From contig NC_019703.1 of assembly GCF_000317045.1 (NCBI RefSeq), positions 3,914,934 to 3,978,933 of the forward strand: a stretch of DNA of 64,000 nt, in the 5' to 3' direction. Source of the stretch: Geitlerinema sp. PCC 7407. Its GTDB lineage: Bacteria > Cyanobacteriota > Cyanobacteriia > PCC-7407. The notes beneath the pieces are model-generated. The model ran no database searches and was not told the origin of the DNA. It was given only the letters and a program-made list of their open reading frames with translations. The position numbers and the translations under genes were made by a program. Of the stretch, positions 1-64,000 are shown piece by piece (within the stretch, counting starts at the first letter, position 1; each line of letters begins with the position of its first letter).

Positions 1-2485
1 TATCTGCTAGCTCTGTCGCCTGCTGAAAACTGATGTTCAAATATTCAGCTTCGACGGCAGTTGTATAGAGATTTAGGGTTAGGTCATACTGCGTTTTCCA
101 AGCGTCCGCAGCCAGCAAGCTTCTCCCTAGGGTCAGGTACTGCACCGCCGCTGCGTAGGCCGTCGCCGTTTGGGCTTTGCGCCCTGCCCTTAGATTAAGC
201 TGGGCAAGTTCCTGCTGCTCAGCAGGCTGGGTGATCAAGCTGCTGCCCGCATTGAGGTGAGTCACGATTTCAAACAGTCGTTCCTCGCGCTCAGTGGCCG
301 AAGAGTTGCTCAGTAGCAGGGTGCCAATGCGATGGTGGGTAGCTTTTTTCTCCGGTTCAGGAATGAGGAAATAAGCGGCCTGCTGGATGCGATCGTGCAA
401 AAAGCGATAGGCAACCGTTTCGGGTCTTTGGGCCGTTGAGTCCGCTTCTCCTTGGCTCAAATAAAATTTGTAGACCTCGCTTTGGGGCAAGATTAGGCCT
501 TCTTGCAGCGCCTTCCAAAGGGCCGTTGCCACATTGGCTTGGGACTGCTCTGAAACAATAGCCAAGGTTTCTAAATCAAATTGATTGCCAATGCAGGCAG
601 CCAGTTTAAGAACATGCTGGGTTTCGGCGGGCAGTTTTTGTAGCTGCTGGGCCATGAATTCCACCACATCTTCTGTGATGGCGAGGGCATTAATTTGGGA
701 AATATCGCACTCCCAATAGCCGCGATCGCGATTGAAGAAAAGATGATTTTCTTCATGCAGTGCCTTGAGAAATTGAGTCGTGAAAAAAGGATTTCCTTTT
801 GTTTTTCGATCGACGAATTTCGTCAGAGGCTGCGATCGCTCACAGGAGCAGTGCAATGTATCTGCGACTAGCTGATTAGTATCATCAAAGGCTAAAGAAG
901 CTAGGGTAACTGTATTAACCGATTTCCCTGCTTTTTTCAGCTCCTCTACCGTCAAGCTGAAGGGATGAGTCGGTGATACTTCATTGTCTCGATAGGCTCC
1001 CAGCAGCAGCAGGTATCGCTTGTCTTCCATTAGCAGCTTGATCAACTGCAAAGAGGCAGAATCGGACCACTGCAAATCATCTAAGAAGACCACCAGCGGA
1101 TGCTCGGCCGTAGTGAAGACTTCGATGAATGTTTGGAAGAGAAGATTGAAGCGAATCTGGGCGGCTGTGCCCGCAAGTTCGGGGACCGGCGGCTGTTTGC
1201 CAATGATTTGTTCTAGCTCTGGCATCACCTCAATGAGGACTTGGCCGCTATCGCCCACAGCCTCAAGGATCTTAGTGCGCCACTGGGCAAGCTGAGAGTC
1301 AGATTCAGACAAAAGCTGATTAATTAAATCCCGCAGGGCCTGAACAAAAGCCGAGAGGGGAATATTGCGGTTGAACTGATCAAATTTGCCTTTGATGAAG
1401 TATCCATGCTGACGAGTGATCGGCTTATGAACTTCATTGACAACGGCAGTTTTTCCGATACCGGAGAAGCCCGCAACCAGCATCATTTCAGAGGTGCCTT
1501 CCGCGACGCGCTCAAAGGCCTGGAGCAGCGTTTTGACCTCCTGCTCGCGACCATACAGCCTCTCTGGAATCAAAAAGCGATCGCAAATATCTCGCTGACC
1601 TAGCGTAAATTCTGCGATCGCCTTTTTGTCGCGATACTGACTGATACACTGCTCCAAATCATGTTTGAGGCCCAGAGCACTTTGATAGCGATCCTCCGCA
1701 TTTTTTGACATCAGCTTGAGGGCGATCGCCGACACTATGGGCGGCACCGAGGGATTAACGGTGTGAGGTGAGGGAGGCGTTTTGGCAATGTGACAGTGAA
1801 CAAGCTCTAAAGGATCATCTACCAGAAACGGTAGCTGTCCTGTCAGCAGCTCATATAGCGTAATCCCCAGGCTATAAAAGTCAGTGCGGTAGTCAATTCC
1901 GCGATTCATGCGCCCTGTTTGTTCAGGAGCCAAATAGGCTAGAGTTCCTTCTAAAACATTCGGATTTTGAATTTCTTGATTTTCTTTTGGCAGCAGCGAA
2001 GCAATACTGAAATCAATTAATTTCACCTGATGGCTAATCGGGTGAATCAAAATGTTAGCAGGCTTAATATCTTTATGAATGACTCGACTTTGATGTAAAT
2101 CGTGCAGAATATCGGCCAACTGCACAGCAATTTCGAGAATTTCTAACGTGTCTAGAGGATGCTGCTGAGCATATTGGCGCAGGGAAATTCCGCTGTAATC
2201 TTCCATCACCAAGGCATAGCCATTTTGGCAAGGCTCGAGGGTAAAGGGATGAATAATCCCCTCAATCGCGAGGTTTTTGGTGATGGTGTACTGATTGCGA
2301 AACTGAACCAGCTCACTGAAGGTGGGATAGGCGTGTCGAAGCAGCTTGAGCACGACCGAGCGCTGCTGCGCTGTCTCGAGGGCTCGATAGACCACGGTTC
2401 TAGAGCCCAGGTAAAGTTGCTCCTGGAGGGCATAACCAGGAATTACCGGGAAGCGACTGGCGTCATCGTGAACAGTTCGTGTCAT
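1..2485 (-). CDS. Serine/threonine protein kinase with AAA ATPase module (C-terminus beyond window)
   Basis: The reading frame is open from an ATG at 2485 to the window edge (828 codons), so the gene is partial. Residues 15-275 form a Hanks-type kinase with a glycine-rich loop, an invariant Lys in VLKLL, the catalytic loop HKDIKPAN and DFS in place of DFG. An AAA_16-type ATPase follows, starting at YGREQEV with Walker A GFSGIGKT and a Walker B ending FLDDLQW; after it comes helical, TPR-like sequence. Very large cyanobacterial proteins of this order usually continue into GAF and histidine kinase domains, which would lie left of position 1. That continuation is inference. The likely role is signal integration by Ser/Thr phosphorylation in the cytoplasm. 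The DFS variant is, as far as I recall, usual in this family, so it need not mean a dead kinase. Confidence 0.9.
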   Translation of the reverse strand, partial: MTRTVHDDASRFPVIPGYALQEQLYLGSRTVVYRALETAQQRSVVLKLLRHAYPTFSELVQFRNQYTITKNLAIEGIIHPFTLEPCQNGYALVMEDYSGISLRQYAQQHPLDTLEILEIAVQLADILHDLHQSRVIHKDIKPANILIHPISHQVKLIDFSIASLLPKENQEIQNPNVLEGTLAYLAPEQTGRMNRGIDYRTDFYSLGITLYELLTGQLPFLVDDPLELVHCHIAKTPPSPHTVNPSVPPIVSAIALKLMSKNAEDRYQSALGLKHDLEQCISQYRDKKAIAEFTLGQRDICDRFLIPERLYGREQEVKTLLQAFERVAEGTSEMMLVAGFSGIGKTAVVNEVHKPITRQHGYFIKGKFDQFNRNIPLSAFVQALRDLINQLLSESDSQLAQWRTKILEAVGDSGQVLIEVMPELEQIIGKQPPVPELAGTAAQIRFNLLFQTFIEVFTTAEHPLVVFLDDLQWSDSASLQLIKLLMEDKRYLLLLGAYRDNEVSPTHPFSLTVEELKKAGKSVNTVTLASLAFDDTNQLVADTLHCSCERSQPLTKFVDRKTKGNPFFTTQFLKALHEENHLFFNRDRGYWECDISQINALAITEDVVEFMAQQLQKLPAETQHVLKLAACIGNQFDLETLAIVSEQSQANVATALWKALQEGLILPQSEVYKFYLSQGEADSTAQRPETVAYRFLHDRIQQAAYFLIPEPEKKATHHRIGTLLLSNSSATEREERLFEIVTHLNAGSSLITQPAEQQELAQLNLRAGRKAQTATAYAAAVQYLTLGRSLLAADAWKTQYDLTLNLYTTAVEAEYLNISFQQATELAD

Positions 2486-2674
2486 GGGACCAATGGGTAG
2501 TGCTGAACGACTGCTGGGCTAACAGTACTTCCAGAGTTCCCATATTATTGACCGAGCTTACATTCTTAATAATTATCGATAGATTTTATTCTATGAAAGA
2601 ATCCGACTACCTATTTTTAGTGAATTATTTCCGTATCAATACTGACTCTTTGGGTTGAATTTTGAAGCGCAAAC

Positions 2675-3988
2675 TCAGCGATCGGTATTGCGAAAGCGAT
2701 CTTGAGCTGCCTGAAACGCCGTTCGCATCACCGCCTGAATCTTCTGAGGATCGGGTTTTTTGCCTCCCATCAAGTCCCCAAAATACACGCAGGCTCCCTC
2801 CCCTAAGGCCCAGGTATAGGCCGCAGCCCACGACGCCGCGATCACGCTGCCAAGGCCGGGGATGAACTTGATCAGCTCGCGGCCAATGGCCTGGGCCAAA
2901 AATCCACCGGCGATCGCGCTGACCACGCCCCCCGCCTGGGACGGCGTCAGAGTCTGGCCATAGAGCTGGCCCAGCATCCCCACCATCGACACCTGGAGCG
3001 CCGTCAGCACGGGCATCGTCGCAAAGGGCAGGGGCACCGCCGCCAGGGTCGCCGCCATCACCGAGAAAGCCAGCATGTAGCGCCGGCCCACATCCCGGTA
3101 GAGATCGCCCAAGCGCCGACTGGCCGAGCCGTCGAGGAGCTGGTGAATCGTGCGCGCCTCTGCCTCGGGCAGCAGCTCCGCCAGGCGATCGCGCAGGGCT
3201 TCCAGACCATAAAACACCGGCGTGTAGCCGTCCTCTTCGAGGGTGAAGTCCACCATCACCGCGCGATCGCACAGCTCCCCTAGGGTCTCCTGCAACGCCC
3301 CAAAGGCCCGCTGCACCTCCGGAAACTCTGGGGGATAGGCAGGATGATCCGCCGTTCCCGCTGGATACAGTTCGTGCAGACAGGTCACCACCAGCAAACA
3401 AGGAATCTGGGGATAGCGCTGGCGCAGTTGCTGCGCAATGTTGCGCAGCGTATCCGTCGCGAAGTCAGTGATTTTGACCGTCAAAAGGAGAACCCGCGCC
3501 CGCTGGCGATTGATCTCGAGGTCGGCCACCAGCTCATCAATCAGGGTCTGGGTATCCTGTCCCACATCCCCCAGGCCCACCGTGTCGGTGAAGATCAGCA
3601 GGGGCAGCTCCTCCGTGGGATAGGCGTAGCGCTCGGTGTGCTGGGTGTGGGGCCGAAAGCCTTGGCCAATGATGTCCGCCGAGACGCCGGTCAGGGCGCG
3701 CACGATGGAGCTTTTGCCAGCCTGGGGCTTGCCGATCAGCAGCGCCTCGGTGGTTGGCAGCTCCTTGCGAACTGCATCGAGGATTTCAGCCACCTGCTCC
3801 TCGCTGACGCTAAACCAACTGGTTACGGTCTGGGCCACCTGATCCACTGGCAGCAGCTTCCCGAGACGGCGCGCGGCCAGATTCCACCAATCTGATTTGG
3901 GGCCAGACTGGGGAGAAGGGGGAATATTTTCGGGTTCGGGGGGCGTTAGTGGCTCAGGCATGGCAGAGGGCACCGGGGAAACAGGCAC
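2675..3988 (-). CDS. P-loop GTPase with C-terminal DUF697 membrane domain
   Basis: A 437-residue protein. A proline-rich head (1-30) is followed by a Ras-like GTPase domain with G1 GKPQAGKSS (about 86-94) and G3 DTVGLGD (about 135-141). The expected G4 [NT]KxD motif is replaced by TCLHE after the strand LLVV, so guanine specificity is uncertain. Residues 300-420 are hydrophobic and Gly/Ala-rich, as in the DUF697 (YcjF-like) domain, and probably sit in or on the inner membrane. I chose the GTG at 3988 because GGAAGAG lies about 8 nt upstream; an ATG at 3961 is possible but lacks a good ribosome site. The gene is upstream of and co-directional with the kinase. Function is unknown; stress-linked or membrane-remodelling GTPases are the nearest relatives. 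Confidence 0.85.
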   Translation of the reverse strand: MPVSPVPSAMPEPLTPPEPENIPPSPQSGPKSDWWNLAARRLGKLLPVDQVAQTVTSWFSVSEEQVAEILDAVRKELPTTEALLIGKPQAGKSSIVRALTGVSADIIGQGFRPHTQHTERYAYPTEELPLLIFTDTVGLGDVGQDTQTLIDELVADLEINRQRARVLLLTVKITDFATDTLRNIAQQLRQRYPQIPCLLVVTCLHELYPAGTADHPAYPPEFPEVQRAFGALQETLGELCDRAVMVDFTLEEDGYTPVFYGLEALRDRLAELLPEAEARTIHQLLDGSASRRLGDLYRDVGRRYMLAFSVMAATLAAVPLPFATMPVLTALQVSMVGMLGQLYGQTLTPSQAGGVVSAIAGGFLAQAIGRELIKFIPGLGSVIAASWAAAYTWALGEGACVYFGDLMGGKKPDPQKIQAVMRTAFQAAQDRFRNTDR

Positions 3989-4130
3989 AGGACAGTCTCT
4001 TCCATCGCCATTGTAGAAAACCCTTTTGCCAGTGCGAGGTATCCCTTTATTTCTAGAGGCCGCCGGGCAGTGGTTCGTGGGCTAGACTATGGGGTGTTTT
4101 TGAGGCAGGAGAGAGCAAAAAGGAGCAGCC

Positions 4131-4493
4131 ATGGATTTTGCGGCCCATACGATCGCCAAAGTCATTGAAGTGATTGGAATTTTGGTGACGCTGGGAGGAG
4201 GGGCGATCGCCACTAGTTCCTTTCTGCGGCACCTCTGGCGTCGAGAGCGCTTTGAGGATCTCTATCCTGCCTACCGCTCTAATCTGGGGCGGGCAATCTT
4301 GCTAGGCCTGGAGTTTTTGGTCGCCGCAGATATCATCGGCACCGTGTCCATCGACCCGACCTTCGAGAGTCTGGGCAGCCTGGGCATGATTGTTTTGATC
4401 CGGACTTTCCTGAGCTTCTCGCTGGAGGTCGAGATCAATGGTCGCTGGCCCTGGGAAGAAGGCGATCGCCACAGCCGCCAAGAGACGCTCTAG
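4131..4493 (+). CDS. DUF1622 family membrane protein
   Basis: A 120-residue protein with two or three hydrophobic segments (about 10-30, 53-75 and 80-97) separated by the basic stretch RHLWRRERFEDLYPAYRSNLGR. The pattern of a conserved first helix with GGGAIA, then LGRAILLGLEFLVAADII and IRTFLSFSLEVE, matches the DUF1622 family of small bacterial inner-membrane proteins. Its biochemical role is unknown. An AGGAG-type ribosome site lies just upstream of the ATG. It stands alone between divergent and convergent neighbours. Confidence 0.8.
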   Translation: MDFAAHTIAKVIEVIGILVTLGGGAIATSSFLRHLWRRERFEDLYPAYRSNLGRAILLGLEFLVAADIIGTVSIDPTFESLGSLGMIVLIRTFLSFSLEVEINGRWPWEEGDRHSRQETL

Positions 4494-4514
4494 GTCTTGG
4501 TCCACCGTCCAGGA

Positions 4515-4982
4515 CTACTGGCCCAGCGTCTTGCGCATCCCGAAGCGCTCCAGCAGCACCCCCTGACGCTCCACCTCCTCCCGCCCCACGACCTCAAACC
4601 CCATTTTTAGAAAAAAGGGCTTCGACAGGCGGCTCGCATCGGTCGAGAGGACAGGCGCGCCTGCCTGCCGGGCCGCAGCCTCCAGCTGCTGATAAATCGC
4701 GGTCGCGTAGCCCCGGCGGCCCTGGCGACTAGCGGTGTAGAGAAAGGCCACATGATCCACCGGATGGAGCTGACCAAAGGCCACAGGCTGGCCTTCGTCT
4801 AGGGCGACGAGGGTGATTCCCTGGGCCAGCTGGTGACCAAAGACCGCCAGATCCGCCGGGAAGGTCGCCCAGGCCGCCACCTGCTGCGGACTGTAGGCCG
4901 TGGCCCCCGTTCCCAGGACCGCGTCTCGATAAATGGCCACGAGGGCCGCCACATCAGAGGTTTGATATCGGCGCAATTCCAT
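4515..4982 (-). CDS. GNAT family N-acetyltransferase
   Basis: A 155-residue GNAT-fold protein that would transfer an acetyl group from acetyl-CoA to an unknown amine. The start MELRRYQTSDVAALVAIYRDAV is the typical first strand and helix, and VDHVAFLYTASRQGRRGYATAIYQQLE holds the acetyl-CoA pyrophosphate loop (Q/R-x-x-G-x-G/A form, here RQGRRGYA). The C-terminus LSKPFFLKMGFEVVGREEVERQGVLLERFGM resembles the YafP/ElaA-like subgroup. I chose the ATG at 4982 because GGAG lies 6 nt before it; the GTG at 4994 overlaps that ribosome site. It converges on the DUF1622 gene with a 21 bp gap. Confidence 0.85.
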   Translation of the reverse strand: MELRRYQTSDVAALVAIYRDAVLGTGATAYSPQQVAAWATFPADLAVFGHQLAQGITLVALDEGQPVAFGQLHPVDHVAFLYTASRQGRRGYATAIYQQLEAAARQAGAPVLSTDASRLSKPFFLKMGFEVVGREEVERQGVLLERFGMRKTLGQ

Positions 4983-5041
4983 AGTCGGCTCCACGCTACG
5001 GGCAAAGATACAGGGGTGAAAGGGTCAATTTCGCCCGATTT

Positions 5042-6661
5042 TCAGGTTGAGGGGCGGTCCTGAGCCAGACAGATGCGATTTCGGCCCTCTTCCTTGGCTG
5101 CATAGAGCGCTTTGTCCGCTGACTGCATGAGGTCATCACTGGTTTTGCCGTGGAAGGGATAGGTTGCGACGCCCCCTGAGACGGTCGCCCGGATTTCGTC
5201 TTTGCCCACGACGATGCGCTGATCTTGAAACCGGGCGCGGATTTTTTCGGCCCGCTGCTGGGCGTCCTCGAGGGACATGCCGGGAAAGGCCAGGGCAAAT
5301 TCTTCACCGCCGTAGCGGCAGGCCATGTCCCCTGAGCGGGTTTCGCTCAGGAGCAGCTCCCCAAAAGCCTTGAGCACGCGATCGCCTCCCTTGTGGCCGA
5401 AGGTGTCGTTAATGCGCTTGAAATAGTCGATATCGAGCAAAATCACCGAAACCGGATAGTCGCCTCGGGCGGCCCGGTGCAGCTCGCGGGGCAGGGTCTC
5501 TTCGAAGTAGCGCCGGTTGAATACCTGAGTCAACCCGTCCCGGATGGCCTGCTCCTGGAGCGTCGCGTGGAGAACTTCGATTTCTAGGAGGTGGCTTTGG
5601 AGCTGCTCGTTGACTCGGCGCAGCTCTCGCTCGACCTGGTAGCGCTGGGTGATATCTCGCAGCAGCAGCAGCCGTGCGGTCAGCCGTCCCCGGCGATCGC
5701 GCAGCAGAGACAGGCGCAGCTCCAGGCAGCGGTGGCTCTCGGCATCCAGGACGATTTCGGTACGCTCCTGGTAGGTTTCGCGCAGCAGCCCTCCTACTCC
5801 GGGCCAGCGCTCGAGCAGCAGCACTTCAACCTGCTGGCCCACCTCCAGAGAGACGCTCTCGAGTAGGGTTTGGGCCGCCGGATTGATATCGAGAATGCGA
5901 TGGCTGGTGTCGAGGAGCAGCACGCCGTCCGGCATTTGCTCTACCAGCAGATCCCGCGCCACGGGCACCAGATCAAACAGCCGAAAGCGAAAGACGCCCA
6001 CACAGTAGATCAGCCCCGTGATCATGAAGCTGATCGGGGTGAGGTTCCAGTTACCAGGGGCAAGACCCAGCAGATAGGTTGTGCTGCCGAGCAGGGGCAC
6101 CACGGCCCCGGCCAGCACAAACCCCGTTTGCTGTCGGTGGAGCGGGGGCGATCGCCAGGCCGCCCGCACCAGCAAGAAAGAGCCCGCCAGCACGTAGGCA
6201 TAGATGCACATCATCACCCAGGTAAAGCCGGGACCGTGCAGGTACACCCAGGTATTGCTGGAGCGAGCACTGGGCAAAAAGCCCGTCCAAACCAGCCCGT
6301 GCCAAGCATTGGTGGCCACCAAGCCGACGTTAAACAGGGGCGGCACACACAGCAGCGCCACGGTACAGGGGGATATGGTCCGCCGGGGCGCTGTGAAGGC
6401 CATGGCAAAGAGCAAAAAGCAAACGATCACGCTGCCGGAGCCGATGGACTCCAGGGTGGACCAAAAAATTTTGATCGATCGGGCGATCGCCGCCGACTCC
6501 AGGGCCGCAATCAGGGCATAGGCCGAGACTGCAACCATCATCGACGCAAAAAAAGTCCTGCCAGGAGCCGCAGGGCGCTGCCAAACTTGGTAAGCCAGCA
6601 TACCCGAAATAACTGCCGTCAGGCTGAGGGCAAAAAACGAAAGCGTGTACTGAAATGGCAT
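5042..6661 (-). CDS. Diguanylate cyclase with 7TM and PAS sensor regions
   Basis: A 539-residue membrane protein predicted to make cyclic di-GMP. Residues 1-235 hold about seven hydrophobic helices of the 7TM sensor type seen in histidine kinases. A PAS-like domain follows (about 240-350, containing LLVEQMPDGVLLLD and RDITQRYQVEREL), then a short coiled coil and a GGDEF domain from about 380. The active-site motif is GGEEF. An RSGD motif lies exactly five residues before it, matching the RxxD inhibitory product-binding site, so feedback inhibition is likely. The ATG at 6661 is preferred to an upstream in-frame start at 6694 because it opens directly on the first membrane helix. It is divergent from the GTPase gene at 6939. 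Confidence 0.92.
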   Translation of the reverse strand: MPFQYTLSFFALSLTAVISGMLAYQVWQRPAAPGRTFFASMMVAVSAYALIAALESAAIARSIKIFWSTLESIGSGSVIVCFLLFAMAFTAPRRTISPCTVALLCVPPLFNVGLVATNAWHGLVWTGFLPSARSSNTWVYLHGPGFTWVMMCIYAYVLAGSFLLVRAAWRSPPLHRQQTGFVLAGAVVPLLGSTTYLLGLAPGNWNLTPISFMITGLIYCVGVFRFRLFDLVPVARDLLVEQMPDGVLLLDTSHRILDINPAAQTLLESVSLEVGQQVEVLLLERWPGVGGLLRETYQERTEIVLDAESHRCLELRLSLLRDRRGRLTARLLLLRDITQRYQVERELRRVNEQLQSHLLEIEVLHATLQEQAIRDGLTQVFNRRYFEETLPRELHRAARGDYPVSVILLDIDYFKRINDTFGHKGGDRVLKAFGELLLSETRSGDMACRYGGEEFALAFPGMSLEDAQQRAEKIRARFQDQRIVVGKDEIRATVSGGVATYPFHGKTSDDLMQSADKALYAAKEEGRNRICLAQDRPST

Positions 6662-6938
6662 GAACCTGGGAACACACAAGCATTTACGTTGCAACGCTCA
6701 TCTCAACAGAAGCAACCGCAGCGCGCCGCAACCGTCCTCTCCGCAAGATTCCATTAATTGCGGGAGACCTAGGGGATGACGTAGCGCATCTGAGATTTCC
6801 TCGGCAACGCGCCCCAGGTACATTTTTCGAGGGCGATCGGCCCCGCAATCTAGAACGTTGAGGAACTTCACGCTCAAAAAAGAAAGGTCAAACGACAATG
6901 GGCAGTATAGGCAGCGTTCCTTGAGGGCAAGCAAAGGT

Positions 6939-8864
6939 ATGGCGCGTTTCAAGGCTTGGCAATGGGTTGTCTTGGTGCTGCCCATCGCGGCGATCGCAGC
7001 ATTCATGGTGGTTGCAGCGGGACGCCAAATTCACGTTTGGGGGCTGAATTGGATTTGGGGAGTCTTCATTTTGACCCTAGTGGGCTGGCGCTGGCTATTG
7101 GTTCGGTGGACTCGCCCCCTGGTGGCCCAAGTCGAAGCTGCCATGGCGCAAGTGCAAGAACAAATAGACGCTGAAACGCTAGAAATTGAGGGTGATAGCC
7201 TATCCGAAGCGGAGAAAAGCCGTCGGGCTGAGGCGGCGTTGCAGACGATCCTTCAGACCTCCCAGAGCGATCCGCCCCCGTGGGAAGATTGGCAAACCTT
7301 TTGGCGGCGGTGCCAAGATCTCATCGTGGCGATCGCCCACCTTTATCACCCAGAAGTCAAGTATCCCCTGCTCAACATCTATATTCCTCAAGCCTATGGC
7401 CTTCTGCGGGGCACCGTAGATGACATGGACCAGTGGATGCAAAAGCTAACGCCCGCTCTCAATCAGGTTTCAGTGGGACAAGCCTATCAAGCCTATGAAG
7501 TTTATCGCAAGCTAGAGCCCTCAGCCCGCAAAGCTTGGCAAGCCTGGAACTGGGCTCAGTGGCTGCTCAATCCGGCGGCCGCTCTGGCAAAGCAAGCCAG
7601 TCAGCCCTCCAGCGATCGCGCCACCCAGGCGCTGCTGATCAATTTGGGTCAGATGACCCGCGAAAGCGCGCTGCGCAACCTCAGTCGCCAGGCGATCCTT
7701 CTCTACGGCGGCGCGATCGCTCCTGAGGCGGCGCCAGTCCCCAGTCAGCCAGCCCTACCCGTCGCCAAAACCCAGGCGCTGCGAGACATTTTGGCGATCG
7801 CTGAACCCAGCGAAGCCGTGGCCCAGAAGCCTCTGAATATCTTGCTGGTCGGTCGGACCGGCGCTGGCAAAAGCAGCCTGATCAATACGCTTTTTGAGGC
7901 GGACCGGGCGGCGGTGGACGTGCTGCCGACCACTGACGCCATCGAGAGCTATCACTGGCAAGAAGAAACCGGTGAAACCCTGACGCTGTGGGACACGCCG
8001 GGCTATGAGCAGGTCAAGCAGGCCGCTTTTCGGGAGCAGGTGCTCGACTACGGCACCACAGCCGATCTGGTGCTGCTAGTCACCCCGGCCCTCGATCCGG
8101 CCTTGCAGATGGACGCAGATTTCCTGCGAGACCTGCGGGAGCGGGTGACGGATCTGCCGACCTTTGTGCTGGTGAGCCAGGTGGATCGGCTGCGGCCCAT
8201 CCGCGAGTGGGCGCCGCCCTACGACTGGCAGTGGGGCGATCGCCCCAAGGAGCAGGCCATTCGGGAGGCCACTCTCTACCGAGCAGAGAAGCTGGGGGAG
8301 CTGTGCGATCGCGTTTTGCCCATCGTGACGGGCGATCGCGCCAGCCAGCGCCCCGCCTGGAATGGGGATACCCTGGCTCGGATGCTGCTAGAGGCGATCG
8401 CCCCGGCCCAGCAAGTTCGGCTCGCGCGTTTCCTGCGCGACCTGGACGCTCGCAGCCTCGCCGCCGCCCGGCTGATCGATCGCTATACCTTTCAAATGGC
8501 CACCACCCAGGGCCTCGCCTACTTTCTCAAAAGTCCCGTACTGCAGTTTCTGTCGACTCTGACTACCGGCTCCCCTGCGCTGGCCTACGTGCTGGCCGAA
8601 AAGATACCGGTGGAGCAGCTGCCTGTAGTGATCGGCAAGCTGCAGCTTGCCTACGATCTGTTTTCGCTTCTCAACCGCGACGCCAAGGCCTTTGACCTGC
8701 TGGCTCTGTGGCCTCTGCTGCTGGAAAATTCCGCCTCTCCCGAAAAAAATGCCTGGGCCTTTGGCCACGCGCTGGTGGAGTACTGGGCGCAGAATCTGAC
8801 GATTCCTCAGCTTCAGGAGCGGTTTCAGTTTTATTTGCGTAGCGATCGCCCTTCGGTGGCCTAG
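6939..8864 (+). CDS. Membrane-anchored Era-like GTPase
   Basis: A 641-residue protein. Two membrane helices lie near the N-terminus (about 6-27 and 36-52). A helical region of about 230 residues comes before a GTPase domain with G1 GRTGAGKSS (about 305-313), G3 DTPGYE (about 352) and a G4-like SQVD. The C-terminal 200 residues are mostly helical and hydrophobic (PVLQFLSTLTTGSPALAYVLAEKIPVEQLPVVIGKLQLAYDL). This layout occurs in conserved cyanobacterial GTPases of unknown role. The ATG at 6939 precedes the first membrane helix; the frame is open upstream to 6858. It lies within 3 kb of another unusual GTPase, but on the opposite strand and not in an operon with it. Confidence 0.85.
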   Translation: MARFKAWQWVVLVLPIAAIAAFMVVAAGRQIHVWGLNWIWGVFILTLVGWRWLLVRWTRPLVAQVEAAMAQVQEQIDAETLEIEGDSLSEAEKSRRAEAALQTILQTSQSDPPPWEDWQTFWRRCQDLIVAIAHLYHPEVKYPLLNIYIPQAYGLLRGTVDDMDQWMQKLTPALNQVSVGQAYQAYEVYRKLEPSARKAWQAWNWAQWLLNPAAALAKQASQPSSDRATQALLINLGQMTRESALRNLSRQAILLYGGAIAPEAAPVPSQPALPVAKTQALRDILAIAEPSEAVAQKPLNILLVGRTGAGKSSLINTLFEADRAAVDVLPTTDAIESYHWQEETGETLTLWDTPGYEQVKQAAFREQVLDYGTTADLVLLVTPALDPALQMDADFLRDLRERVTDLPTFVLVSQVDRLRPIREWAPPYDWQWGDRPKEQAIREATLYRAEKLGELCDRVLPIVTGDRASQRPAWNGDTLARMLLEAIAPAQQVRLARFLRDLDARSLAAARLIDRYTFQMATTQGLAYFLKSPVLQFLSTLTTGSPALAYVLAEKIPVEQLPVVIGKLQLAYDLFSLLNRDAKAFDLLALWPLLLENSASPEKNAWAFGHALVEYWAQNLTIPQLQERFQFYLRSDRPSVA

Positions 8865-8886
8865 CCAGCGGGCGATCGCACCCCCT

Positions 8887-9786
8887 CTAGGCTTTTTTCT
8901 TCGGGGGCTGAGGCTGGGGAGACTGGGGCAGGCCCACCCGATACATTTTGAAGCGGTTGACGGCGACCGTCGCGGCTCGGGTCACCTGGACATTCCCATC
9001 TCGCAGTCCCAGCTGGAGCAGGGGGATCACTTTCTCAGAGCGGATTTGGCCCAGCGCCTCGACGGCGGCTTGGCGGACCATGGCGTCTGGGTCTCGCACC
9101 AGCTTGGCCAGGGTCGGCAGCACCCGCTGCTCGAGGCGCACCCCGTGGGCTTCGGCGAGCTGACCCACCGCCATGGCCGTGGCAGCCCGGACTTGGCGAT
9201 GGCGATGGAGGGCGTAGGGAGTAATCTGGGCGATCGCTTCTCCCTGACGGGAGCGGCCCAGCAGCCCAATTTTTTCACACAAAGCTTCTTCACCGCCTAC
9301 AGGCGTCACTGGCGGCACCACCGCTGGTGGCACCACAACGGGCTCCACCGGCTCAGCAGCCTGGACCGGCTCCACTGGCTCAGCAGGAACCACCGGTGCT
9401 ACTGGCTCAACTGGCTCAGCGGGCGCTTCGGGAGCCGCTTCAGGCGCAGCCGCCTCAGGCGTCACCGCCGGAGCAGTCGCCGCTTCGGCAGGTGCATCAT
9501 CCCAGGGATCGGGAACCGGCGCAGGCTGCGGCTCGGCAGACTGGAGGCGAGCGCGGGCTTGATCCAGCTCCTGCTGCGCCAAGAGCATTTGCTGTTCTTG
9601 GCTTTTTTGCACGGCCCGAATGGCTTCCTGCATTCGCGCCTCGTGGGATCGCTCTAGCTCCTCCACGCGCTGCTGAAGCTGTTCTTGATAGGCATTTTTT
9701 TGTTGGGCCATCTGCTGCTGGAGAAGCCAGTAGGCGACGCCCGCCCCCACCACAGCTCCCACAATTAGTCCTGCAACAAATTCCAT
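8887..9786 (-). CDS. Membrane-anchored coiled-coil/HEAT-repeat protein
   Basis: A 299-residue protein in four parts. These are an N-terminal glycine-rich membrane anchor (about 3-22), a charged coiled coil rich in Gln and Glu (about 23-85), a Pro/Ala/Val/Glu low-complexity linker of about 85 residues with repeated EPVEPV units, and HEAT/PBS-lyase-like repeats. The repeats include VRAATAMAVGQLAEAHG and VRQAAVEALGQI, from about residue 190 onward. HEAT repeats of this type usually mediate protein-protein contacts. The ATG at 9786 has AAGGA 5 nt upstream, which favours it over the ATG at 9792. The C-terminus is basic (PPKKKA). It is convergent with the GTPase gene. No partner can be named. Confidence 0.82.
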   Translation of the reverse strand: MEFVAGLIVGAVVGAGVAYWLLQQQMAQQKNAYQEQLQQRVEELERSHEARMQEAIRAVQKSQEQQMLLAQQELDQARARLQSAEPQPAPVPDPWDDAPAEAATAPAVTPEAAAPEAAPEAPAEPVEPVAPVVPAEPVEPVQAAEPVEPVVVPPAVVPPVTPVGGEEALCEKIGLLGRSRQGEAIAQITPYALHRHRQVRAATAMAVGQLAEAHGVRLEQRVLPTLAKLVRDPDAMVRQAAVEALGQIRSEKVIPLLQLGLRDGNVQVTRAATVAVNRFKMYRVGLPQSPQPQPPKKKA

Positions 9787-10073
9787 AGGCATCCTTGGGA
9801 GTTCAATTTATGCCTGACTATTATCGAATTAATCTTGACCCCCAGGGACACGGGGCGAAGGCTTTGGCGGCAGGGCATGGGATTTGGCCACGCGCCCTCT
9901 GATCTGCGTCCACCCGCAATTCGCGGGTTCAAGGGCGTTTCGTCCTGCCAGCCGCGGCAGCGGAGCAGCAGGCGATCGCCCATTAAGAAATATTGCGGCC
10001 CAGGCGGGGCTTTGGGCGCAATGCAGGTCCCGGGAACACTAGGACATCGGTGGTAATTAAATTTAACTATCCT

Positions 10074-11711
10074 ATGAGCCACAGTTCGTCTTTTGAGGCT
10101 TTGCGGCGGGCGCTGGGTCTGGCCGCGCTGTGCGAGCAACGGGGTCTGGGTACGGATGAGGGGCGCGATCGCCTGTATAGAGCCCTGCAAAAACGCTGGG
10201 CAGGCCGGGTCAGTCGCCGCCACTTTCTGGCGATCGCTGCGGGCAGCACCCTGGGCGCCGTGGGCCTCAGCCGCCAGGGCGAGCTTTGGGCCGCCCCCAA
10301 GCCGAAACCCAGCATCAAAGTCGGTATCGTCGGCGCCGGACTGGCTGGGCTGAGCTGTGGCTACGAGCTCAAGAAACAGGGCATCAGCGCGACTCTCTTT
10401 GAGGCGAGCGATCGCCCCGGCGGTCGGTGCGCGTCCCTGCGAGGCTTTTTTCCCCAGCAGGTCGCCGAGCAAGGGGGCGAGTTCATCGACAACCTGCACA
10501 AAACCATGCTGGGCTACGCCCGGGAATTTGGCCTGACCCTAGAGGACCTATCCAAAGAACCGGGCGAGGTCACCTACTTTTTTAATCAGCAGCGCTACCC
10601 CGAAAGCGCGATCGTCGATGAGTTTCGCCAGCTGGTCGACGCCATGCGGGACGACCTGCGCACCCTCTCGGGCGCCCCCACCGCAGACTTGTTTAATGCC
10701 GCCGATGCCCAGCTCGACAACACCAGCCTGAGCGACTATCTCGACGCTCGCGGCGCTGGGTCCCTGGCCAAGGCCGCCATCGAAGAAGCCTATCTCGCCG
10801 AGTATGGCCTCGAGCCCAGTGCCCAGAGCGCCCTCAACTTTCTCCTATTCATTCATGCCGATCGCCGCTCAAAATTCACGCCCTTTGGGGTCTTCAGCGA
10901 TGAGCGCTATCACGTGATCGAGGGCAACGACAAAATTGTCCAGGGACTGCGCGATCGCCTGCCCAACCAGATTCGCCACGGCGCGCGCCTCGTGCGCATC
11001 CGCAAGACCAGCCTCAGTCAGCTAGAGCTCACCTTCCAACAAGACACGGGCAGATCCACCAGCGAAGTTTTTGATGCCGTGGTGATGGCGATTCCCTTTA
11101 CCACGCTGCGCCAAGTTGAGCTCGACGCGAGCCTTGAGCTGCCCGCCTGGAAGCTCAAGGCCATTCAGGAACTGGGGTACGGCACCAACGCCAAGCAAAT
11201 GATTGGCTTCCAAAGTCGCCCCTGGGCAGCCCTCAGCAGCAACGGCTCGTCTTACTCCGATCTGCCCCATCACCAGGCCACCTGGGAAACCAACCCCAGT
11301 CGCGCCAGCCTCGATCGCGCGATCTTGACGGACTACGCCAGTGGCGATCGCGGCCTCGCCCTCAATCCGCGCCAGAGCCAAACCGAAGCCTCGCGCTTCC
11401 TGCGGGATTTGGACCGCGTGTATCCCGGCGCCTTTGCCGCAGCTCGGCGCGATCGCACCGGCAACTTCATTCAGTCTTACCTGGCCCACTGGCCCTCTAA
11501 CCCTCTTTCTCTTGGCAGCTACACCTGCTACACCCCCGGCCAGTTCACCACGATCGCCGGCAACGAAGGCAAGCCCATCGGCAATCTCCACTTTGCCGGT
11601 GAACACGCCAACTCCTTCTACGAGTGGCAAGGCTTCATGGAAGGAGCGGCCCTCTCGGGGATCCAGGCCGCCAGCGAGATTCTGCAAAAGCTGAAAGTTG
11701 GCGCTCTCTAG
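10074..11711 (+). CDS. FAD-dependent amine oxidase with Tat-type signal
   Basis: A 545-residue flavoprotein of the monoamine oxidase/L-amino acid oxidase superfamily. Residues 46-66 contain SRRHFL followed by a hydrophobic stretch, matching a twin-arginine export signal, so the folded enzyme probably acts in the periplasm. The FAD-binding Rossmann motif VGAGLAGLSCG starts at about residue 86, and EASDRPGGRC completes the dinucleotide site. The C-terminal NLHFAGEHANSFYEWQGFMEGAALSG is the second flavin-binding motif of this family. The substrate is not evident; a secreted amino-acid or amine oxidase similar to cyanobacterial L-amino acid oxidases is the best guess. The ATG at 10074 leaves a divergent promoter region of 287 bp shared with the HEAT protein gene. 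Confidence 0.88.
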   Translation: MSHSSSFEALRRALGLAALCEQRGLGTDEGRDRLYRALQKRWAGRVSRRHFLAIAAGSTLGAVGLSRQGELWAAPKPKPSIKVGIVGAGLAGLSCGYELKKQGISATLFEASDRPGGRCASLRGFFPQQVAEQGGEFIDNLHKTMLGYAREFGLTLEDLSKEPGEVTYFFNQQRYPESAIVDEFRQLVDAMRDDLRTLSGAPTADLFNAADAQLDNTSLSDYLDARGAGSLAKAAIEEAYLAEYGLEPSAQSALNFLLFIHADRRSKFTPFGVFSDERYHVIEGNDKIVQGLRDRLPNQIRHGARLVRIRKTSLSQLELTFQQDTGRSTSEVFDAVVMAIPFTTLRQVELDASLELPAWKLKAIQELGYGTNAKQMIGFQSRPWAALSSNGSSYSDLPHHQATWETNPSRASLDRAILTDYASGDRGLALNPRQSQTEASRFLRDLDRVYPGAFAAARRDRTGNFIQSYLAHWPSNPLSLGSYTCYTPGQFTTIAGNEGKPIGNLHFAGEHANSFYEWQGFMEGAALSGIQAASEILQKLKVGAL

Positions 11712-11739
11712 GGCGATCGCCCCCACACCCCAAAACACA

Positions 11740-11770
11740 AAAATCCCCCGCCGCGTGGGCAGGGGATTTT
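11740..11770. terminator. Bidirectional rho-independent terminator
   Basis: Arms AAAATCCCC (11740-11748) and GGGGATTTT (11762-11770) form a perfect hairpin. It sits between the converging amine oxidase and psaB genes and has A/T runs on both sides, so it can end both transcripts. Confidence 0.8.
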
Positions 11771-11807
11771 CTTATTTACAGGTCCTCAGACCCAGTTAGC
11801 CGACAAA

Positions 11808-14024
11808 TCAGCCGAACTTACCGGCGGTCGAGGCAATCAGGAAGGCAGCGTAGGTCAGGATGTAGCCAACCGTGAAGTGGGCCAGACCAACCAAGCGGCC
11901 TTGAACGATGGACATTGCAACCGGCTTGTCCTTCCAGCGAACCAGGTTTGCCAGAGGAGTGCGCTCGTGAGCCCACACCAGGGTCTCAATGAGCTCTTGC
12001 CAGTAACCACGCCAGCTGATCAGGAACATGAAGCCCGTTGCCCAAACCAGGTGTCCGAAGAGGAACATCCAAGCCCAGACGGACAGGTTGTTCATGCCGT
12101 AGGGGTTGTAGCCGTTGATCAGCTGAGAAGAGTTCAGCCACAGGTAGTCACGCAGCCAGCCCATCAGATAAGTCGAGGACTCGTTGAACTGGGCAACGTT
12201 ACCCTGCCAAACACCCAGATGCTTCCAGTGCCAGTAGAAGGTGACCCAACCAATGGTATTGAGCATCCAGAACATTGCGAGGTAGAAAGAATCCCACGCA
12301 GAGATGTCGCAAGTACCGCCACGGCCGGGACCGTCGCAGGGGAAGCTGTAGCCGAAATCTTTCTTATCGGGCATCAGCTTGGAACCACGGGCATCCAAAG
12401 CACCCTTCACCAAGATGAGGGTGGTGGTGTGCAGACCCAGAGCGATCGCGTGGTGAACCAGGAAATCGCCAGGACCAATGGTCAAGAACAGAGAGTTGGT
12501 ACCAGCATTGATGGCATCCAGCCAGCCGGGCAGCCAAGCACCACCAGCATTAGCAGGCAGGCTACCAGCATTGGAGAGCAGCACATCAAAGCCGTACAGA
12601 GCCTTACCGTGAGAGGACTGGATCCACTGAGCAAACACCGGCTCAATGAGGATCTGCTTCTCGGGCGTACCGAAGGCAACCACCACGTCGTTGTGGACGT
12701 AGAGACCCAGGGTATGGAAACCGAGGAACAGAGACACCCAGCTCAGGTGAGAAATAATCGCTTCCTTGTGCTGGAGAACCCGATCCAAAACGTTGTTCTT
12801 ATTCGCTTCAGGATCGTAGTCACGAACCAGGAAGATCGCACCGTGGGCAAAAGCACCCACCATGATGAAACCAGCAATGTACTGGTGGTGCGTATACAGC
12901 GCTGCCATCGTGGTGTAGTCCTTCGCCATGAAAGCGTAGGGAGGCAGCGAGTACATGTGTTGAGCCACCAGAGAGGTGACCACACCGAGAGAAGCCAGCG
13001 CCAGCGCCAGCTGGAAGTGCAGAGAGTTGTTCAGCGTGTCGTAGAGACCCTCATGACCCTTACCCAGCAGACCACCAAAGGGAGTGCCCTCGGGAGGACG
13101 GTGAGCCTTGAGGATTTCACGAATGCTGTGACCGATACCAAAGTTGGTGCGGTACATGTGGCCCGCGATGATGAAGATCACCGCGATCGCCAGGTGGTGG
13201 TGAGCAATATCCGTCAGCCACAGAGACTGCGTCTGAGGATGGAAGCCACCGAGGAAGGTCAAGATAGCGGTACCAGCACCCTCAGCAGAACCAAACACAT
13301 GGTTCGCCGTATCAGGGTTCTGAGCATACACGCCCCAGTTGCCCGTGAAGAAAGGCCCAAGACCGGCGGGGTGCGGCGGCGTGGACAGGAAGTTATCCCA
13401 GCCCACATGCTGACCACGAGACTCAGGAATCGCCACGTGCACCAAGTGACCCGTCCAAGCCAGAGAGCTCACACCAAACAGACCAGCGAGGTGGTGGTTG
13501 AGGCGAGACTCAGCATTCTTGAACCAAGAAAGGCTGGGGCGGAACTTGGGCTGGAGGTGCAGCCAGCCTGCAAACAAGAAGATTGCAGACAGGATGAGGA
13601 GGAAAACAGCACCCGTGTAGAGGTCGCTGTTATGCCGCATCCCGATGGTGTACCACCAGTGATAAACACCGGAATAAGCGATGTTAACAGGGTTGGAAGC
13701 GCCCGCTTGAGTGAACGCTTCAACCGCGGGTTTGCCGAAATGGGGATCCCAGATCGCATGAGCGATGGGACGGATATTCAGCGGATCTTTAACCCACTGC
13801 TCGAAATTACCTTGCCAGGCGACGTGGAACAGGTTGCCGGAGGTCCAGAGGAAAATGATCGCCAAGTGACCGAAGTGGGAAGCGAAAATCTTTTGGTAAA
13901 GATTTTCTTCCGTCATCCCGTCATGACTTTCAAAGTCGTGGGCCGTTGCAATCCCGTACCAAATCCGACGTGTTGTCGGGTCTTGAGCGAGGTCCTGGCT
14001 AAACTTTGGAAATTTAGTTGCCAT
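11808..14024 (-). CDS. psaB: Photosystem I P700 chlorophyll a apoprotein A2
   Basis: A 738-residue thylakoid membrane protein that forms, with PsaA, the photosystem I heterodimer. It binds the P700 pair, antenna chlorophylls and the FX iron-sulfur cluster. The start [35 protein letters not shown] and the end [22 protein letters not shown] are diagnostic. The FX-ligand loop [18 protein letters not shown] is present with both cysteines. Length and the eleven-helix plan are normal. It lies 26 bp downstream of psaA and is surely cotranscribed with it. HIP1 octamers are rare here compared with neighbouring genes. Confidence 0.99.
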
Positions 14025-14050
14025 AAGTCCTTACAAAGTCCTCCTCGCCA

Positions 14051-16306
14051 TCATCCTACTGCAATGATCCGCGCCAGGAAGAATGCCCACGTGGTGGCAA
14101 TTCCCCCGAGGAGGTAGTGAGCTACCCCGACAGCCCGACCCTGAACAATGCTCAGAGCGCGAGGTTGGATCGCAGGAGCGACTTTCAGCTTGTTGTGAGC
14201 CCAAACGATGGACTCGATGAGTTCTTGCCAGTAGCCGCGGCCGCTGAACAGGAACATCAGGCTGAAGGCCCAAACGAAGTGAGCGCCCAGGAACAGCAGA
14301 CCGTACGCAGACAGCGCCGAACCATAGGAAGTGATTACTTGGGAAGCCTGAGCCCAGAGGAAGTCACGCAGCCATCCGTTGATGGTGAGCGCGCTTTGAG
14401 CAAAGTTGCCACCCGTGATGTGAGACACCGAACCATCGGCGCCCACCGTTCCCCACACGTCAGACTGCATCTTCCAGCTGAAGTGGAAAATCACAATCGA
14501 CAGGGAGTTGTACATCCAGAACAGACCCAGGAAGACATGGTCCCAACCAGAAACCTGGCAGGTACCACCCCGGCCCGGACCGTCGCAGGGGAAGCGGAAG
14601 CCCAGATTGCCCTTGTCGGGAACCAGGCGAGAGCTGCGAGCGAAGAGAACGCCCTTCAGCAGAATCAGCACCGTCACGTGAATCGTGAAGGCATGGATGT
14701 GGTGCACCATGAAGTCTGCCGTCCCGAGGGTAATCGGCATCATGGCTACCTTGCCGGCAACGGCGACAACACCGCCACCGAAGGCATAGCTAACCGGCTC
14801 CAGAGCATTGGGAGCGGTCGCGCCAGGTGCGAGGGTGTGCAGGTTTTGCACCCACTGCGCAAACACCGGCTGCAGTTGAATCGCCGAATCCGAGAACATG
14901 TCTTGGGGGCGACCCAGAGCACGCATGGTGTCGTTGTGGATATACAGACCAAAGCTGTGGAAGCCCAGGAACATGCACACCCAGTTCAGATGGGAAATAA
15001 TCGCGTCGCGATGACGAATCACCCGATCCAGCAGGTTGTTGACGTTTTGAGCTGGATCATAGTCACGCACCATGAAGATGGCAGCGTGAGCCCCTGCACC
15101 AACGATCAGGAAACCACCAATCCAGATGTGATGGGTGAAGAGTGACAGCTGGGTCGGATAGTCAGTTGCAATGTAGGGGTAGGGGGGCATCGAGTACATG
15201 TGATGCGCCACCAGGATGGTCAAGGAGCCCAGAACTGCGAGGTTCACAGACAGCTGAGCGTGCCAAGACGTGGTGAGGACTTCGTAGAGACCTTTGTGGC
15301 CTTCGCCAGTAAAGGGACCCTTGTGAGCCTCGAGGATTTCCTTCATGCTGTGCCCAATGCCCCAGTTGGTCCGGTACATGTGGCCAGCGATGATGAACAG
15401 GACCGCCAGAGCCAGGTGGTGGTGAGCCGTGTCAGAAAGCCACAGACCACCGGTCACCGGATTCAGACCACCTTTGAAGGTCAGGAAGTCTGCGTAAGCG
15501 CCCCAGTCCAAGGTAAAGAAGGGAGTCAACCCTTTTGCAAAGCTGGGGTACAGCTCTGCCATCAGGTCGGTGTTGAGCAAAAATTCATGAGGCAGGGGGA
15601 TGTCTTTTGGAGCAACCCCAGCATCCAGAAGTTTGTTAATGGGCAATGAAACGTGGATTTGGTGACCTGCCCAAGAGAGGCAGCCCAGACCCAGCAGACC
15701 AGCCAAGTGGTGGTTGAGCATGGACTCAACGTTTTGGAACCACTCAAGCTTGGGAGCCCGTTTGTGATAGTGGAACCAGCCCGCAAACAGCATCAGGGCA
15801 GCCATGACGAGTGCGCCAATGGCAGTTGCATAGAGCTGCGTGGAGTTGGTGATACCCGAGGCACGCCACAGCTGGAAGAGACCGGAGGTGATTTGGATGC
15901 CGTGGAAACCACCGCCTACATCACCGTTGAGGATCTCTTGACCAACGATGGGCCAAACAACCTGTGCACTGGGCTTGATGCCAGTGGGGTTGGTCAGCCA
16001 AGCCTCGTAGTTAGAAAAGCGAGCGCCATGGAAGTACATGCCGCTCAGCCAGATAAAGATAATGGCTAAGTGGCCAAAGTGAGCGCTGAAGATTTTGCGA
16101 GAAATATCTTCGAGGTCACTTGTGTGGCTATCGAAGTCGTGAGCGTCGGCATGAAGGTTCCAAATCCAGGTTGTGGTTTTGGGCCCTTTAGCCAGGGTGC
16201 GGTCGAAGTGACCGGGCTTACCCCACTTCTCGAAGGAAGTTGGGACCGGGTCCTTGTCGACGGATACCCTCACCTTTGCCTCTCGCTCCGGGGGACTAAT
16301 CGTCAT
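14051..16306 (-). CDS. psaA: Photosystem I P700 chlorophyll a apoprotein A1
   Basis: A 751-residue thylakoid membrane protein, partner of PsaB in the photosystem I core. The protein begins [21 protein letters not shown] and ends with [18 protein letters not shown]. The FX-cluster loop [18 protein letters not shown] carries its two cysteines. The frame is open 16 codons further upstream, but the ATG at 16306 matches the family start and has a GGAG ribosome site 6 nt before it. psaA is the first gene of the psaAB operon. No HIP1 octamer was found anywhere in this gene. Confidence 0.99.
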
Positions 16307-17198
16307 TGAGACTCTCCTCTCTCGAGACAAGGAACGAGGAACTCTCCTCCCCATTGGTTACACAAAGCAACCTTTTTCCTCTCTGCGCATCGTGGTTGTT
16401 TCGAGCTATATCAGAGAGACCTCTGGGACAGGCTAAGCCTTTGGGCGTTTGCAAGTCCCCTCCTGCAACAGAATTTAGGTGTCTGTATAGGTGGTTGGGG
16501 TCAGAGGATGAGTAGCTTCTGAGCCAAAAGTAGGCTGGCACAAGGGCCGGAGCTACTCGGGGAGTGCTTTCTGAAGCATTATAGGTCTGCTTTTAGAGCC
16601 ATTTTGGGCGCGGTTAACAATAATTCAAATTGTCTAAAGCATTGATCTATCTAGGTTTTGGCTTTTATAACGCTGGCCCAAAAGTCAAGGCAATTTCAAT
16701 TAAGTTCATCAAGTTAAGTCATATAAAGGGCTTATCACTTTTGTTGAAGTTTCCTGATAGGGGATGGGGGAAGGATGCGATCGCCGCTCGGTCAATGCCT
16801 CTCTGGGCAAGGGTTTCAGGGAGTTAAGGAACTGAACTGGAAGGGGGCCTCTGGAGGCAGGTCGGGGAGAGGCTGAGCTTTTCCGCTATAGTTCCGTATG
16901 AATGGCTACTGTTCACATGAGGCTGTCGATCTCGGGTGTAGAGCGTTTTCTGTCGCTATGAACAGGAAGGGCTCTAAGGCTGGAAATCTTGATCCCTCGG
17001 TGAGATCTTATGGAGTAGATAGACAGAAGGAATGGGTCTAGCGATCTCCATAGATTCAGATCGGGGTGAGTCGAGGTAGGAGGTAGATAGAGAGATTTTC
17101 GGCAACCGAGGTTTGAGAAGTCCGGGGAATCGGGGAAGTTCTTCGGTTCGTTGAGCGGCGGTGGCGATCGCATGTCCTTTTAGTCGGAGTGGATTGGC
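16307..17198. promoter_or_regulatory. psaAB upstream region, no gene seen
   Basis: This 892 bp spacer separates psaA (leftward) from the lipoprotein gene (rightward) and must hold the promoters of both. The part nearest psaA is pyrimidine-rich on the + strand (16307-16400). The section 16560-16760 is AT-rich. A single TTACA element (about 16358) recalls half of the HLR1 light-regulatory repeat, but I do not see a second half, so no site is claimed. Short open frames here have no protein-like composition. Confidence 0.5.
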
Positions 17199-19472
17199 GT
17201 GTTTGGCTTCAACTGGCAGCAAGGGCGCACAAAACAATGGCTGGCGTCGGCATTGGCAGGAGTTTTGGTGTTGAGTGCTGTGGGCTGTAGCGATCGCGGC
17301 GCTGCGGCACCGCCGCCCGTCAATATACAAACCAGCAAACCTTCGAGCGTGCAGCGCTCCAAGCAGATTTCGGAGGTGTCTCCACCAGCAACCATTCAGG
17401 CGCTGCGCCCAGATCTCGATCAGTACCGGCCTCAGGTCAAGATCGTCAGCCCGCGGGCCGATGCGGTGCTAGAGGATACTCAGGTGGCCGTGAAGTTTGA
17501 GGTTCGAGATCTACCTATCTTTAAAGATTCAGATCTGGGACTAGGCCCTCACCTCCACGTTTTTCTGGACGATCAGCCCTACCAAGCGGTGTATGACCTG
17601 ACGGAGCCGCTCATTCTGAAGGATTTGAGCCCTGGGAGCCATACGCTGCGGGTTTTTGCGTCTCGCCCGTGGCACGAGAGCTTCAAGAATGAAGGGGCCT
17701 ATGCCCAGATGACTTTCCACGTTTTTACAAAAACGGCGGATAGCCCAGTAGACGACCAGGTGCCGCTGCTGACCTACAGCCGTCCCCAGGGCAGCTACGG
17801 GGCAGAGCCCGTGATGGTGGACTTTTATTTGACTAATGCGCCGCTGCATTTTGTGGCGCAGGATAATCCGTCCAATGAGATTCGAGACTGGCAAATTCGC
17901 TGCACGGTTAATGGCGACAGTTTCGTGATCGATCGCTGGCAGCCGATTTATCTCAAGGGCCTGAAGCCGGGAAAGAACTGGGTGAAGCTGGAGCTGATCG
18001 ATGAGAAGGGTCAGCCGATCGAAAATACGTTTAATAGTGTGGCGCGGGTGGTGGAATACCAGCCGGGCGGGAGCGATACGCTGTCGCGCTTGGTGCGCGG
18101 GGATCTGATGGCGCGCGAGGCGCGGGGCATCGTGGATCCAAACTATGTGCCGGGGCCGGAGCCAGCGGTGGAGGCTCCACCGGCGATCGCCCCCTTGCCA
18201 GAGGTGATCCCCAGCCCTGAGCCGGAGCTGCCAGAGGCGATCGCCCCTGAGGTGAGTCCGGCCCCTGCGGTGATCCCAAGCCCCGAGGCGTTGCCAGAGC
18301 CACCGGCAGAGACGCCAGTGATTCCGGCTCCCAAGACAGCGCCAGCTCAGGGCTTGTTTGATCGCTTCCGGCGACGCCCTGCTGCCCCTGTGACGCCCAG
18401 CCCCGCTGCTCCGTCACCGGAGGCGGCACCGGCCGAGCCCGCGATCGAGCCTAGTCCTGAGCCAGCACCAGATGCGGCACCAGATGCGGCAGTGGAGTTG
18501 CTGCCTGAGACGCAGGTTGATGAGCCCGCGCCTGCCCTGCCGAGCCAAGGGCCAGCCCAAAGCTTCTGGAGCCGCTTCCGGCGATCGCCCATTGAGGCAG
18601 CACCGCCAGCGGCGGAGCCCAGCCCTGCGCCCGCCGTGCCGGACGCCCTAGAAGCCCCGGAAAGTCCGGAGGCCGTAGAGCTTGAGCCCGTAGAAGCGGC
18701 AGCGCCGTCTCCGGCACCTGAGGAAGAACCCGAGGCGATCGCCCCTGAACCGGCCAAGCCAGCGGCCAAGGGCAAAGGCGTTTTTGATTTCTTTAAGCGA
18801 TCTACTCCCACTACTCCCGCGCCAGCACCCGCTGCTGAGCCCGAGGTGCCCGCCAGCCTGAACGCCCCTGACACCGCCACGGAACCGGCCGAGCGTCCCG
18901 CAGAGGCTGCTAGCGAGGCGGGCGATCGCGCAAACGAAGCCGCACCTGAAGTCCCCGCAGCAGCGCCCGCGCCCGAGGGCGATCGCCCGAGTCCTTTCTG
19001 GAAGCGTCTGCGCCAGCCCCTCAGCCCGTCAGCGGAGCCCAAATCCACGCCGCGCTTCCTAGATCAGCTCAAACAGGCTGAACCAGCCGAGCCGTCAGCG
19101 CTGCCAGAGGCTGCGCCGTCCGTTGAGGCCCCAGAGTCCAGCACGCCCTCGGCTCCCGAGCCTGCGGCAGCTGAACCGTCTGAACCCGCAGAATCCGAGT
19201 CTTCCTCTGAACCCGCGATCGCCTTGCCGCGATCGCCCTTTGACGGCTTGTTGCCCAGCGTCTTGCCGGGTGCCAGCACCGCCGCCGACTCCGCCAACGC
19301 CCTCAAGGAAGGCCAGTCTATCCGAGTGATCACGGCTCCTGCCGAAACCTCGGTCCCTGCTCGCTATCGCCGCAGCGCGGAGCCGGAGCCAACGCCAGAG
19401 CCAGAAGCGATCGCCCCTGAAGCCGAGGTCGCGCCTCCAGACGCATCCGACGACGAGGCGGCTGAGATGTGA
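17199..19472 (+). CDS. Pro/Ala/Glu-rich lipoprotein with repeated aromatic/basic motifs
   Basis: A 757-residue protein with a signal peptide ending in the lipobox LSAVGC (Cys30), so it should be lipid-anchored. Residues 50-300 form a folded region containing PHLHVFLDDQPYQAVYDL and GSHTLRVFASRPWHESFKNEGA, a two-domain Ig-like module conserved in cyanobacteria. From about residue 309 to the end the protein is Pro/Ala/Glu/Ser-rich and presumably disordered. In that tail, short motifs FDRFRRRP, FWSRFRRSP, FDFFKRS and FWKRLRQP recur every 70-72 residues. The GTG start is chosen because GGAG lies about 9 nt upstream and no later start precedes the signal peptide. Function is unknown; an envelope tether or scaffold is plausible. 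Confidence 0.85.
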   Translation: MFGFNWQQGRTKQWLASALAGVLVLSAVGCSDRGAAAPPPVNIQTSKPSSVQRSKQISEVSPPATIQALRPDLDQYRPQVKIVSPRADAVLEDTQVAVKFEVRDLPIFKDSDLGLGPHLHVFLDDQPYQAVYDLTEPLILKDLSPGSHTLRVFASRPWHESFKNEGAYAQMTFHVFTKTADSPVDDQVPLLTYSRPQGSYGAEPVMVDFYLTNAPLHFVAQDNPSNEIRDWQIRCTVNGDSFVIDRWQPIYLKGLKPGKNWVKLELIDEKGQPIENTFNSVARVVEYQPGGSDTLSRLVRGDLMAREARGIVDPNYVPGPEPAVEAPPAIAPLPEVIPSPEPELPEAIAPEVSPAPAVIPSPEALPEPPAETPVIPAPKTAPAQGLFDRFRRRPAAPVTPSPAAPSPEAAPAEPAIEPSPEPAPDAAPDAAVELLPETQVDEPAPALPSQGPAQSFWSRFRRSPIEAAPPAAEPSPAPAVPDALEAPESPEAVELEPVEAAAPSPAPEEEPEAIAPEPAKPAAKGKGVFDFFKRSTPTTPAPAPAAEPEVPASLNAPDTATEPAERPAEAASEAGDRANEAAPEVPAAAPAPEGDRPSPFWKRLRQPLSPSAEPKSTPRFLDQLKQAEPAEPSALPEAAPSVEAPESSTPSAPEPAAAEPSEPAESESSSEPAIALPRSPFDGLLPSVLPGASTAADSANALKEGQSIRVITAPAETSVPARYRRSAEPEPTPEPEAIAPEAEVAPPDASDDEAAEM
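18351..19019 (+). repeat. Four regularly spaced aromatic/basic decapeptide coding repeats
   Basis: Within the lipoprotein gene, in-frame copies begin at 18351 (GLFDRFRRRP), 18561 (SFWSRFRRSP), 18777 (GVFDFFKRST) and 18990 (SPFWKRLRQP). They correspond to residues 385, 455, 527 and 598, giving spacings of 70, 72 and 71 residues. The intervening sequence is Pro/Ala/Glu-rich and differs between units. Related but weaker versions follow (RFLDQLKQ at residue 619, SPFDGLLPS near residue 679). Confidence 0.8.
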
Positions 19473-19537
19473 AAGAAGGGCAATAGAAATTCACTGGAAT
19501 TCGGATCGTCCAACAATTTCTGACACAAAAACATCCA

Positions 19538-19558
19538 GGGGCAAATTGCCCCTTTTTT
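19538..19558 (+). terminator. Rho-independent terminator of the lipoprotein gene
   Basis: GGGG (19538-19541) pairs with CCCC (19549-19552) through a palindromic CAAATTG core, followed by six T residues. It lies 66 bp after the lipoprotein stop codon. Confidence 0.7.
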
Positions 19559-19712
19559 GTGGCTTTTTTCTGCACTTGTACAGTCACCTCGCCCAAAATC
19601 AGAGCCAGACGACCACAGCCGGCCTATTTCCGGAGACAGAAGTCGTTCGGCACAAACCACCCTTCCAGAAAGGGTTTGCTAGAATCAACCTGGCTTTACT
19701 CCACTGGATGCC

Positions 19713-20426
19713 ATGGCTGCTCATCCCGCTTCAAACTCGACGCCTACAACCCTGGCCTCACAGAGTCTCAGGGCTCGAGCGCTCAAACGGACCCTCGAAA
19801 CCGTCGATGCCAAGAGCTGCCCACGCTCCTACAACTTTCACATGCACACGGTTTACTCCGATGGGCGGCTCCAGCCGGAGATGCTCATGCAGCAAGCCAT
19901 CGACATCGGGCTCAAAGGCCTCGCCATCACCGACCACCACAGCATCGGTGGCTACTACGCCGCTCGGCGCTGGCTCGAGGACTGGCAGTGGAATCACCCC
20001 AGCCAGCCAGTACCCGAACTGTGGGTCGGCGTGGAAATTAACGGTCGGCTGATCGACAACGAAGTGCACATCCTGGCCTACGCCTTCGACCCAGATCATC
20101 CGGTCATGAGCCCCTACCTGCGCCGTCAGCCACCCCAGGCAGAAGACTCCGAAGCAGGGCAAATCATTCAAGCAATCCACCAGGCGCGGGGAATCGCGGT
20201 TCTTGCCCATCCCGTCCGCTACCGGCGATCGCCCGAAGAGCTGATCACCGAAGCGGCGACCCTCGGCATCGACGGCGTAGAGGCCTACTACGCCTACAAC
20301 AATCCCACGCCCTGGCGGCCCAGCCCTGATCAAACCTCGCGGGTCTTGCACCTGAGCGATCGCCATCAGCTTTTGGTGACCTGCGGCACGGATACCCACG
20401 GCCTCAGCATTTTGCAGCGCCTTTAG
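19713..20426 (+). CDS. PHP-domain metal-dependent phosphoesterase
   Basis: A 237-residue PHP-fold protein. The metal-binding motifs are all visible: NFHMHTVYSDG (HxH plus D), ITDHHSIGG, a Glu in VGVEIN, HILAY, AHPVRY and the C-terminal CGTDTHG. The protein therefore looks catalytically intact, with a two- or three-metal centre. Family members hydrolyse phosphoester bonds in nucleotides such as AMP or pAp, or in histidinol phosphate; the substrate here cannot be told. The first 38 residues are a non-conserved extension, so a later start is possible, but no better-placed ATG is seen. It stands alone after a terminator. Confidence 0.87.
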   Translation: MAAHPASNSTPTTLASQSLRARALKRTLETVDAKSCPRSYNFHMHTVYSDGRLQPEMLMQQAIDIGLKGLAITDHHSIGGYYAARRWLEDWQWNHPSQPVPELWVGVEINGRLIDNEVHILAYAFDPDHPVMSPYLRRQPPQAEDSEAGQIIQAIHQARGIAVLAHPVRYRRSPEELITEAATLGIDGVEAYYAYNNPTPWRPSPDQTSRVLHLSDRHQLLVTCGTDTHGLSILQRL

Positions 20427-20481
20427 GGCAGCCTTGGGGCCTTGCTCAAGTTGGCCCTTTCGCTTTTTTCACTCCCTCAGC

Positions 20482-20521
20482 CATTCCATATCTGCTAGAG
20501 CTCTCTAGCAGATATGGAATG
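20482..20521. repeat. 19-bp perfect inverted repeat
   Basis: The left arm CATTCCATATCTGCTAGAG (20482-20500) is perfectly complementary to the right arm at 20503-20521, with two bases between. A T-run lies to the left (20463-20469) and an A-run to the right (20522-20527). It starts 56 bp after the PHP gene stop. It could be a bidirectional terminator, but the almost loop-free arms are longer than is usual for one. The rest of 20427-20688 shows nothing else. Confidence 0.75.
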
Positions 20522-20688
20522 AAAAAACCCCTGAAAATTCATCCAAATACTGTCCAAAAACAGTTGATGAATTGAGTTCAGAGGTCAAGATTGAATGGCT
20601 TTCTGAGGGTTGACTTTGCGCCAAAAACGCAAGGTTCTAGGAAGAGGAAATGATTTAGTGTTTTGTCTTGGAATACAAGGCCCAGAGC

Positions 20689-20784
20689 TTATTGCAAGGC
20701 AAGAAAGCCCACGAGACCGAAGCTAGTGACAGCCAGCAGCGCCAGCATGGAAAGTGACTGCCCCAAATGCTTTGTATTATTCAT
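20689..20784 (-). CDS. Candidate 31-residue single-pass membrane protein
   Basis: The ATG at 20784 opens a 31-codon frame ending in TAA. It begins MNNTKHLGQS and continues as one hydrophobic helix (SMLALLAVTSFGLVGFLAL) with a final Gln. The size and single-helix plan resemble the many tiny subunits of cyanobacterial photosystems, NDH-1 and the cytochrome b6f complex, but I do not recognise it as any of the named ones. No strong Shine-Dalgarno sequence is seen. It is too short for routine gene calling and sits in an otherwise empty spacer. Conservation in relatives would decide whether it is real. Confidence 0.45.
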   Translation of the reverse strand: MNNTKHLGQSLSMLALLAVTSFGLVGFLALQ

Positions 20785-21201
20785 GCGTTTTGTAAGCGAT
20801 TGCTAACGGTTTAAGGGTGTTATGACATTAGCAGTGTTTTCACGGAGTCCCGCTAAGATTTCAAGAAAGTCAATAAAGCCTGAAAGTTTCAACGAAATTT
20901 CGGCTTTTTGGGGTTCTTCTGTGTAACGAATGATTTCAAAACTGCCTCGGACACGAGGGTGATAACTAAACAAGTTTGGAGAAAAACCCTACGGGGCTCA
21001 AGCAAAACTCAAGATTACTGCAGTTGTGAAAATAGGTAATTTTCGCAGTTTGTTTGGCGACCAGGGCTATTTTTGAGGGCATTGCAGAGGCGATCGCCAG
21101 GAACCATCAGGCCGCTGTAACAGCGGCCCAGCAGACTGGAGACGCTTATGGCGATTCGAAGCCGCCCGAGCGGCGGCTCGAAGCAACTAATTCCAAAACC
21201 A
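20785..21201. other. Intergenic region with hairpins, no gene seen
   Basis: This 417 bp spacer lies upstream of the small membrane-protein frame and downstream of the response regulator gene. I see no convincing coding sequence. A hairpin with A/T flanks (about 20878-20914, pairing AGCC-GAAA with TTTC-GGCT, then a T run) could terminate a rightward transcript. Two GC-rich hairpins lie at 21110-21128 and 21156-21183. Confidence 0.4.
21110..21128. repeat. Perfect 8-bp hairpin downstream of response regulator
   Basis: GGCCGCTG (21110-21117) pairs perfectly with CAGCGGCC (21121-21128) around a TAA loop. A second GC-rich hairpin with one bulged base lies at 21156-21183, 19 bp past the response regulator stop codon. 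Neither has a clear T run; they may act as transcript ends or mRNA-stabilising structures. Confidence 0.5.
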
Positions 21202-21894
21202 TTAATTGGTGAGGCCGTGCTCTAGGGCGTAGCGCACCAGTTCTGTGCGGCTGTTGGTGCCGGTTTTGCTAAAGAGGCGGCTGACGTACTTTTCGACATT
21301 GCGCACGCTGGTTTCTAGGCGGCGCGCGATTTCTTTGTTCATCAGGCCCTCGGCCACCAGGTCTAGGACGCTCTGCTCGCGGGGCGTCAGGTCAATTTGG
21401 ATGGGAGCTGGAGTCTGGGAGATGCCGCCGCGCTGGGTGAGCAGGGCCTTGATTTCAGCAATTTGGCGCGCCATGTCAGCAATATCGGGCGTTTCCCCGC
21501 TGTCGCTGGCGGCGGTGGCGGTAGCCCGGCGCTCCAGGAGGTTCTCGACGATGGCAACCAGCTCGTCCGGGTCAAAGGGCTTGGAGAGGTAGGCATCGCA
21601 GCCCGCTTGGTAGCCTTGGATGCGATCGCCCGTCATCCCACGGGCGGTCAAAAAGACCACGGGTAGGGCCTTGAAGCGCACGTCCTCTCGCATCTGCTTC
21701 AAAAATTCATAGCCATCGACCTGGGGCATCATGATGTCGGTGATGACGAGATCAGGCTGCGATCGCTGGAGCATGTCCCAGCCGTCTTTGGCATTGCTCG
21801 CGGTCTGGACCTGAAACCCGCTGTCCTCTAAATACGCCTGCACCGCTTCCCGTAAACCGGGCTCGTCATCCACCAGCAGTAACTGTTTTGCCAT
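21202..21894 (-). CDS. NarL/FixJ-type response regulator (Rre1/Ycf29-like)
   Basis: A 230-residue two-component regulator. Residues 1-120 are a receiver domain with the acidic pair in LLVDDEPG, the phospho-acceptor Asp in DLVITDIMMPQVDGYEF (about 53) and the conserved Lys in LSKPFDPDELV. A linker of about 45 residues leads to a LuxR/NarL helix-turn-helix (LTPREQSVLDLVAEGLMNKEIARRLETSVRNVEKYVSRLFSK). The receiver, especially FLTARGMTGDRIQGYQAGCDAYLSKPFDPDEL, closely resembles cyanobacterial Rre1 and plastid Ycf29. In model cyanobacteria Rre1 works with Hik2 or Hik34 in stress control. Orthology is inferred from memory of the family, not from a search. No kinase gene is adjacent. Confidence 0.9.
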   Translation of the reverse strand: MAKQLLLVDDEPGLREAVQAYLEDSGFQVQTASNAKDGWDMLQRSQPDLVITDIMMPQVDGYEFLKQMREDVRFKALPVVFLTARGMTGDRIQGYQAGCDAYLSKPFDPDELVAIVENLLERRATATAASDSGETPDIADMARQIAEIKALLTQRGGISQTPAPIQIDLTPREQSVLDLVAEGLMNKEIARRLETSVRNVEKYVSRLFSKTGTNSRTELVRYALEHGLTN

Positions 21895-21966
21895 CTCGTC
21901 TTGATTGCTTTTTCTAGAACTTTAGCGCTTTTGAGGGGTGCCGCGGCTCGGCCTCTAGGGTGTCGC

Positions 21967-22950
21967 CTAGGGACGCGGCTCCAGAGGGGGGATCATGCGA
22001 GCCTCTGCCGGTAGCACCGCCTGTCGCTGGCCCTCGGTGCGGGCCTGTACACAAATTAGGCCAATGGGCGTGCCCAGCAGATCGGCGAGGGTGGCTTGCC
22101 CGGCGATCGCCTTGAGGAGCGTCTTGGGCGACTCTTTGAGCAGCCAGCGGGCGCTCTGGCGCAGGTACTCTCGGGGGGAGGGCTCCCGCATCAGCGGCGT
22201 TCCGTGGAGGTCGTGGAGGTATCGGCTAGAGCGGCCGTAGCGGCGCCACTGGCTGCGCAGCTCGTCCAGGGTGGCTCGGTGACGGTGCTGGACCTGCGCC
22301 GCCTCGACAAAGCGAAGCTGCCAGCCGCCTTCGCGCTGCACCCGCCAGCACAGGTCAGCATCTCCTCCCGTCGTGAGGTAGGGCCGAAACAGTCCCACCT
22401 GCTCGAGGGCTTGGCGCTTCACGGCCAGGTTGGCGGTCTGGCCGTAGGGACAAAAGGTGTTCGCGAGGGTGTGCTTTTGCGAAAGGGTCGCTTCGCGCTC
22501 GGCGTGGCGCTCCCAGATCGTGGAGCCGGGGAGGGCGGTGATTTCGCCCACCGACAAGCCAACTGCTGGATCTCCAAGGGGCTGGACGAGCTGCTCGAGC
22601 CAGTCGGGCTGGGGACGGCAATCAGCGTCGGTAAAGGCCAGCCAGTCCCCGTTAGCCGCGCAGATTCCCCGGTTGCGGGCGGCGTAGGAGCTCTGGATTT
22701 GGTCTTCACAGAGATAGTTGAGGGTCCAGCCCTGATCGGCGGCAGCGCGGGAAGCAGCCTGGATCAGCTCTCGGGTGCGATCGCGGCTGTTGTTGTCCAC
22801 GAGCCAGTACTCGGCGCGATCGCGCGGATAGGTCTGAGCCTCCAGACACCGCAGCAGCTCTGGCAAATCAGCTTCACCGTTATAGATCGGCACGATTACG
22901 GAAACGAGCGGCTCAGTCATGGAGTTAGCGAAGCTGGCGTGGGTTGTCAT
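21967..22950 (-). CDS. Family 2 glycosyltransferase
   Basis: A 327-residue GT-A fold enzyme. The N-terminal VSVIVPIYNGEADLPELLRCLEAQTYP and DNNSRDRT motifs bind the nucleotide sugar. FTDADCRPQPDW carries the DxD metal site, and DADLCWRVQREGGW matches the acceptor-side ED/QxxRW-like region. It probably transfers a sugar to an envelope polysaccharide or lipid in the cytoplasm; donor and acceptor are unknown. The homologous region starts at the internal Met encoded at 22920, but the ATG at 22950 has AAAGG just before it; either could be used. It is divergent from the SLOG gene, with 62 bp between them. Confidence 0.88.
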   Translation of the reverse strand: MTTHASFANSMTEPLVSVIVPIYNGEADLPELLRCLEAQTYPRDRAEYWLVDNNSRDRTRELIQAASRAAADQGWTLNYLCEDQIQSSYAARNRGICAANGDWLAFTDADCRPQPDWLEQLVQPLGDPAVGLSVGEITALPGSTIWERHAEREATLSQKHTLANTFCPYGQTANLAVKRQALEQVGLFRPYLTTGGDADLCWRVQREGGWQLRFVEAAQVQHRHRATLDELRSQWRRYGRSSRYLHDLHGTPLMREPSPREYLRQSARWLLKESPKTLLKAIAGQATLADLLGTPIGLICVQARTEGQRQAVLPAEARMIPPLEPRP

Positions 22951-23012
22951 AGCCTTTTGCCACGAAACACGCGCCCATCATCGGACACGCCATCGTTTAT
23001 CAAGGCCATCCT

Positions 23013-23543
23013 ATGCGAAAAATCCTCATCGGCGTCATGGGGCCTGGCTCAGCGGCCCAGCCCGAGGATGTGACCCACGCCCACGAGCTGGGCCGGCGCA
23101 TCGCGGAGGCAGGCTGGGTCCTGCTGACCGGCGGCCGCAAGGTCGGCGTCATGGAGGCAGCAAACCAAGGTGCCCATGCCGCTGGTGGCCTCACCGTGGG
23201 CATTTTGCCCGGGACGGACGATGATTCTGTCTCTGAGGCTGTGGACATTGCCATCTTTACGGACCTCGGCAATGCCCGCAATAACCTAAATGTATTGTCC
23301 AGCCGAGTCATTATCGCCTGCGGGTTTGGGTTTGGGACTTTGTCAGAGGTTGCCCTGGCGCTGAAGAGCGATCGCCCCGTTATTGTATTAACAAACAATG
23401 GCAATTTTAAGAATTTCTTAATGAAGATTTCTAGCCAAAATTTACATCTCTGCCAAACGCCTCAGGAGGCGATATCTCTAGTCAGGCAGATACTTCAGAC
23501 CAGTCAAACCTTTAGCAATCTATCTAAAGACATAGGAGTTTAG
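23013..23543 (+). CDS. SLOG-superfamily (TIGR00725-like) Rossmann protein
   Basis: A 176-residue protein of the group often annotated as lysine-decarboxylase-like or TIGR00725. The features are IGVMGPGSAAQPE near the start, LLTGGRKVGVMEAANQGAHAAGG and the GFGFGTLSEVALAL segment, which replaces the PGGxGTxxE of LOG cytokinin-activating hydrolases. The missing PGG makes phosphoribohydrolase activity doubtful; the fold is thought to bind nucleotides or their derivatives. The last 35 residues are AT-rich in coding sequence and poorly conserved in composition. It stands alone. Confidence 0.8.
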   Translation: MRKILIGVMGPGSAAQPEDVTHAHELGRRIAEAGWVLLTGGRKVGVMEAANQGAHAAGGLTVGILPGTDDDSVSEAVDIAIFTDLGNARNNLNVLSSRVIIACGFGFGTLSEVALALKSDRPVIVLTNNGNFKNFLMKISSQNLHLCQTPQEAISLVRQILQTSQTFSNLSKDIGV

Positions 23544-23656
23544 ATATAAATTGTGAACAGTTCTTCTAAAGATTAGCGATCGCATTCTTTGGTCGCTATA
23601 ATGTCATTAAGTCAGATTTTTTAAACATAAAAACATAATCGGTTGTGAGGTGCAAT

Positions 23657-24226
23657 ATGCAAGCAAAATACAGCGCTAAAAATACTGCTACAAATACGGG
23701 TTTTCGAGCTACATTCGCATCGATTTGTCGTCCTTGGGTTGCTCTGGGCGCCCCGCTAGCGGCGATCGCCACCCTAGCGATCGGCAGCAGCCTGCCCGCT
23801 GCGGCTGAAACCGCCGTCGATATTCCGGTCCAGGCCGCCGCCACCGAAATCGACAGCTCGCTCACCCGAGACTACACCTCTGCCGTCATTTATCTTCCGA
23901 CGGGTCAAGATCAGCGCCTCGAAGCCCACAGTGCCGTGGTAGCTGCTGATCAGCCCGTTGAGGGAGCCGTCAGCCAAATCGTCGGAGCCTACGAAGGGCA
24001 AGACGTCGGGATTCAAAGCTATGCAGTTGATGTTGACCCCGTCGCCCACGACGCGGCCATCGATTTCAAGGTCGAAAGTCCACGAGGATCGCGCGCCCTC
24101 GAGAGCCTCAGCAGCGCCAATCAGTACGCCCTGCTCGAAGCCATTCGCGAGACTCTCTTGACTGAGCCCGTCTACGACGTAGACGAGGTTATTTTCAAAG
24201 CGAATGGACAAGAAATCGATATCTAG
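23657..24226 (+). CDS. Secreted GerMN-like protein
   Basis: A 189-residue protein with a long signal peptide (hydrophobic core WVALGAPLAAIATLAIGSSLPAA, probable cleavage after AAA). The mature part fits the GerMN pattern: SAVIYLPTGQ, a region around the AVSQIVGAYEG helix, DVDPVAHDAAIDF, then LSSANQYALLEAIRETLL and VDEVIFKANGQEI. GerMN domains are small envelope domains of uncertain binding function, first seen in spore germination proteins and common in cyanobacteria. The ATG at 23657 has GAGGTG 4-5 nt upstream, a better site than the GTG at 23645. A strong terminator follows. Confidence 0.78.
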   Translation: MQAKYSAKNTATNTGFRATFASICRPWVALGAPLAAIATLAIGSSLPAAAETAVDIPVQAAATEIDSSLTRDYTSAVIYLPTGQDQRLEAHSAVVAADQPVEGAVSQIVGAYEGQDVGIQSYAVDVDPVAHDAAIDFKVESPRGSRALESLSSANQYALLEAIRETLLTEPVYDVDEVIFKANGQEIDI

Positions 24227-24246
24227 AATCAACATCTAGACAGCTC

Positions 24247-24283
24247 AAAGAAAGCTGCGCAGGTACCTGCGCAGCTTTCTTTT
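24247..24283 (+). terminator. Strong rho-independent terminator
   Basis: Eighteen-base arms (24247-24264 and 24265-24282) form a perfect palindrome centred on GGTACC and end in TTTCTTTT. It lies 20 bp after the GerMN-like gene. The symmetry means it could also stop leftward transcription. Confidence 0.85.
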
Positions 24284-24460
24284 GTTCTGGCGTTGCCGAG
24301 ATTTCCGAAAAGCCTTGCTCTAGCTACAAGGCCTGGGCCACAGAGCCTTGCATCCATTCCGTCTAGGGCTCGTCCTAGGGCTCGAGAGATCCCTCTGGGG
24401 AGTCTGGGCCGCGCCCATCAACCCCTGGGTCGGAGCATGTTAGCCGTTTGTCGATATGGT

Positions 24461-24492
24461 GAGGGGAGGAGACATAATTGCTTCCTCCCCTC
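24461..24492 (+). promoter_or_regulatory. Hairpin in the 5' leader of the DUF7219-like gene
   Basis: GAGGGGAGGA (24461-24470) is perfectly complementary to TCCTCCCCTC (24483-24492), with a 12-base loop. It ends 31 bp before the ATG at 24524. The left arm is purine-rich and resembles a Shine-Dalgarno sequence, so the structure could affect translation or mRNA stability. Regulation is inferred only. Confidence 0.5.
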
Positions 24493-24523
24493 TTGCCTCG
24501 TCATCCTTCAGCTCGGCGTTCTT

Positions 24524-24790
24524 ATGGCTGACTTTCCTCAGAACAACAAAGAACGGTTTCTCTATCCTCTGGGGCGCTACTACGGCGAATTTACCCCGGA
24601 GCAGCTGACGTTTAACGCCAATCTCCAGGAGTTTGCTCAGCGAGTTTCGACGCTTTGTGCCCTCGAAACCAACGGCAAAATTTCAGCAGAGCAAACTTAT
24701 CAAGAGATCAAGGAGCTCTGGCATCAGCTAAAGCAATCCAAAGAGAACCTGCTCGATCGGCCTCCGTCACCTGGGGACAGTACGCCGTGA
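24524..24790 (+). CDS. Short cyanobacterial protein, DUF7219-like
   Basis: An 88-residue soluble protein containing ERFLYPLGRYYGEFTPEQLTFNANLQEFAQRVSTLCALETNGKIS followed by a helical EIKELWHQLKQSKENL. I recognise this pattern as a small family found across cyanobacteria with no known function. The frame is open upstream, but the ATG at 24524 coincides with the start of the conserved region. It ends 4 bp before the 3' end of wecB, with which it converges. Confidence 0.75.
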   Translation: MADFPQNNKERFLYPLGRYYGEFTPEQLTFNANLQEFAQRVSTLCALETNGKISAEQTYQEIKELWHQLKQSKENLLDRPPSPGDSTP

Positions 24791-24794
24791 CCTT

Positions 24795-25907
24795 CTAGCC
24801 CAGATAGTCTTGAACGATCTTGACGATGCGCTCAGACGCATGACCGTCTCCAAAGGGATTGACGGCGGTGGCCATGCGCTCGTAGGCGATCGCGTCGGAC
24901 AACAGCTCCTGGGCTGCCCCAAAAATGCTGTCTGGCTGCGTGCCAATCAAGCGGGCCGTGCCAGCGGTGACCGCTTCGGGGCGTTCGGTTGTTTCCCGCA
25001 GCACGAGGACGGGCTTGCCCAGGCTAGGCGCTTCTTCCTGGAGACCGCCAGAGTCAGTGAGCAGCAGATAGCAGCGCTGAATCGCTCCCACCAAGGCGGT
25101 GTAGTCCAGGGGCTCGGTCAGAAAGACGCGGGGATGACTGCCCAAAATTTGCTGGAGCGGCTCGCGCACCACGGGATTGCGGTGGAGGGGCAGCAGCAGC
25201 GCTGTATCAGGAAAGGCGTCGAGCACTCGCAAAAATCCATCGGCGATCGCCTGTAGCGGTTCTCCCCAGTTTTCGCGGCGATGGACCGTCGCCAGCATCA
25301 CCCGATACGGGTCCCACGCCAGCCCCGGCACCTCACACAGCGGCTGGCGCGCTGCCACCGCCAGCAGCGCATCAATCACCGTGTTGCCGGTGTGGTGGAT
25401 CTGCCCAACCACGCCGGACTGCTGAAGGTGCTCCACCGACAGCGTCGTCGGCGCAAAATGCAGCTGCGTAATTTGCGAAATCAGGCGGCGGTTGGCCTCT
25501 TCGGGATAGGGGTTATAGAGATTGTCGGTGCGCAGTCCAGCCTCGACATGGCCGACCGGAATCTTTTGGTAAAAGGCTGCTAGCGCCGCCGCAAAAGCCG
25601 TCGTAGTGTCGCCCTGGACGATCACCACCTGGGGCTGGAGCTGCTGATATAGGGTTTCGAGCCCTTGCAGGCTGCGGCAGGTAATCGAGGTCAGGGTCTG
25701 CTTGGGCTGCATGATGGCCAGGTTGTGATCGGCCTTGAGCGCAAACAGCTGCATCACTTGATCCACCATCTCTTGGTGCTGGCCCGTCAGCACCACCTGG
25801 GTCTCAAAGCTGGGTGATTGCTGAAACGCCTGAATCACGGGAGCCAGTTTGATAGCTTCGGGTCGCGTGCCCAGGGTAATACAAACACGAATAGGAGGCT
25901 GACTCAT
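24795..25907 (-). CDS. wecB: UDP-N-acetylglucosamine 2-epimerase (non-hydrolysing)
   Basis: A 370-residue cytoplasmic enzyme that interconverts UDP-GlcNAc and UDP-ManNAc for surface polysaccharides. The motifs are GTRPEAIKLAPVIQAF at the N-terminus, VVIVQGDTTTAFAAALAAFY, GHVEAGLRT, EEANRRLI, VMLATVHRRENWGEPL and DSGGLQEEAPSLGKPVLVLRETTERPEA, in the usual order. Length is normal. The gene is not in a visible polysaccharide operon, although a GT2 gene lies 2 kb away on the same strand. Confidence 0.95.
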   Translation of the reverse strand: MSQPPIRVCITLGTRPEAIKLAPVIQAFQQSPSFETQVVLTGQHQEMVDQVMQLFALKADHNLAIMQPKQTLTSITCRSLQGLETLYQQLQPQVVIVQGDTTTAFAAALAAFYQKIPVGHVEAGLRTDNLYNPYPEEANRRLISQITQLHFAPTTLSVEHLQQSGVVGQIHHTGNTVIDALLAVAARQPLCEVPGLAWDPYRVMLATVHRRENWGEPLQAIADGFLRVLDAFPDTALLLPLHRNPVVREPLQQILGSHPRVFLTEPLDYTALVGAIQRCYLLLTDSGGLQEEAPSLGKPVLVLRETTERPEAVTAGTARLIGTQPDSIFGAAQELLSDAIAYERMATAVNPFGDGHASERIVKIVQDYLG

Positions 25908-25992
25908 GATTGAACGAGGGAAGAGGCGATCGCTCCCATCTTATCGCCAAGCGGTTAAGGGCCAAGCAAGCATTAAAGCTACTCTTTTAAAC

Positions 25993-26019
25993 ACAAAAAA
26001 AGCCCGACGATCGCCGGGC
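25993..26019 (-). terminator. Rho-independent terminator, leftward
   Basis: Read on the minus strand, GCCCGGCGATCGTCGGGC forms a hairpin with one mismatch, followed by seven T residues. It ends the transcript of the membrane protein gene at 26077-26451. Confidence 0.7.
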
Positions 26020-26076
26020 AGCAGAGCCATTGCACAGAGCTCAATTCATCATGAGGCAGGCAAACTGAACCAAAGG

Positions 26077-26451
26077 TTATTTATGAAGGTCGCAGGTTAG
26101 TGGGCAAGCAGCGTATACCGACGTGTGCAGCGGATCTGCTTCACCCCGGAGCCACTTGAGCCAGCTCACTTCAGCGGGATGAATGCCGCGCAGCGTTAGC
26201 ACGCCCGCAATCATCATGATCAGCAAAACATTAGCGCCAATCAGTCCGCCCGCAATCAGCAACACAGCGCTCATGGGGATAACGGCTTGCAGGACCATTG
26301 CTAGCAGCGCACCAATCGTCACCATCAAGATGACCACTGGAAAACCAATCACCAAAAAGCAAACCGTGAGCGTGAAAGACCAGAGTAGAAAACTTTTGAT
26401 TGCAACGACGGAATAGGAAGAATGAAGCCCGCGACTTTCATTTAGAGCCAT
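26077..26451 (-). CDS. Small membrane protein of unknown function
   Basis: A 124-residue protein with two or three long hydrophobic helices (about 15-40, 40-60 and 62-88). The soluble C-terminus reads GIHPAEVSWLKWLRGEADPLHTSVYAACPLTCDL. The two cysteines in AACPLTC and the Trp pair could bind a cofactor or metal, but nothing shows this. I recall similar short proteins in other cyanobacteria, none characterised. AAGGAGAG lies about 6 nt before the ATG, and a terminator follows the gene, which supports it as real. Confidence 0.7.
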   Translation of the reverse strand: MALNESRGLHSSYSVVAIKSFLLWSFTLTVCFLVIGFPVVILMVTIGALLAMVLQAVIPMSAVLLIAGGLIGANVLLIMMIAGVLTLRGIHPAEVSWLKWLRGEADPLHTSVYAACPLTCDLHK

Positions 26452-27668
26452 GCCTGTCTCTCCTTGGATGAAGTAGTAATTCAGTTTGGAAAATGCTTTT
26501 ACCTTGAACCAGCAGTTTTGCTTGGTTGTGTCTCAGTATATATAAACATTCAATGAAGCTGATCAATGTTTCAACAAAATTTACAGTGCGATCGCACTTT
26601 TTGAGATTTCAGCTTGGCTGGTTCAAAGATTCTCAAGAGCTCATTAATTCGGAATCATGACGCAAGTCAATAGCACTCAAGGCTTTCAGGGTTAGGAAGC
26701 TTTCATTAAGCCTCAATTGAACCCAGAAGCGGCGATCGCACACCCTGGATGTTTCAAGTTTTGCGCTGGTTTTTTAATACTTCTTAAGGAGACTGCCTCA
26801 ATCTCTCAGAAATCCTTATAGCGCGATCGGATCATTCATAAATTGGTTTATGGCGATCCCCATTGCTTTTTCATTGATTTCAGCTTAAAGATTCCTCAGG
26901 CAAGGTTTCTGGAGCGCTAGAAATCTGAAAGGTACAACCAGTCTTTATACCTACCGCTTCGCCAGCGTTCTTTGCGAAGCAATAGGCTTCAAAACATCTG
27001 AAAAATCGTGGTTTTTAGAATCAGCCAAAAGAGATTCGATTGATTTTGAAGTTAGTTTTTTTGCTTCAGACATTTGAATCGTCTGATTTCAAAAGGCAGC
27101 AATTGATACAAAGCATGGGGAGGCGTCCTGGAGTTTCTGTACACAGCGCGATCGCCTCACTCAAAGTTCTTTTTACGGTCGTAGCACTCTATACCATTTG
27201 CAGATTTCTGATTTGCACAATCTTGAGAGCTCTGTCTACGCACTCTCAAAGCCTTTAGCAGCAAGATCGGCAGAACTTGTTAGAGGTTTCTATCGCTTCA
27301 GGCGGCATTTATGCTGATTGACATTTTTTGTCTTAAACCAGGTCAACTTAAACAGGCAAAAATTTGGCCCTTTAGCATATCAGTTTTTTTGCCTGGGTGA
27401 AATATCGGGCATAGAGACTGAAGGTAGCGATCGCGAGGGCAGTCTTGGTCTAGTTCTGCTGCTTTGCAAACCTTCTCGTCAGGGAAGCACGCCCAGCCCC
27501 TAGTCGAAGCCGACCATCCTCAACAAAATTCGGCTCGGGCAGCCGCAAGCTGATACCCGCCCCTAGGTTTTGGGAATTCTGGAGACAGACCAGTCCAGCG
27601 GGGGCTCTCCAGCCGGTTTGACTGCCCTGGCTTTCAGCGATCGTTCACTTCTCTATATTTTGGTGTCT
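26452..27668. other. 1.2 kb AT-rich spacer, no gene seen
   Basis: The spacer between the divergent small membrane protein gene and pilT is visibly more AT-rich than its surroundings. It contains several HIP1 octamers, for example near 27146 and 27427. Short open frames near 27040-27258 and 27318-27503 lack ribosome sites and protein-like composition. One hairpin, GCTTCGC (26956-26962) with GCGAAGC (26974-26980), is present. It must hold the pilT promoter and may hold a small RNA, but I cannot support one. Confidence 0.5.
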
Positions 27669-29039
27669 ATGACTGACTCACAGCGCCCACCCATCACACC
27701 TCCTCCTAGTGTTCGCGTTCCGCCAGTGCCGCCACCACCGAGAGCGGCAGGGGTACCTACCGCAGCGAATGGCACCACCCAGCGGATGCCCGCAGCGCCA
27801 CCGCCCAGCGCTCAGCCCACCATGGCCGCTCCGCCACCACCCCCCACCGGAATGCAGGGCAACGCTACGGCGACCGCGCCCGTCGCACCACCACCGGCTG
27901 CCGCTGCTGCTGCTGGCCATCGCCCAGTCGCTCCGCCCGCTGCGGGCGCTGCTCGGTCGGCCCCCACTCCCTCAGCGGGCCAGCCAACGCTCCACCAGAT
28001 TGTGCGGCAGGCCTTCGACAAGGGCTTTTCGGACATTCACGCCGGGGTCGGCGAAATCCCGCGCTACCGAAACCGGGGAGAAATCGAAACGACGAACTAC
28101 CCCGTCACGGACGAGGCGACCTTCTATAGCTGGCTGGGCGAAATTCTGCGGGACGATGAGATTCAGCAGTTTCGGGAGACGCTGGACTTTGACGGCGCTG
28201 CTCAGTACGAGTTCTCCCGGGTCCGGGTCAATATCTTCGATTCGCTCCACGGTCCGGCGATGGTGCTGCGACTCATTCCGGTGCGGATTTTGACGATGGA
28301 GGAGCTTAACCTGCCGCCGGTCTTCAAAGATGTCTGTCACTACCACAAGGGCCTGATCTTGGTGACGGGACCGACGGGTTCGGGTAAATCCACGACGATG
28401 GCAGCCATGATTGACTACATCAACAAGGAGATGCCCAAGAACATCATCACCATCGAGGACCCGATCGAATTTATCCATGTCAGCCGCAAGTCGCTGATCA
28501 AGCACCGGGAGGTGGGCATGCACACCCGGAAGTTCCAAAACGCGCTCAAGGCGTCTCTGCGGGAAGATCCGGACATCATCCTAATTGGTGAGATGCGGGA
28601 CCGAGAGACGGTGGAAACGGCGCTCAAGGCGGCGCAAACGGGCCACTTGGTGATGGGAACCCTGCACACCAACAGCGCTGTGAAGACGATCGAGCGGATT
28701 TTGAACTTGTACAACCCGGATGAGCAGGGGCCGATGCGGGTGGCGATCGCCGAGTCTCTGGTCGCGGTGATTGCCCAGGGTCTGTGCCGCACCACCGATG
28801 GCAAGCGCGCGGCTTTCCACGACATCTTGATCAACACCGACGCTATCAAGGACTACATTCGCGAGGGCAAGTACGACGAGATTGCAGCCCTGATGCCCAA
28901 GTGCGGCTTCGACGGCATGTGCACCATGAACCAGTCGCTCTACAAGCTCTACGAAGCGGGCCGCATTACAGAAGAAACGGCACTGGAGATGTCGCCGACC
29001 CCGAATGAAATGGCGCAGTTCCTCCGAGGTCGCGTCTAG
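27669..29039 (+). CDS. pilT: Type IV pilus retraction ATPase, PilT family, with Pro-rich extension
   Basis: A 456-residue secretion ATPase that powers pilus retraction at the cytoplasmic side of the pilus machine. The first 105 residues are Pro/Ala-rich and low in complexity, then the PilT N-terminal domain starts at LHQIVRQAF. Walker A is GPTGSGKS (234-241), the Asp box lies around TIEDPIEF, Walker B is IILIGEMRD (about 303-311), and the His box is GHLVMGTLHTNSA. Typical PilT proteins have about 350-430 residues and no such head. Cyanobacteria often carry two pilT genes, and the sequence alone does not tell me which paralogue this is. The ATG at 27669 begins MTDSQRPPI; the frame is open further upstream. 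Confidence 0.92.
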   Translation: MTDSQRPPITPPPSVRVPPVPPPPRAAGVPTAANGTTQRMPAAPPPSAQPTMAAPPPPPTGMQGNATATAPVAPPPAAAAAAGHRPVAPPAAGAARSAPTPSAGQPTLHQIVRQAFDKGFSDIHAGVGEIPRYRNRGEIETTNYPVTDEATFYSWLGEILRDDEIQQFRETLDFDGAAQYEFSRVRVNIFDSLHGPAMVLRLIPVRILTMEELNLPPVFKDVCHYHKGLILVTGPTGSGKSTTMAAMIDYINKEMPKNIITIEDPIEFIHVSRKSLIKHREVGMHTRKFQNALKASLREDPDIILIGEMRDRETVETALKAAQTGHLVMGTLHTNSAVKTIERILNLYNPDEQGPMRVAIAESLVAVIAQGLCRTTDGKRAAFHDILINTDAIKDYIREGKYDEIAALMPKCGFDGMCTMNQSLYKLYEAGRITEETALEMSPTPNEMAQFLRGRV

Positions 29040-29110
29040 GTCAGCGCTTCTATTCCAGAAGCGTCTCCCCATATCCTCGACAAATCTGGCGCGCGATCGC
29101 GCTGGAGGGC

Positions 29111-29148
29111 GCTTGCCTCGCTAAGATTGTGAGGCAAGCATTGTTTTA
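29111..29148 (+). terminator. Probable terminator after pilT
   Basis: GCTTGCCTC (29111-29119) pairs with GAGGCAAGC (29131-29139), and a T-rich ATTGTTTTATT follows. A smaller hairpin (CGCTTCT/AGAAGCG, 29045-29063) lies just after the pilT stop codon. Together they suggest that the next gene has its own promoter within 29149-29341. Confidence 0.6.
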
Positions 29149-29341
29149 TTCAACAGTGCTTTTTCCTCCATCCAGTCTTCTCATGTTTTCGCAGCAACCT
29201 TAACGCGTTTTGCCTCTTCAGATCGCTGCGATCGCCCGCTAAGGGGCCTTTGGCGCTTCGTCTAGATCTCTTAGCTTTGCCGCACCACCAGCCGTCTCTG
29301 GCGGCTTCCCAAACTCACAGTTTTTCCCCCTCCCAATTTTT

Positions 29342-30109
29342 GTGTCTCTGCCTTTGATTTACAAAGGCATCGCCCTCTTCACCCCTGGTGGCGATTTGAT
29401 CTACGCCATTGATCCTGAAAAGCAGGATCGGTGGCACCTGCACCTTTGTGCAGCGCTGCAGGAAATCTTGGGCTTGCCTGAACCGCCCCATTTTTTGGTC
29501 CCCTGCTACACCGCCACCGTCGATCGCTGGCGCGATCCGGCCAGCGGACAAATTCAGACTGCCGCCGACGCCTATCCCCTGGTCTTTCGCTATCAGGCGA
29601 TTTTGAACGTCATTTTCCAGAGCGATCCGCTGCCCTGGAAAGTGGTCCGCGTCCCCGAAGAGCTCTGCAACCCGATGGTGCTGGCTTCCTACCGAGCGGC
29701 CTTTCCCCAGCTCTGGGAGTGCCACGACCTGATGATTTGTCTAGGTCGCAACGACAGCCGCGTGCTGTCGTCCTGGAGCGCGGCCCCTTCGGCGATCGCC
29801 CAGCCTTCCCTCAAGGCCGACGAAGCCGAGGGCTACGTGCTGCGGCTGTTTGTCTCCGGCCACGGCGCCAACACAGCGCGCACCCTGCAAAACCTCCACG
29901 AGCTCCTCGAAAAGGCCCTGCCCTATCCCTACACCCTCAAGGTCGTGGACGTCTTCAAGAACCCTGAGCAGGCCGAAGAGGACCAGATTTCGGCGACGCC
30001 GACCCTTTTGCGGGTGTGGCCCCAGCCGGTGCGGCGTCTGGTGGGCGACCTCGACAATCCCGAGCGGATTTTGCAGTTTCTGAACTTTCCCAATCAGTCC
30101 ATCTTGTAA
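29342..30109 (+). CDS. KaiB-like domain protein with N-terminal domain of unknown function
   Basis: A 255-residue protein. Residues 165-250 match KaiB strongly: YVLRLFVSGHGANTARTL, LKVVDVFKNPEQAEEDQISATPTL and RRLVGDL. The first 140 residues (LFTPGGDLIYAIDP, RWHLHLCAALQEILGLPEPPHFLVPCYTATVDRW) form a separate domain that I recognise only as recurring in cyanobacterial KaiB-family proteins. Against the KaiB of this window, the positions matching Gly89 and Asp91, which govern KaiB fold switching, are Phe246 and Asn248. A permanently thioredoxin-like fold, as in the SasA sensor domain, is therefore possible. The start is GTG. It may link the clock to an unknown output. Confidence 0.85.
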   Translation: MSLPLIYKGIALFTPGGDLIYAIDPEKQDRWHLHLCAALQEILGLPEPPHFLVPCYTATVDRWRDPASGQIQTAADAYPLVFRYQAILNVIFQSDPLPWKVVRVPEELCNPMVLASYRAAFPQLWECHDLMICLGRNDSRVLSSWSAAPSAIAQPSLKADEAEGYVLRLFVSGHGANTARTLQNLHELLEKALPYPYTLKVVDVFKNPEQAEEDQISATPTLLRVWPQPVRRLVGDLDNPERILQFLNFPNQSIL

Positions 30110-30280
30110 AGTCAGCAGTCTTTACCCTTAGGCCTTTTGCCCCCTCCGCCAGCTCAAGTCTGCGCCCTTAGTTCGCGATCGCCTTATGTCAAACTTCGTT
30201 GCGAAGGTAGAAGAAACGCAACAGTCCGTGATAGCTTCAAACGTGTTGATAATCGCGCAGAGTCAGGGGAGGATAAAACC

Positions 30281-30487
30281 TTGAACTGGGATGCTAAACA
30301 GTTTTCACACCATGCTGAACGCGAAGACTTTAGCGAGTATGTTGCGCATTTGCAGCTTCATATGGCCCTTCAAGCTCGCAACTTAGTGCCTTCGATTACG
30401 ACCGCAGCGGACAGCCGCGAGAAGCTGTTGCACCAGACCCAAGCGAATTTTGAGAAGTTCGTGTCCCGTCAGCGCTCTGCAATCTAG
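30281..30487 (+). CDS. Short hypothetical protein
   Basis: A 68-residue helical, soluble protein (WDAKQFSHHAEREDFSEYVAHLQLHMALQARN, then ADSREKLLHQTQANFEKFVSRQR). I chose the TTG at 30281 because GGGGAGG lies 8 nt upstream and the protein-like composition begins here; the frame is open to 30137 without such support. A terminator follows about 100 bp later. It resembles small conserved cyanobacterial proteins of no known function. Confidence 0.6.
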   Translation: MNWDAKQFSHHAEREDFSEYVAHLQLHMALQARNLVPSITTAADSREKLLHQTQANFEKFVSRQRSAI

Positions 30488-30593
30488 GCGGCGGATCGCC
30501 CTTGGGCGGCTTGGCCTCCAAGAGGTGATCTGGATAGACAACTCAACCGAATTGCTCGAACTTAATCTCAATCAATTTCTCATAGAAAATTTC

Positions 30594-30624
30594 AAAAAGC
30601 GGGGTAAGCTCTACCCCGCTTTTT
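30594..30624 (+). terminator. Rho-independent terminator
   Basis: AAAAAGCGGGGTA (30594-30606) pairs with TACCCCGCTTTTT (30612-30624). The structure ends the transcript of the short gene at 30281-30487 and could work in both directions. Confidence 0.85.
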
Positions 30625-30904
30625 GCGTGCGATCGCCCCGCGATGAGCACATGACGCCCTCTGGGTTGGCCGCCTCCTTGACGCCTCATACATCCTGGTG
30701 GCGGACAATTCACCTAGATGGTCGTTTTGTAAAAAATTATTAAATGCTACAAAACGGTTAGGAACAATACGACTTTCCCGGCAGGCATCGCCCTGGCGTA
30801 ATCATTCGGGGCTTCGGCGATCGCCCACTTCTCGATTGACCGATGGCTTAGGCATTCCTAACCCTGCCGATACATACTCTGAGCAAGCTCTGAGGGAGAA
30901 GGGT

Positions 30905-32158
30905 TTGAAAACATTGCGCGATCTGGCTCCTGAGCTACGGAGCAATTTACTGGTTCTTTTTCTCGCGGGTCTTTTGTTTTGGACCAGCATGGCGTCTTTG
31001 CTGCCGACGCTGCCGCTGTATGTCCAAGATGTCGGCGGCAGCAAACAGGACATCGGCATCGTGATGGGCGCTTTTGCCATCGGTCTGCTGTTTTCGCGGT
31101 CCTGGCTGGGTCGCTTGGCTGACCAGCGCAGCCGCAAGCTGGTGCTGCTGATCGGGGCTAGCTGCGCGGCGATCGCCCCCTTGGGCTACCTGGCGTTTCA
31201 CAGCATTCCCCTGTTGATGGTGATTCGGGCTTTCCACGGCATCAGCATTGCGGCCTTCGGCACCGCCTTCATTGCCCTGGTCACCGACATCGCGCCCCCC
31301 AACAACCGAGGCGAGGTGATCGGCTACATGAGCCTGGTCAATCCCATTGGAGTGGCCCTAGGACCCGCCATGGGCGGATTTATGCAGGAAGAGGCAGGCT
31401 ATCCGCTGCTGTTTGCGGTGGCGTCTATGGTGGCGCTGGTGAGTCTGGCCTGTACGCTCCGCGTGGGCGAGCCCACGCTCTCGGAGGCGCTCCGGAGCGA
31501 TCGCAGCGCCCCCCAGGAAGAATTCTGGCAGCTCCTCAACAGCCCCCGAATTCGAGTACCCACCATCATGCTGCTGCTGGTGGGCATCGCGTTTGGCACG
31601 CTTAGCACCTTTGTTCCTCTTTTTATCCAAGAAACAGGGGTTGATTTCAACGCGGGCCTGTTCTACACAGCGGCGGCGATCGCCAGCTTCAGCATCCGAG
31701 TCCTGATCGGTCGAGCCTCCGATCGCTACGGTCGCGGCCTCTTCATCAGCATCAGCCTCATGTGCTACTCCTTGGCCATGATGATGCTCTGGTATGCCAC
31801 CAGCCCCACCCTGTTCCTGCTGGCCGGCCTGATCGAAGGCGCTGGATTTGGCATGCTGATTCCCATGGTGTCCGCCATGATGGCCGATCGCTCCTTGCCT
31901 CAGGAGCGCGGACGCGTTTTTGGGCTGTGCATGGCGGGCTTTGACTTGGGCCTCGCCCTCGCAGGACCGATTTTGGGAATTTTGGCCGAGCAGGTGGGGT
32001 GGCAGTACCGAAGCCTGTTTGCCTGCGCGGCTGCCTTGGCCTTTGCCAGCCTGTTTGTCTTCGTGACTCGCGGCAACAAAAACATGTCCCACTCCCTGCG
32101 CTTTGCGACGGGTCAAGGAGCGGATTTGTACGCCTACAAGCCTGTGGAGTCGCGGTAG
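30905..32158 (+). CDS. MFS transporter
   Basis: A 417-residue, twelve-helix major facilitator transporter. The signature loop between helices 2 and 3 reads GRLADQRSRK, and the second half has the matching GRASDRYGRG. Helix 4-5 sequence SLVNPIGVALGPAMGGFMQEE resembles the drug-efflux motif C of drug:proton antiporters, so efflux of a small molecule is likely; the substrate is unknown. The frame is open back to a GTG at 30698, but that stretch is not membrane-protein-like. The TTG at 30905 has GGGAGAAG just upstream and leads directly to the first helix. Confidence 0.85.
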   Translation: MKTLRDLAPELRSNLLVLFLAGLLFWTSMASLLPTLPLYVQDVGGSKQDIGIVMGAFAIGLLFSRSWLGRLADQRSRKLVLLIGASCAAIAPLGYLAFHSIPLLMVIRAFHGISIAAFGTAFIALVTDIAPPNNRGEVIGYMSLVNPIGVALGPAMGGFMQEEAGYPLLFAVASMVALVSLACTLRVGEPTLSEALRSDRSAPQEEFWQLLNSPRIRVPTIMLLLVGIAFGTLSTFVPLFIQETGVDFNAGLFYTAAAIASFSIRVLIGRASDRYGRGLFISISLMCYSLAMMMLWYATSPTLFLLAGLIEGAGFGMLIPMVSAMMADRSLPQERGRVFGLCMAGFDLGLALAGPILGILAEQVGWQYRSLFACAAALAFASLFVFVTRGNKNMSHSLRFATGQGADLYAYKPVESR

Positions 32159-32306
32159 TCCTTTTCGAGGCCCCTGGGGTGCTGCTGGTGCAGATGCTGG
32201 GCACATTGCCTAGAGCGATCTGGAACCTCCCGACCAGCAGCCCCTGCGGAGGGCTGAGGGTTTGGGTTCTCCCAAAAATCGCTGACTGAACCGACGGACA
32301 AAATAA

Positions 32307-32337
32307 AAAAGGGGAAAGCAAAACGCTTTCCCCTTTT
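32307..32337. terminator. Bidirectional rho-independent terminator
   Basis: AAAAGGGGAAAGC (32307-32319) pairs with GCTTTCCCCTTTT (32325-32337). It lies between the rightward MFS gene and the leftward tRNA gene and can serve both. Confidence 0.8.
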
Positions 32338-32347
32338 CGGTTCCGTA

Positions 32348-32421
32348 CGGGCTAGGAGGGATTCGAACCCCCGACACCGTGGTCCGTAGCCACGTGCTCT
32401 AGTCCACTGAGCTACAAGCCC
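32348..32421 (-). tRNA. tRNA-Arg (anticodon ACG)
   Basis: On the minus strand the cloverleaf is complete. The acceptor stem is GGGCTTG/CTAGCCC with one T-T mismatch. The D arm is GCTC...GAGC. The anticodon stem is CGTGG/CCACG with loop CTACGGA, and the T arm holds TTCGAAT. The anticodon ACG, read after deamination as ICG, decodes CGU, CGC and CGA. CCA is not encoded. Confidence 0.95.
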
Positions 32422-32484
32422 TCAACGGATTTACATAGTAACATACGAAAACTGAAAGACACAACCATTTTCGTCGAGTTTTTT

Positions 32485-32976
32485 GTGAATCAATCTGAAA
32501 CCCAGTCCCTGAGCCATCTTGACGCTTCTGGTCAGGCTCATATGGTCGATGTTTCGGCCAAAAATGTCACGGTGCGGCGGGCGATCGCCGCGGGTCAGGT
32601 GCGGATGCAGGCCGAGACCCTGGCCGCCATCGAGGCGGGCAACGCGCCCAAGGGAGATGTCTTGGGCACAGCTCGCCTTGCTGGCATCATGGCGGCCAAG
32701 CAGACGGCGAACTTGATTCCGCTGTGCCACCCGCTGCCGATCCAGAAGGTCGAAGTGCGCATCACCCCCGACCCGGCTCTACCGGGCTACCAAATCCAAG
32801 CGGAGGTGAAGACCAAAGGGGAAACGGGGGTAGAAATGGAGGCGCTGACGGCGGTGTCGGTGGCGGCCCTCACCCTCTATGACATGGCTAAAGCCCTCGA
32901 AAAGTCGATGCAGATCGAGGGGATTCGGCTGCTGCACAAGTCGGGAGGCAAGTCAGGGGACTACCAGGGAACCTGA
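32485..32976 (+). CDS. moaC: Cyclic pyranopterin monophosphate synthase MoaC
   Basis: A 163-residue cytoplasmic enzyme of molybdenum cofactor synthesis, acting with MoaA to form cyclic pyranopterin monophosphate. Diagnostic segments are [78 protein letters not shown] and [12 protein letters not shown]. Length is normal. The start is GTG. No other molybdopterin gene lies nearby, so it is not in a moa operon here. It is divergent from the tRNA-Arg gene. Confidence 0.96.
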
Positions 32977-32982
32977 GCGCGC

Positions 32983-33513
32983 TTAGTGGGTGCGCAGGGT
33001 GGTGTACTGGCGCAGCAGGTCGCGGCTCAGGTGGACCACGCGCTCTGGGCCTTCTACCATCAGCAGGTAGCGGCCCTGGCGCAGGTGGTGACGATAGAGG
33101 CCCACGACATTGCCTTCACCGAGAAATCCAGTTAGAGCCCCGATCACGGCGCCAGCGAAACCGCCCATAATCCCCACTGCCGGAATGCCTAGCAGGAGCG
33201 TGCTGGTCAAAGCAACGCCCGTCCCCAGGTGCAAAATCAGAAGGGTCGCAAAGCTGATGGTCGAGCCGAGGGTGCCACCGGCGATCGCCGTTCGGTAGGC
33301 CTTGCGCAGGGCAATCTGCATCGGGTCAGGCAGACCAACGCTCTCGGGGCTACAGAACCCCTGGCCGACAAGGGCCAGGTGCTCCGGAGAGACGCCCTGA
33401 ATTTGGAGCAGACGATACACCTGGAAAGCAGTTGCCGCATCGGGCAAAACGGCGATCGCCAGATGGTTGCGTTGGATTTGGTTGGCTCGTCGCCAAAATC
33501 GCGCAATGCTCAC
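32983..33513 (-). CDS. Glycine-zipper membrane protein, DUF1269-like
   Basis: A 176-residue protein. The N-terminal third resembles a small alpha/beta domain (HLAIAVLPDAATAFQVYRLLQIQGVSPEHLALVG), as in general-stress GsiB/DUF1269-like proteins. Two glycine-rich hydrophobic segments follow (IAGGTLGSTISFATLLILHLGTG and LLGIPAVGIMGGFAGAVIGALTGFLGEG). The C-terminus returns to an alpha/beta pattern, GRYLLMVEGPERVVHLSRDLLRQY. The start is GTG. Membrane insertion is likely; the role is unknown. It converges on moaC with a 6 bp gap. Confidence 0.72.
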   Translation of the reverse strand: MSIARFWRRANQIQRNHLAIAVLPDAATAFQVYRLLQIQGVSPEHLALVGQGFCSPESVGLPDPMQIALRKAYRTAIAGGTLGSTISFATLLILHLGTGVALTSTLLLGIPAVGIMGGFAGAVIGALTGFLGEGNVVGLYRHHLRQGRYLLMVEGPERVVHLSRDLLRQYTTLRTH

Positions 33514-33829
33514 AGGCTTAGTCCAAAAGATTGGAGGGGAAGCGGGTGACTTTCTGCCATTCTACCGCCACACTTCTGGAGGTGCCTGCTGTCCAGATGG
33601 CCATGCAGCTTCTAGCGCGCTCTCCGGAGCCAATGCTCGGTTTTTCTCGGGTTTTTGTGCTGGAGCTACCCGGCGATCGCCGCCTCAAGAGCGACCCAGG
33701 CTGCGCTACCTTAAGAAGAAAGCAGCAAAAATGCGTGATTCTTTGGCAGGGGCGATCGCCCCGCCCACAACACGCCCTAAACTGCTTCTCGATTGACTCC
33801 ATTCGAACCAATTTTGGACAAGGTGTTTT
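33514..33829. other. Divergent promoter spacer, no gene seen
   Basis: This 316 bp stretch separates two divergent genes. Open frames exist in it because the DNA is GC-rich, but none has a ribosome site and sensible composition together. AAGGTG lies about 6 nt before the ATG at 33830. Confidence 0.45.
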
Positions 33830-34144
33830 ATGCCGCCCCGTTGGCCCCGCAAACCCGACCGTCGTGATCCTGCCTACCGTCGCCTCGACGACCGCATGAA
33901 CTTTGCGCTGCACGTGGCGATCTTCGCCGTGAGCAACTCTGGCAGCTGGTTCTTTCGGACCCTGGAGGCCGCTGAGTGGACCTGGGTTCCCACGATGACC
34001 GGCGTGTGGGCTTTGGGGCTGCTGGCTCACGCTGTTTACATATTCGCGATCGCCGATTACTCTGGCGCGACGCCCGACGGCATCAGCGCTGCCGAGATGG
34101 AAGCCAAACTTCAGACAGACGACCCCGGCACGCCCTCCAGCTAG
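33830..34144 (+). CDS. 2TM-domain protein
   Basis: A 104-residue protein. A basic head (PPRWPRKPDRRDPAYRRLDDR) precedes two membrane helices (about 24-45 and 52-72) with the conserved Asn-Phe-x-x-His and Trp residues of the 2TM domain family: MNFALHVAIFAVSNSGSWFF...WVPTMTGVWALGLLAHAVYIF. Such domains occur alone or in front of histidine kinases. The tail is acidic. Function is unknown. Confidence 0.78.
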   Translation: MPPRWPRKPDRRDPAYRRLDDRMNFALHVAIFAVSNSGSWFFRTLEAAEWTWVPTMTGVWALGLLAHAVYIFAIADYSGATPDGISAAEMEAKLQTDDPGTPSS

Positions 34145-34260
34145 CCTGGTAGCAGGGCCTGCTCAGGCCCTAGCGATCGCCTCCGCGACAGTTTTTTGAT
34201 TTGGCTCCGCCGCTCTGAGTCGAGTCATTGCCCACCGCAGCTTCAGAAGGGAACGTCTTC

Positions 34261-34566
34261 ATGTCTTACAGCACGACCGAAGCCATCGAAGCTCTCGCCG
34301 CCGAAATAGGCGAGCAAATCTACATTGACATCGCCAAGTGGCATCTCTACCTCACCGATGCCCACCTGCACACGCCCCTGGCTGAGCAGTTTTATCCCAT
34401 GCTGACCGAGCAGTCCCTCAGCGAGGAGAAAGTGCTGAAGGTCCTGCGGGAAACCATTATCAAGGTCGGTGGCGGTCGCCACGAGGTCTCCCTGCTGGAT
34501 TTGCTGCCGATGCAGTGCCAGGTCAACCTGATCGACTTGCTGGAAGAGTATCAGCAAAAGCTCTAG
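34261..34566 (+). CDS. DUF3181 family protein
   Basis: A 101-residue soluble protein matching the cyanobacterial DUF3181 family: TEAIEALAAEIGEQIYIDIAKWHLYLTDAHLH, then LAEQFYPML, and a C-terminus ending LIDLLEEYQQKL. It is predicted to be helical. The ATG at 34261 has GAAGGG about 10 nt upstream; the open frame before it lacks conservation. No function is known. A terminator lies about 95 bp downstream. Confidence 0.82.
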   Translation: MSYSTTEAIEALAAEIGEQIYIDIAKWHLYLTDAHLHTPLAEQFYPMLTEQSLSEEKVLKVLRETIIKVGGGRHEVSLLDLLPMQCQVNLIDLLEEYQQKL

Positions 34567-34659
34567 CCTAAGGGGCGATCGCCCCTTAGGTGGGCTTGAT
34601 CGTCCATGAACCTCTGGGCACCAGACTCAGCACTAGCCTGTCCCAAAATCCTGCTAACA

Positions 34660-34699
34660 CAAACCCCCGAGTACTTTCCGTCTCGGGGGTTTGCTTTTT
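34660..34699 (+). terminator. Rho-independent terminator
   Basis: CAAACCCCCGAG (34660-34671) pairs perfectly with CTCGGGGGTTTG (34682-34693), followed by CTTTTTC. It ends the DUF3181 transcript just before the 3' end of murJ. Confidence 0.85.
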
Positions 34700-34714
34700 C
34701 CTTTCTGGCGCTAT

Positions 34715-36373
34715 CTAGCGGCGAAGAAACCGCTGACGCAAGCGACTCGAAAACATTTCAACCTCCGGGATTCGCAGCTGGAGCGCAATCAGGCCAAACA
34801 GGCCCAGGCCCACCGCCCCTGCAATGCTCAAATCTACCAGCTGGATTAGCAGTCCTTCAGTCCCAATAAAGGTTTCACACAGATCCAGGACAAACCAGGC
34901 CGCAATCCCGCTCACGATGCTGCTCAGCGTCAGCGCCACCACCGGCAGCGTCCATTCCATCAGCGGCAGTCCGCCTAGGCGACGGTGCAGCAGCCACAGA
35001 AACAGCACCATCGAAATCAGGTTCACCGCCACCGTCGCCAGCACCAGGCCCGGTGCCCCAAAGGAGCGCACTAGCAAGAAGTCCAGCAGGGCATTGAGAA
35101 AAATATTCAGGATGCTGACTCGGAACGGCGTGTCGCCATCGCCCAAGGCGTAAAACACCCGCACCAAGACATCTCGGCCCAGATAGACAAACATCCCAAA
35201 GCCGTAGGCCATCAGCACCGAGGTCACCACCGCCGACGCCTCTAGGTCAAAGGCGCCGCGCTCGTACACCACCCGCACAATGGGGCGAGCCAGGGTCATC
35301 ATGAGGGCGCTCAGGGGCAGCATGGCCACGGCGGTGAGCAGCAGGGCTTGGCGAATGCGCGATCGCAGCTCGTCCCAGTTTTCTGGGGCCGCCAGCTGGG
35401 AAAAGATCGGCAGGTAAGGGACCAAAATCATGTTGGACAGGATGCCCAAGGGCGTCTGGACCAGCAGGCCCGCATAGCCGAGGGCCGAAGCCGCCTGGGG
35501 GATGTAGGAGGCAAAAAATAGGTCTGTCCAGACATTGATCTGCAACATGCCCGAGGAAAAGGTGGCCGGCCCCATGATTTTGAGGACCTCTTGGACGCCG
35601 GGCTGACGCAAGTTGAAGCGCAGCCGCAGGCCGCCCATCCCCGATCGCCACTGAGCGGGCAGCTGCACCAGCCACTGCAACACCGCCCCAGCCACCGTTC
35701 CCCAGGCCAGCACCAAGCCGCCCAGCATGGCGTACTGAGACGCGCCCAAGTCCCCGCCCACCTGCAACACTAAGATCCCAAGGCCGACGATCACCGCCAG
35801 ACTCGAAAAAATGGGGCTGATCGACGGGAGCCAGTACTGATCAGCGGCGCTCAGAGAGCCAAAACCGATGCCAATTAGGCCCGCGAAGATGGCCATAGGG
35901 GCCATGATCCGGAGCTGCTGAATGGCGATCGCCTTGGTTTGGACAATGGTTTGCAGCTCGGCGGCCCCCATGCCTAGCTGCTGAGCCTCCGCCGGGCTGA
36001 CATTGAGACCGGGAGCCACCAGATTGATCAGCGGCTCCGCAAACACCACCAAGCCTGCGGTCACGAGCAGCAGCAGCACCCCGACGAGGGTAGTTACGGT
36101 TTCAACCAGGGGTGCGGCGTCTTTGCGATCGCGCTTGGCCAGGACGCTCACCATCGCGCTGTGAAAGGGGCCATTGATCCCGCCGAGCAAAATCAGCAGA
36201 AAGCCGGGGATGACGTAGGCGTAGTTGTAAGCGTCGAAGGCAGGCCCCACGCCAAAGGCTGCCGCGATCGCCTGCTGCCGCACCAGCCCAAACAGCTTGC
36301 TGATGAGGGTCGCGATCGCAACGATGCCAGCAATACTGGCCAGAGAGCGAGAAGTTTTCTTTACGTCAGCCAC
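34715..36373 (-). CDS. murJ: Lipid II flippase MurJ
   Basis: A 552-residue inner-membrane protein of the MOP superfamily (MviN) with about fourteen helices, which flips lipid II during peptidoglycan synthesis. Typical features are SLASIAGIVAIATLISKLFGLVRQQAIAAAFG at the start, GPFHSAMVSVLA, the central PQAASALGYAGLLVQTPLGILSNMILVPYLPIFSQ and RVFYALGDGDTPFRVSILNIFLNALLDFLLV. Length is slightly above average. The start is GTG. It stands alone and is divergent from sfsA. Confidence 0.94.
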   Translation of the reverse strand: MADVKKTSRSLASIAGIVAIATLISKLFGLVRQQAIAAAFGVGPAFDAYNYAYVIPGFLLILLGGINGPFHSAMVSVLAKRDRKDAAPLVETVTTLVGVLLLLVTAGLVVFAEPLINLVAPGLNVSPAEAQQLGMGAAELQTIVQTKAIAIQQLRIMAPMAIFAGLIGIGFGSLSAADQYWLPSISPIFSSLAVIVGLGILVLQVGGDLGASQYAMLGGLVLAWGTVAGAVLQWLVQLPAQWRSGMGGLRLRFNLRQPGVQEVLKIMGPATFSSGMLQINVWTDLFFASYIPQAASALGYAGLLVQTPLGILSNMILVPYLPIFSQLAAPENWDELRSRIRQALLLTAVAMLPLSALMMTLARPIVRVVYERGAFDLEASAVVTSVLMAYGFGMFVYLGRDVLVRVFYALGDGDTPFRVSILNIFLNALLDFLLVRSFGAPGLVLATVAVNLISMVLFLWLLHRRLGGLPLMEWTLPVVALTLSSIVSGIAAWFVLDLCETFIGTEGLLIQLVDLSIAGAVGLGLFGLIALQLRIPEVEMFSSRLRQRFLRR

Positions 36374-36470
36374 GAATGGTTAACAATGGCGAAAGTGCTT
36401 CACCTATTTAACCGCATTGCCTCCCTCTCGCTGCTCGGGTTCACCCAGGCACCGGACAGGCACACTGACC

Positions 36471-37229
36471 ATGACAGACTTTCTCTATCCCTATCCTCCG
36501 CTCCTCGCCGGCACCCTCGTGCGCCGCTACAAGCGATTTTTTGCGGAGATTGAGCTCGCGACAGGCGAGCTGATCACAGCTCACTGTCCCAACACAGGCC
36601 CCATGACTGGCCTCTATCTGCCCGGCCATCCAGTGATGGTCTCCCGCAGCACCAACCCCAAGCGCGCCCTCGCCTATACCTGGGAAATGGTGGAAGTCTA
36701 CGACAACGGCCCAACCTGGGTCGGCGTCAACACCGCCTTGCCCAATCGAGTCGTCAAGCAGGCCCTGCTGCAAAAGGCGCTGCCGACCCTGGAGGACTAC
36801 CACGAGGTCCGCAGCGAAGTCGTCTACGGCCTCGACGGCAAAAGTCGGGTGGACTTTGTCCTATATCCCGACGCGACTCCAAATGGCACGGGCGACCCCC
36901 GGCCGGTGTATATCGAAGTGAAAAGTACGACCTGGGTCCAGGGGCCGCTGGCCCTCTTTCCGGATACGGTCACGACGCGCGGCCAAAAGCATCTGCGGGA
37001 GCTGAGCGCGCTGCCGCCCGAAAAGCGAGCCGTGATGCTGTACTTCATCAACCGAGGCGACTGCACTGCTTTTTCGCCGGGCGATCGCGCGGATCCGGTC
37101 TACGGGGATCTGCTGCGGGAAGCGATCGCCGCTGGGGTTGAGGTCTTGCCCTGCCGGTTTGAGGTCAGCCCCGCAGGCGTGCGCTTCCAGGGCCTAGCCG
37201 ATCTAGAGCTGAGGCAGCCCGTGGGCTAG
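36471..37229 (+). CDS. sfsA: SfsA family DNA/RNA nuclease
   Basis: A 252-residue protein of the sugar fermentation stimulation family, whose fold combines an OB domain with a nuclease core. Motifs are HCPNTGPMTGLYLPG (about 33-47), SRVDFVLYPD and YIEVKSTTW with the E-x-K catalytic pair, followed by LFPDTVTTRGQKHLREL. The natural substrate and role remain uncertain in all bacteria. The ATG at 36471 matches the family start. Its last 27 bp overlap the 3' end of the convergent membrane protein gene. Confidence 0.94.
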   Translation: MTDFLYPYPPLLAGTLVRRYKRFFAEIELATGELITAHCPNTGPMTGLYLPGHPVMVSRSTNPKRALAYTWEMVEVYDNGPTWVGVNTALPNRVVKQALLQKALPTLEDYHEVRSEVVYGLDGKSRVDFVLYPDATPNGTGDPRPVYIEVKSTTWVQGPLALFPDTVTTRGQKHLRELSALPPEKRAVMLYFINRGDCTAFSPGDRADPVYGDLLREAIAAGVEVLPCRFEVSPAGVRFQGLADLELRQPVG

Positions 37230-37550
37230 CTTTTGGGGCGATCGCCGAGGCAGATTGAAGGCGATCGCGGCCCCATTGGTCACCAGGCACACCGCCGCGA
37301 GGCCCAGCAGCACAAAGGTCGGCATGCGCACCACGCCCACCACAAACCAGCTCCACACGTGCAGCACCATGATCACGGCTGGCAGCATGGCAAGACTGGC
37401 ATTCGAGATGATTTGCCAGGGCGATCGCCGGAACCACAGCAGCCCCAAGGTGATGGACGTGCCAATCAGGTTTAGGGGCACAAGGGCTGCGCAGATCGCT
37501 AGGCAGTTTTGGCGGGAGAAGTCTCCCAGACAATGAATGAAATTAAGCAT
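37203..37550 (-). CDS. Small membrane protein of unknown function
   Basis: A 115-residue protein with three hydrophobic segments (about 17-37, 47-72 and 77-97) separated by the basic LWFRRSPWQ. Membrane-protein composition over the whole length, and not just a GC-rich frame, argues that it is real. Its last nine codons overlap the end of sfsA on the other strand. No known family is recognised; comparable short proteins occur in cyanobacteria. Confidence 0.6.
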   Translation of the reverse strand: MLNFIHCLGDFSRQNCLAICAALVPLNLIGTSITLGLLWFRRSPWQIISNASLAMLPAVIMVLHVWSWFVVGVVRMPTFVLLGLAAVCLVTNGAAIAFNLPRRSPQKLAHGLPQL

Positions 37551-37669
37551 AGACGAAGCACCAAACCTATTGCCATGCTAAGTCGTCGCAACACTTCCGC
37601 GATCGCAAACTCCGCAAATTATGAAAAATGTAACAATGGGAAAAAGCTAACCGTCGTGGAGACATCGCT

Positions 37670-37777
37670 ATGAGCGACAAGAACTATTCCTGGAAAGGCA
37701 GCCCCAACGCCGGTCTAGTGCTGACGATTTTGGCCCTAGTCAGCGCGATCGCGCTTTTCGCAGCTGGCTTCAACTAG
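37670..37777 (+). CDS. 35-residue single-pass membrane protein
   Basis: ATG at 37670 with GGAG 8 nt upstream. The protein starts MSDKNYSWKGSPNAG and continues as a single hydrophobic helix (LVLTILALVSAIALFAAGF) ending in Asn. The clear ribosome site, polar head and one membrane span are typical of small thylakoid or plasma membrane subunits, but I cannot assign it to a named complex. It is divergent from the membrane protein gene at 37550. Confidence 0.68.
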   Translation: MSDKNYSWKGSPNAGLVLTILALVSAIALFAAGFN

Positions 37778-37884
37778 GGTTTCGAGCCTTGATTGCTGGG
37801 CGTAATTGGGCAACTGATGCCTGCAATTTTCAATCCGATCAGGCTGATTGAAGCCTTAGCAAGCAGTAACTTAATTCTTGTTCT

Positions 37885-37934
37885 CTAACTTTGGCGATCG
37901 CCCGTTTTCTCAACAGTTCGATCGCCAAAGTTAG
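37885..37934. repeat. 16-bp perfect inverted repeat containing HIP1-like cores
   Basis: CTAACTTTGGCGATCG (37885-37900) is perfectly complementary to 37919-37934, with an 18-base spacer. It lies in the 337 bp spacer after the 35-residue gene, which otherwise shows no gene. It may be the terminator of that gene or a small dispersed repeat. There is no clean T run. Confidence 0.7.
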
Positions 37935-38114
37935 AAGCGTCTTTTAGGTTTTTAGCGGCAGTTGAGCAGCTTTAGATCAACGAAACAGAAGCGTCTCATA
38001 GCTTCTCTTCAATCAACTGATTTGCAGCAGTTTGGCATCATCAAGCACGAACTGCTGGTTTTTTGTGGATGTTTTTGGCCGCTACTGGAGAAAGGCTAAA
38101 AACCATCTTTCCGG

Positions 38115-38639
38115 TTAGGCCGGAGATGCCGTCAAAGTTGCCAGCTTTTCGTCAAATTGAGATCGAATCGTCTCAACGCGATCGCGATTGACGCCCAAAT
38201 CAGATTCACCGAGACGAGACGCCGATCGCACTTGAATGGTTTGGGATGCAGGCTCTAGATAGAACTCCACATCATCCACAAACCCCATCAGCGCGCTGGT
38301 AGATTCAGCGTAGAGATAGGGGAACTCAGCGGTCACAATGCGGGTGCGCGGCAGGGAGGCCACCACCGCCTGGAGCTGCGCGAAGGCGACCTCAGCGTCA
38401 GTGCTGTAGGTCAGGGGCGCGATCTGATGCTGGGCGTCGTCAAGCTGGCTCTGAACACAGTTAGGCGTCCCAGGACACGCGGCTAAGTGGCCTGCCTGGA
38501 CTCCCAGCGTGGTCGGCGGCGTGCCCGCGAAGTGGAACAAGCTTTCGCCACGCTGAGACGCGATCGCCCCGAGCAGCGCCACACTCAAGGCGATCGCCAC
38601 CAGCACTACGGGCAGCACAATTTTTAGACGGTTCAACAT
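38115..38639 (-). CDS. DUF1499 family protein
   Basis: A 174-residue protein with an N-terminal membrane anchor or signal (LKIVLPVVLVAIALSVALLGAIA). The conserved DUF1499 segments follow: CPGTPNCVQSQ, LQAVVASLPRTRIVTAEFPYLYAESTSALMGFVDDVEFYLEP and IQVRSASRLGESDLGVNRDRVETIRSQF. The family is widespread in cyanobacteria and proteobacteria; its function is unknown. It stands alone. Confidence 0.88.
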   Translation of the reverse strand: MLNRLKIVLPVVLVAIALSVALLGAIASQRGESLFHFAGTPPTTLGVQAGHLAACPGTPNCVQSQLDDAQHQIAPLTYSTDAEVAFAQLQAVVASLPRTRIVTAEFPYLYAESTSALMGFVDDVEFYLEPASQTIQVRSASRLGESDLGVNRDRVETIRSQFDEKLATLTASPA

Positions 38640-38746
38640 GGGGATAGCGTTTACATTTGTTTACGCATCCCATTATGCCGGGACTCGGCCCCGACCTTTG
38701 GTCTGCCCAGCTACCCCGCCCAGGGGCGATCGCCCTATCTGCTGGC

Positions 38747-39637
38747 CTAGAGGGCTTGCTTTAGGTGCGTCACGAGCTCTGCCAGCTGCGCTTTGCTAAA
38801 CGCCTGCTTCAGCGCTTCTGCTGCCGCCTTGGGCTCACGCTTTACGACCAGCACCGGCACCCCATGGCCATTCATCGAGGCTAGCTGCTGGAGGCTCGGG
38901 CTCGGCATCACTTCCTGGCCCCGACCCACCGCGATAATGTCGCAGGACTGCTTCAGCTCCTTGATGATCACCGGGGCCAGGGTCCGGAAAGAGTGGCGGG
39001 GATTGCCGATGGCCGTTTGGGCGCTCTGCACCACCGCTTGCCAGGCCGGTACAGCCTGACCGATTTCTAGCAGGCGATCGCACTGGCCCACCAGCGCTTG
39101 GCGCACCGCGTCTGACGGCGTCTGCTGAAACAGGCGCAGCATCTCTCGCAGCACCTCAACCACCTGAGGCGCAAAGTCGCTCGGCGGCAGCACGCCCTCG
39201 CCGCCCGTAGGCGCCACGCCCCCAGTTAGGGTATTGAGATAGGTTTGCAGCTCCTCAAAGTTGGGCTCAGCCGCCTGCACAAGCTGGTCAGCCTCTTCCT
39301 CGCGCAGACCATAGGGATCCTGGAGCCGCTCAATCAGCTCTCGCAGCGTATCAAAGCTTTTGAGAAATAGCGATTCTAGACGCTGGTCGACCGAAACCGG
39401 ATATTCTTTGAGGATTTTGAAGCTGTCTTCGAGGCGGTGGGAAGTTTTTTGGATGCTGCCAAATCCCAGCATGGCCGCTCCCCCCTTCACCGAGTGCGCC
39501 GCCCGAAACAGTTCATTCACGCGTTCAGGGTCACCCATTACAGCCTGAAGGTCTAGCAATCCCTTTTCGATGGTGTCTAGGTGCTCCTTGGCCTCTTCGA
39601 TGAAGTAGCCCAAAATTTGCTGCTTTGCGGGATCCAC
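38747..39637 (-). CDS. Hpt (histidine phosphotransfer) domain protein
   Basis: A 296-residue protein. The N-terminal Hpt domain has FIEEAKEHLDTIEKGLLDLQ and the phosphorylatable His in RAAHSVKGGAAMLGF (about residue 45), as in CheA P1 domains. The rest is helical with no kinase or receiver domain; it ends with PVLVVKREPKAAAEALKQAFSKAQLAELVTHLKQAL. It probably shuttles phosphate in a phosphorelay, but no kinase gene is next to it. I chose the GTG at 39637 because AGAGG lies 8 nt upstream; an ATG at 39664 is also possible. Confidence 0.85.
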   Translation of the reverse strand: MDPAKQQILGYFIEEAKEHLDTIEKGLLDLQAVMGDPERVNELFRAAHSVKGGAAMLGFGSIQKTSHRLEDSFKILKEYPVSVDQRLESLFLKSFDTLRELIERLQDPYGLREEEADQLVQAAEPNFEELQTYLNTLTGGVAPTGGEGVLPPSDFAPQVVEVLREMLRLFQQTPSDAVRQALVGQCDRLLEIGQAVPAWQAVVQSAQTAIGNPRHSFRTLAPVIIKELKQSCDIIAVGRGQEVMPSPSLQQLASMNGHGVPVLVVKREPKAAAEALKQAFSKAQLAELVTHLKQAL

Positions 39638-39864
39638 GACGGTGTTCCTCTCACTAGATCGCATCAATCGCAGGACGGTTGCCTCACAGACGCGACGACG
39701 GACCGCCGCCTGAAAACAATGGCAAACGCTAACGGTTTTAGTGTTCCTCAAATCTTTGTAACGGGAACAGGCCGATACAAAAATCCAGGATACACAAAGG
39801 GTACCTGAACGGCTCATCACCCTTAAGGTACCCTCCCATCAAACATCAATTTAGCGCGATCGCC

Positions 39865-41694
39865 CTAGAGTTTGGTGCCGCACTCCGGACAGAAGTTATT
39901 GCTGGAGATGTTCTTGGCTCCGCAGTTGCTGCAATAGACCAGCTCAGCAGCGGCATCCAGCGGGTTGCGCTCTGGCAAGCCGATCATTTGAGCGTTGCTC
40001 TTGCCAGGGGCGACCATTGGGTAGCAGTTCTCGTCGCGGCGCACGCGCACATCCATCAAGACAGGGCCGTCGTGGGTGAGCATTTCGGCGATCGCTCCGG
40101 TCAAGTCCGCCGGATCCTCAACGATCAGGCCCTTGATCCCGTAGGCCTGCGCCAGCACCACAAAGTCCGGCATCCCCACTTCCATGTTGGAAGACGAGTA
40201 GCGCTCGCCGTGGAACGCCTGCTGCCACTGACGCACCATGCCCTGCCAGCCATTGTTCACGATGACCGTCTTCACATTGATGCCGTACTGGGCCAGGGTT
40301 CCCAGCTCCTGCAAGTTCATCTGGAAGCTGGAATCGCCGCTCACACAGATCACCTGTTCCTCTGGGCAGGCCACCTTCGCGCCCATGGCTGCCGGCAAAC
40401 CAAAGCCCATAGTGCCCAGGCCAGCGCTGGAGATCCAGCGGCGGGGACCATTCTTGAGGAACTGGGCCGACCACATCTGGTGCTGACCCACATCCGTCGT
40501 GAAGAAAGCATTGGGGGCTTGGCGGCCCAGCTCGACGATCACCTGCTGGGGCGAGAGGACGTCGGGATACTGGGGCACCTGGAGGGGGTAGTCTTGCCGC
40601 CAGCGATCGATCCGCTCAAGCCATTCGCGGGTCTGCTGGGCATTGGGCGTATCGCCGCGCTCTCGGCTGCGGCGCAGCAGCTCGGTCAGCACTTGGCGCA
40701 CATCCCCCACAATCGGCACTTCGGGCGATCGGTTCTTGCCAACCTCGGCGGGGTCGATGTCGATGTGGATTACCTTCGCTCGAGCCGCAAACTCGTCGAG
40801 CTTGCCGGTTACGCGGTCATCGAAGCGCGCACCCACCGCAATCAGCAGGTCGCATTCGCTGACTGCAAAGTTTGCGTAGGCGGTCCCGTGCATGCCCAGC
40901 ATGCCGAGGCCAAGCTCGTGATTTTCGTCAAAGGAGCCCTTGCCCATCAGGGTCGTGGTGACCGGAATGCGGAAGCGCTCGGCTAGCTCCCGGATTTCGT
41001 CATGGGCACTAGCAGCGATCGCCCCGCCACCGACATAGAGCAGCGGACGCGAGGCTTCTTGAATCAGGTTCAGAGCCTGGTTGACCTGGCGAGGATTGCC
41101 CTTCACCGTCGGCTTGTAGCCCGGCAGACGCACAGAGCCCGGCTCCACCGGCACATAGTCAAATTCTTCAAAACCGACATCCTTGGGGATGTCCACCAGC
41201 ACCGGCCCTGGGCGGCCCGTGCTGGCAATGTGGAAGGCTTCAGCGATGATGCGAGCCATATCGCGGGGATCGCGCACCACGTAGGAGTGCTTCACGATGG
41301 GCAGGGTGATCCCGAAAATATCGGTTTCCTGGAAAGCGTCGCTGCCGATCGCGGTTCGGGGCACCTGACCCGTGATCACCACTAGGGGGATCGAGTCCAT
41401 GTGGGCCGTGGCGATGCCGGTGACCAAGTTGGTCGCGCCGGGACCAGAGGTGCCAAAGCAAACGCCGACTTGGCCGGTGGCCCGTGCATAACCATCCGCA
41501 GCGTGGGCAGCTCCCTGCTCATGGCGTACCAGGATGTGCTTGATGCTTCCCTCGGCCTCTACGCGATACAGCTCATCGTAGATGGGCAGAATTGCGCCAC
41601 CAGGATAACCGAAAATATGCTTGACGCCGTGACGCTTGAGGCTGTCCAAAAGAGCATAAGCCCCAGTCACACGACGAGTCGCTACACTTTGCAT
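39865..41694 (-). CDS. ilvB: Acetolactate synthase large subunit with C-terminal zinc ribbon
   Basis: A 609-residue thiamine-diphosphate enzyme that makes acetolactate for valine, leucine and isoleucine. The catalytic Glu lies in [18 protein letters not shown], and the ThDP/Mg motif runs from [12 protein letters not shown] to [13 protein letters not shown]. The usual family C-terminus is followed by about 25 extra residues with two CxxC pairs (YCSNCGAKN and FCPECGTKL), a zinc-ribbon-like tail. The ATG at 41694 gives the standard start [19 protein letters not shown]; a TTG at 41718 is less likely. The regulatory subunit gene ilvN is not nearby. The 316 bp upstream of the start hold no gene. 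Confidence 0.95.
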
Positions 41695-41995
41695 CAGCAC
41701 GGGAGAGACCTCACGCAATCGTCGAACAGGATGGTTATTTGGATCAATTTTCCTAGATTGCTGCCTAGGAAATTGGGGACTTAGATAGAGAAGCGGGCCA
41801 GGTTTTGCGCTGACCTCTCCTCATCCCAGGGTTGCGATCCCAACCCTTTGTTGACTCAGTTTGACGCACGGGAAAGTGCCGAACTTGTTGGTTCTAAGCA
41901 TTTCCCTCATCAACCCTATCAAGCATTGATGGCACTTGCTTTAAGTGCTGACGCTACATCCCGCTGTGAGATGGCAGCGGGCTTTGGTCTAAATT

Positions 41996-42009
41996 CTGTA
42001 ATATTACAG
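41996..42009. promoter_or_regulatory. 14-bp perfect palindrome CTGTAATATTACAG
   Basis: A perfect AT-rich palindrome lies immediately past the stop codon of the MFS gene and about 300 bp upstream of ilvB. It could be an operator, but its distance from ilvB makes that weak. It does not match the NtcA consensus GTA-N8-TAC, because the half-sites are only four bases apart. Confidence 0.35.
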
Positions 42010-42010
42010 T

Positions 42011-43351
42011 TTAATTCTGTTCTGGGTCTGTGTCGAGGCTTCGAGCGACTGGTTTCAGGCTTTGTTGACCTGGGCGATCGCTGGGCAGGCTCTCGAGGCG
42101 CGCAGCTGCTTGGCGGCGATCGCGATTTTTTTGGCTGACCCGGACGCCCAGGAGGGTCACGCTAGCGCTCAGTCCCCACAGCACCTCGCGCAGGCCCAGC
42201 CAGTCGGTGAGGGGACCGGCGATCGCCAAGGGCAGACTCAGGGCAATATTCACCACATTATTTTGGAAGCCCAGCACCTTACCCAGCATGTTTTTGGGAG
42301 TTTCCCGCTGAATCAGCGTCTTCATCGGCACCAAGATCAGGGACCCGCCCACGCCCAGCACCACGCTCAGGATGAGGCCCAGCCACAGCTCCTGCACCAG
42401 GGCAAATAAGCCCAGGACCCCAGCGACCAGCCAGAACCCCATCAGGGACAGCGGCCAATGGCGCAGCCGCTGTCCCTCTCGAGCCAGCAGCGCCGCCCCC
42501 AGCAACATCCCGACCCCCGTCGCCGCCAGCAAAAATCCGGCTTGGCGCGGTTCGAGGCCCACCGCCTGGGCCAGGTTGACGCCCAACACCATGAGCACCG
42601 CCAAAACGGAGTAGAGCACCGCTAGCTGCAGCACGGCTCGGCTAATCAGCGGATTTTGGTCTAGATAACGAATCCCGGTTCGGAGGTCTCGCCAGGGGTT
42701 GACGGTCAGAGGGACTTCGTCTTTGTGAGCCTCCGTGATCGGAATTTGCGCAATACAGCCTGCGGCCAGCAGATAGAGCAGGCAAATCGGAATTTCGCGG
42801 CCCCGGCCTCCCGAAAGGACTTCGGCGGCCCGCAGCAGGGGATCGCCGATGGCAAATCCCACGATCATGGCGCCCAGCATGGTGATCGCGAACAGGGCAT
42901 TGGCCGTCATCAGGCGATCGGGCCGCACCAGCAGCGGCAGGGCGGCCTGCTCCGCTGGCGCGAAGAACTGGGTCGCGGTGGATACCGCAAAGGCGATCAG
43001 CAGCAGCACCCAAAACTGGCCGGGCAGCAGCGGCAGGAGCATGACCAAACCGGCCCGGACCAAGTTGCAGGTCAAGAGCATGGTGCGCTTGGTCCAGCGA
43101 TCGACGAAGATGCCAGCAGAGGAGCCGAAGAGAACAGCGGGCAGGGTGAAGGCCACCATGACCAGAGAGCGCAGAGAATTGGAGAGGTCGGAGTCGCTGT
43201 AGCGCTCTAGCAGGACGATCAGCAGCACGAAAAAGACTTTGTCGGCTACTTGGGACAGGACCTGGCTGGCCCACAGGGACAAAAAGGCGCGGTTGTGCCG
43301 CAGCAGGCCAGGATGATGGGGTGGGTCGTCGGAGGGAGAGTCGGACAACAT
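42011..43351 (-). CDS. MFS transporter (MFS_3-like)
   Basis: A 446-residue transporter with about twelve helices. FVDRWTKRT is the loop between helices 2 and 3, and FFAPAEQAALPLLVRPDRLMTANALF is typical of the MFS_3/enterobactin-exporter-like group. Mid-protein IRYLDQNPLISRAVLQLAVLYSVLAVLMVLGVNLAQ begins the second half. Export of an unknown compound is likely. The frame is open about 100 codons upstream, but that part is Arg/Pro-rich and not membrane-like. The ATG at 43351 gives the sensible start MLSDSPSDDPP. Confidence 0.88.
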   Translation of the reverse strand: MLSDSPSDDPPHHPGLLRHNRAFLSLWASQVLSQVADKVFFVLLIVLLERYSDSDLSNSLRSLVMVAFTLPAVLFGSSAGIFVDRWTKRTMLLTCNLVRAGLVMLLPLLPGQFWVLLLIAFAVSTATQFFAPAEQAALPLLVRPDRLMTANALFAITMLGAMIVGFAIGDPLLRAAEVLSGGRGREIPICLLYLLAAGCIAQIPITEAHKDEVPLTVNPWRDLRTGIRYLDQNPLISRAVLQLAVLYSVLAVLMVLGVNLAQAVGLEPRQAGFLLAATGVGMLLGAALLAREGQRLRHWPLSLMGFWLVAGVLGLFALVQELWLGLILSVVLGVGGSLILVPMKTLIQRETPKNMLGKVLGFQNNVVNIALSLPLAIAGPLTDWLGLREVLWGLSASVTLLGVRVSQKNRDRRQAAARLESLPSDRPGQQSLKPVARSLDTDPEQN

Positions 43352-43415
43352 GATCGGTAAAGGGCTGAGGGTCAGCGGAACAAATCGGTCGTTGGCAATC
43401 GCCAGGAGAGCAGGC

Positions 43416-43979
43416 TCACCGGGGCGCCCCGGGCGATCGCCCGGGTTCGTAGCGATGCCGCAGCACCACGAGAAACTCCAGGGCGGTAGTGGGCGATCGC
43501 GTTTCGCCACCCGGCACCCTCGTGACCTGCCAACCCCGAACCTCAGCGGGCGATCGCCAAAGATCGGCGTGGGAAACCGGCGGATCGGCATAGAAATTTT
43601 CGGAACCTGTGCCCAGCAGCGCCGAGCTCCAGTGCGTAAAGTCATCATGACTCAAGCGATGGATCGGAAACGCACCTCCCAAAGGCATTCCCCAGCCATC
43701 TAGAGCCACAAAGGCCGTCACCGTTCCCCCCATCGCCTGCCAGGCCCACGCCGCGCCCAGACTGCCCACCACCCCCGCACTGTAGCTAAGCCACAGCAGC
43801 GGCTTTTGGGCATCACACCGCTGGGAAAGGGCCGCTAGAATGTGGGCACTCGAGTAGGGCAAGACCTCCGGCCCCAAACACCACAGCTGATCCTCGGGCG
43901 CTAGGCGCGATCGCAGCGCCGCGACAAACGCCTGCGTAGCGCTCAGATCCTGCACTCCCGGACACACCAACACTTGCAC
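43416..43979 (-). CDS. Alpha/beta-hydrolase-like hypothetical protein
   Basis: A 187-residue protein. VLVCPGVQDLSATQAFVAAL at the start and PLLWLSYSAGVVGSLGAAWAWQ, which holds a G/S-x-S-x-G nucleophile-elbow-like SYSAG, suggest an alpha/beta-hydrolase fold. VTAFVALDGWGMPLGGAFPIHRLSHDDFTHW resembles the Asp and His region. Similar proteins occur in cyanobacteria without assigned function. A catalytic triad is plausible but not proven. It is upstream of and co-directional with the MFS gene, 64 bp away. Confidence 0.7.
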   Translation of the reverse strand: MQVLVCPGVQDLSATQAFVAALRSRLAPEDQLWCLGPEVLPYSSAHILAALSQRCDAQKPLLWLSYSAGVVGSLGAAWAWQAMGGTVTAFVALDGWGMPLGGAFPIHRLSHDDFTHWSSALLGTGSENFYADPPVSHADLWRSPAEVRGWQVTRVPGGETRSPTTALEFLVVLRHRYEPGRSPGAPR

Positions 43980-44302
43980 AGCCTTGCTCCTGCTCTCACT
44001 GGACCATGCCAGCGCCGTTTTTGCATCACCCTAGCGCAGGTTTTGCGGCCGGTCACCTTCGTCTTTGTCTGCTAGACCATTACGCAATTTCAGCCAGATT
44101 GCTGTTACCTACTTTATAAATACGTTCAGAATTATTTAAGAAGTATTGACACACACAACTTGGTCCAAATTGACGAGTTGTTTAGCAGGGGAGCCTCGGG
44201 ACCATCCAGAAACGCTTGAAAGGCTCCAAATCTATTTTTTTAAAGAGCTTTTCCCCTTGTTCTTTTGTTGTGCAGGACCCTAGCGAGGTCTTGAGGTTGC
44301 CC
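43980..44302. other. Divergent promoter spacer, no gene seen
   Basis: This 323 bp region lies between the hydrolase-like gene and the second diguanylate cyclase. It has an AT-rich core around 44100-44160, a likely place for the promoters. The open frame of the cyclase extends into it, but without a plausible start. Confidence 0.4.
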
Positions 44303-46420
44303 ATGAAAACGCCTCCCGTACTGTCATCCCTCTCTCCTCAGCGATCGCTCGAAACCGTCGTTGTTGGGGGGTTTGGAATCGCTTTGCTGCTGCTGGGGGT
44401 CATCGGCGGGATCTCGGAGTGGAGCGTCAGTCGACTTTTGAGGACTGCGGAGTCTCTTTCCCACCAGCATGAAGTCCTCTACGAACTGTCCACCCTGCTG
44501 TCCCAAATCAAAGACATCCAGGTCGGCCAGCGCGGCTATGTCATTACCGGTGATGAGGTCTTTTTGGAGCCCCACGATCTCGGAATCAAGCGCACCTACG
44601 AGGAACTCGAACACCTTCGCCAGCTGCTGTCTTATGACAGCGAGCACCAACAAGAGCTGATGCTGCTCCAGGCCCTGATTGATGAGCGCGTTGGATTTTC
44701 GCGCAGGGTGGTGAATGCGCGGCGCACTCAGGGCCAAAAGGCGGCTGAGGCGCTGATCGCGAGCAAACAAGGCGAACAGAATATGAATCAGATTCGCTTT
44801 TTGGTGGGGATTTTGGAGCGCAAAGCGCAGCAGACCCTGGCAGAACAGACGCGCATTGCCCAGGTGAATGCTCGCAACACTCACTGGGTTATCTGGGTTG
44901 GCAGTGGTCTGGCGTTGGCGCTGATGCCGACCGCAGGCTTGGTGGTCTATCGGGGCATCGGGCAGCGCGATCGCATTGCTGGGGCTCTCCGAGCCACTGA
45001 GGCACGGTTTCGGGCGGCGGTGGAGGCCAGTCCGGATGCGCTTTTTGTGGTCGAGACAGTTTTGGACCCAGAGGGCAAGGTTGCAGATTTTGTCTTGAGC
45101 GATCTCAATGCTAAGGCGGAGCAGATGATCGGTCGGCCGCGGGCTCAGGCCCTGGGTCAGCCGCTGCGGCGGATGCTGCCAATCTATGAGCAGGCCGAGA
45201 GCTTTGAGCAGCTTTTGCAGGCGGCGCAGCGCCAAGTCCCCCTACAAGAAGATTTCCAGGCGGCGATCGCCCCCGAGAAGGTGCGCTGGCTCCAGCATCA
45301 GGTGGTGCCGATGGAGGATGGCTTGGCCATCACCCTGCGGGACGTGAGCGATCGCAAGGCGGTCGAAGGCGTCCTCCACGACTCCAATGCCGAGCTCCAG
45401 GGCTGGGTTGCCCAGCTCGAGCAGTACAACGAAGACCTGACCCTGCTCAACCAGCTCAGCGACCTGCTGCAGGCCTGCATTACCCTCGAGGAAGCCTGCA
45501 AGGTGATTGGCCAGCTGATGCCGCTGCTGCTGCCCCAGTTTTCGGGGGGCGTGTCCCTGATCAGCAACTCCCGAAATATTGTCGAGACCGTCGCCACCTG
45601 GGGAGACGCGATCGCCAGCCAGCCCCTTTTCGGCCTCCAGGAGTGCGTTGCCCTCCGTCGCGGCCAGCCTCACCTTGTCGAGCACATTCACCAAGGGCTG
45701 ATCTGCCAGCACCTCACCCATCCCCTTCCAGGAGCCTATTTCTGCATCCCCATCGTTGCCCAAGGCGATATCATCGGCGTTCTGCACTTTAGCGCCCCCA
45801 CCACCGGCACCTTCAACCGCACCCAGCAGCAGCTAGCCGTCACCATCGCCCGCCAGGTCTCCCTCGCCCTCGCCAATCTGCGCCTCTATCAGAGCCTGCA
45901 GCGCCAGAGCATCCGCGACCCGCTGACCGGTCTGTTCAACCGGCGCTACCTCGAAGAGTCCCTGGAGCGAGAAGTGCGGCGCGCCGAGCGCAAACAGCAA
46001 ACCCTCGGGGTCATCCTGCTGGACATCGACCATTTCAAGCGCTTCAACGACACCTTCGGCCACAAAGCGGGGGACACCGTTTTGCGAGAAGTGGGCGCTT
46101 TTTTGCAGGGGCAGATTCGCGCCACGGACATCGCCTGTCGCTATGGCGGCGAAGAATTTTTGCTGATTTTGCCCGAAGCCTCTCCAGAGGATACCCGGCA
46201 GCGCGCCGAGCAGCTGCGCGAAGGCATCAAGCATCTCAACCTCCAGCAAAATGCTGAAGCCCTCGGCGCGATCACCCTTTCTCTGGGGGTTGCGGTCTTT
46301 CCAATCCATGGCCAGAGCGGAGAGGCCGTGATCCAGGCGGCCGACACCGCCCTCTACAAAGCCAAAGCCGCCGGGCGCGATCGCGTTTTTGTCGCCGCCA
46401 GCAGCCACGCAGGTTTGTAG
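44303..46420 (+). CDS. Diguanylate cyclase with CHASE3-like, PAS and GAF domains
   Basis: A 705-residue sensor predicted to make cyclic di-GMP. After a first membrane helix (about 20-42), residues 45-190 form a CHASE3-like periplasmic helical domain (QIKDIQVGQRGYVITGDEVFLEP). A second helix (about 195-217), a PAS domain (about 235-350), a coiled coil, a GAF domain (about 385-540) and the GGDEF domain follow. The active-site motif is GGEEF, and RATD five residues before it is the RxxD inhibitory site. The ATG at 44303 opens just before the first helix, with GAGG upstream. It is the second cyclase of the window and differs from the first in its sensor region. Confidence 0.92.
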   Translation: MKTPPVLSSLSPQRSLETVVVGGFGIALLLLGVIGGISEWSVSRLLRTAESLSHQHEVLYELSTLLSQIKDIQVGQRGYVITGDEVFLEPHDLGIKRTYEELEHLRQLLSYDSEHQQELMLLQALIDERVGFSRRVVNARRTQGQKAAEALIASKQGEQNMNQIRFLVGILERKAQQTLAEQTRIAQVNARNTHWVIWVGSGLALALMPTAGLVVYRGIGQRDRIAGALRATEARFRAAVEASPDALFVVETVLDPEGKVADFVLSDLNAKAEQMIGRPRAQALGQPLRRMLPIYEQAESFEQLLQAAQRQVPLQEDFQAAIAPEKVRWLQHQVVPMEDGLAITLRDVSDRKAVEGVLHDSNAELQGWVAQLEQYNEDLTLLNQLSDLLQACITLEEACKVIGQLMPLLLPQFSGGVSLISNSRNIVETVATWGDAIASQPLFGLQECVALRRGQPHLVEHIHQGLICQHLTHPLPGAYFCIPIVAQGDIIGVLHFSAPTTGTFNRTQQQLAVTIARQVSLALANLRLYQSLQRQSIRDPLTGLFNRRYLEESLEREVRRAERKQQTLGVILLDIDHFKRFNDTFGHKAGDTVLREVGAFLQGQIRATDIACRYGGEEFLLILPEASPEDTRQRAEQLREGIKHLNLQQNAEALGAITLSLGVAVFPIHGQSGEAVIQAADTALYKAKAAGRDRVFVAASSHAGL

Positions 46421-46793
46421 AACCATTGCGAAACAGCCACGCTCGAACTATCCCCCCTAAGGGGATGCTACCCTAGGGGACAAGCGGCATCTTGACGCCT
46501 TTTCCTAGCTCAACTTTTGTCCCTCGATTCGCCACACCTGCGTACCCAGAAGCTTTGCTTGGGATCGGGCCACCTCAGGAGACGGGTTGCCAACTCGGCA
46601 AATGTCTCGCAGCGATGATTTTGTGCTTCAGCCCCTCATCCTTGCGGCCCTGACTCTCAGCCCGATTGCTCCAAGCCACTCACCCAAATTCATCCAGACT
46701 GTCTTCAGTCCATTCAAGTCAATCGAGTCAAGTCTGAAAGATGCCCCACCGCTTGGGTACGACCATTGCCCAGACAGAATTAAGGAGCGAACA
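46421..46793. other. Leader of the chelatase-like gene, no separate gene seen
   Basis: This 373 bp region is open in frame with the downstream gene, but its translation does not look like protein of that family. The early part has small palindromes around CCCCTAAGGGG (46456-46466) and CCTAGGG. I looked for a cobalamin riboswitch and saw no matching core. Confidence 0.4.
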
Positions 46794-47981
46794 GTGGTAG
46801 CCACCCCCGAAAAACATCTGCACTCAGTCCCCGCCCCCGCCGCCAGCAGCGATCGCGTCGCCGTCCTGCTCATGGGCTACGGCGAGGTCGAGAGCTACGA
46901 GGACTTCGCCAACTACAACGAGCAGGCGCTCAATCTGCTAACGGCCAAATTTGCGCCGGTGCCCACCTGGATCTATCCGCCGCTGGCCCAGCTGCTAGCC
47001 ATGTTTGACCTGCACGAGTGGAACCACCAGCACGGCAACTTCATTTCCCCCCACAACGCCATCTTTGAGCAGCAGCGGGCCGGAATCGAAAAGCATCTCC
47101 AGGAGCGCTGGGGCGATCGCGTTCAGGTCTTCAAAGCCTTTAACTTCTGCGCGCCCTTCCTGCCCGAGCAGGTGCTCAGCGAGATCAAAGCCCAGGGCTT
47201 CGACAAGCTGCTGATCTATCCGCTCCTGGTCGTTGACTCCATCTTCACCAGCGGCATCGCGGTGGAGCAGGTCAACGCCGCCCTCGCCAAACTCGGCGAC
47301 AGCAGCGAGCACTGGGTCAAGGGTCAGCGCTACATTCCCTCTTTTTATAACGAGCCAGCTTACCTTGATCTGCTGGCCGCCATGGTCGAGGAGAAGGTCC
47401 GAGCAGACCTAGCGGTAGCTCATCTGCCTTCTCAAACCGGCATCATCTTGATGAACCATGGCTGTCCCATGAAGGCCAAAGGGTTTACGTCGGGCATCGA
47501 CGAAAGTCAGGCCCTCTTCGAAAGAACCCGGGAGCGCCTGATCAACAAGTACCCGCTGATCTCCGTGGGCTGGCTCAACCACGACACGCCGCTGATCGAC
47601 TGGACCCAGCCGGATGTCACCCAAGCTTCCAAAAACCTGATGGCCCTGGGGGCGACCGCGCTGGTCTTTATGCCCATTGGGTTTGCCACCGAGAACCACG
47701 AGACTCTCCTGGACGTGGACCACATTATTCACGCTCTGCGGCGCAAGCGGCCCGACGTGACCTATGTGCAGATGCCCTGCGTCAATGAGCATCCCGAGTT
47801 TGTGAAGATGGCGGCAGACTGGGCCAACCCTCAGATCGAGGCGCTCTTTGCCGAGCAGGCGCTGAGCGTCGCGCCAGGGCGGGCGGCTGAGCTGGCCGCG
47901 CACCAGGCAGTCCACCACCATCACCACGATGGTCACCACCATCACGGCCATCACCATGACGGTCACGGCCATCATCACTAG
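46794..47981 (+). CDS. Ferrochelatase-like protein with histidine-rich tail
   Basis: A 395-residue protein of the HemH/chelatase superfamily. LLMGYGEVESYEDFANY matches the ferrochelatase N-terminal loop. LMNHGCPMKAKGF carries the catalytic-type His, VGWLNHDTPLIDWTQPDV matches the family's WL-P segment, and PIGFATENHETLLDVD carries the conserved Glu. The last 22 residues contain 16 histidines with Asp and Gly, a metal-binding tail. Usual cyanobacterial ferrochelatase has a C-terminal chlorophyll-binding helix that is absent here. Insertion of Fe, Co or Ni into a tetrapyrrole, or metal delivery, is possible. The GTG at 46794 has AAGGAG 6 nt upstream. Confidence 0.85.
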   Translation: MVATPEKHLHSVPAPAASSDRVAVLLMGYGEVESYEDFANYNEQALNLLTAKFAPVPTWIYPPLAQLLAMFDLHEWNHQHGNFISPHNAIFEQQRAGIEKHLQERWGDRVQVFKAFNFCAPFLPEQVLSEIKAQGFDKLLIYPLLVVDSIFTSGIAVEQVNAALAKLGDSSEHWVKGQRYIPSFYNEPAYLDLLAAMVEEKVRADLAVAHLPSQTGIILMNHGCPMKAKGFTSGIDESQALFERTRERLINKYPLISVGWLNHDTPLIDWTQPDVTQASKNLMALGATALVFMPIGFATENHETLLDVDHIIHALRRKRPDVTYVQMPCVNEHPEFVKMAADWANPQIEALFAEQALSVAPGRAAELAAHQAVHHHHHDGHHHHGHHHDGHGHHH

Positions 47982-48090
47982 CTTTGGCTAGTTGCGATCG
48001 CGTGTTTGTGACGTACTCCTAGCGCCGATCGCTTCGGCTGTCCGGCGTGAGCTTCTCCTCTTTTTCCGAGGATGCGCGTTCTTGACCGAA

Positions 48091-48128
48091 GCAAAAAGCC
48101 TCCTGCTATTGAGCAGGAGGCTTTTTGC
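48091..48128. terminator. Strong bidirectional terminator
   Basis: Seventeen-base perfect arms (48091-48107 and 48112-48128) built around AGCCTCCTGCT are flanked by A and T runs on both sides. It serves the converging chelatase-like and FMN reductase genes. Confidence 0.9.
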
Positions 48129-48145
48129 GCGGATTCAGCGAGACC

Positions 48146-48697
48146 CTAGGAACTCACGTTTGACTGGAAACGCTGGGCAGATTCCACCAGGCTTTGCGCA
48201 AACTGATCCAGGCGCTCGGAGAGCTTTTGGTCCAGGAGTTTGCCGTCTTCACCAAAGGCCTGCCAGGCTTGGCCGACCGCCACCTGCTCTGGGATCACCC
48301 AGGCGTGGACCCAGCGCATGATCAGGCGCAGCTCGTTGAGGGAGTTGCTGTTGGACTGGCCGCCCAAGACGCTGAGCAGACCCACGACTTTTCCAGAGAG
48401 CTGCTCGAAGCTCATTAGATCTAGGGCATTTTTCAGGACGCCGCTGACGCCGCCGTGGTACTCGGGGGTTGCCAGGATCAGGCCGTCTGCGCTGGCGACG
48501 GTCTGGCGCAGACGATCGACGTCGGGATGGTCCGGGTACTCTTGGCCGCCATGGCAAAACGGGAGGTTCATCTGCCGCAGGTCCAGCAGCTCTGCCTCCG
48601 CGCCGAGGGCAGAGACTCGCTGGAGCGATCGCTCTAGGAGTTTGTAGCTGGTGGAGTCGGGGCGGAGACTGCCGCCAATTGCAACGATTTTGACCAT
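48146..48697 (-). CDS. NAD(P)H-dependent FMN reductase
   Basis: A 183-residue flavodoxin-fold enzyme. The FMN phosphate loop is GGSLRPDSTSY, and TPEYHGGVSGVLKNALD is the flavin-contacting motif of the NADPH-dependent FMN reductase family (SsuE/ArsH/azoreductase-like). It reduces free or bound FMN, or quinones, with NAD(P)H in the cytoplasm. The ATG at 48697 has AGGAG 5 nt upstream, and the open frame before it is not conserved. A short symmetric site about 50 bp upstream may be its operator. Confidence 0.92.
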   Translation of the reverse strand: MVKIVAIGGSLRPDSTSYKLLERSLQRVSALGAEAELLDLRQMNLPFCHGGQEYPDHPDVDRLRQTVASADGLILATPEYHGGVSGVLKNALDLMSFEQLSGKVVGLLSVLGGQSNSNSLNELRLIMRWVHAWVIPEQVAVGQAWQAFGEDGKLLDQKLSERLDQFAQSLVESAQRFQSNVSS

Positions 48698-48747
48698 GGG
48701 GGCTCCTGGGTTAGCGATATTGCAGCGTTTAACATAAAGCCGAAGCA

Positions 48748-48766
48748 AGTCGAAGTCATTTCGACT
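48748..48766. promoter_or_regulatory. Candidate operator, 7-bp inverted repeat
   Basis: AGTCGAA (48748-48754) and TTCGACT (48760-48766) are perfect complements five bases apart, 51 bp upstream of the FMN reductase start. The size fits a dimeric repressor site. The remaining spacer 48767-49208 toward ftsH shows no gene. Confidence 0.5.
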
Positions 48767-49208
48767 ACGATCAATGTAGCGAACGGTAAATTTGCCTGTC
48801 AAGGAGACTCTGTCTCACGGTAGAGACGCTCAGGCCGCGTTGTGTGTGAGAGGCGTCTTCTCGGCAGAAAATCTCTGTTTTGGCAAAGGGCGATCGCCCC
48901 TTCCTCAAGGCGATCCCAGTCACCAGAGCTAGACTAGAAGCAGTCGCTCGTAGCGGTCAGTCACCCAACCTCTTTCGCCTTGACCCGGTCCGCCTTTTTG
49001 GCCCCACCGACTCTAGTGAAAAGGCCCCGATTGGCGAACCGTCGGTATGCTCAGCGCTAGGGTGGTCCCATCACCGATGGGTTGTCGATTGTTAGGATGC
49101 CTGCAGCAATGCTTTTCGCCTCTTTTGTTGGAGGATCGAAGCAGCGTTGGCGAGCAGTGACTGAGATTGCTAACTCTCTGAATTTATCGGGCAAACGATA
49201 GGCAAGTC

Positions 49209-51116
49209 ATGATCAAACGTTTCCAATCCAAGCGGTGGATGAACCAACTGTTTCGACGCAGTGCAAACACGACCGGCGCGATCGCCCTCGGTTGGCTCAT
49301 ACTCCAGGGAAGTCTGGCAGGGTTGCCTGCGTTTGCGCAAAAAGAAAGCGAAAGCCTCACCTACAGCGAGCTGCTGAGCAAAATCGACGCCGGCGAAGTC
49401 TCTAGCATTGAGCTCGATCCGACTCAGCGGATTGCCAAAGTGCGTCTCAAAAGCCAGGGCAGCAGCGAGCCGCCCCTGAGCGTGCCGGTCTTTGAGCAAA
49501 ACCCCGAGCTAGTGCGGCGCGCCAACGACAACGCTAGTTTGCAGTTTGACATTCAGCCGTCCACCGACAGCAACGCCGTTGCGGGCCTGATCGCCAACCT
49601 GCTGCTGGTCTTTTTGCTGATCATCGGTTTGATGATGATTCTGCGCCGCTCCACCAATGCCTCCAACCAGGCGATGAACTTCGGCAAGTCGCGGGCTCGC
49701 TTCCAGATGGAGGCGAAAACCGGCGTCATGTTTGACGACGTGGCGGGCATCGAAGAGGCCAAAGAAGAGCTGCAAGAGGTCGTTTCTTTCCTCAAGAAGC
49801 CCGAGCGGTTTACGGCGATCGGGGCCAAGATTCCTCGGGGCGTGCTGCTGGTGGGGCCTCCCGGCACCGGCAAAACCCTGCTGGCCAAGGCGATCGCTGG
49901 CGAGGCAGGAGTGCCCTTCTTCAGCATTTCTGGCTCCGAATTTGTAGAAATGTTTGTGGGGGTCGGGGCTTCCCGCGTGCGGGACCTGTTCAAGAAGGCC
50001 AAGGAAAGCGCCCCTTGCATTGTCTTTATTGATGAAATTGACGCGGTGGGCCGCCAGCGGGGCGCGGGAATCGGCGGCGGAAACGATGAGCGGGAGCAAA
50101 CCCTCAACCAGCTGCTGACGGAGATGGACGGCTTCGAGGGGAACGCCGGGGTGATTATTATTGCGGCCACCAACCGGCCAGACGTGCTGGACACGGCGCT
50201 GCTGCGACCGGGCCGCTTCGATCGCCAGGTAATCGTCGATCTGCCGGGCTACCAGGGCCGTTTGGGCATCCTGGAGGTCCACGCCCGCAACAAAAAGCTG
50301 TCGTCGGATGTGTCCCTAGAGGCGATCGCCCGCCGCACCCCCGGCTTCTCGGGGGCAGAGCTGGCTAACTTGCTCAATGAAGCCGCCATCCTCACCGCCC
50401 GCCGCCGCAAGGACGCGATTACGCCCCTAGAAGTCGACGACGCCATCGATCGGGTCACCATCGGCCTATCTCTGACGCCGCTCCTCGACAGCAAGAAAAA
50501 GCGGATCATTGCCTACCATGAGGTCGGCCACGCCCTGCTGATGACGCTGCTCGAAAAATCCGACATCCTCGACAAAGTCACGATCATTCCCCGCTCGGGC
50601 GGCATCGGCGGCTTCGCCAAGCCGGTTCCCAACGAGGACATCATCGACAGCGGCCTCTACAGCCGCTCCTGGCTCATGGACCGCATCACGGTTGCTCTGG
50701 GCGGACGGGCGATCGAGGAAGTGGTCTTTGGGGCCGAAGAAGTGACCCAGGGCGCCTCCTCGGACATCGAGTACGTGACGAACCTGGCCCGAGAAATGGT
50801 GACGCGCTACGGCATGTCAGATCTAGGTCCCTTTGCCCTCGAAAGCGGCAACAGCGAAGTTTTCCTGGGCCGCGACCTGATGACGCGATCGGAGTACTCC
50901 GAAGAAGTCGCCTCCAAGATCGACCAGCAGGTGCGCGCGATCGCCCTGCACTGCTACGACATTGCCCGCACCATCATGCGGGACAACCGCGCCCTGATTG
51001 ACCAGCTGGTCGAAACGCTGCTGGACAAAGAGCTGATCGAAGGGGAAGAGTTCCGGGAAATCGTCGCCCGCTACACCGAGCTGCCGGCCAAGCAGCTCAC
51101 CAGCACGAAGGGATAG
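49209..51116 (+). CDS. ftsH: ATP-dependent zinc metalloprotease FtsH
   Basis: A 635-residue membrane protease. The two N-terminal helices (about 18-38 and 118-138) flank a lumenal or periplasmic domain. The AAA module has Walker A GPPGTGKT (about 216-223), Walker [10 protein letters not shown] and the SRH region [20 protein letters not shown]. The zinc site is HEVGH (437-441) with a downstream Asp. In cyanobacteria FtsH hexamers degrade damaged photosystem II D1 protein and other membrane proteins. Which of the usual four paralogues this is I cannot say with certainty; it has the plan of the thylakoid FtsH2/FtsH3 group. A terminator follows 38 bp downstream. Confidence 0.97.
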
Positions 51117-51153
51117 CACCCCCGAAAGCCTCGATTGCCCGACTTGAGCAAAC

Positions 51154-51195
51154 GCAAAACGCCTGCCCTGACTGAGTCAGCGGCAGGCGTTTTGC
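51154..51195. terminator. Rho-independent terminator after ftsH
   Basis: GCAAAACGCCTGCC (51154-51167) pairs with GGCAGGCGTTTTGC (51182-51195), and an inner CTGAC/GTCAG stem sits in the loop. It ends ftsH and, by symmetry, the converging phosphatase gene. Confidence 0.8.
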
Positions 51196-51228
51196 TTGAG
51201 ACCTAGCGAATTTTTGAGCCGGGACGCT

Positions 51229-51822
51229 TTAGCGATCGCCCGCGATCTGGGTCAAGATCCAGGCCACAGCAGCAGGCAAATCGGCCGCAATGTGGTCCGG
51301 TCGGGTAGCGTGCTGATAGTCGCCCTGAAGAACGCGATCGCCGTAGCCCGTCTGGACCAAGATGCCTCGACAGCCTGCATTGTGGGCCAGATCCACATCC
51401 GTCGCCTTGTCCCCCACCATAAAGCTGCGGCCCAGGTCGAGGTCGTGCTCCCAGGCTGCCGCCACGAGCATCCCCGTATTGGGTTTGCGCCAGGTGCTCC
51501 AGTAGGTAAACGCGGTCGCCGTTCCGCCCTCGGGGGGGCTCAGGGTGGGGCAGTAGTACAGCGCATCCAGGTGAGCCGCAGCTTCCTGGACAAGAAGATC
51601 TCTTAGGCGATCGTGGAGGCGATCGACGTGGGACTGGGGGTAGTAGTCCCGCGCTGGCCCGGACTGATTGGAAACCAAGCAGCAAAAGAGGCCGCGATCG
51701 TTGAGCTGGCGTACTGCGCGGGCCGCCCCCGGCACCAAGTGGAGATCTTCGACTCGGTGCAGGTAGCCCGCCTCGACATTGAGCACGCCGTCTCGATCGA
51801 GAAAAACGGCCCGTCTAGCCAC
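51229..51822 (-). CDS. HAD-IIIA phosphatase, GmhB-like
   Basis: A 197-residue HAD-superfamily phosphatase resembling D-glycero-D-manno-heptose 1,7-bisphosphate phosphatase. Motif I is FLDRDGVLN, motif II lies in LVSNQSGPARDYY, and motif III/IV is KPNTGML...FMVGDKATDVDLAHNAG. YYCPTLSPPEGG corresponds to the zinc-loop region of GmhB, but only one Cys is seen, so metal binding there is doubtful. The GTG start at 51822 overlaps the last 8 bp of the upstream glycosyltransferase gene, which implies translational coupling. Confidence 0.85.
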   Translation of the reverse strand: MARRAVFLDRDGVLNVEAGYLHRVEDLHLVPGAARAVRQLNDRGLFCCLVSNQSGPARDYYPQSHVDRLHDRLRDLLVQEAAAHLDALYYCPTLSPPEGGTATAFTYWSTWRKPNTGMLVAAAWEHDLDLGRSFMVGDKATDVDLAHNAGCRGILVQTGYGDRVLQGDYQHATRPDHIAADLPAAVAWILTQIAGDR

Positions 51823-52774
51823 CCCAGACCCGCTTGAGCACGTCGTCGGGCGTGATGTCTGCGACCCGGTTGGTCGTCGACTGGAGCGCAATGATCTTGC
51901 TGCTCGTGGGCAGGAGCTTGGTGGAGTCCGTCGGCCCAAAGAGCGCAATGGTATAGGTTTGGACCGCCACTGCTAGATGCATCGGGCCGCTGTCGGTGCA
52001 CAGCATCAGGTTGGCTCCGGCGATTAGGGCCGCGAGCTTGCCAATGTCGTCGGGCGTGGCGATTTTGACGTCGGCGTCAGCGGCGATCGCCTCCACGATT
52101 TCCCGATCCTCCGGTCCCTGAACCAGCACCACCGGCAGACCCGGCTGGCGCTGACGAAAGTCTCGGATAATGGACTTCCAGCTTTGAGCGGGGTAGGTCT
52201 TCTCGATGCCCTTGAGGCGCGAGAGGGCGCTCGCTCCGGGGTGAATCAATACATAGCCGCTTTCGTGGATGCCGAGGCGCTTTTGCTCGGCTTCGGCCCA
52301 CTCGATATCTCGCTTGGGGACGCTGATGCGGGGGTCGGGACAGGGTCCACTGATGCCCAGACCGCTCAGCAAGTCGTGGTACTGGCTGGCAGCATACTGC
52401 TCAGTTTTCAGAGGCACCGGGTTGGTGAGGCACCAGGCCCCCGCACTGCCTGCGTAGCCTACCCGCGTCGGCACACCGGTGAGCCACAGCAGCACTCCGA
52501 CGGCCCAACTACGACCGAGGGAGAGCACTGCATCATATTCGCGATCGCGGATGACGCCCAGCAAGTTTCCCCAGTCCGCTAAGCTATTGCTGCCTTTAAA
52601 GTCGAAGACAATCTCTTCGTTCACAAAGGGACACACCCGATAGGCAGCCTTTGCGCGGGGCTCTACAACGACATCAAGTTTTGCCTTAGGATAGGCCTGC
52701 TTGAGGCTATCAAGGGTCGGGAAAAACAGAATTTGGTCGCCAATCCCGCCAGGAACAAGGGCCAGTATGCGCAT
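51815..52774 (-). CDS. Family 9 glycosyltransferase (heptosyltransferase-like)
   Basis: A 319-residue GT-B enzyme of the ADP-heptose:LPS heptosyltransferase type. Features are MRILALVPGGIGDQILFFPTLDSLKQAYP at the start, YVLIHPGASALSRLKGIEKTYP, VVLVQGPEDREIVEAI and the donor-site CTDSGPMHLAVAVQTYTIALFGPTD. It probably adds a heptose or related sugar to an envelope glycan. The ATG at 52774 is the conserved start; the frame is open eight codons further. The overlap with the GmhB-like gene places both in one unit. Confidence 0.9.
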   Translation of the reverse strand: MRILALVPGGIGDQILFFPTLDSLKQAYPKAKLDVVVEPRAKAAYRVCPFVNEEIVFDFKGSNSLADWGNLLGVIRDREYDAVLSLGRSWAVGVLLWLTGVPTRVGYAGSAGAWCLTNPVPLKTEQYAASQYHDLLSGLGISGPCPDPRISVPKRDIEWAEAEQKRLGIHESGYVLIHPGASALSRLKGIEKTYPAQSWKSIIRDFRQRQPGLPVVLVQGPEDREIVEAIAADADVKIATPDDIGKLAALIAGANLMLCTDSGPMHLAVAVQTYTIALFGPTDSTKLLPTSSKIIALQSTTNRVADITPDDVLKRVWGG

Positions 52775-52943
52775 GGTTTGGTTGATCCAGCTTTCCAACC
52801 CCTTATTCTAAGGGAATGTATACCGAGAGAACAGGCAAATCCCAGGAGATAGAGGCCTAAACGGGCGATCGCCCCGGTTATTTTTCGCCTTCTGGGCCAG
52901 CAGGCTCTCCAAGCATCGTGGATCGTAGAAACGGGGGATTGTC

Positions 52944-53639
52944 GTGCACCTATTAATTCCAGCGGCGGGCGTGGGGCGGCGCATGGGGAGCGATCGCAAC
53001 AAACTGCTGCTCACCCTCTTGGGAAAACCCATCCTGAGCTGGACGCTCCTGGCCGCCGAAGCCTCCCAGAGCATTAGCTGGATCGGGATCATCGGCCAGC
53101 CCGAGGACTACCCCGACTTCAAGGACATTTTGGCGGCGATCGCCCTCACCAAGCCGGTAGCGCTGATCCAGGGCGGCACCACGCGCCAGGGGTCGGTCTA
53201 CAACGGGCTCAAAGGGCTGCCCGCCGACGCCGAGCGGGTGCTGATTCACGACGGGGCTCGCTGTCTGGCTACTCCCGAGCTATTCGATCGGTGCGCGGCG
53301 GCCCTGCTGGAGTGCTCTGGCCTGATCGCCGCCGTCCCGGTCAAGGACACGATCAAAGTCGTCGGCGACCAGCGAGAAATCATCGACACGCCCGATCGCA
53401 GCAACCTCTGGGCGGCCCAGACGCCCCAGGGCTTTGAGGTGAAGACCCTGCGCCAGTGCCACGACGAGGGCGATCGCCTGGGCTGGAGCGTCACCGACGA
53501 CGCGGCCCTCTTTGAAAAATGCGGTCTGCCCGTGCACATTGTCGAGGGCGAGGAAACCAACCTCAAGGTCACGACTCCTGTGGATTTGGCGATCGCCGAG
53601 TTTATTTTGCGCCAGCGGAGCCAAAGCGCCCCTGCGTGA
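52944..53639 (+). CDS. ispD: 2-C-methyl-D-erythritol 4-phosphate cytidylyltransferase
   Basis: A 231-residue enzyme of the MEP isoprenoid pathway, which couples methylerythritol phosphate to CTP. The nucleotide-binding loop is [28 protein letters not shown], and [37 protein letters not shown] and [11 protein letters not shown] are all typical. The start is GTG with GGGGGA upstream. It stands alone in the same direction as argD, 146 bp ahead of it. Confidence 0.95.
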
Positions 53640-53785
53640 GGATTTCCCGACAACTCCCTTTTCCTAAATGGTTGTTATCCGAAAACCTGACCTAAGATTG
53701 TGAATAAATTTTCCAATCTGCGTCAGTCCTTCCTGGGCTCAGGAAGCTGATCTGTGCATTTCTTTTCCCAAGAGGTATTAATTCA

Positions 53786-55045
53786 GTGAGTCCAGAAACC
53801 CTCGTTCCCGCGTCTCTCGACGCCGCTGGCACCCCCTTCAGTACGGAAGCCTTTGACCAATTCGTCATGACCTCCTACGGTCGCTTCCCCCTGGCCCTCG
53901 TGCGAGGCGCCGGTAGCCGCGTGTGGGACAGCGAGGGCCGCGAATACCTGGACTTTGTCGCCGGGATTGCCACCTGTACCCTGGGCCACGCCCATCCCGC
54001 CATGGTGGAGGCGGTCACCCAGCAAATTCAGACCCTGCACCACGTTTCCAATCTCTACTACATCCCCGCCCAGGGGGAGCTGGCCCAGTGGCTGGTCGAG
54101 CACTCCTGCGCAGACCGGGTCTTTTTCTGCAACTCCGGCGCCGAGGCCAATGAAGGGGCGATCAAGCTGGCCCGGAAGTACGCCCACACCGTCCTGGGCA
54201 TCCAGGACCCGGTGATCCTGACGGCCAACGCGAGCTTCCACGGCCGGACCCTGGCCACGATCACGGCGACGGGCCAGCCGAAGTACCAGCAGAATTTTTC
54301 GCCCTTGGTTCCTGGGTTCCACTACGTGCCCTACAACGACTTTGGGGCGCTGGAGGCGGCGATCGCCCAGATTGATCAGGCGGAGCGGCGCGTGGCGGCG
54401 ATCCTCCTGGAGCCGCTCCAGGGCGAGGGCGGCGTCCGGCCCGGCGATCGCGAATATTTTCAGCGGGTCCGGCAGCTGTGCGACGAAAAGGGCATTTTGC
54501 TGATCCTCGATGAGGTGCAGGTGGGCATGGGCCGCACCGGCCACTACTGGGGCTACGAAGCCCTGGGCATCGAGCCGGACATTTTCACATCGGCCAAGGG
54601 CCTCGGCGGCGGGATTCCCATCGGCGCGACCCTGTGCAAGGCGTTCTGCGACGTTTTCAAGCCGGGGGATCACGCCAGCACCTTTGGCGGCAATCCCTTT
54701 GTGTGTGCGGTGGCCCTGTCCATTTGCCGCACCCTCGAGCAAGACAATCTGCTGGCCAACGTGCAGGCGCGGGGCGAGCAGCTCCGGGCGGGCTTGCGGG
54801 CGATCGCCGCTCAGCGTCCCGACCAGATCGCCGAAGTGCGGGGCTGGGGCCTGATCAATGGCCTGGAGCTGAAGGGTGATATCGAGCTGACGTCTCTGGA
54901 CGTGGTGAAAGGGGCGATCGCCGAAGGGCTGCTGCTGGTGCCTGCCGGTCCCAAGGTGGTGCGCTTCGTGCCGCCGCTGATCGTCACGGCTGCCGAGATC
55001 GATCAGGCCCTAGAAATCCTGGAGCGCACCCTCGCCGCTCTCTAG
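53786..55045 (+). CDS. argD: Acetylornithine aminotransferase
   Basis: A 419-residue class III PLP aminotransferase of arginine synthesis. Motifs are SYGRFPLALVRGAGSRVWDSEGREYLDFVAGIATCTLGHAHP, FFCNSGAEANEGAIKLARKY, SFHGRTLATITATGQPKYQ, LILDEVQVGMGRTGHYWGYE and the PLP lysine in TSAKGLGGGIPIGA. DHASTFGGNPF completes the pattern. The start is GTG with AGAGGT upstream. It converges on the histidine kinase gene with a 20 bp gap. Confidence 0.95.
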   Translation: MSPETLVPASLDAAGTPFSTEAFDQFVMTSYGRFPLALVRGAGSRVWDSEGREYLDFVAGIATCTLGHAHPAMVEAVTQQIQTLHHVSNLYYIPAQGELAQWLVEHSCADRVFFCNSGAEANEGAIKLARKYAHTVLGIQDPVILTANASFHGRTLATITATGQPKYQQNFSPLVPGFHYVPYNDFGALEAAIAQIDQAERRVAAILLEPLQGEGGVRPGDREYFQRVRQLCDEKGILLILDEVQVGMGRTGHYWGYEALGIEPDIFTSAKGLGGGIPIGATLCKAFCDVFKPGDHASTFGGNPFVCAVALSICRTLEQDNLLANVQARGEQLRAGLRAIAAQRPDQIAEVRGWGLINGLELKGDIELTSLDVVKGAIAEGLLLVPAGPKVVRFVPPLIVTAAEIDQALEILERTLAAL

Positions 55046-55065
55046 GGGGATCTCCTCCAGCCCTC

Positions 55066-58000
55066 TCACAGGCGCTCTGGCGGAATTCTGGCTTCCGCCA
55101 GAGCCTGATGAATGTGATCCAGCAGTTCTCCCATCGACAGCGTGGGCGACAGAACTTCGCGGGCGATCCGGGCCAGCCGCTGCTCAAATTCGCTCTGGGG
55201 CTGGGGAGTGACCAGCGTGCCCTGGAGCCGGCGATCGAGCACCACCAACGGCGGGCGCTGGGGGAGTGCCTCTAGGGCCGCCAGGGTCTGGAGCATGGCG
55301 GGCTCAGACTCGCAGTCCCACAAAGACACCAGCAGCAGATCGACGCTGTGGTGCTGAATTTGATGCTGGACATCTTTCCAGGACTGTCCCACAACGCCGT
55401 GGAAGCCCGCCGTTTGCAGGTACTGCATGAGCATGGTCAGCCAGCCGCCCCAGCGATCGCGGCGATCGCCCTCGATCGCGGGCGACAAATCCGCAAAGGC
55501 CAAGCTGCTCAGCAGCATGATGCGAGGCCGCCAGTTCATGCCCGCCGCAATCTGGATCGCCTGAAAGAGCGAGGCCACTTCCAGCTTTTCGACAGCCTGA
55601 TTGGGGGGAGCCTGCCCCGGCAGCAGGCACGGATACACCGCCAAATTCGGCATCTGACTGAGGATGTGGGTGGTTTCGGCGTCGAGAGTGACAAAAGGCA
55701 AACCCGCCAAGACCGTATAGTCCGGAATCAGCTTTAGCAAGGCCTCCGGCGCCTGAGTTTGGCAGTCAATGAGCACCACGTGGGGCTGCCAGACCCGCGC
55801 CACAAGCTCAGCCTGGTCGAGATCGTCCGCCTCTAGCAATCGGTAGTGATACAGATGGAGCAGCTGATTGAGGTCTTCGGCGATCGCCGACTCGTAGTGA
55901 CTCTCTGGCGGTCCGCTGGGGGCCTTGAGCAGGCTGTCTTCTCGCAGGCAGAGCCGCAGGATCACCAAGTTGGTCCCAGGCTCTGAGAGCGGCGGCTCGG
56001 CGGTCTGGGTACGCAGCAGCAGCGTTTCTAGGGCGCCCACCTCGGCGGGCAGCGTCAAAAAGCCATCCGCTCGGCTGCGGCGAGCCTGATCTCGCTCGAC
56101 CGGCGCGGCCATCACGATGACGGGAATATGCTGCGTGTCGGCGTCGCTCTTGAGCAGCGTCAGCACGTCCCAGCCCGACAGCATCGGCAGCACCGGATTG
56201 AGCAGGACCGCACAGGGCTGAAGCCGCCGCACTTTTTCGACGGCTTCGGTCCCCGCCCGGGCGATCGCCACGCAGTAGCCCAAGTTCAGCAGCTGACTGC
56301 GCAAGCCTTCGATCGCCGCAGGCACCGCCTCTACGAGCAGCACCAGGCGATTGGGGAGGGTCGGCAACACCATTGTCGGTCGCACCAGCCCCTCGGGAGC
56401 TGGCTTGGGCGGACTCGGCGGCAGCAGCAGCGTAAACTCGCTGCCCTCCCCTTCGCGGGACACAAAGGTAATGTCGCCGCCGTGCAGCCTCGCCAAGCGC
56501 TGGGTCAGCACCAGCCCCAAACCAATTCCCTCGAAGCGGCGCGTCAAGGGGTTTTCGAGCTGCTGGAATTTTTGAAAAATCAGGTGCTGCTTATTAGCGG
56601 GAATGCCAATGCCTTGGTCCCACACGGTGAAGGCCACCCAGCCTTCCCAGCGGCTCACGCTAAGGCCGATTTGGCCCTGAGGATCGGTGAACTTGAAGGC
56701 ATTGGAGAGCAGGTTGAGCAGCATCTGGCGCAGCCGCATCTCGTCAGCCACCAAAAACTCTAGCCCCGGCTCGATACTCAGGGAAAAGGTGGCCAAAGCC
56801 GGCGGGGTCAAAGCAGGGGTGGACGCTTTTTCGGTCGCGCGATCGCCCGTGCCCTGGGGCGGACTGGCCGAGCATAGCTGTAGCGCTTGCTGATAGGCAC
56901 GCTCGCACACCGTGGCGATCGCCACAGGCTCCGGCTGGAGCTCCAGCTGGCCCGTCTCGATCCGCGTCAAGTCCAGAATATCGTTCACGATATTCATCAG
57001 ATGGCGGCCGCTCTGATAGATCAGCTGCGTGTAGTGAACCTGGCGCGCATTGAGATTGCCCAGGGTCTGCTCCTTGAGCAGGCCCGACAGGCCCAGCACC
57101 GCCGTCAGCGGCGTCCGCAGTTCATGGCTAATGCAGGCCAAAAACTCATCTTTGAGGCGATTGAGCTGAGCCAGGTCTGCATTTTTGGCAATCAGCTCCT
57201 GGGTAACCTGCTGATGCTCCGTCAAATCCTGGGCCACCACCAGCCACAAGGGCGATCGCCAGGCTAGGGGCGACCGAGTCTGAGCGTCTCGGGCCAGCGT
57301 CGCCACCGACGTCAATCCCTGGGCCAGCGCCTCCCAAGACCACAGCGGATCTTGGGCCAAACCTGCAATCCCATCGATCTGAGTAGGATCCGTGAGCTGC
57401 GAGGGGCGATCGCCCAGCATGGGCAGCAGATCTGGCGGAATCGACAGCGCAATGCGCGTAAACTGCCACGATCGCGCCTTCGGCGTCCCCGCCCCGCTCC
57501 CAGAGCCGTGCACCTGAGGGCCATAGCTCACCCCCAAGCGGCAATGGCCCACCGACTCCCACGGCGATCGCATCTCCTCTTCGAGGCAGCGCACCGGACC
57601 AATCGTCGATCGCCACGCGCAGTTTTGCAGCAGCACCGTCCCCGTTTGCTCCTGGAGCATCAGAGGCATCGGCAGCGCCTCCAGCAGTTCCTCCAGCAGC
57701 ACCCAGGCAGCCGACGGCGATCGCCGCGCCCCCGCCAACAGCAAGCGATCGCGTCCAACAAAAGCCTCTCGCGTTTCCCGCGGCTCCCCCAGAGAGCTCG
57801 GCGCCCAGTGCTTCAGCAAAGCGTGGAGATCCAGCATCCCGCCATAGGTGCCATCCCCCTGGACCACCACCCAGAACTGCGACATCGCCGCCTGCAAGCG
57901 TCGACCCACATCCTCCACCAGCAAATCCGCCGAAAACACGCTCACCGGCAGCAGCTTGCCGCGATCGCGCAGCCACGGACCCACCAGCGCAGATCCCTGC

Positions 58001-58218
58001 TCTCGCAGCCCCACCCAAAGGTCCGCGCCCCCTTGGTCCACCATCATCGCCAGCACATCCGGCAGCCTCATCACCCCAAGCGGGAATCTCTGCTCATCCA
58101 GCAACACCAGGCAGTCAGACTGATCGCGCAGCATCAACTCCACAGCTGCCGAAAGCCTTTCGGTGTAGCCACAAGACGGCACAACTCTGCTAAAGTCTCG
58201 AAGGCGGAGCGCTGACAT
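55066..58218 (-). CDS. Histidine kinase with N-terminal CBS-like region and three degenerate receiver domains
   Basis: A 1050-residue protein transcribed away from kaiA. The N-terminal 140 residues look like a CBS pair (ERLSAAVELMLRDQSDCLVLLDEQRFPLGVMRLPDVLAMM; FWVVVQGDGTYGGMLDLHALL). A PAS-like stretch follows, then HisKA with the phospho-His in ISHELRTPLTAVLG (about 364) and an HATPase with NLLSNAFKF, DQGIGIP and EGIGLGLVL. Three receiver-like domains end the protein (from about 620, 750 and 905). The first has Asn in LLNPVLPM where the phospho-Asp should be, and the others are also degenerate, as in clock pseudo-receivers. The ATG at 58218 is preferred; a GTG at 58266 is possible. Location suggests a clock link. 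Confidence 0.85.
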   Translation of the reverse strand: MSALRLRDFSRVVPSCGYTERLSAAVELMLRDQSDCLVLLDEQRFPLGVMRLPDVLAMMVDQGGADLWVGLREQGSALVGPWLRDRGKLLPVSVFSADLLVEDVGRRLQAAMSQFWVVVQGDGTYGGMLDLHALLKHWAPSSLGEPRETREAFVGRDRLLLAGARRSPSAAWVLLEELLEALPMPLMLQEQTGTVLLQNCAWRSTIGPVRCLEEEMRSPWESVGHCRLGVSYGPQVHGSGSGAGTPKARSWQFTRIALSIPPDLLPMLGDRPSQLTDPTQIDGIAGLAQDPLWSWEALAQGLTSVATLARDAQTRSPLAWRSPLWLVVAQDLTEHQQVTQELIAKNADLAQLNRLKDEFLACISHELRTPLTAVLGLSGLLKEQTLGNLNARQVHYTQLIYQSGRHLMNIVNDILDLTRIETGQLELQPEPVAIATVCERAYQQALQLCSASPPQGTGDRATEKASTPALTPPALATFSLSIEPGLEFLVADEMRLRQMLLNLLSNAFKFTDPQGQIGLSVSRWEGWVAFTVWDQGIGIPANKQHLIFQKFQQLENPLTRRFEGIGLGLVLTQRLARLHGGDITFVSREGEGSEFTLLLPPSPPKPAPEGLVRPTMVLPTLPNRLVLLVEAVPAAIEGLRSQLLNLGYCVAIARAGTEAVEKVRRLQPCAVLLNPVLPMLSGWDVLTLLKSDADTQHIPVIVMAAPVERDQARRSRADGFLTLPAEVGALETLLLRTQTAEPPLSEPGTNLVILRLCLREDSLLKAPSGPPESHYESAIAEDLNQLLHLYHYRLLEADDLDQAELVARVWQPHVVLIDCQTQAPEALLKLIPDYTVLAGLPFVTLDAETTHILSQMPNLAVYPCLLPGQAPPNQAVEKLEVASLFQAIQIAAGMNWRPRIMLLSSLAFADLSPAIEGDRRDRWGGWLTMLMQYLQTAGFHGVVGQSWKDVQHQIQHHSVDLLLVSLWDCESEPAMLQTLAALEALPQRPPLVVLDRRLQGTLVTPQPQSEFEQRLARIAREVLSPTLSMGELLDHIHQALAEARIPPERL

Positions 58219-58725
58219 CAACGAAGCAACCCCTAACGGAAGAGCAAATCCACCAGTCTCAGTCACATCTCAAGGCGATCGCGCAACCAAAAGCCTCACC
58301 ATTACCCCAGTGAAAGCACCAGCAGCCCTCAGTCCCCTGAGCCTGCATCCTTGCCCAAATCACCTACGCCCCAACGCTCCGGGACAGCACACTACCCAAA
58401 ACTCTAAAATCGTCGCGCGACCATCACAGCCTCATTATTACCCCGACCGCAATATCCAAGGCTTCCTACAACAAATTTATTGATATTTGTCGCCTAACAC
58501 CAAATTTCTCATCTTTAATTCAAAGCAGCTTCTGTCCCATCGGATTGATCTTGAGAAACCTCCAGAGACCTCAGTATTCCCAACTCTTCTCTCGATCCCC
58601 AAAATCCGCAGAAAAACCTAAAAAAATTATTAAAATTCCGCATCAAAACTAGTGCTTGATTCAAGTCACTAGCCCATAATCATGACTAGGAATGTGATTT
58701 TTGTCCCCCTCACCTCACCCCAGCC
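58219..58725. promoter_or_regulatory. Divergent kaiA / histidine kinase promoter region
   Basis: This 507 bp spacer is AT-rich from about 58430 to 58690, unlike the GC-rich kinase gene beside it. It must carry the kaiA promoter and that of the kinase. No gene is seen. A HIP1 octamer lies at 58275-58282 and none occurs again until 61264. Confidence 0.5.
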
Positions 58726-59622
58726 TTGAGTTCTCCCCTCGCAATTTGCACCTTTTTGCCCTCACCCGCCCTAGCCCAGGTTGTCCAAAACCATCTGAGC
58801 AGAGACTCCCATACCCCCAGCATTCATCACACTCCAGACGATCTTCGAGACTTCATCCTGCTCGAAAAGCAGCAAATTGATTGCTTAGTGCTCGAAGATC
58901 GTCCAGAAATTCGCTCCCTGTACGGATGGCTCTACGAAAATGCCATTGTCCTTCCCTGCGTCATCTTCATCACCAAAAACTCCACCAAGAAAGAAAGTCA
59001 CCCCGACGAACCCATCGACTTCCCTTTTCCTCTGACCTCCCTGCCGACCTATCTCTACCACGCCGCCGAGATTCGCATCGGCCTTGACAAGGGCGACCAG
59101 ATCCTCCACTACATCGACCAAGCGATCGGCCAGTTTCTCAAGCTCTCTCCCACCTACCAGGCGTCCGACCTCAACTCCCACGAGCCCACCAACAGCGCAG
59201 TGGCTCCTGTCTTTCTGTCCACCCAGCATCGACTCGCCGAAAAACTCAAAGAGCGATTGGGATATCTCGGTGTGTACTACAAGCGAGACTCGCGATACTT
59301 CCTTCGCCATCTCTCCCTGCAGGAAAAACAAGAACTGCTCGACAAGCTGCGGTTTACCTACCGGGAGATCATCTTGGGCTACTTCTCTCAAGATGACCAA
59401 CTCAATCAAAAAATTGACGAATTCGTAAACCTCGCCTTCTTTTCAGATATTCCTGTTACACAAATCGTCGAAATCCACATGGATCTCATGGACGAATTTT
59501 CTAAGCAGCTAAAATTGGAGGGGCGCAGCGAGGACATCCTACTTGACTATCGCTTGACCCTGATTGATACAATTGCTCACCTGTGCGAGATGTACCGTCG
59601 CTCCATTCCCCGGGAGTCCTAA
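58726..59622 (+). CDS. kaiA: Circadian clock protein KaiA
   Basis: A 298-residue clock protein that stimulates KaiC autophosphorylation by binding its C-terminal tail. Residues 1-130 are the pseudo-receiver domain ([19 protein letters not shown]...[32 protein letters not shown]). The C-terminal dimerisation and KaiC-binding domain is highly conserved: [49 protein letters not shown] and [32 protein letters not shown]. The start is an unusual TTG that aligns with the known KaiA N-terminus; no strong ribosome site is seen. kaiB follows after 73 bp. Confidence 0.95.
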
Positions 59623-59695
59623 AAAACTTCGATATATAACCATCAGACATTTCTTTCATATTGTCCCCTTATGTGAACTCTCTTCTTTAACTCCT

Positions 59696-60010
59696 ATGGG
59701 CTCTCTCAAAAAAACCTATGTTCTGAAACTTTATGTAGCGGGCAATACTCCCAACTCGGTTCGCGCCCTAAAAACCCTCAAGAATATCTTGGAAGAAGAA
59801 TTTCAGGGAGTGTACGCACTGAAAGTGATCGACGTGCTAAAAAATCCCCAGCTCGCCGAAGAAGATAAGATACTTGCGACGCCAACCTTGGCCAAAATTC
59901 TGCCGCCGCCTGTTCGCAAGATCATTGGCGACCTCTCGGATCGAGATAGGGTTTTGATTGGCCTCGATTTACTTTATGAAGAACTACAGGAAGATGAAGC
60001 GGATATCTAA
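59696..60010 (+). CDS. kaiB: Circadian clock protein KaiB
   Basis: A 104-residue clock protein that binds phosphorylated KaiC and sequesters KaiA after switching fold. [79 protein letters not shown] is almost the textbook sequence. Gly89 and Asp91, the residues known to control fold switching, are both present. The acidic C-terminus [10 protein letters not shown] is normal. The frame is open upstream, but the ATG at 59696 matches the family. kaiC lies 109 bp downstream and is probably cotranscribed. Confidence 0.98.
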
Positions 60011-60119
60011 GGTTCTTGGCAGCTATTCCTGATTTCTCCTGTTGCAAACCCATGAAAATCAGTCTTTCATGGACTTCAACTTTCAAGCCGAATTCTAAAA
60101 AGATTTTACCTGTAGGAAG

Positions 60120-61679
60120 ATGAGCGACAGCAATCAGCCGGAGCAACAGAAGGAACCCGTTCGCGTTGGTGTTCAAAAAATTCGTACTCTTATCGAAGGC
60201 TTTGACGACATCAGCCATGGCGGCCTGCCAATCGGACGGACAAGCCTTGTCAGCGGGACTTCCGGCACAGGAAAAACTCTGTTTGCAGTGCAGTTTCTCT
60301 ACAACGGGATCGTGCACTTTGATGAGCCGGGTGTGTTCGTCACCTTTGAAGAATCACCCAGCGATATCATCAAAAACGCCCAGAGTTTTGGCTGGGATTT
60401 GCAGCGCTTAGTCAATGATGGCAAGCTGTTCATTCTGGATGCTTCCCCCGATCCTGAGGGTCAGGATGTGGTGGGCAATTTTGATTTGTCGGCGCTGATT
60501 GAACGCATTCAATATGCGATTCGAAAATACAAAGCAAAACGCGTTTCGATTGACTCGATTACGGCGGTTTTTCAGCAGTATGATGCTGCCTCGGTGGTGC
60601 GCCGAGAAATTTTCCGGCTGGTGGCTCGTCTGAAGCAGATTGGCGCAACTACGGTGATGACAACCGAGCGGATCGAGGAATACGGTCCGGTGGCTCGGTT
60701 TGGGGTGGAAGAGTTTGTCTCGGACAATGTGGTGATCGTGCGCAACGTGCTGGAGGGCGAGCGGCGGCGGCGAACGCTGGAGATCCTCAAGCTGCGCGGC
60801 ACCACCCACATGAAGGGTGAGTTTCCCTTCACGATTACCAATGAGGGAATCAATATCTTCCCGCTGGGGGCGATGCGCCTGACGCAGCGATCGTCGAATG
60901 TCCGCGTCTCGTCGGGCGTGAAGACGATGGACGAGATGTGCGGCGGCGGCTTCTTCAAAGATTCGATTATTTTGGCGACGGGGGCAACGGGTACAGGCAA
61001 GACGCTGCTGGTCAGCAAGTTCTTGGAAAATGCCTGTATCAACGGCGAGAAGGCAATGCTGTTTGCCTATGAGGAGTCACGGGCGCAGCTGTTCCGCAAT
61101 GCCTATTCGTGGGGCATTGATTTTGAGGAGATGGAGCGCAAGGGCCTGCTGAGAATCCTGTGTGCCTATCCGGAGTCAACGGGCCTCGAAGATCACTTGC
61201 AGATCATTAAGACGGAGATTGCCGAGTTTAAGCCGTCGCGGATTGCGATCGACTCGCTGTCGGCGATCGCCCGCGGCGTGAGCAACAACAGCTTCCGGCA
61301 GTTCGTGATCGGGGTGACGGGCTTCGCCAAGCAGGAGGAGATCACGGGCTTCTTCACCAACACGACGGACCAGTTTATGGGGTCCCACTCAATCACGGAC
61401 TCCCATATTTCGACGATCACAGACACGATCTTGATGCTCCAGTACGTGGAGATTCGCGGCGAGATGTCTCGGGCGATCAACGTATTCAAGATGCGCGGAT
61501 CCTGGCACGACAAGGGCATTCGCGAGTACACGATCAGCGAGAAGGGCCCCGAAATCAAGGATTCCTTCCGCAATTTCGAGCGGATTATCAGCGGTTCTCC
61601 CACTCGGGTGTCCGTGGACGAAAAGATGGAGCTCTCACGCATCGTCAAGAACGTCCAGGGCCGCTCCGACGAAGGCTAG
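60120..61679 (+). CDS. kaiC: Circadian clock ATPase/kinase KaiC
   Basis: A 519-residue double-domain RecA-like protein, the core of the circadian oscillator. CI has Walker A GTSGTGKT (46-53) and the catalytic Glu77-Glu78 pair in FVTFEESP. CII has Walker A GATGTGKT (288-295) and Glu318-Glu319. The phosphorylation sites Ser431 and Thr432 lie in DSHISTITDT, with the same numbering as in Synechococcus. The C-terminal A-loop and tail that KaiA grips are present (DEKMELSRIVKNVQGRSDEG). The ATG at 60120 has AGGA 3 nt upstream. All residues needed for a working clock are intact. Confidence 0.99.
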   Translation: MSDSNQPEQQKEPVRVGVQKIRTLIEGFDDISHGGLPIGRTSLVSGTSGTGKTLFAVQFLYNGIVHFDEPGVFVTFEESPSDIIKNAQSFGWDLQRLVNDGKLFILDASPDPEGQDVVGNFDLSALIERIQYAIRKYKAKRVSIDSITAVFQQYDAASVVRREIFRLVARLKQIGATTVMTTERIEEYGPVARFGVEEFVSDNVVIVRNVLEGERRRRTLEILKLRGTTHMKGEFPFTITNEGINIFPLGAMRLTQRSSNVRVSSGVKTMDEMCGGGFFKDSIILATGATGTGKTLLVSKFLENACINGEKAMLFAYEESRAQLFRNAYSWGIDFEEMERKGLLRILCAYPESTGLEDHLQIIKTEIAEFKPSRIAIDSLSAIARGVSNNSFRQFVIGVTGFAKQEEITGFFTNTTDQFMGSHSITDSHISTITDTILMLQYVEIRGEMSRAINVFKMRGSWHDKGIREYTISEKGPEIKDSFRNFERIISGSPTRVSVDEKMELSRIVKNVQGRSDEG

Positions 61680-61694
61680 AGACGCTTAGTCACC

Positions 61695-61740
61695 AGCGGG
61701 CGATCGCCCGCTGTTTGACCCAAGTTTTGGGCGATCGCCC
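61695..61740. repeat. Two adjacent HIP1-centred palindromes after kaiC
   Basis: AGCGGGCGATCGCCCGCT (61695-61712) and GGGCGATCGCCC (61729-61740) are perfect palindromes with a GCGATCGC core. They begin 16 bp past the kaiC stop. They may act as an mRNA end, or may simply be extended HIP1 sites. Confidence 0.6.
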
Positions 61741-61762
61741 TTCTAGGCAAGGGCTCAATAGC

Positions 61763-61801
61763 AAAACTCCCTGTTGAAGCGGGTTTTCAACAGGGAGTTT
61801 T
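61763..61801. terminator. Rho-independent terminator between kaiC and tRNA-Arg
   Basis: AAAACTCCCTGTTGAA (61763-61778) pairs perfectly with TTCAACAGGGAGTTTT (61786-61801). The symmetric A and T ends allow it to stop both the kaiC and the leftward tRNA transcripts. Confidence 0.85.
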
Positions 61802-61818
61802 ACTTGAGATGCACTTAA

Positions 61819-61891
61819 CGAGCATGGAGGGATTCGAACCCCCGACCCTCAGAACCGGAATCTGATGCTCTATCCACTGAGCTACATGCCC
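61819..61891 (-). tRNA. tRNA-Arg (anticodon CCG)
   Basis: On the minus strand the acceptor stem GGGCATG/CATGCTC, the D arm GCTC...GAGC, the anticodon stem TCAGA/TCTGA with loop TTCCGGT and the T arm with TTCGAAT form a full cloverleaf. The anticodon CCG reads CGG. CCA is not encoded. Confidence 0.95.
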
Positions 61892-62016
61892 ACACGCTCG
61901 CTTGATTATAGCACTGCCGACTCGGGCAGGTTCAATCGCAGCGGAATTCCATCATAGGGCATCGCGGCGAAATTGAGGAGTTTTTTGGCCAAGGGGCGGA
62001 GCGGCAGCAGCTAGGG

Positions 62017-63210
62017 TCACCCTAGGTAGTTGAACGGGTCAACCGGTTCGCCTTCTTCGCGAACTTCGAAGTGCAGGTGCGGCCCGGTGGAAAAGCCCGT
62101 CGACCCGACAGCGGCGATCGCCTCTCCCGCTTTCACGACTTGGCCCTCCCGGACATAGAGCTCGCTGGCGTGGCCGTAGAGGCTCGTGATGCCGTTGCCA
62201 TGGTCAATTACCACCGTGTTGCCGTAGCCGCCGTACCACTCCGCGATGATCACCACGCCATCGGCGGCGGCCTGAATCGGGCTGCCGTAGTCCACACCAA
62301 AGTCAATCCCCGCATGGAAGCGATCGGTGCCCAAAATGGGGTGGACGCGCCAGCCAAAGTTGCTGGTGATTTCGCCAGCGCTGGGGTAGACCATGAGCCC
62401 CGACCCCCGAATAATCACCGGCTTGCGGATGATGGCTTTGGGAGCGGCGGCGGCAACCCGCTGCTGGATCAGGCCGCGCAGGCGGCTCGAGTCGCGGGCT
62501 AGCTGCGTTTCGGCGGCTTCTAGGGCTGCGCGATCGCTGGTTAGGCGATCGACCAGCAAGGTCTGCGCCTGGGCCTTGGCTTGGACTTCAGATTTTTGGG
62601 CGAGCAGCTGCTGGGTGAGCAGGGCAACGTTGTTGCGCTGCTCTTCGAGGGCTTGGCGCTGCTGGCGAATCTTGACCGTTTCGGCCTGGAAGTCTTCGAG
62701 CCCCTGCCGGTCAGCGGCGTAAACTCGCTTGAGCTGCTCACGGCGGGCCAAAAATTCGCTCAGGTCGCGGCTTTGCAGCAGCACGGCCCAGCCATTGCCG
62801 CCCTGCTGACGCTGCAAAAATCGCAGGCGTCCGATGGTGGCGGCTTGCTTTTGGCGGTAGGCTTTTTCGGCGATCAGATAGTCTTCTTGCAGCTCCTGGA
62901 GCTGTTTTTGGGCCAGCTTCAGACGGTAGTCACTGTCTTTGAGCTGCAAGTTGGTGGTGTTCAGATCGAGCTGGAGCTGCCCCAGCTGCTGCTTGGCGGT
63001 GCCTTCGGCCTGCTGGAGGCGATCGCGCTCTTGCTGAATGGCCGATCGCTGCTGATCAACTTGCTGCTGCTGCTGCCGCAGCTGATCAATTTCATTGGCC
63101 CGCGCGGGCACCTGGGCGATCGCCCATCCCAGCACCCACAGACTCAGCAGCCCAGCGACGAGTTGTCCCCAGGTCCATTTTTGGAGCCATTTTTGCTGAC
63201 GCTTGCTCAC
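62017..63210 (-). CDS. M23 family peptidase with coiled coil (EnvC/NlpD-like)
   Basis: A 397-residue secreted protein. A signal or anchor helix (about 16-38) is followed by a long Gln/Glu/Leu-rich coiled coil (about 40-250) and a LytM domain (about 275-397). The zinc ligands are visible: His and Asp in FHAGIDFGVD, and HLHFEV near the end. The site looks complete, so it may cleave peptidoglycan peptides; related proteins instead activate amidases during cell division. The C-terminus GEPVDPFNYLG is typical. The start is GTG with GGGAG upstream. Confidence 0.9.
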   Translation of the reverse strand: MSKRQQKWLQKWTWGQLVAGLLSLWVLGWAIAQVPARANEIDQLRQQQQQVDQQRSAIQQERDRLQQAEGTAKQQLGQLQLDLNTTNLQLKDSDYRLKLAQKQLQELQEDYLIAEKAYRQKQAATIGRLRFLQRQQGGNGWAVLLQSRDLSEFLARREQLKRVYAADRQGLEDFQAETVKIRQQRQALEEQRNNVALLTQQLLAQKSEVQAKAQAQTLLVDRLTSDRAALEAAETQLARDSSRLRGLIQQRVAAAAPKAIIRKPVIIRGSGLMVYPSAGEITSNFGWRVHPILGTDRFHAGIDFGVDYGSPIQAAADGVVIIAEWYGGYGNTVVIDHGNGITSLYGHASELYVREGQVVKAGEAIAAVGSTGFSTGPHLHFEVREEGEPVDPFNYLG

Positions 63211-63335
63211 ACCGACGACGCTCCCACGCCTATCTCTGACCGCAACTGCGCCGGGTTCGGCTGATTGGGTCTGCTGACTGAGGTCGATGATAGTGCAAAA
63301 CCCCGCCAGCGACGCAATTTTGGCAGGGGCGAGTT

Positions 63336-63971
63336 CTAGGGTTTGGAGAGGCGATCGCTGACCACCAGGAGCGCAATGCCCCCAGCAATCACCACGGCGA
63401 CGGCTCCCGCCGCCGTCCAGGCGATCGGGAACTGCCGCAGCTTGCGATCGCCCGGTTCCGCGATCGCCGCGTTTGCCCCTTCAGCAGTCTGATTTGCCAC
63501 TGCCTCCGGAGGCTCCGACGTCGCTTGGCCCACGGCCACGGTCACCGGATAGGTAAACTGAAACGCCTGAAAGTCGCCCTCTGTCTTCGGTTGGCCCCGC
63601 AGCTCTAGGGTGTAGCTGCCCGGCCGCGGGAAAACAACCTCTGCTCCGGGCAGATTTTCGTAACGCTCGGCGGCGATCGCCTCCAGCGGCGGCTCTAGCA
63701 AAGGCTCAGCCTCAAGGGCGCGCGGCTCCGGATAGACCGCCAGCTCGCAATCACAGGCCTCTAGAGGAATCGACTCGCCGCCCCGCCGGGTCAGCAGAAA
63801 CCACACCTGGGCAGGCTGGCCCGCGGTGGGATTGTGATCGGGCTCTAGGTGAAAGGTTGCGGCCACGTCGTTGGCGGTGCGCACGGTGTGCGCCAGCCCG
63901 GGGAGCGCGGCGATCGCCCCTAGGCCCAGGGCCAGACTATTTGGAAGCAGAAACCGAAGGAGGCGCGCCAT
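63336..63971 (-). CDS. Secreted protein with C-terminal membrane anchor, unknown function
   Basis: A 211-residue protein with a signal peptide (LLRFLLPNSLALGLGAIAALPGLAHT). An immunoglobulin-like beta domain follows (AATFHLEPDHNPTAGQPAQVWFLLTRRGG...CDCELAVYPEP...GSYTLELRGQPKTEGDFQAFQFTYPVTVAV), then a short Ala-rich linker and a C-terminal helix (AAGAVAVVIAGGIALLVVSDRL). The pattern resembles YtkA/FixH-like or copper-resistance periplasmic domains and is conserved in cyanobacteria. The CDC pair could form a disulfide or bind metal. It should face the periplasm, anchored at its C-terminus. It is upstream of and co-directional with the M23 gene. Confidence 0.78.
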   Translation of the reverse strand: MARLLRFLLPNSLALGLGAIAALPGLAHTVRTANDVAATFHLEPDHNPTAGQPAQVWFLLTRRGGESIPLEACDCELAVYPEPRALEAEPLLEPPLEAIAAERYENLPGAEVVFPRPGSYTLELRGQPKTEGDFQAFQFTYPVTVAVGQATSEPPEAVANQTAEGANAAIAEPGDRKLRQFPIAWTAAGAVAVVIAGGIALLVVSDRLSKP

Positions 63972-64000
63972 AAAACTTTTCCAAGGACAGCAGGGACCAA

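Follow-up and report, generated by a model that had tools for sequence, protein, structure and literature searches.

Introduction

Elongated KaiBs are a described protein family: members are ~250 aa long, occur in cyanobacteria only and carry a conserved N-terminal extension of ~150 aa (Schmelling 2017, PMC5520375). The KaiB domain of the Thermosynechococcus member, KaiB-4 (KaiBTV-4, PDB 8UBH), was predicted and then confirmed by NMR to be fold-switched (Wayment-Steele 2023, PMC10808063), and it is monomeric by SEC-MALS (PMC10808063). Canonical KaiB (KaiB1), in contrast, is a protein of ~100 aa encoded in kaiBC or kaiABC, and its contact with KaiC is formed chiefly between the KaiC B-loop and helix alpha-2 in the switched half of KaiB (PMC6769508, PMC6378743). 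Two further relatives have a thioredoxin-like fold. The sensor domain of SasA (1T4Y, 6X61) is, like KaiB-4, joined to another domain, in this case a histidine kinase to which it is N-terminal. The Legionella pneumophila KaiB Lpp1115 (4KUN), a single-domain, non-cyanobacterial protein with 36% identity to KaiB-4, was crystallised in the thioredoxin-like fold and works in stress responses (PMC10808063); this fold thus does not by itself mark a KaiB as part of a clock.

The second relevant system is the pilus-retraction motor. Many cyanobacteria have a PilT2, which is defined by a proline-rich N-terminus, and the single phenotype reported for it, the inverted phototaxis of a Synechocystis pilT2 mutant, is doubted by reviewers, who find no plausible explanation for it (PMC12288463). 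In Synechococcus elongatus, the timing of competence depends on the phosphorylation state of KaiC (PMC7125226).

Results

KaiB-4 in the window and its family

The window analysed here, a stretch of 64,000 nucleotides from Geitlerinema sp. PCC 7407, contains an open reading frame (29342-30109, forward strand) that starts with GTG and encodes a 255-aa protein, KaiB-4, with orthologues across cyanobacteria. Residues 168-248 match the Pfam KaiB family (PF07689; E 7.2e-27, 93.4 bits against a cut-off of 27), in line with the initial annotation, which had called the C-terminal half KaiB-like. The whole protein scores below the NCBIfam cut-off for canonical KaiB (86 vs 145) and misses that for SasA as well, and the Pfam search revealed no kinase domain. 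A search of a defence-system library matched nothing. In architecture, length and N-terminal extension the protein agrees with the elongated KaiBs, and it is an ordinary orthologue of this published family, from which it differs in no fundamental way, representing only another species. In both sequence and fold, 8UBH is its top PDB match, with ~58% identity between the KaiB domains. In the KaiB tree, 8UBH clusters with the Thermosynechococcus-type genomes G177 and G385, both of which encode the full two-domain KaiB-4 with a PilT gene ~20 nt upstream, a neighbour shared with the window copy.

The gene lies outside the kaiABC locus and behind a pilT gene, as had been noted: kaiA (58726-59622), kaiB (59696-60010) and kaiC (60120-61679) lie at a distance of 29 kb within the window, and the PilT-family gene is directly upstream of kaiB-4. 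The KaiB of this kaiABC is canonical and keeps the Gly/Asp pair discussed below. The genome has its own SasA (C1:4346195). We also observed three more short KaiB-type genes in this genome, two of them adjacent (G000:C1:2323068-2323829, 2215860-2216102), and a second KaiC (C1:2125678).

Full-length KaiB-4 homologues were present at all 80 of the 80 loci retained from the collection scan, and intact copies, one each, in 99 of the 386 genomes of the phylum (window genome included), so that KaiB-4 is not a chance reading frame. All 99 belong to the class of the window genome, and every intact copy in this survey occupies an open frame of at least 240 aa.

A KaiB domain very likely locked in the switched fold

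The KaiB domain (residues 165-248; 29834-30085, forward strand) shares 55% identity over 80 residues with Thermosynechococcus elongatus KaiB, including the docking helix common to both. However, KaiB-4 lacks several canonical features. In both the phmmer and the multiple alignment, F246 and N248 occupy the positions of Gly89 and Asp91 of T. elongatus KaiB, as initially proposed; codons 246-248 (Phe-Leu-Asn; 30077-30085, forward strand) are thus the equivalent of Gly89-Leu90-Asp91. This loss of the fold-switch residues extends through the family: among 120 KaiB-4 homologues, Gly never occurs at position 246 (0/120) and Asp occurs once at 248 (1/120), whereas both residues are present in 30 of 31 short KaiBs taken as a control from the same kind of genomes. 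Twelve SasA domains have neither residue. Furthermore, Pro71 is missing from most KaiB-4 copies, and the KaiB C-terminal tail, from Tyr94 onward, is missing in KaiB-4. SasA forms its own clade in the tree, which places KaiB-4 with KaiB.

We consider it very likely that the KaiB domain here is locked in the switched, thioredoxin-like state, mainly on the strength of the published NMR structure of the orthologous domain (8UBH), which is monomeric and, in agreement with the initial annotation, thioredoxin-like (PMC10808063). The comparison of predicted structures points the same way at lower confidence: the full-length AlphaFold model has a pLDDT of 52, and in this low-confidence model the KaiB part is closer to fold-switched 8UBH, 5JWQ and 5JWO (TM ~0.73) than to ground-state KaiB (TM 0.44-0.53). 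The family and its thioredoxin-like fold had already been published, so the earlier fold argument re-derives a published result; what looks new is the linkage to pilT2, and this is the part worth following.

The equivalent of the KaiC docking helix

The segment KNPEQAEEDQI (residues 206-216; 29957-29989, forward strand) corresponds to the helix with which KaiB contacts the KaiC B-loop, and it ranks with the best-conserved stretches of the KaiB domain: P208 and E212 are present in at least 98.5%, and A211 in 97%, of the 120 homologues. The ATP motif (218-220), including P220, is nearly invariant in KaiB-4. On the other hand, where KaiB has Lys58, the window copy has Gln and 30 of 33 KaiB-4 proteins have Gln or His, and what Asp91 contributes to the KaiB-KaiB contact is missing from KaiB-4. 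In the strand that binds KaiA and CikA, Ala41 is replaced by Thr in 32 of 33. Of the KaiC-contact residues, those of the docking helix are thus kept across homologues and Lys58 is changed. The conserved helix makes binding of KaiC by KaiB-4 plausible, with the Lys58-to-Gln change and the loss of Asp91 pointing the other way. Our search of the literature found no published report of such binding.

The N-terminal domain

Residues 1-137 (29342-29752, forward strand) form a cyanobacteria-specific domain with a conserved KGIALFTPGGDLIY..WHxxLC..PHFLVP motif. It is followed by a linker (residues 138-164; 29753-29833, forward strand) that varies in length among homologues and has a pLDDT of ~30 in the full-length model. 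Residues 1-140 matched no family in Pfam or NCBIfam, in keeping with their initial description as an uncharacterised domain. At each of the 80 loci and in each of the 25 genomes examined for this, the N-terminal domain is part of a protein that also has a KaiB domain. W31, H32, C36 and W125 occur in at least 98.5% of the 120 sequences (H32 in 120/120, C36 in 119/120), and C22, C55 and C109 in 80-91%, the window copy having Ala at position 22.

Modelled alone with AlphaFold2 (79 sequences), the domain reached a pLDDT of 85.5 and a pTM of 0.80, with a predicted beta-beta-alpha-beta-beta-alpha-beta-alpha-beta order (strands 5-13, 19-23, 57-64, 71-77, 99-101 and 131-134; helical segments 31-43, 79-91 and 111-125). 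Foldseek found no match to this model at E <= 0.001 among PDB and viral structures, a profile search against the PDB gave nothing beyond chance, comparison with Pfam and NCBIfam profiles gave no consistent match, and the domain was found in none of the viral contigs searched. A Cofilin/ADF-H fold match (E 0.03, TM 0.29, rmsd 12) and matches to phage-protein folds were discarded as noise, and lone weak Pfam matches to SRX and PapD-like were taken as chance. Because some Nostocales with an elongated KaiB carry a truncated KaiA, we considered whether the domain is a KaiA pseudo-receiver transferred to KaiB. This was rejected on an hhalign probability of 0.04% against the full-length KaiA of the window and on the succession of strands and helices, which differs between the two.

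Linkage of kaiB-4 to pilT2

The gene upstream (27570-29039, forward strand) encodes a PilT/PilU-family ATPase (TIGR01420, 459 bits) with a proline-rich N-terminus, that is, a PilT2; the pilB-linked pilT1 of this genome is elsewhere (G000:C1:465982). We also observed a third PilT-family gene (G000:C1:990301-991320), whose product has a proline-rich N-terminus and is ~53% identical to the kaiB-4-linked PilT2.

Close homologues of pilT2 are present in 94 of the 98 other genomes with an intact KaiB-4, and 89 of the 98 have the gene immediately upstream of kaiB-4 on the same strand, with a median of 115 nt between pilT2 and the KaiB-4 matches. The linkage spans ~50 genera. Of 49 diverse loci, 44 have pilT, whereas the neighbours that rank next in frequency occur at 11, 10 and 8 of them, which argues against general conservation of gene order. 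The gene on the other side of pilT2, which encodes a small conserved membrane protein without a Pfam or NCBIfam match (26077-26451, reverse strand), is divergent from pilT2 at 62 of 80 close loci and at 11 of 49 diverse ones. Our search of the open literature on KaiB with pilT or pili turned up no report of the pairing. Such an almost constant neighbour suggests where the function of KaiB-4 is to be sought, and pilT2, which the initial annotation had used as a landmark only, is the strongest functional lead on this protein.

Between the two genes in the window lies a terminator-like hairpin (29111-29139, forward strand) with a perfect 11-bp stem and a T-rich tail, from a scan whose overall yield was not above the shuffled expectation. 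This hairpin suggests that kaiB-4 is on a separate transcript in this strain.

Genomes in which one partner is missing

Four genomes (G048, G231, G181 and G266) have KaiB-4 and no pilT2. In G048 and G231, which belong to one genus, kaiB-4 is intact at the old locus with the other neighbours in place, and the small membrane-protein gene and kaiB-4 no longer have pilT2 between them. A relative of two pilT2-less genomes, G145 (2.8 Mb), is without pilT2 and has a KaiB-4 broken by frameshifts and stops (L157:7720-8441, reverse strand). The kaiB1 of G145 also appears to be interrupted (G145:C1:535884-536003), and its kaiC and sasA remain. In G195, the gene behind pilT2 encodes a KaiB-4 remnant of 147 aa (L177:2834-3277, reverse strand) in which the KaiB domain is preserved and most of the N-terminal domain is gone. 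Conversely, 58 of 153 genomes with pilT2 have no KaiB-4.

The 99%-complete genome G324 retains intact KaiB-4 and pilT2, and of the clock only remnants of kaiA, kaiC and sasA, kaiB1 being gone (L253:2532-3409, G324:C106:31031-31908; L254:4415-5139, G324:C5:14914-15638). The regions examined contain no masked bases, and no other KaiC match was found in this genome. The KaiB domain of its KaiB-4 is under purifying selection (dN ~0.11-0.13 vs dS >1.6 to relatives), with no clear acceleration compared with relatives. This natural loss of the core clock looks recent: the kaiC remnant has hardly diverged from the intact kaiC of a relative, which makes G324 a weak test of clock dependence. Elsewhere in the survey, what looked like a giant reading frame in the G344 KaiC proved to consist of masked sequence (N) only and was dismissed.

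Discussion

We propose that KaiB-4 is a two-domain adaptor that would work with PilT2, the second motor for pilus retraction; the linkage is observed, and the joint function is what we infer from it. The C-terminal KaiB domain, being without the residues for return to the ground state, would stay thioredoxin-like, as NMR found for the orthologous domain, and the orphan N-terminal domain would be the working end. Judging from its conserved docking helix, the KaiB domain could dock on the CI ring of KaiC once the site used by KaiB and SasA is exposed, and the N-terminal domain might then alter PilT2 activity, so that pilus retraction or phototaxis would be tied to the time of day without a transcriptional step. 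That KaiB-4 is a dedicated PilT2 regulator, and a direct protein-level link of the KaiC oscillator, or of a former clock module, to pilus retraction, is a real possibility that still falls somewhat short of an even chance. The full mechanism, with a permanently switched adaptor on PilT2-driven retraction that docks on KaiC, is offered more tentatively. Several observations stand against the latter: KaiB-4 is kept by G324 without a clock and by four genomes without pilT2, 58 of the 153 pilT2 genomes do without KaiB-4, Lys58 is replaced by Gln, the Asp91 partner is lost, and a hairpin separates the two genes in this strain.

Some of these observations would fit KaiB-4 as a PilT2 partner independent of the clock, with the KaiB domain binding PilT2 or another pilus part instead of KaiC. 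No clock gene comes near pilT2 in strength of linkage, kaiABC being 29 kb distant in this strain; Lys58 is not conserved; G324 keeps both KaiB-4 and pilT2 intact, the KaiB domain under purifying selection, beside remnants of kaiABC and sasA; and Legionella KaiB provides a precedent outside a clock. We regard this reading as somewhat less likely than the full mechanism, given that the KaiC-facing helix is among the best-conserved parts of the domain and that G324 seems to have lost its clock recently. Nearly every sampled KaiB-4 carrier has KaiC1, which also speaks against it, although this is a weak point because almost all members of the class have KaiC1.

The initial annotation suggested that the protein may compete with KaiB or SasA for KaiC; on this reading it would modulate the oscillator or its output through the N-terminal domain, and the pilT2 linkage would be incidental. 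The fold-switched state, the conserved docking helix and the position of KaiB-4 with KaiB rather than SasA in the tree are all consistent with such a competitor. However, a linkage that extends over ~50 genera is hard to call incidental, KaiB-4 survives in the clock-less G324, and the Ala41-to-Thr change affects the KaiA/CikA-binding strand, so that we consider competition for KaiC improbable. Least probable of all is some other role, such as redox or stress sensing through the Cys and His residues of the N-terminal domain, with the ancestral pilT2 order merely kept: C36 and H32 are nearly or fully invariant, C22, C55 and C109 are frequent, and four genomes that lost pilT2 still have KaiB-4, two of them at the old locus, but the remaining neighbours are kept at 11 of 49 loci or fewer, which makes it unlikely that the order was simply retained.

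The reading of KaiB-4 as a PilT2 regulator, if correct, would have been overlooked because work on the gene has dealt with it solely as a variant of the KaiB fold. KaiB-4 served as a landmark test of fold prediction, and the pairing now gives KaiB-4 and PilT2 each a testable partner and turns the purpose of a permanently switched KaiB into a concrete question. If KaiB-4 also binds KaiC, it would represent a form of clock output that works directly on a motor and not via RpaA-driven transcription.

Follow-up and report, generated by a model that had tools for sequence, protein, structure and literature searches.

A gene for a hybrid histidine kinase of 1050 amino acids lies head-to-head with kaiABC in Geitlerinema sp. 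PCC 7407, and its orthologues recur beside kaiA in other cyanobacterial genomes. We regard this kinase as a strong candidate for an unrecognized clock component, on either the input or the output side, because, by sequence, it is paired with kaiABC class-wide, is seen in none of the well-assembled KaiA-negative genomes, and is apparently absent from S. elongatus. Knowledge of the cyanobacterial clock derives almost entirely from S. elongatus and, since the kinase is seemingly absent from this standard laboratory species, a part of the clock may have been overlooked.

The kinase gene and the kai locus

The window, the whole stretch of 64,000 nucleotides that was analyzed, contains the kinase gene and the kai genes at the following positions.

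55066..58218, minus strand: kaiA-divergent hybrid histidine kinase, 1050 aa (open frame; kinase tree group 100/99)
57799..58218, minus strand: CBS pair, residues 1–140 (AlphaFold; Foldseek 3sl7, E 1.0e-6; VIA 4noc, Z 14.1)
57214..57720, minus strand: PAS-like domain, residues about 167–335 (PAS_4 and PAS_8 in some family members; predicted fold)
56944..57186, minus strand: DHp (HisKA) domain, residues 345–425 (Pfam 1.1e-18)
57124..57126, minus strand: codon of the phospho-acceptor His365 (invariant, 131/131)
56413..56766, minus strand: ATP-binding domain, residues 485–602 (Pfam 4.5e-27)
56005..56352, minus strand: pseudo-receiver 1 (REC1), residues 623–738 (Pfam 1.5e-11; AlphaFold; VIA Z about 21; Asn674, no Lys)
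55540..55971, minus strand: pseudo-receiver 2 (REC2), residues 750–893 (AlphaFold; conservation; Asp818 kept, conserved α2 and FPCL)
55090..55533, minus strand: pseudo-receiver 3 (REC3), residues 896–1043 (AlphaFold; in 112/131 orthologues)
58219..58725: kinase–kaiA divergent intergenic region, 507 bp
58726..59622, plus strand: kaiA (Pfam KaiA 2.9e-63, KaiA_N 2.1e-36)
59696..60010, plus strand: kaiB (Pfam KaiB 4.3e-30; start inferred within ORF 59564–60010)
60120..61679, plus strand: kaiC (Pfam KaiC 2.5e-124)

The kinase frame at 55066–58218 is translated from an ATG without a stop to give the 1050 residues. A GTG at 58266 is a possible alternative start, and the N-terminus of the family agrees with the ATG. 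From the N- to the C-terminus, the order is CBS pair, PAS-like domain, DHp, ATPase domain, and three receiver folds, so that the original prediction, a kinase with three pseudo-receivers divergent from kaiABC, is confirmed by the open frame, Pfam, and AlphaFold.

Pairing of the kinase with kaiA

The kinase had been put forward as a clock input or output candidate, and synteny with kaiA in related genomes had been set in advance as a test of that proposal. The adjacency does recur. Among 80 kaiA loci, chosen from 343 KaiA-positive genomes by best KaiA score and thinned by genus by hand, an orthologue is the upstream neighbor of kaiA in 59, on the opposite strand every time. The pairing exceeds background synteny, since the flanking slots cluster so little: the largest cluster comprises 3 of 78 for the next gene beyond the kinase slot and 5 of 76 for the gene after kaiC, against 59 of 80, and background synteny is rejected as the cause of the pairing. 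A scan of 84,980 species with the kinase alignment yielded 405 relatives, and when the best 80 of these 405 were taken without regard to kaiA, all were cyanobacterial, with kaiA adjoining the kinase in 78. In the other two, the kinase lies beside kaiC with no detected kaiA and at a contig edge, respectively. Adjacency in one genome alone is rejected on these counts and, because that objection clearly fails, the clock link is supported by gene position across genomes.

In 33 further KaiA-positive genomes, hand-picked to cover other families, there is a strong orthologue in 19, adjacent to kaiA and divergent from it in 13, elsewhere in 5, and at a contig end in 1. Inspection by eye around the non-adjacent copies (L180–L184) revealed neither a kai gene nor any other evident partner. 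The orthologues away from kaiA, 5 of the 19, count against a fixed pairing with the clock. The other 14 genomes, two S. elongatus-like ones included, have no intact orthologue, and one of them carries a stop-ridden kinase remnant beside kaiA. Since 14 of 33 KaiA-positive genomes do without an intact orthologue, a KaiABC clock does not, judged by gene content, require the family.

A profile of the tandem REC1–REC2 region, applied at E ≤ 1e-20 to 388 genomes of the class, matches 230 of them, nearly always once, with the qualification that some matches near 1e-20 are single receivers and not orthologues (e.g., G011 and G030). KaiA is found in 343 of the 388. Seven of the 230 profile-positive genomes have no KaiA match, and all seven are less than 90% complete. 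In the 334 good-quality genomes, the kinase matches in 202 and KaiA in 298; none of the 36 that are KaiA-negative (≥90% complete) has the kinase (Fisher 1e-16, a value inflated by kinship). The two S. elongatus-like genomes, G011 and G030, so labeled because of their CikA of 760–763 aa with a receiver lacking the Asp, are without the kinase. We take the family to be ancient, usually single-copy, and cyanobacterial.

The residue counts that follow refer to an orthologue alignment of 131 rows, of which 57 (the window protein included) form one part and 74 the other. L047 and L050, whose frames are split, and L099 lie outside the 57-row alignment, and six of the 80 relatives (L115, L136, L145, L162, L170, and L171), for which no frame passed the selection filter, were left out of the 131-row alignment. 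The kinase-core tree has 92 rows and takes in 72 of the 131 family rows, again with the window protein.

The sensor region

The CBS-like pair that had been claimed for the N-terminus is upheld as a fold: AlphaFold predicts it from a family alignment, and both Foldseek and VIA return CBS-pair structures as matches for the model. The Pfam CBS match of the window protein (E 0.22) is below the cut-off, and 33 of 46 family N-termini match CBS at E ≤ 0.1, the best at 2.8e-7. Binding of AMP, ADP, or ATP is common among CBS pairs. The S/T-x-x-D motif, which we take to be the canonical CBS ligand motif, is absent from both repeats throughout the 131 aligned orthologues. Following G127, position +3 is D in 106/131 and position +6 is R in 79/131; following G48, Y, S, or H predominate at position +3, and position +6 is R in 65/131.

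The reading of the next domain as PAS-like rests on weak Pfam matches (PAS_8 in 6 of 46 and PAS_4 in 4 of 46 family members, best E 4.5e-4) together with the predicted fold, since the VIA rows for the N-terminal part covered the CBS pair only. No PAS-like domain had been listed in the original prediction. Among the 123 of 131 orthologue rows that bear the domain, all three cysteines of a C-x8-C-x-C motif are present in 99, one or two in 9, and none in 15, and a fourth cysteine, two residues further on, occurs in 52/131. Because the cysteines are near all-or-none, their distribution points to a site that they form together, for example a metal or Fe-S center. The window protein has lost the motif, keeping the first cysteine alone (C226, with Q235 and H237), and for that reason the three-Cys site cannot supply its present signal.

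The kinase core and its decay in some relatives

That the kinase core is intact, as had been claimed, is borne out by Pfam matches to HisKA at residues 356–423 (E 1.1e-18) and to HATPase_c at residues 492–601 (E 4.5e-27). With H365, N506, D534, G536, and G538 all in place, the window protein is a hybrid histidine kinase. His365 is present in 131/131 orthologues and Glu366 in 128/131. The ATP-binding set of N506, D534, G536, and G538 is complete in 121/131 and incomplete in 10.

These ten ATPase-degenerate orthologues have T, N, or S at position +4 of the H-E-x-x-T motif, and REC1, REC2, and the place beside kaiA are retained in 10 of 10. In the kinase tree they have long branches and group together, so the ten rows need not correspond to ten independent losses. 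When three of the proteins were scanned singly with Pfam, L045 and L078 matched HisKA with no HATPase_c at E ≤ 0.01, and L036 still matched HATPase_c (2.6e-7). Identity to the window protein drops from 0.77 in intact orthologues to 0.42 in ATPase-degenerate ones for DHp, from 0.77 to 0.37 for the ATPase domain, and from 0.59 to 0.25 for REC1; for REC2, the values are 0.41 and 0.34. Since the histidine and REC2 both persist in the degenerate forms, these would be the parts that must stay, and the pattern of decay, read from the alignment, is easier to reconcile with a role as phosphatase or in docking than with an obligate kinase role. Because 121 of the 131 orthologues have the ATPase residues, the family probably also makes use of kinase activity. 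The forms that have kept their place with a decayed ATPase domain would reveal what a clock really requires of a histidine kinase.

The receiver domains

A domain search of the three C-terminal regions gave a divided answer. In the AlphaFold model, built from the family alignment, residues 603–1050 form three complete, consecutive (βα)5 folds (mean pLDDT 82.9), but Pfam recognizes one receiver alone, at residues 626–726 (1.5e-11), and its search returned no match for REC2 or REC3. VIA matches to the C-terminal model were confined to REC1, with Z about 21.

It had been predicted that all three receivers are degenerate and that the first has Asn for the phospho-Asp, and the 131-row alignment agrees. 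The phospho-acceptor site of REC1 is Asn674, with N in 116/131 orthologues and D in 2, and Leu-Pro stands where Lys is expected. The β3 site of REC3 is mostly Cys in the aligned orthologues. An intact phospho-Asp on alignment would have told against the prediction; REC1 and REC3 are degenerate at this site, but REC2 retains Asp818 at the end of β3 (D in 109/131), although its acidic pair at β1 is absent and F-P-C-L occupies the Lys site. By sequence, all three folds are pseudo-receivers, each without the full phospho-acceptor set.

Even so, REC1 and REC2 are well conserved. Mean conservation is 0.62 in DHp, 0.59 in the ATPase domain, 0.48 in REC1, 0.42 in REC2, 0.33 in the CBS pair, and 0.29 in the PAS-like domain. 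Within REC1, α2 is tied with α3 at 0.60, and α1, α4, and α5 lie at 0.32–0.39. Within REC2, α2 is the most conserved helix at 0.67, with the others at 0.26–0.48.

REC1 matches a profile of the CikA receiver (hhalign 98%), and REC2 and REC3 match it less well. Similarity to a profile of the KaiA pseudo-receiver is weak (hhalign 73% for REC1, 0.5% for REC2, and 65% for REC3). A special closeness of REC1 to 2j48, presumably the structure of the CikA pseudo-receiver, was considered and rejected, its E value with profile A4 (1.1e-6) being weaker than those of many ordinary PDB receivers.

Comparison with CikA, SasA, and other systems

The architecture had been described as neither that of SasA nor that of CikA, and this description stands: both occur as separate genes in the Geitlerinema genome and fall into separate tree groups. 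In the kinase-core tree, the 72 family rows all fall into a single group (100/99), which excludes CikA, SasA, and the other Geitlerinema kinases; CikA and the family are two separate groups, each at 100/99. The Geitlerinema SasA (L192, 411 aa) matches NF006800, which we take to be the SasA model, with 545.6 bits versus a cut-off of 342 (E 5.8e-164). The CikA-type kinase (L198, 764 aa) has a receiver that matches 2j48 at E 2e-14, and a search with its N-terminal half finds the proteins of 760–763 aa in the S. elongatus-like genomes. Orthology of the window kinase to CikA or SasA is rejected on this coexistence and on the tree. Pfam found no GAF domain in the window kinase or in the family members scanned, and none of the seven places in the Geitlerinema genome that match PF07689, the KaiB-like domain, lies inside the kinase gene. 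The best NCBIfam match, to HrmK (NF038297), reaches 267 bits, well under the curated 725.

Like CikA of Synechococcus elongatus, the kinase would be clock-associated and has a CikA-like core with a pseudo-receiver behind it; REC1 is related to the CikA receiver. Unlike CikA, which has a GAF domain, it has a CBS pair, a PAS-like domain, and up to three pseudo-receivers; moreover, its gene is paired with kaiA, it forms its own tree group, and the same genome carries a CikA-type gene as well. With SasA it shares being a histidine kinase tied to KaiABC, and a separate response regulator is expected for both, whereas the family is without a KaiB-like domain, has a different DHp, and coexists here with a SasA gene. 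The N-terminal pseudo-receiver of KaiA, encoded at the same locus, also has a receiver fold without phospho-acceptor chemistry, but its profile similarity to REC1–REC3 is weak.

Two further systems bear comparison, as far as the portions of the sources consulted describe them. In the Rhodobacter sphaeroides kaiBC operon, a histidine kinase has been proposed as a carrier of redox signals (PMC5520375); likened by description, it too is encoded with kai genes, but in a purple bacterium and in a kaiBC operon. ShkA of Caulobacter is a hybrid kinase with a pseudo-receiver that keeps the kinase core of the same protein in check (PMC12632262), but it differs in having a true receiver, c-di-GMP as a ligand, and no clock link.

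Proposed role and alternatives

We think it quite likely, from gene position and distribution, that the kinase family serves the clock. For the mode of action, we propose, with a little less than even confidence in the reading as a whole, a clock-linked kinase/phosphatase that is CikA-like in action and docks on Kai proteins through its pseudo-receivers. The CBS pair and the PAS-like domain would set the state of the helical core, and the DHp histidine would act in trans, its target being a separate response regulator, of which RpaA is the likeliest. Phosphatase activity would be the part conserved everywhere; CikA itself, in the part of the source consulted, dephosphorylates RpaA (PMC13421787), and a phosphatase-biased action of our kinase on RpaA, proposed by analogy, is possible but doubtful. 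The tandem pseudo-receivers would take no phosphate in the normal way and would dock on a Kai protein or complex via a conserved β2/α2 face, with KaiB–KaiC as the first candidate. This face is proposed because α2 is conserved in REC1 and REC2 and because CikA sets a precedent: its pseudo-receiver binds KaiB through an α1–β2–α2 surface, and binds quinones too, according to the portion of the source available (PMC12632262). The argument is indirect, and we consider docking of the pseudo-receivers on Kai proteins to be plausible at somewhat short of an even chance. The weaker match of REC2 and REC3 to the CikA receiver profile, and the near lack of any match of REC2 to that of KaiA, count against docking by likeness to CikA.

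The shared, divergent promoter region offers another way to account for the gene arrangement: the kinase and a response regulator of its own might set the expression of kaiA or kaiBC there, with no contact to Kai proteins. The genes are indeed head-to-head with a common intergenic region, and a few AT-rich words are enriched in 58 such regions (e.g., TGTTAAGTAT in 8 and AATACTTAAC in 10, whereas no 10-mer exceeds 4 in shuffled sequences). That enrichment may stem from related promoters and yielded no motif, and the neighboring slots of the 80 kaiA loci contain no conserved response regulator gene. Since transcriptional control also leaves the pseudo-receivers unexplained, we find it unlikely. 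The same region could instead make the kinase a clock-controlled gene, that is, a sensor of redox, metal, or stress driven by the clock promoter region and not a part of the clock. A CBS–PAS sensor part, the three-Cys PAS motif in 99/131 orthologues, and the many KaiA-positive genomes without the kinase would all suit such a sensor, but no well-assembled KaiA-negative genome was found to have the kinase (0/36), and the place beside kaiA is kept even where the ATPase domain has decayed; it is, in our judgment, quite improbable.

The remaining alternatives concern what the protein is or senses. The original prediction had suggested coupling to the energy state through adenine nucleotides, and a CBS-pair fold, in a group where nucleotide binding is common, speaks for it. 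Since S/T-x-x-D is missing in both repeats, adenine-nucleotide sensing is unsupported and that suggestion was not borne out; a kinase whose CBS pair couples the clock to the energy state in this way is highly improbable. That the kinase is merely a divergent CikA or SasA is scarcely tenable: among the Geitlerinema kinases, its core comes closest to the CikA-like hybrid type, and REC1 matches the CikA receiver profile, but CikA-type and SasA genes coexist with it there, the family forms its own group at 100/99, and neither a GAF nor a KaiB-like domain was found in it.

Returning to a clock-linked kinase that docks on Kai proteins, a bolder version may be stated, which we hold to be rather improbable. 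The kinase could be a fourth locus-encoded clock partner in most cyanobacteria, a kaiA-paired phosphatase/kinase that binds the Kai complex through its tandem pseudo-receivers, passes redox input to the oscillator through a metal or Fe-S center at the PAS three-Cys motif, and was lost in S. elongatus; in some lineages, it would be an ATP-independent pseudokinase still using the DHp histidine. If it is true that S. elongatus lost the kinase, the textbook clock would be a reduced version.

The domain types are known; an account of their combination, and of its constant position beside kaiA, seems to be missing from the open-access literature, where a search judged mostly by titles and the beginnings of abstracts found no description of a kaiA-divergent kinase. 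For the locus tag tll0480, no paper was found in the open-access literature, and we take all2883 to be the Anabaena neighbor of kaiA alr2884. The portion consulted of a survey of clock factors lists input and output proteins without this kinase (PMC5520375). As far as the consulted portions of the sources go, alr2884 is given as kaiA (PMC8064755), and all2883 appears in one open-access paper, as an entry in a list of predicted CRP targets (PMC2633013).

Pairing of the kinase gene with kaiA, and a possible loss of the gene

At the Nostocales loci (for example, L107, L117 and L154), the KaiA match covers the C-terminal part only, and the kinase gene still adjoins kaiA in this arrangement. The pairing of the two genes is independent of the KaiA pseudo-receiver. 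The pairing is likewise retained, together with the DHp histidine and the pseudo-receivers, in the orthologues whose ATP-binding domain has decayed (L036, L038, L045, L046, L049, L060, L063, L064, L077 and L078). In one genome of the class, G353, what adjoins kaiA is a remnant of the kinase gene that contains stops (L185 6352-6591), which suggests that the gene was lost in place.

Within the kinase itself (window 55066-58218), additional conserved cysteines lie outside the PAS-like domain; these are C16, C362, C438 and C864, each present in 98–123 of the 131 orthologues. As for the divergent kinase–kaiA intergenic regions, words such as AATTAATTAT, AATACTTAAC and TGTTAAGTAT each occur in 8–10 of 58, and in the shuffle control for these 58 regions any 10-mer occurred in at most four.

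A CikA-type kinase and a KaiB-domain ORF of the genome

Own genome, C1:2929400-2933400: L198, the CikA-type kinase
Window 29342-30106, + strand: 255-aa ORF with a KaiB domain at its C-terminus (residues 168-248, E = 7.2e-27, Pfam)

The receiver of L198 retains both the Asp and the Lys, whereas the CikA receiver of the S. elongatus-like genomes (L202 and L203) lacks the Asp. In some lineages, accordingly, CikA may carry a true receiver.

The N-terminal part of the 255-aa ORF has no Pfam match. Across the Geitlerinema sp. PCC 7407 genome, six places with a KaiB domain score above the cut-off.
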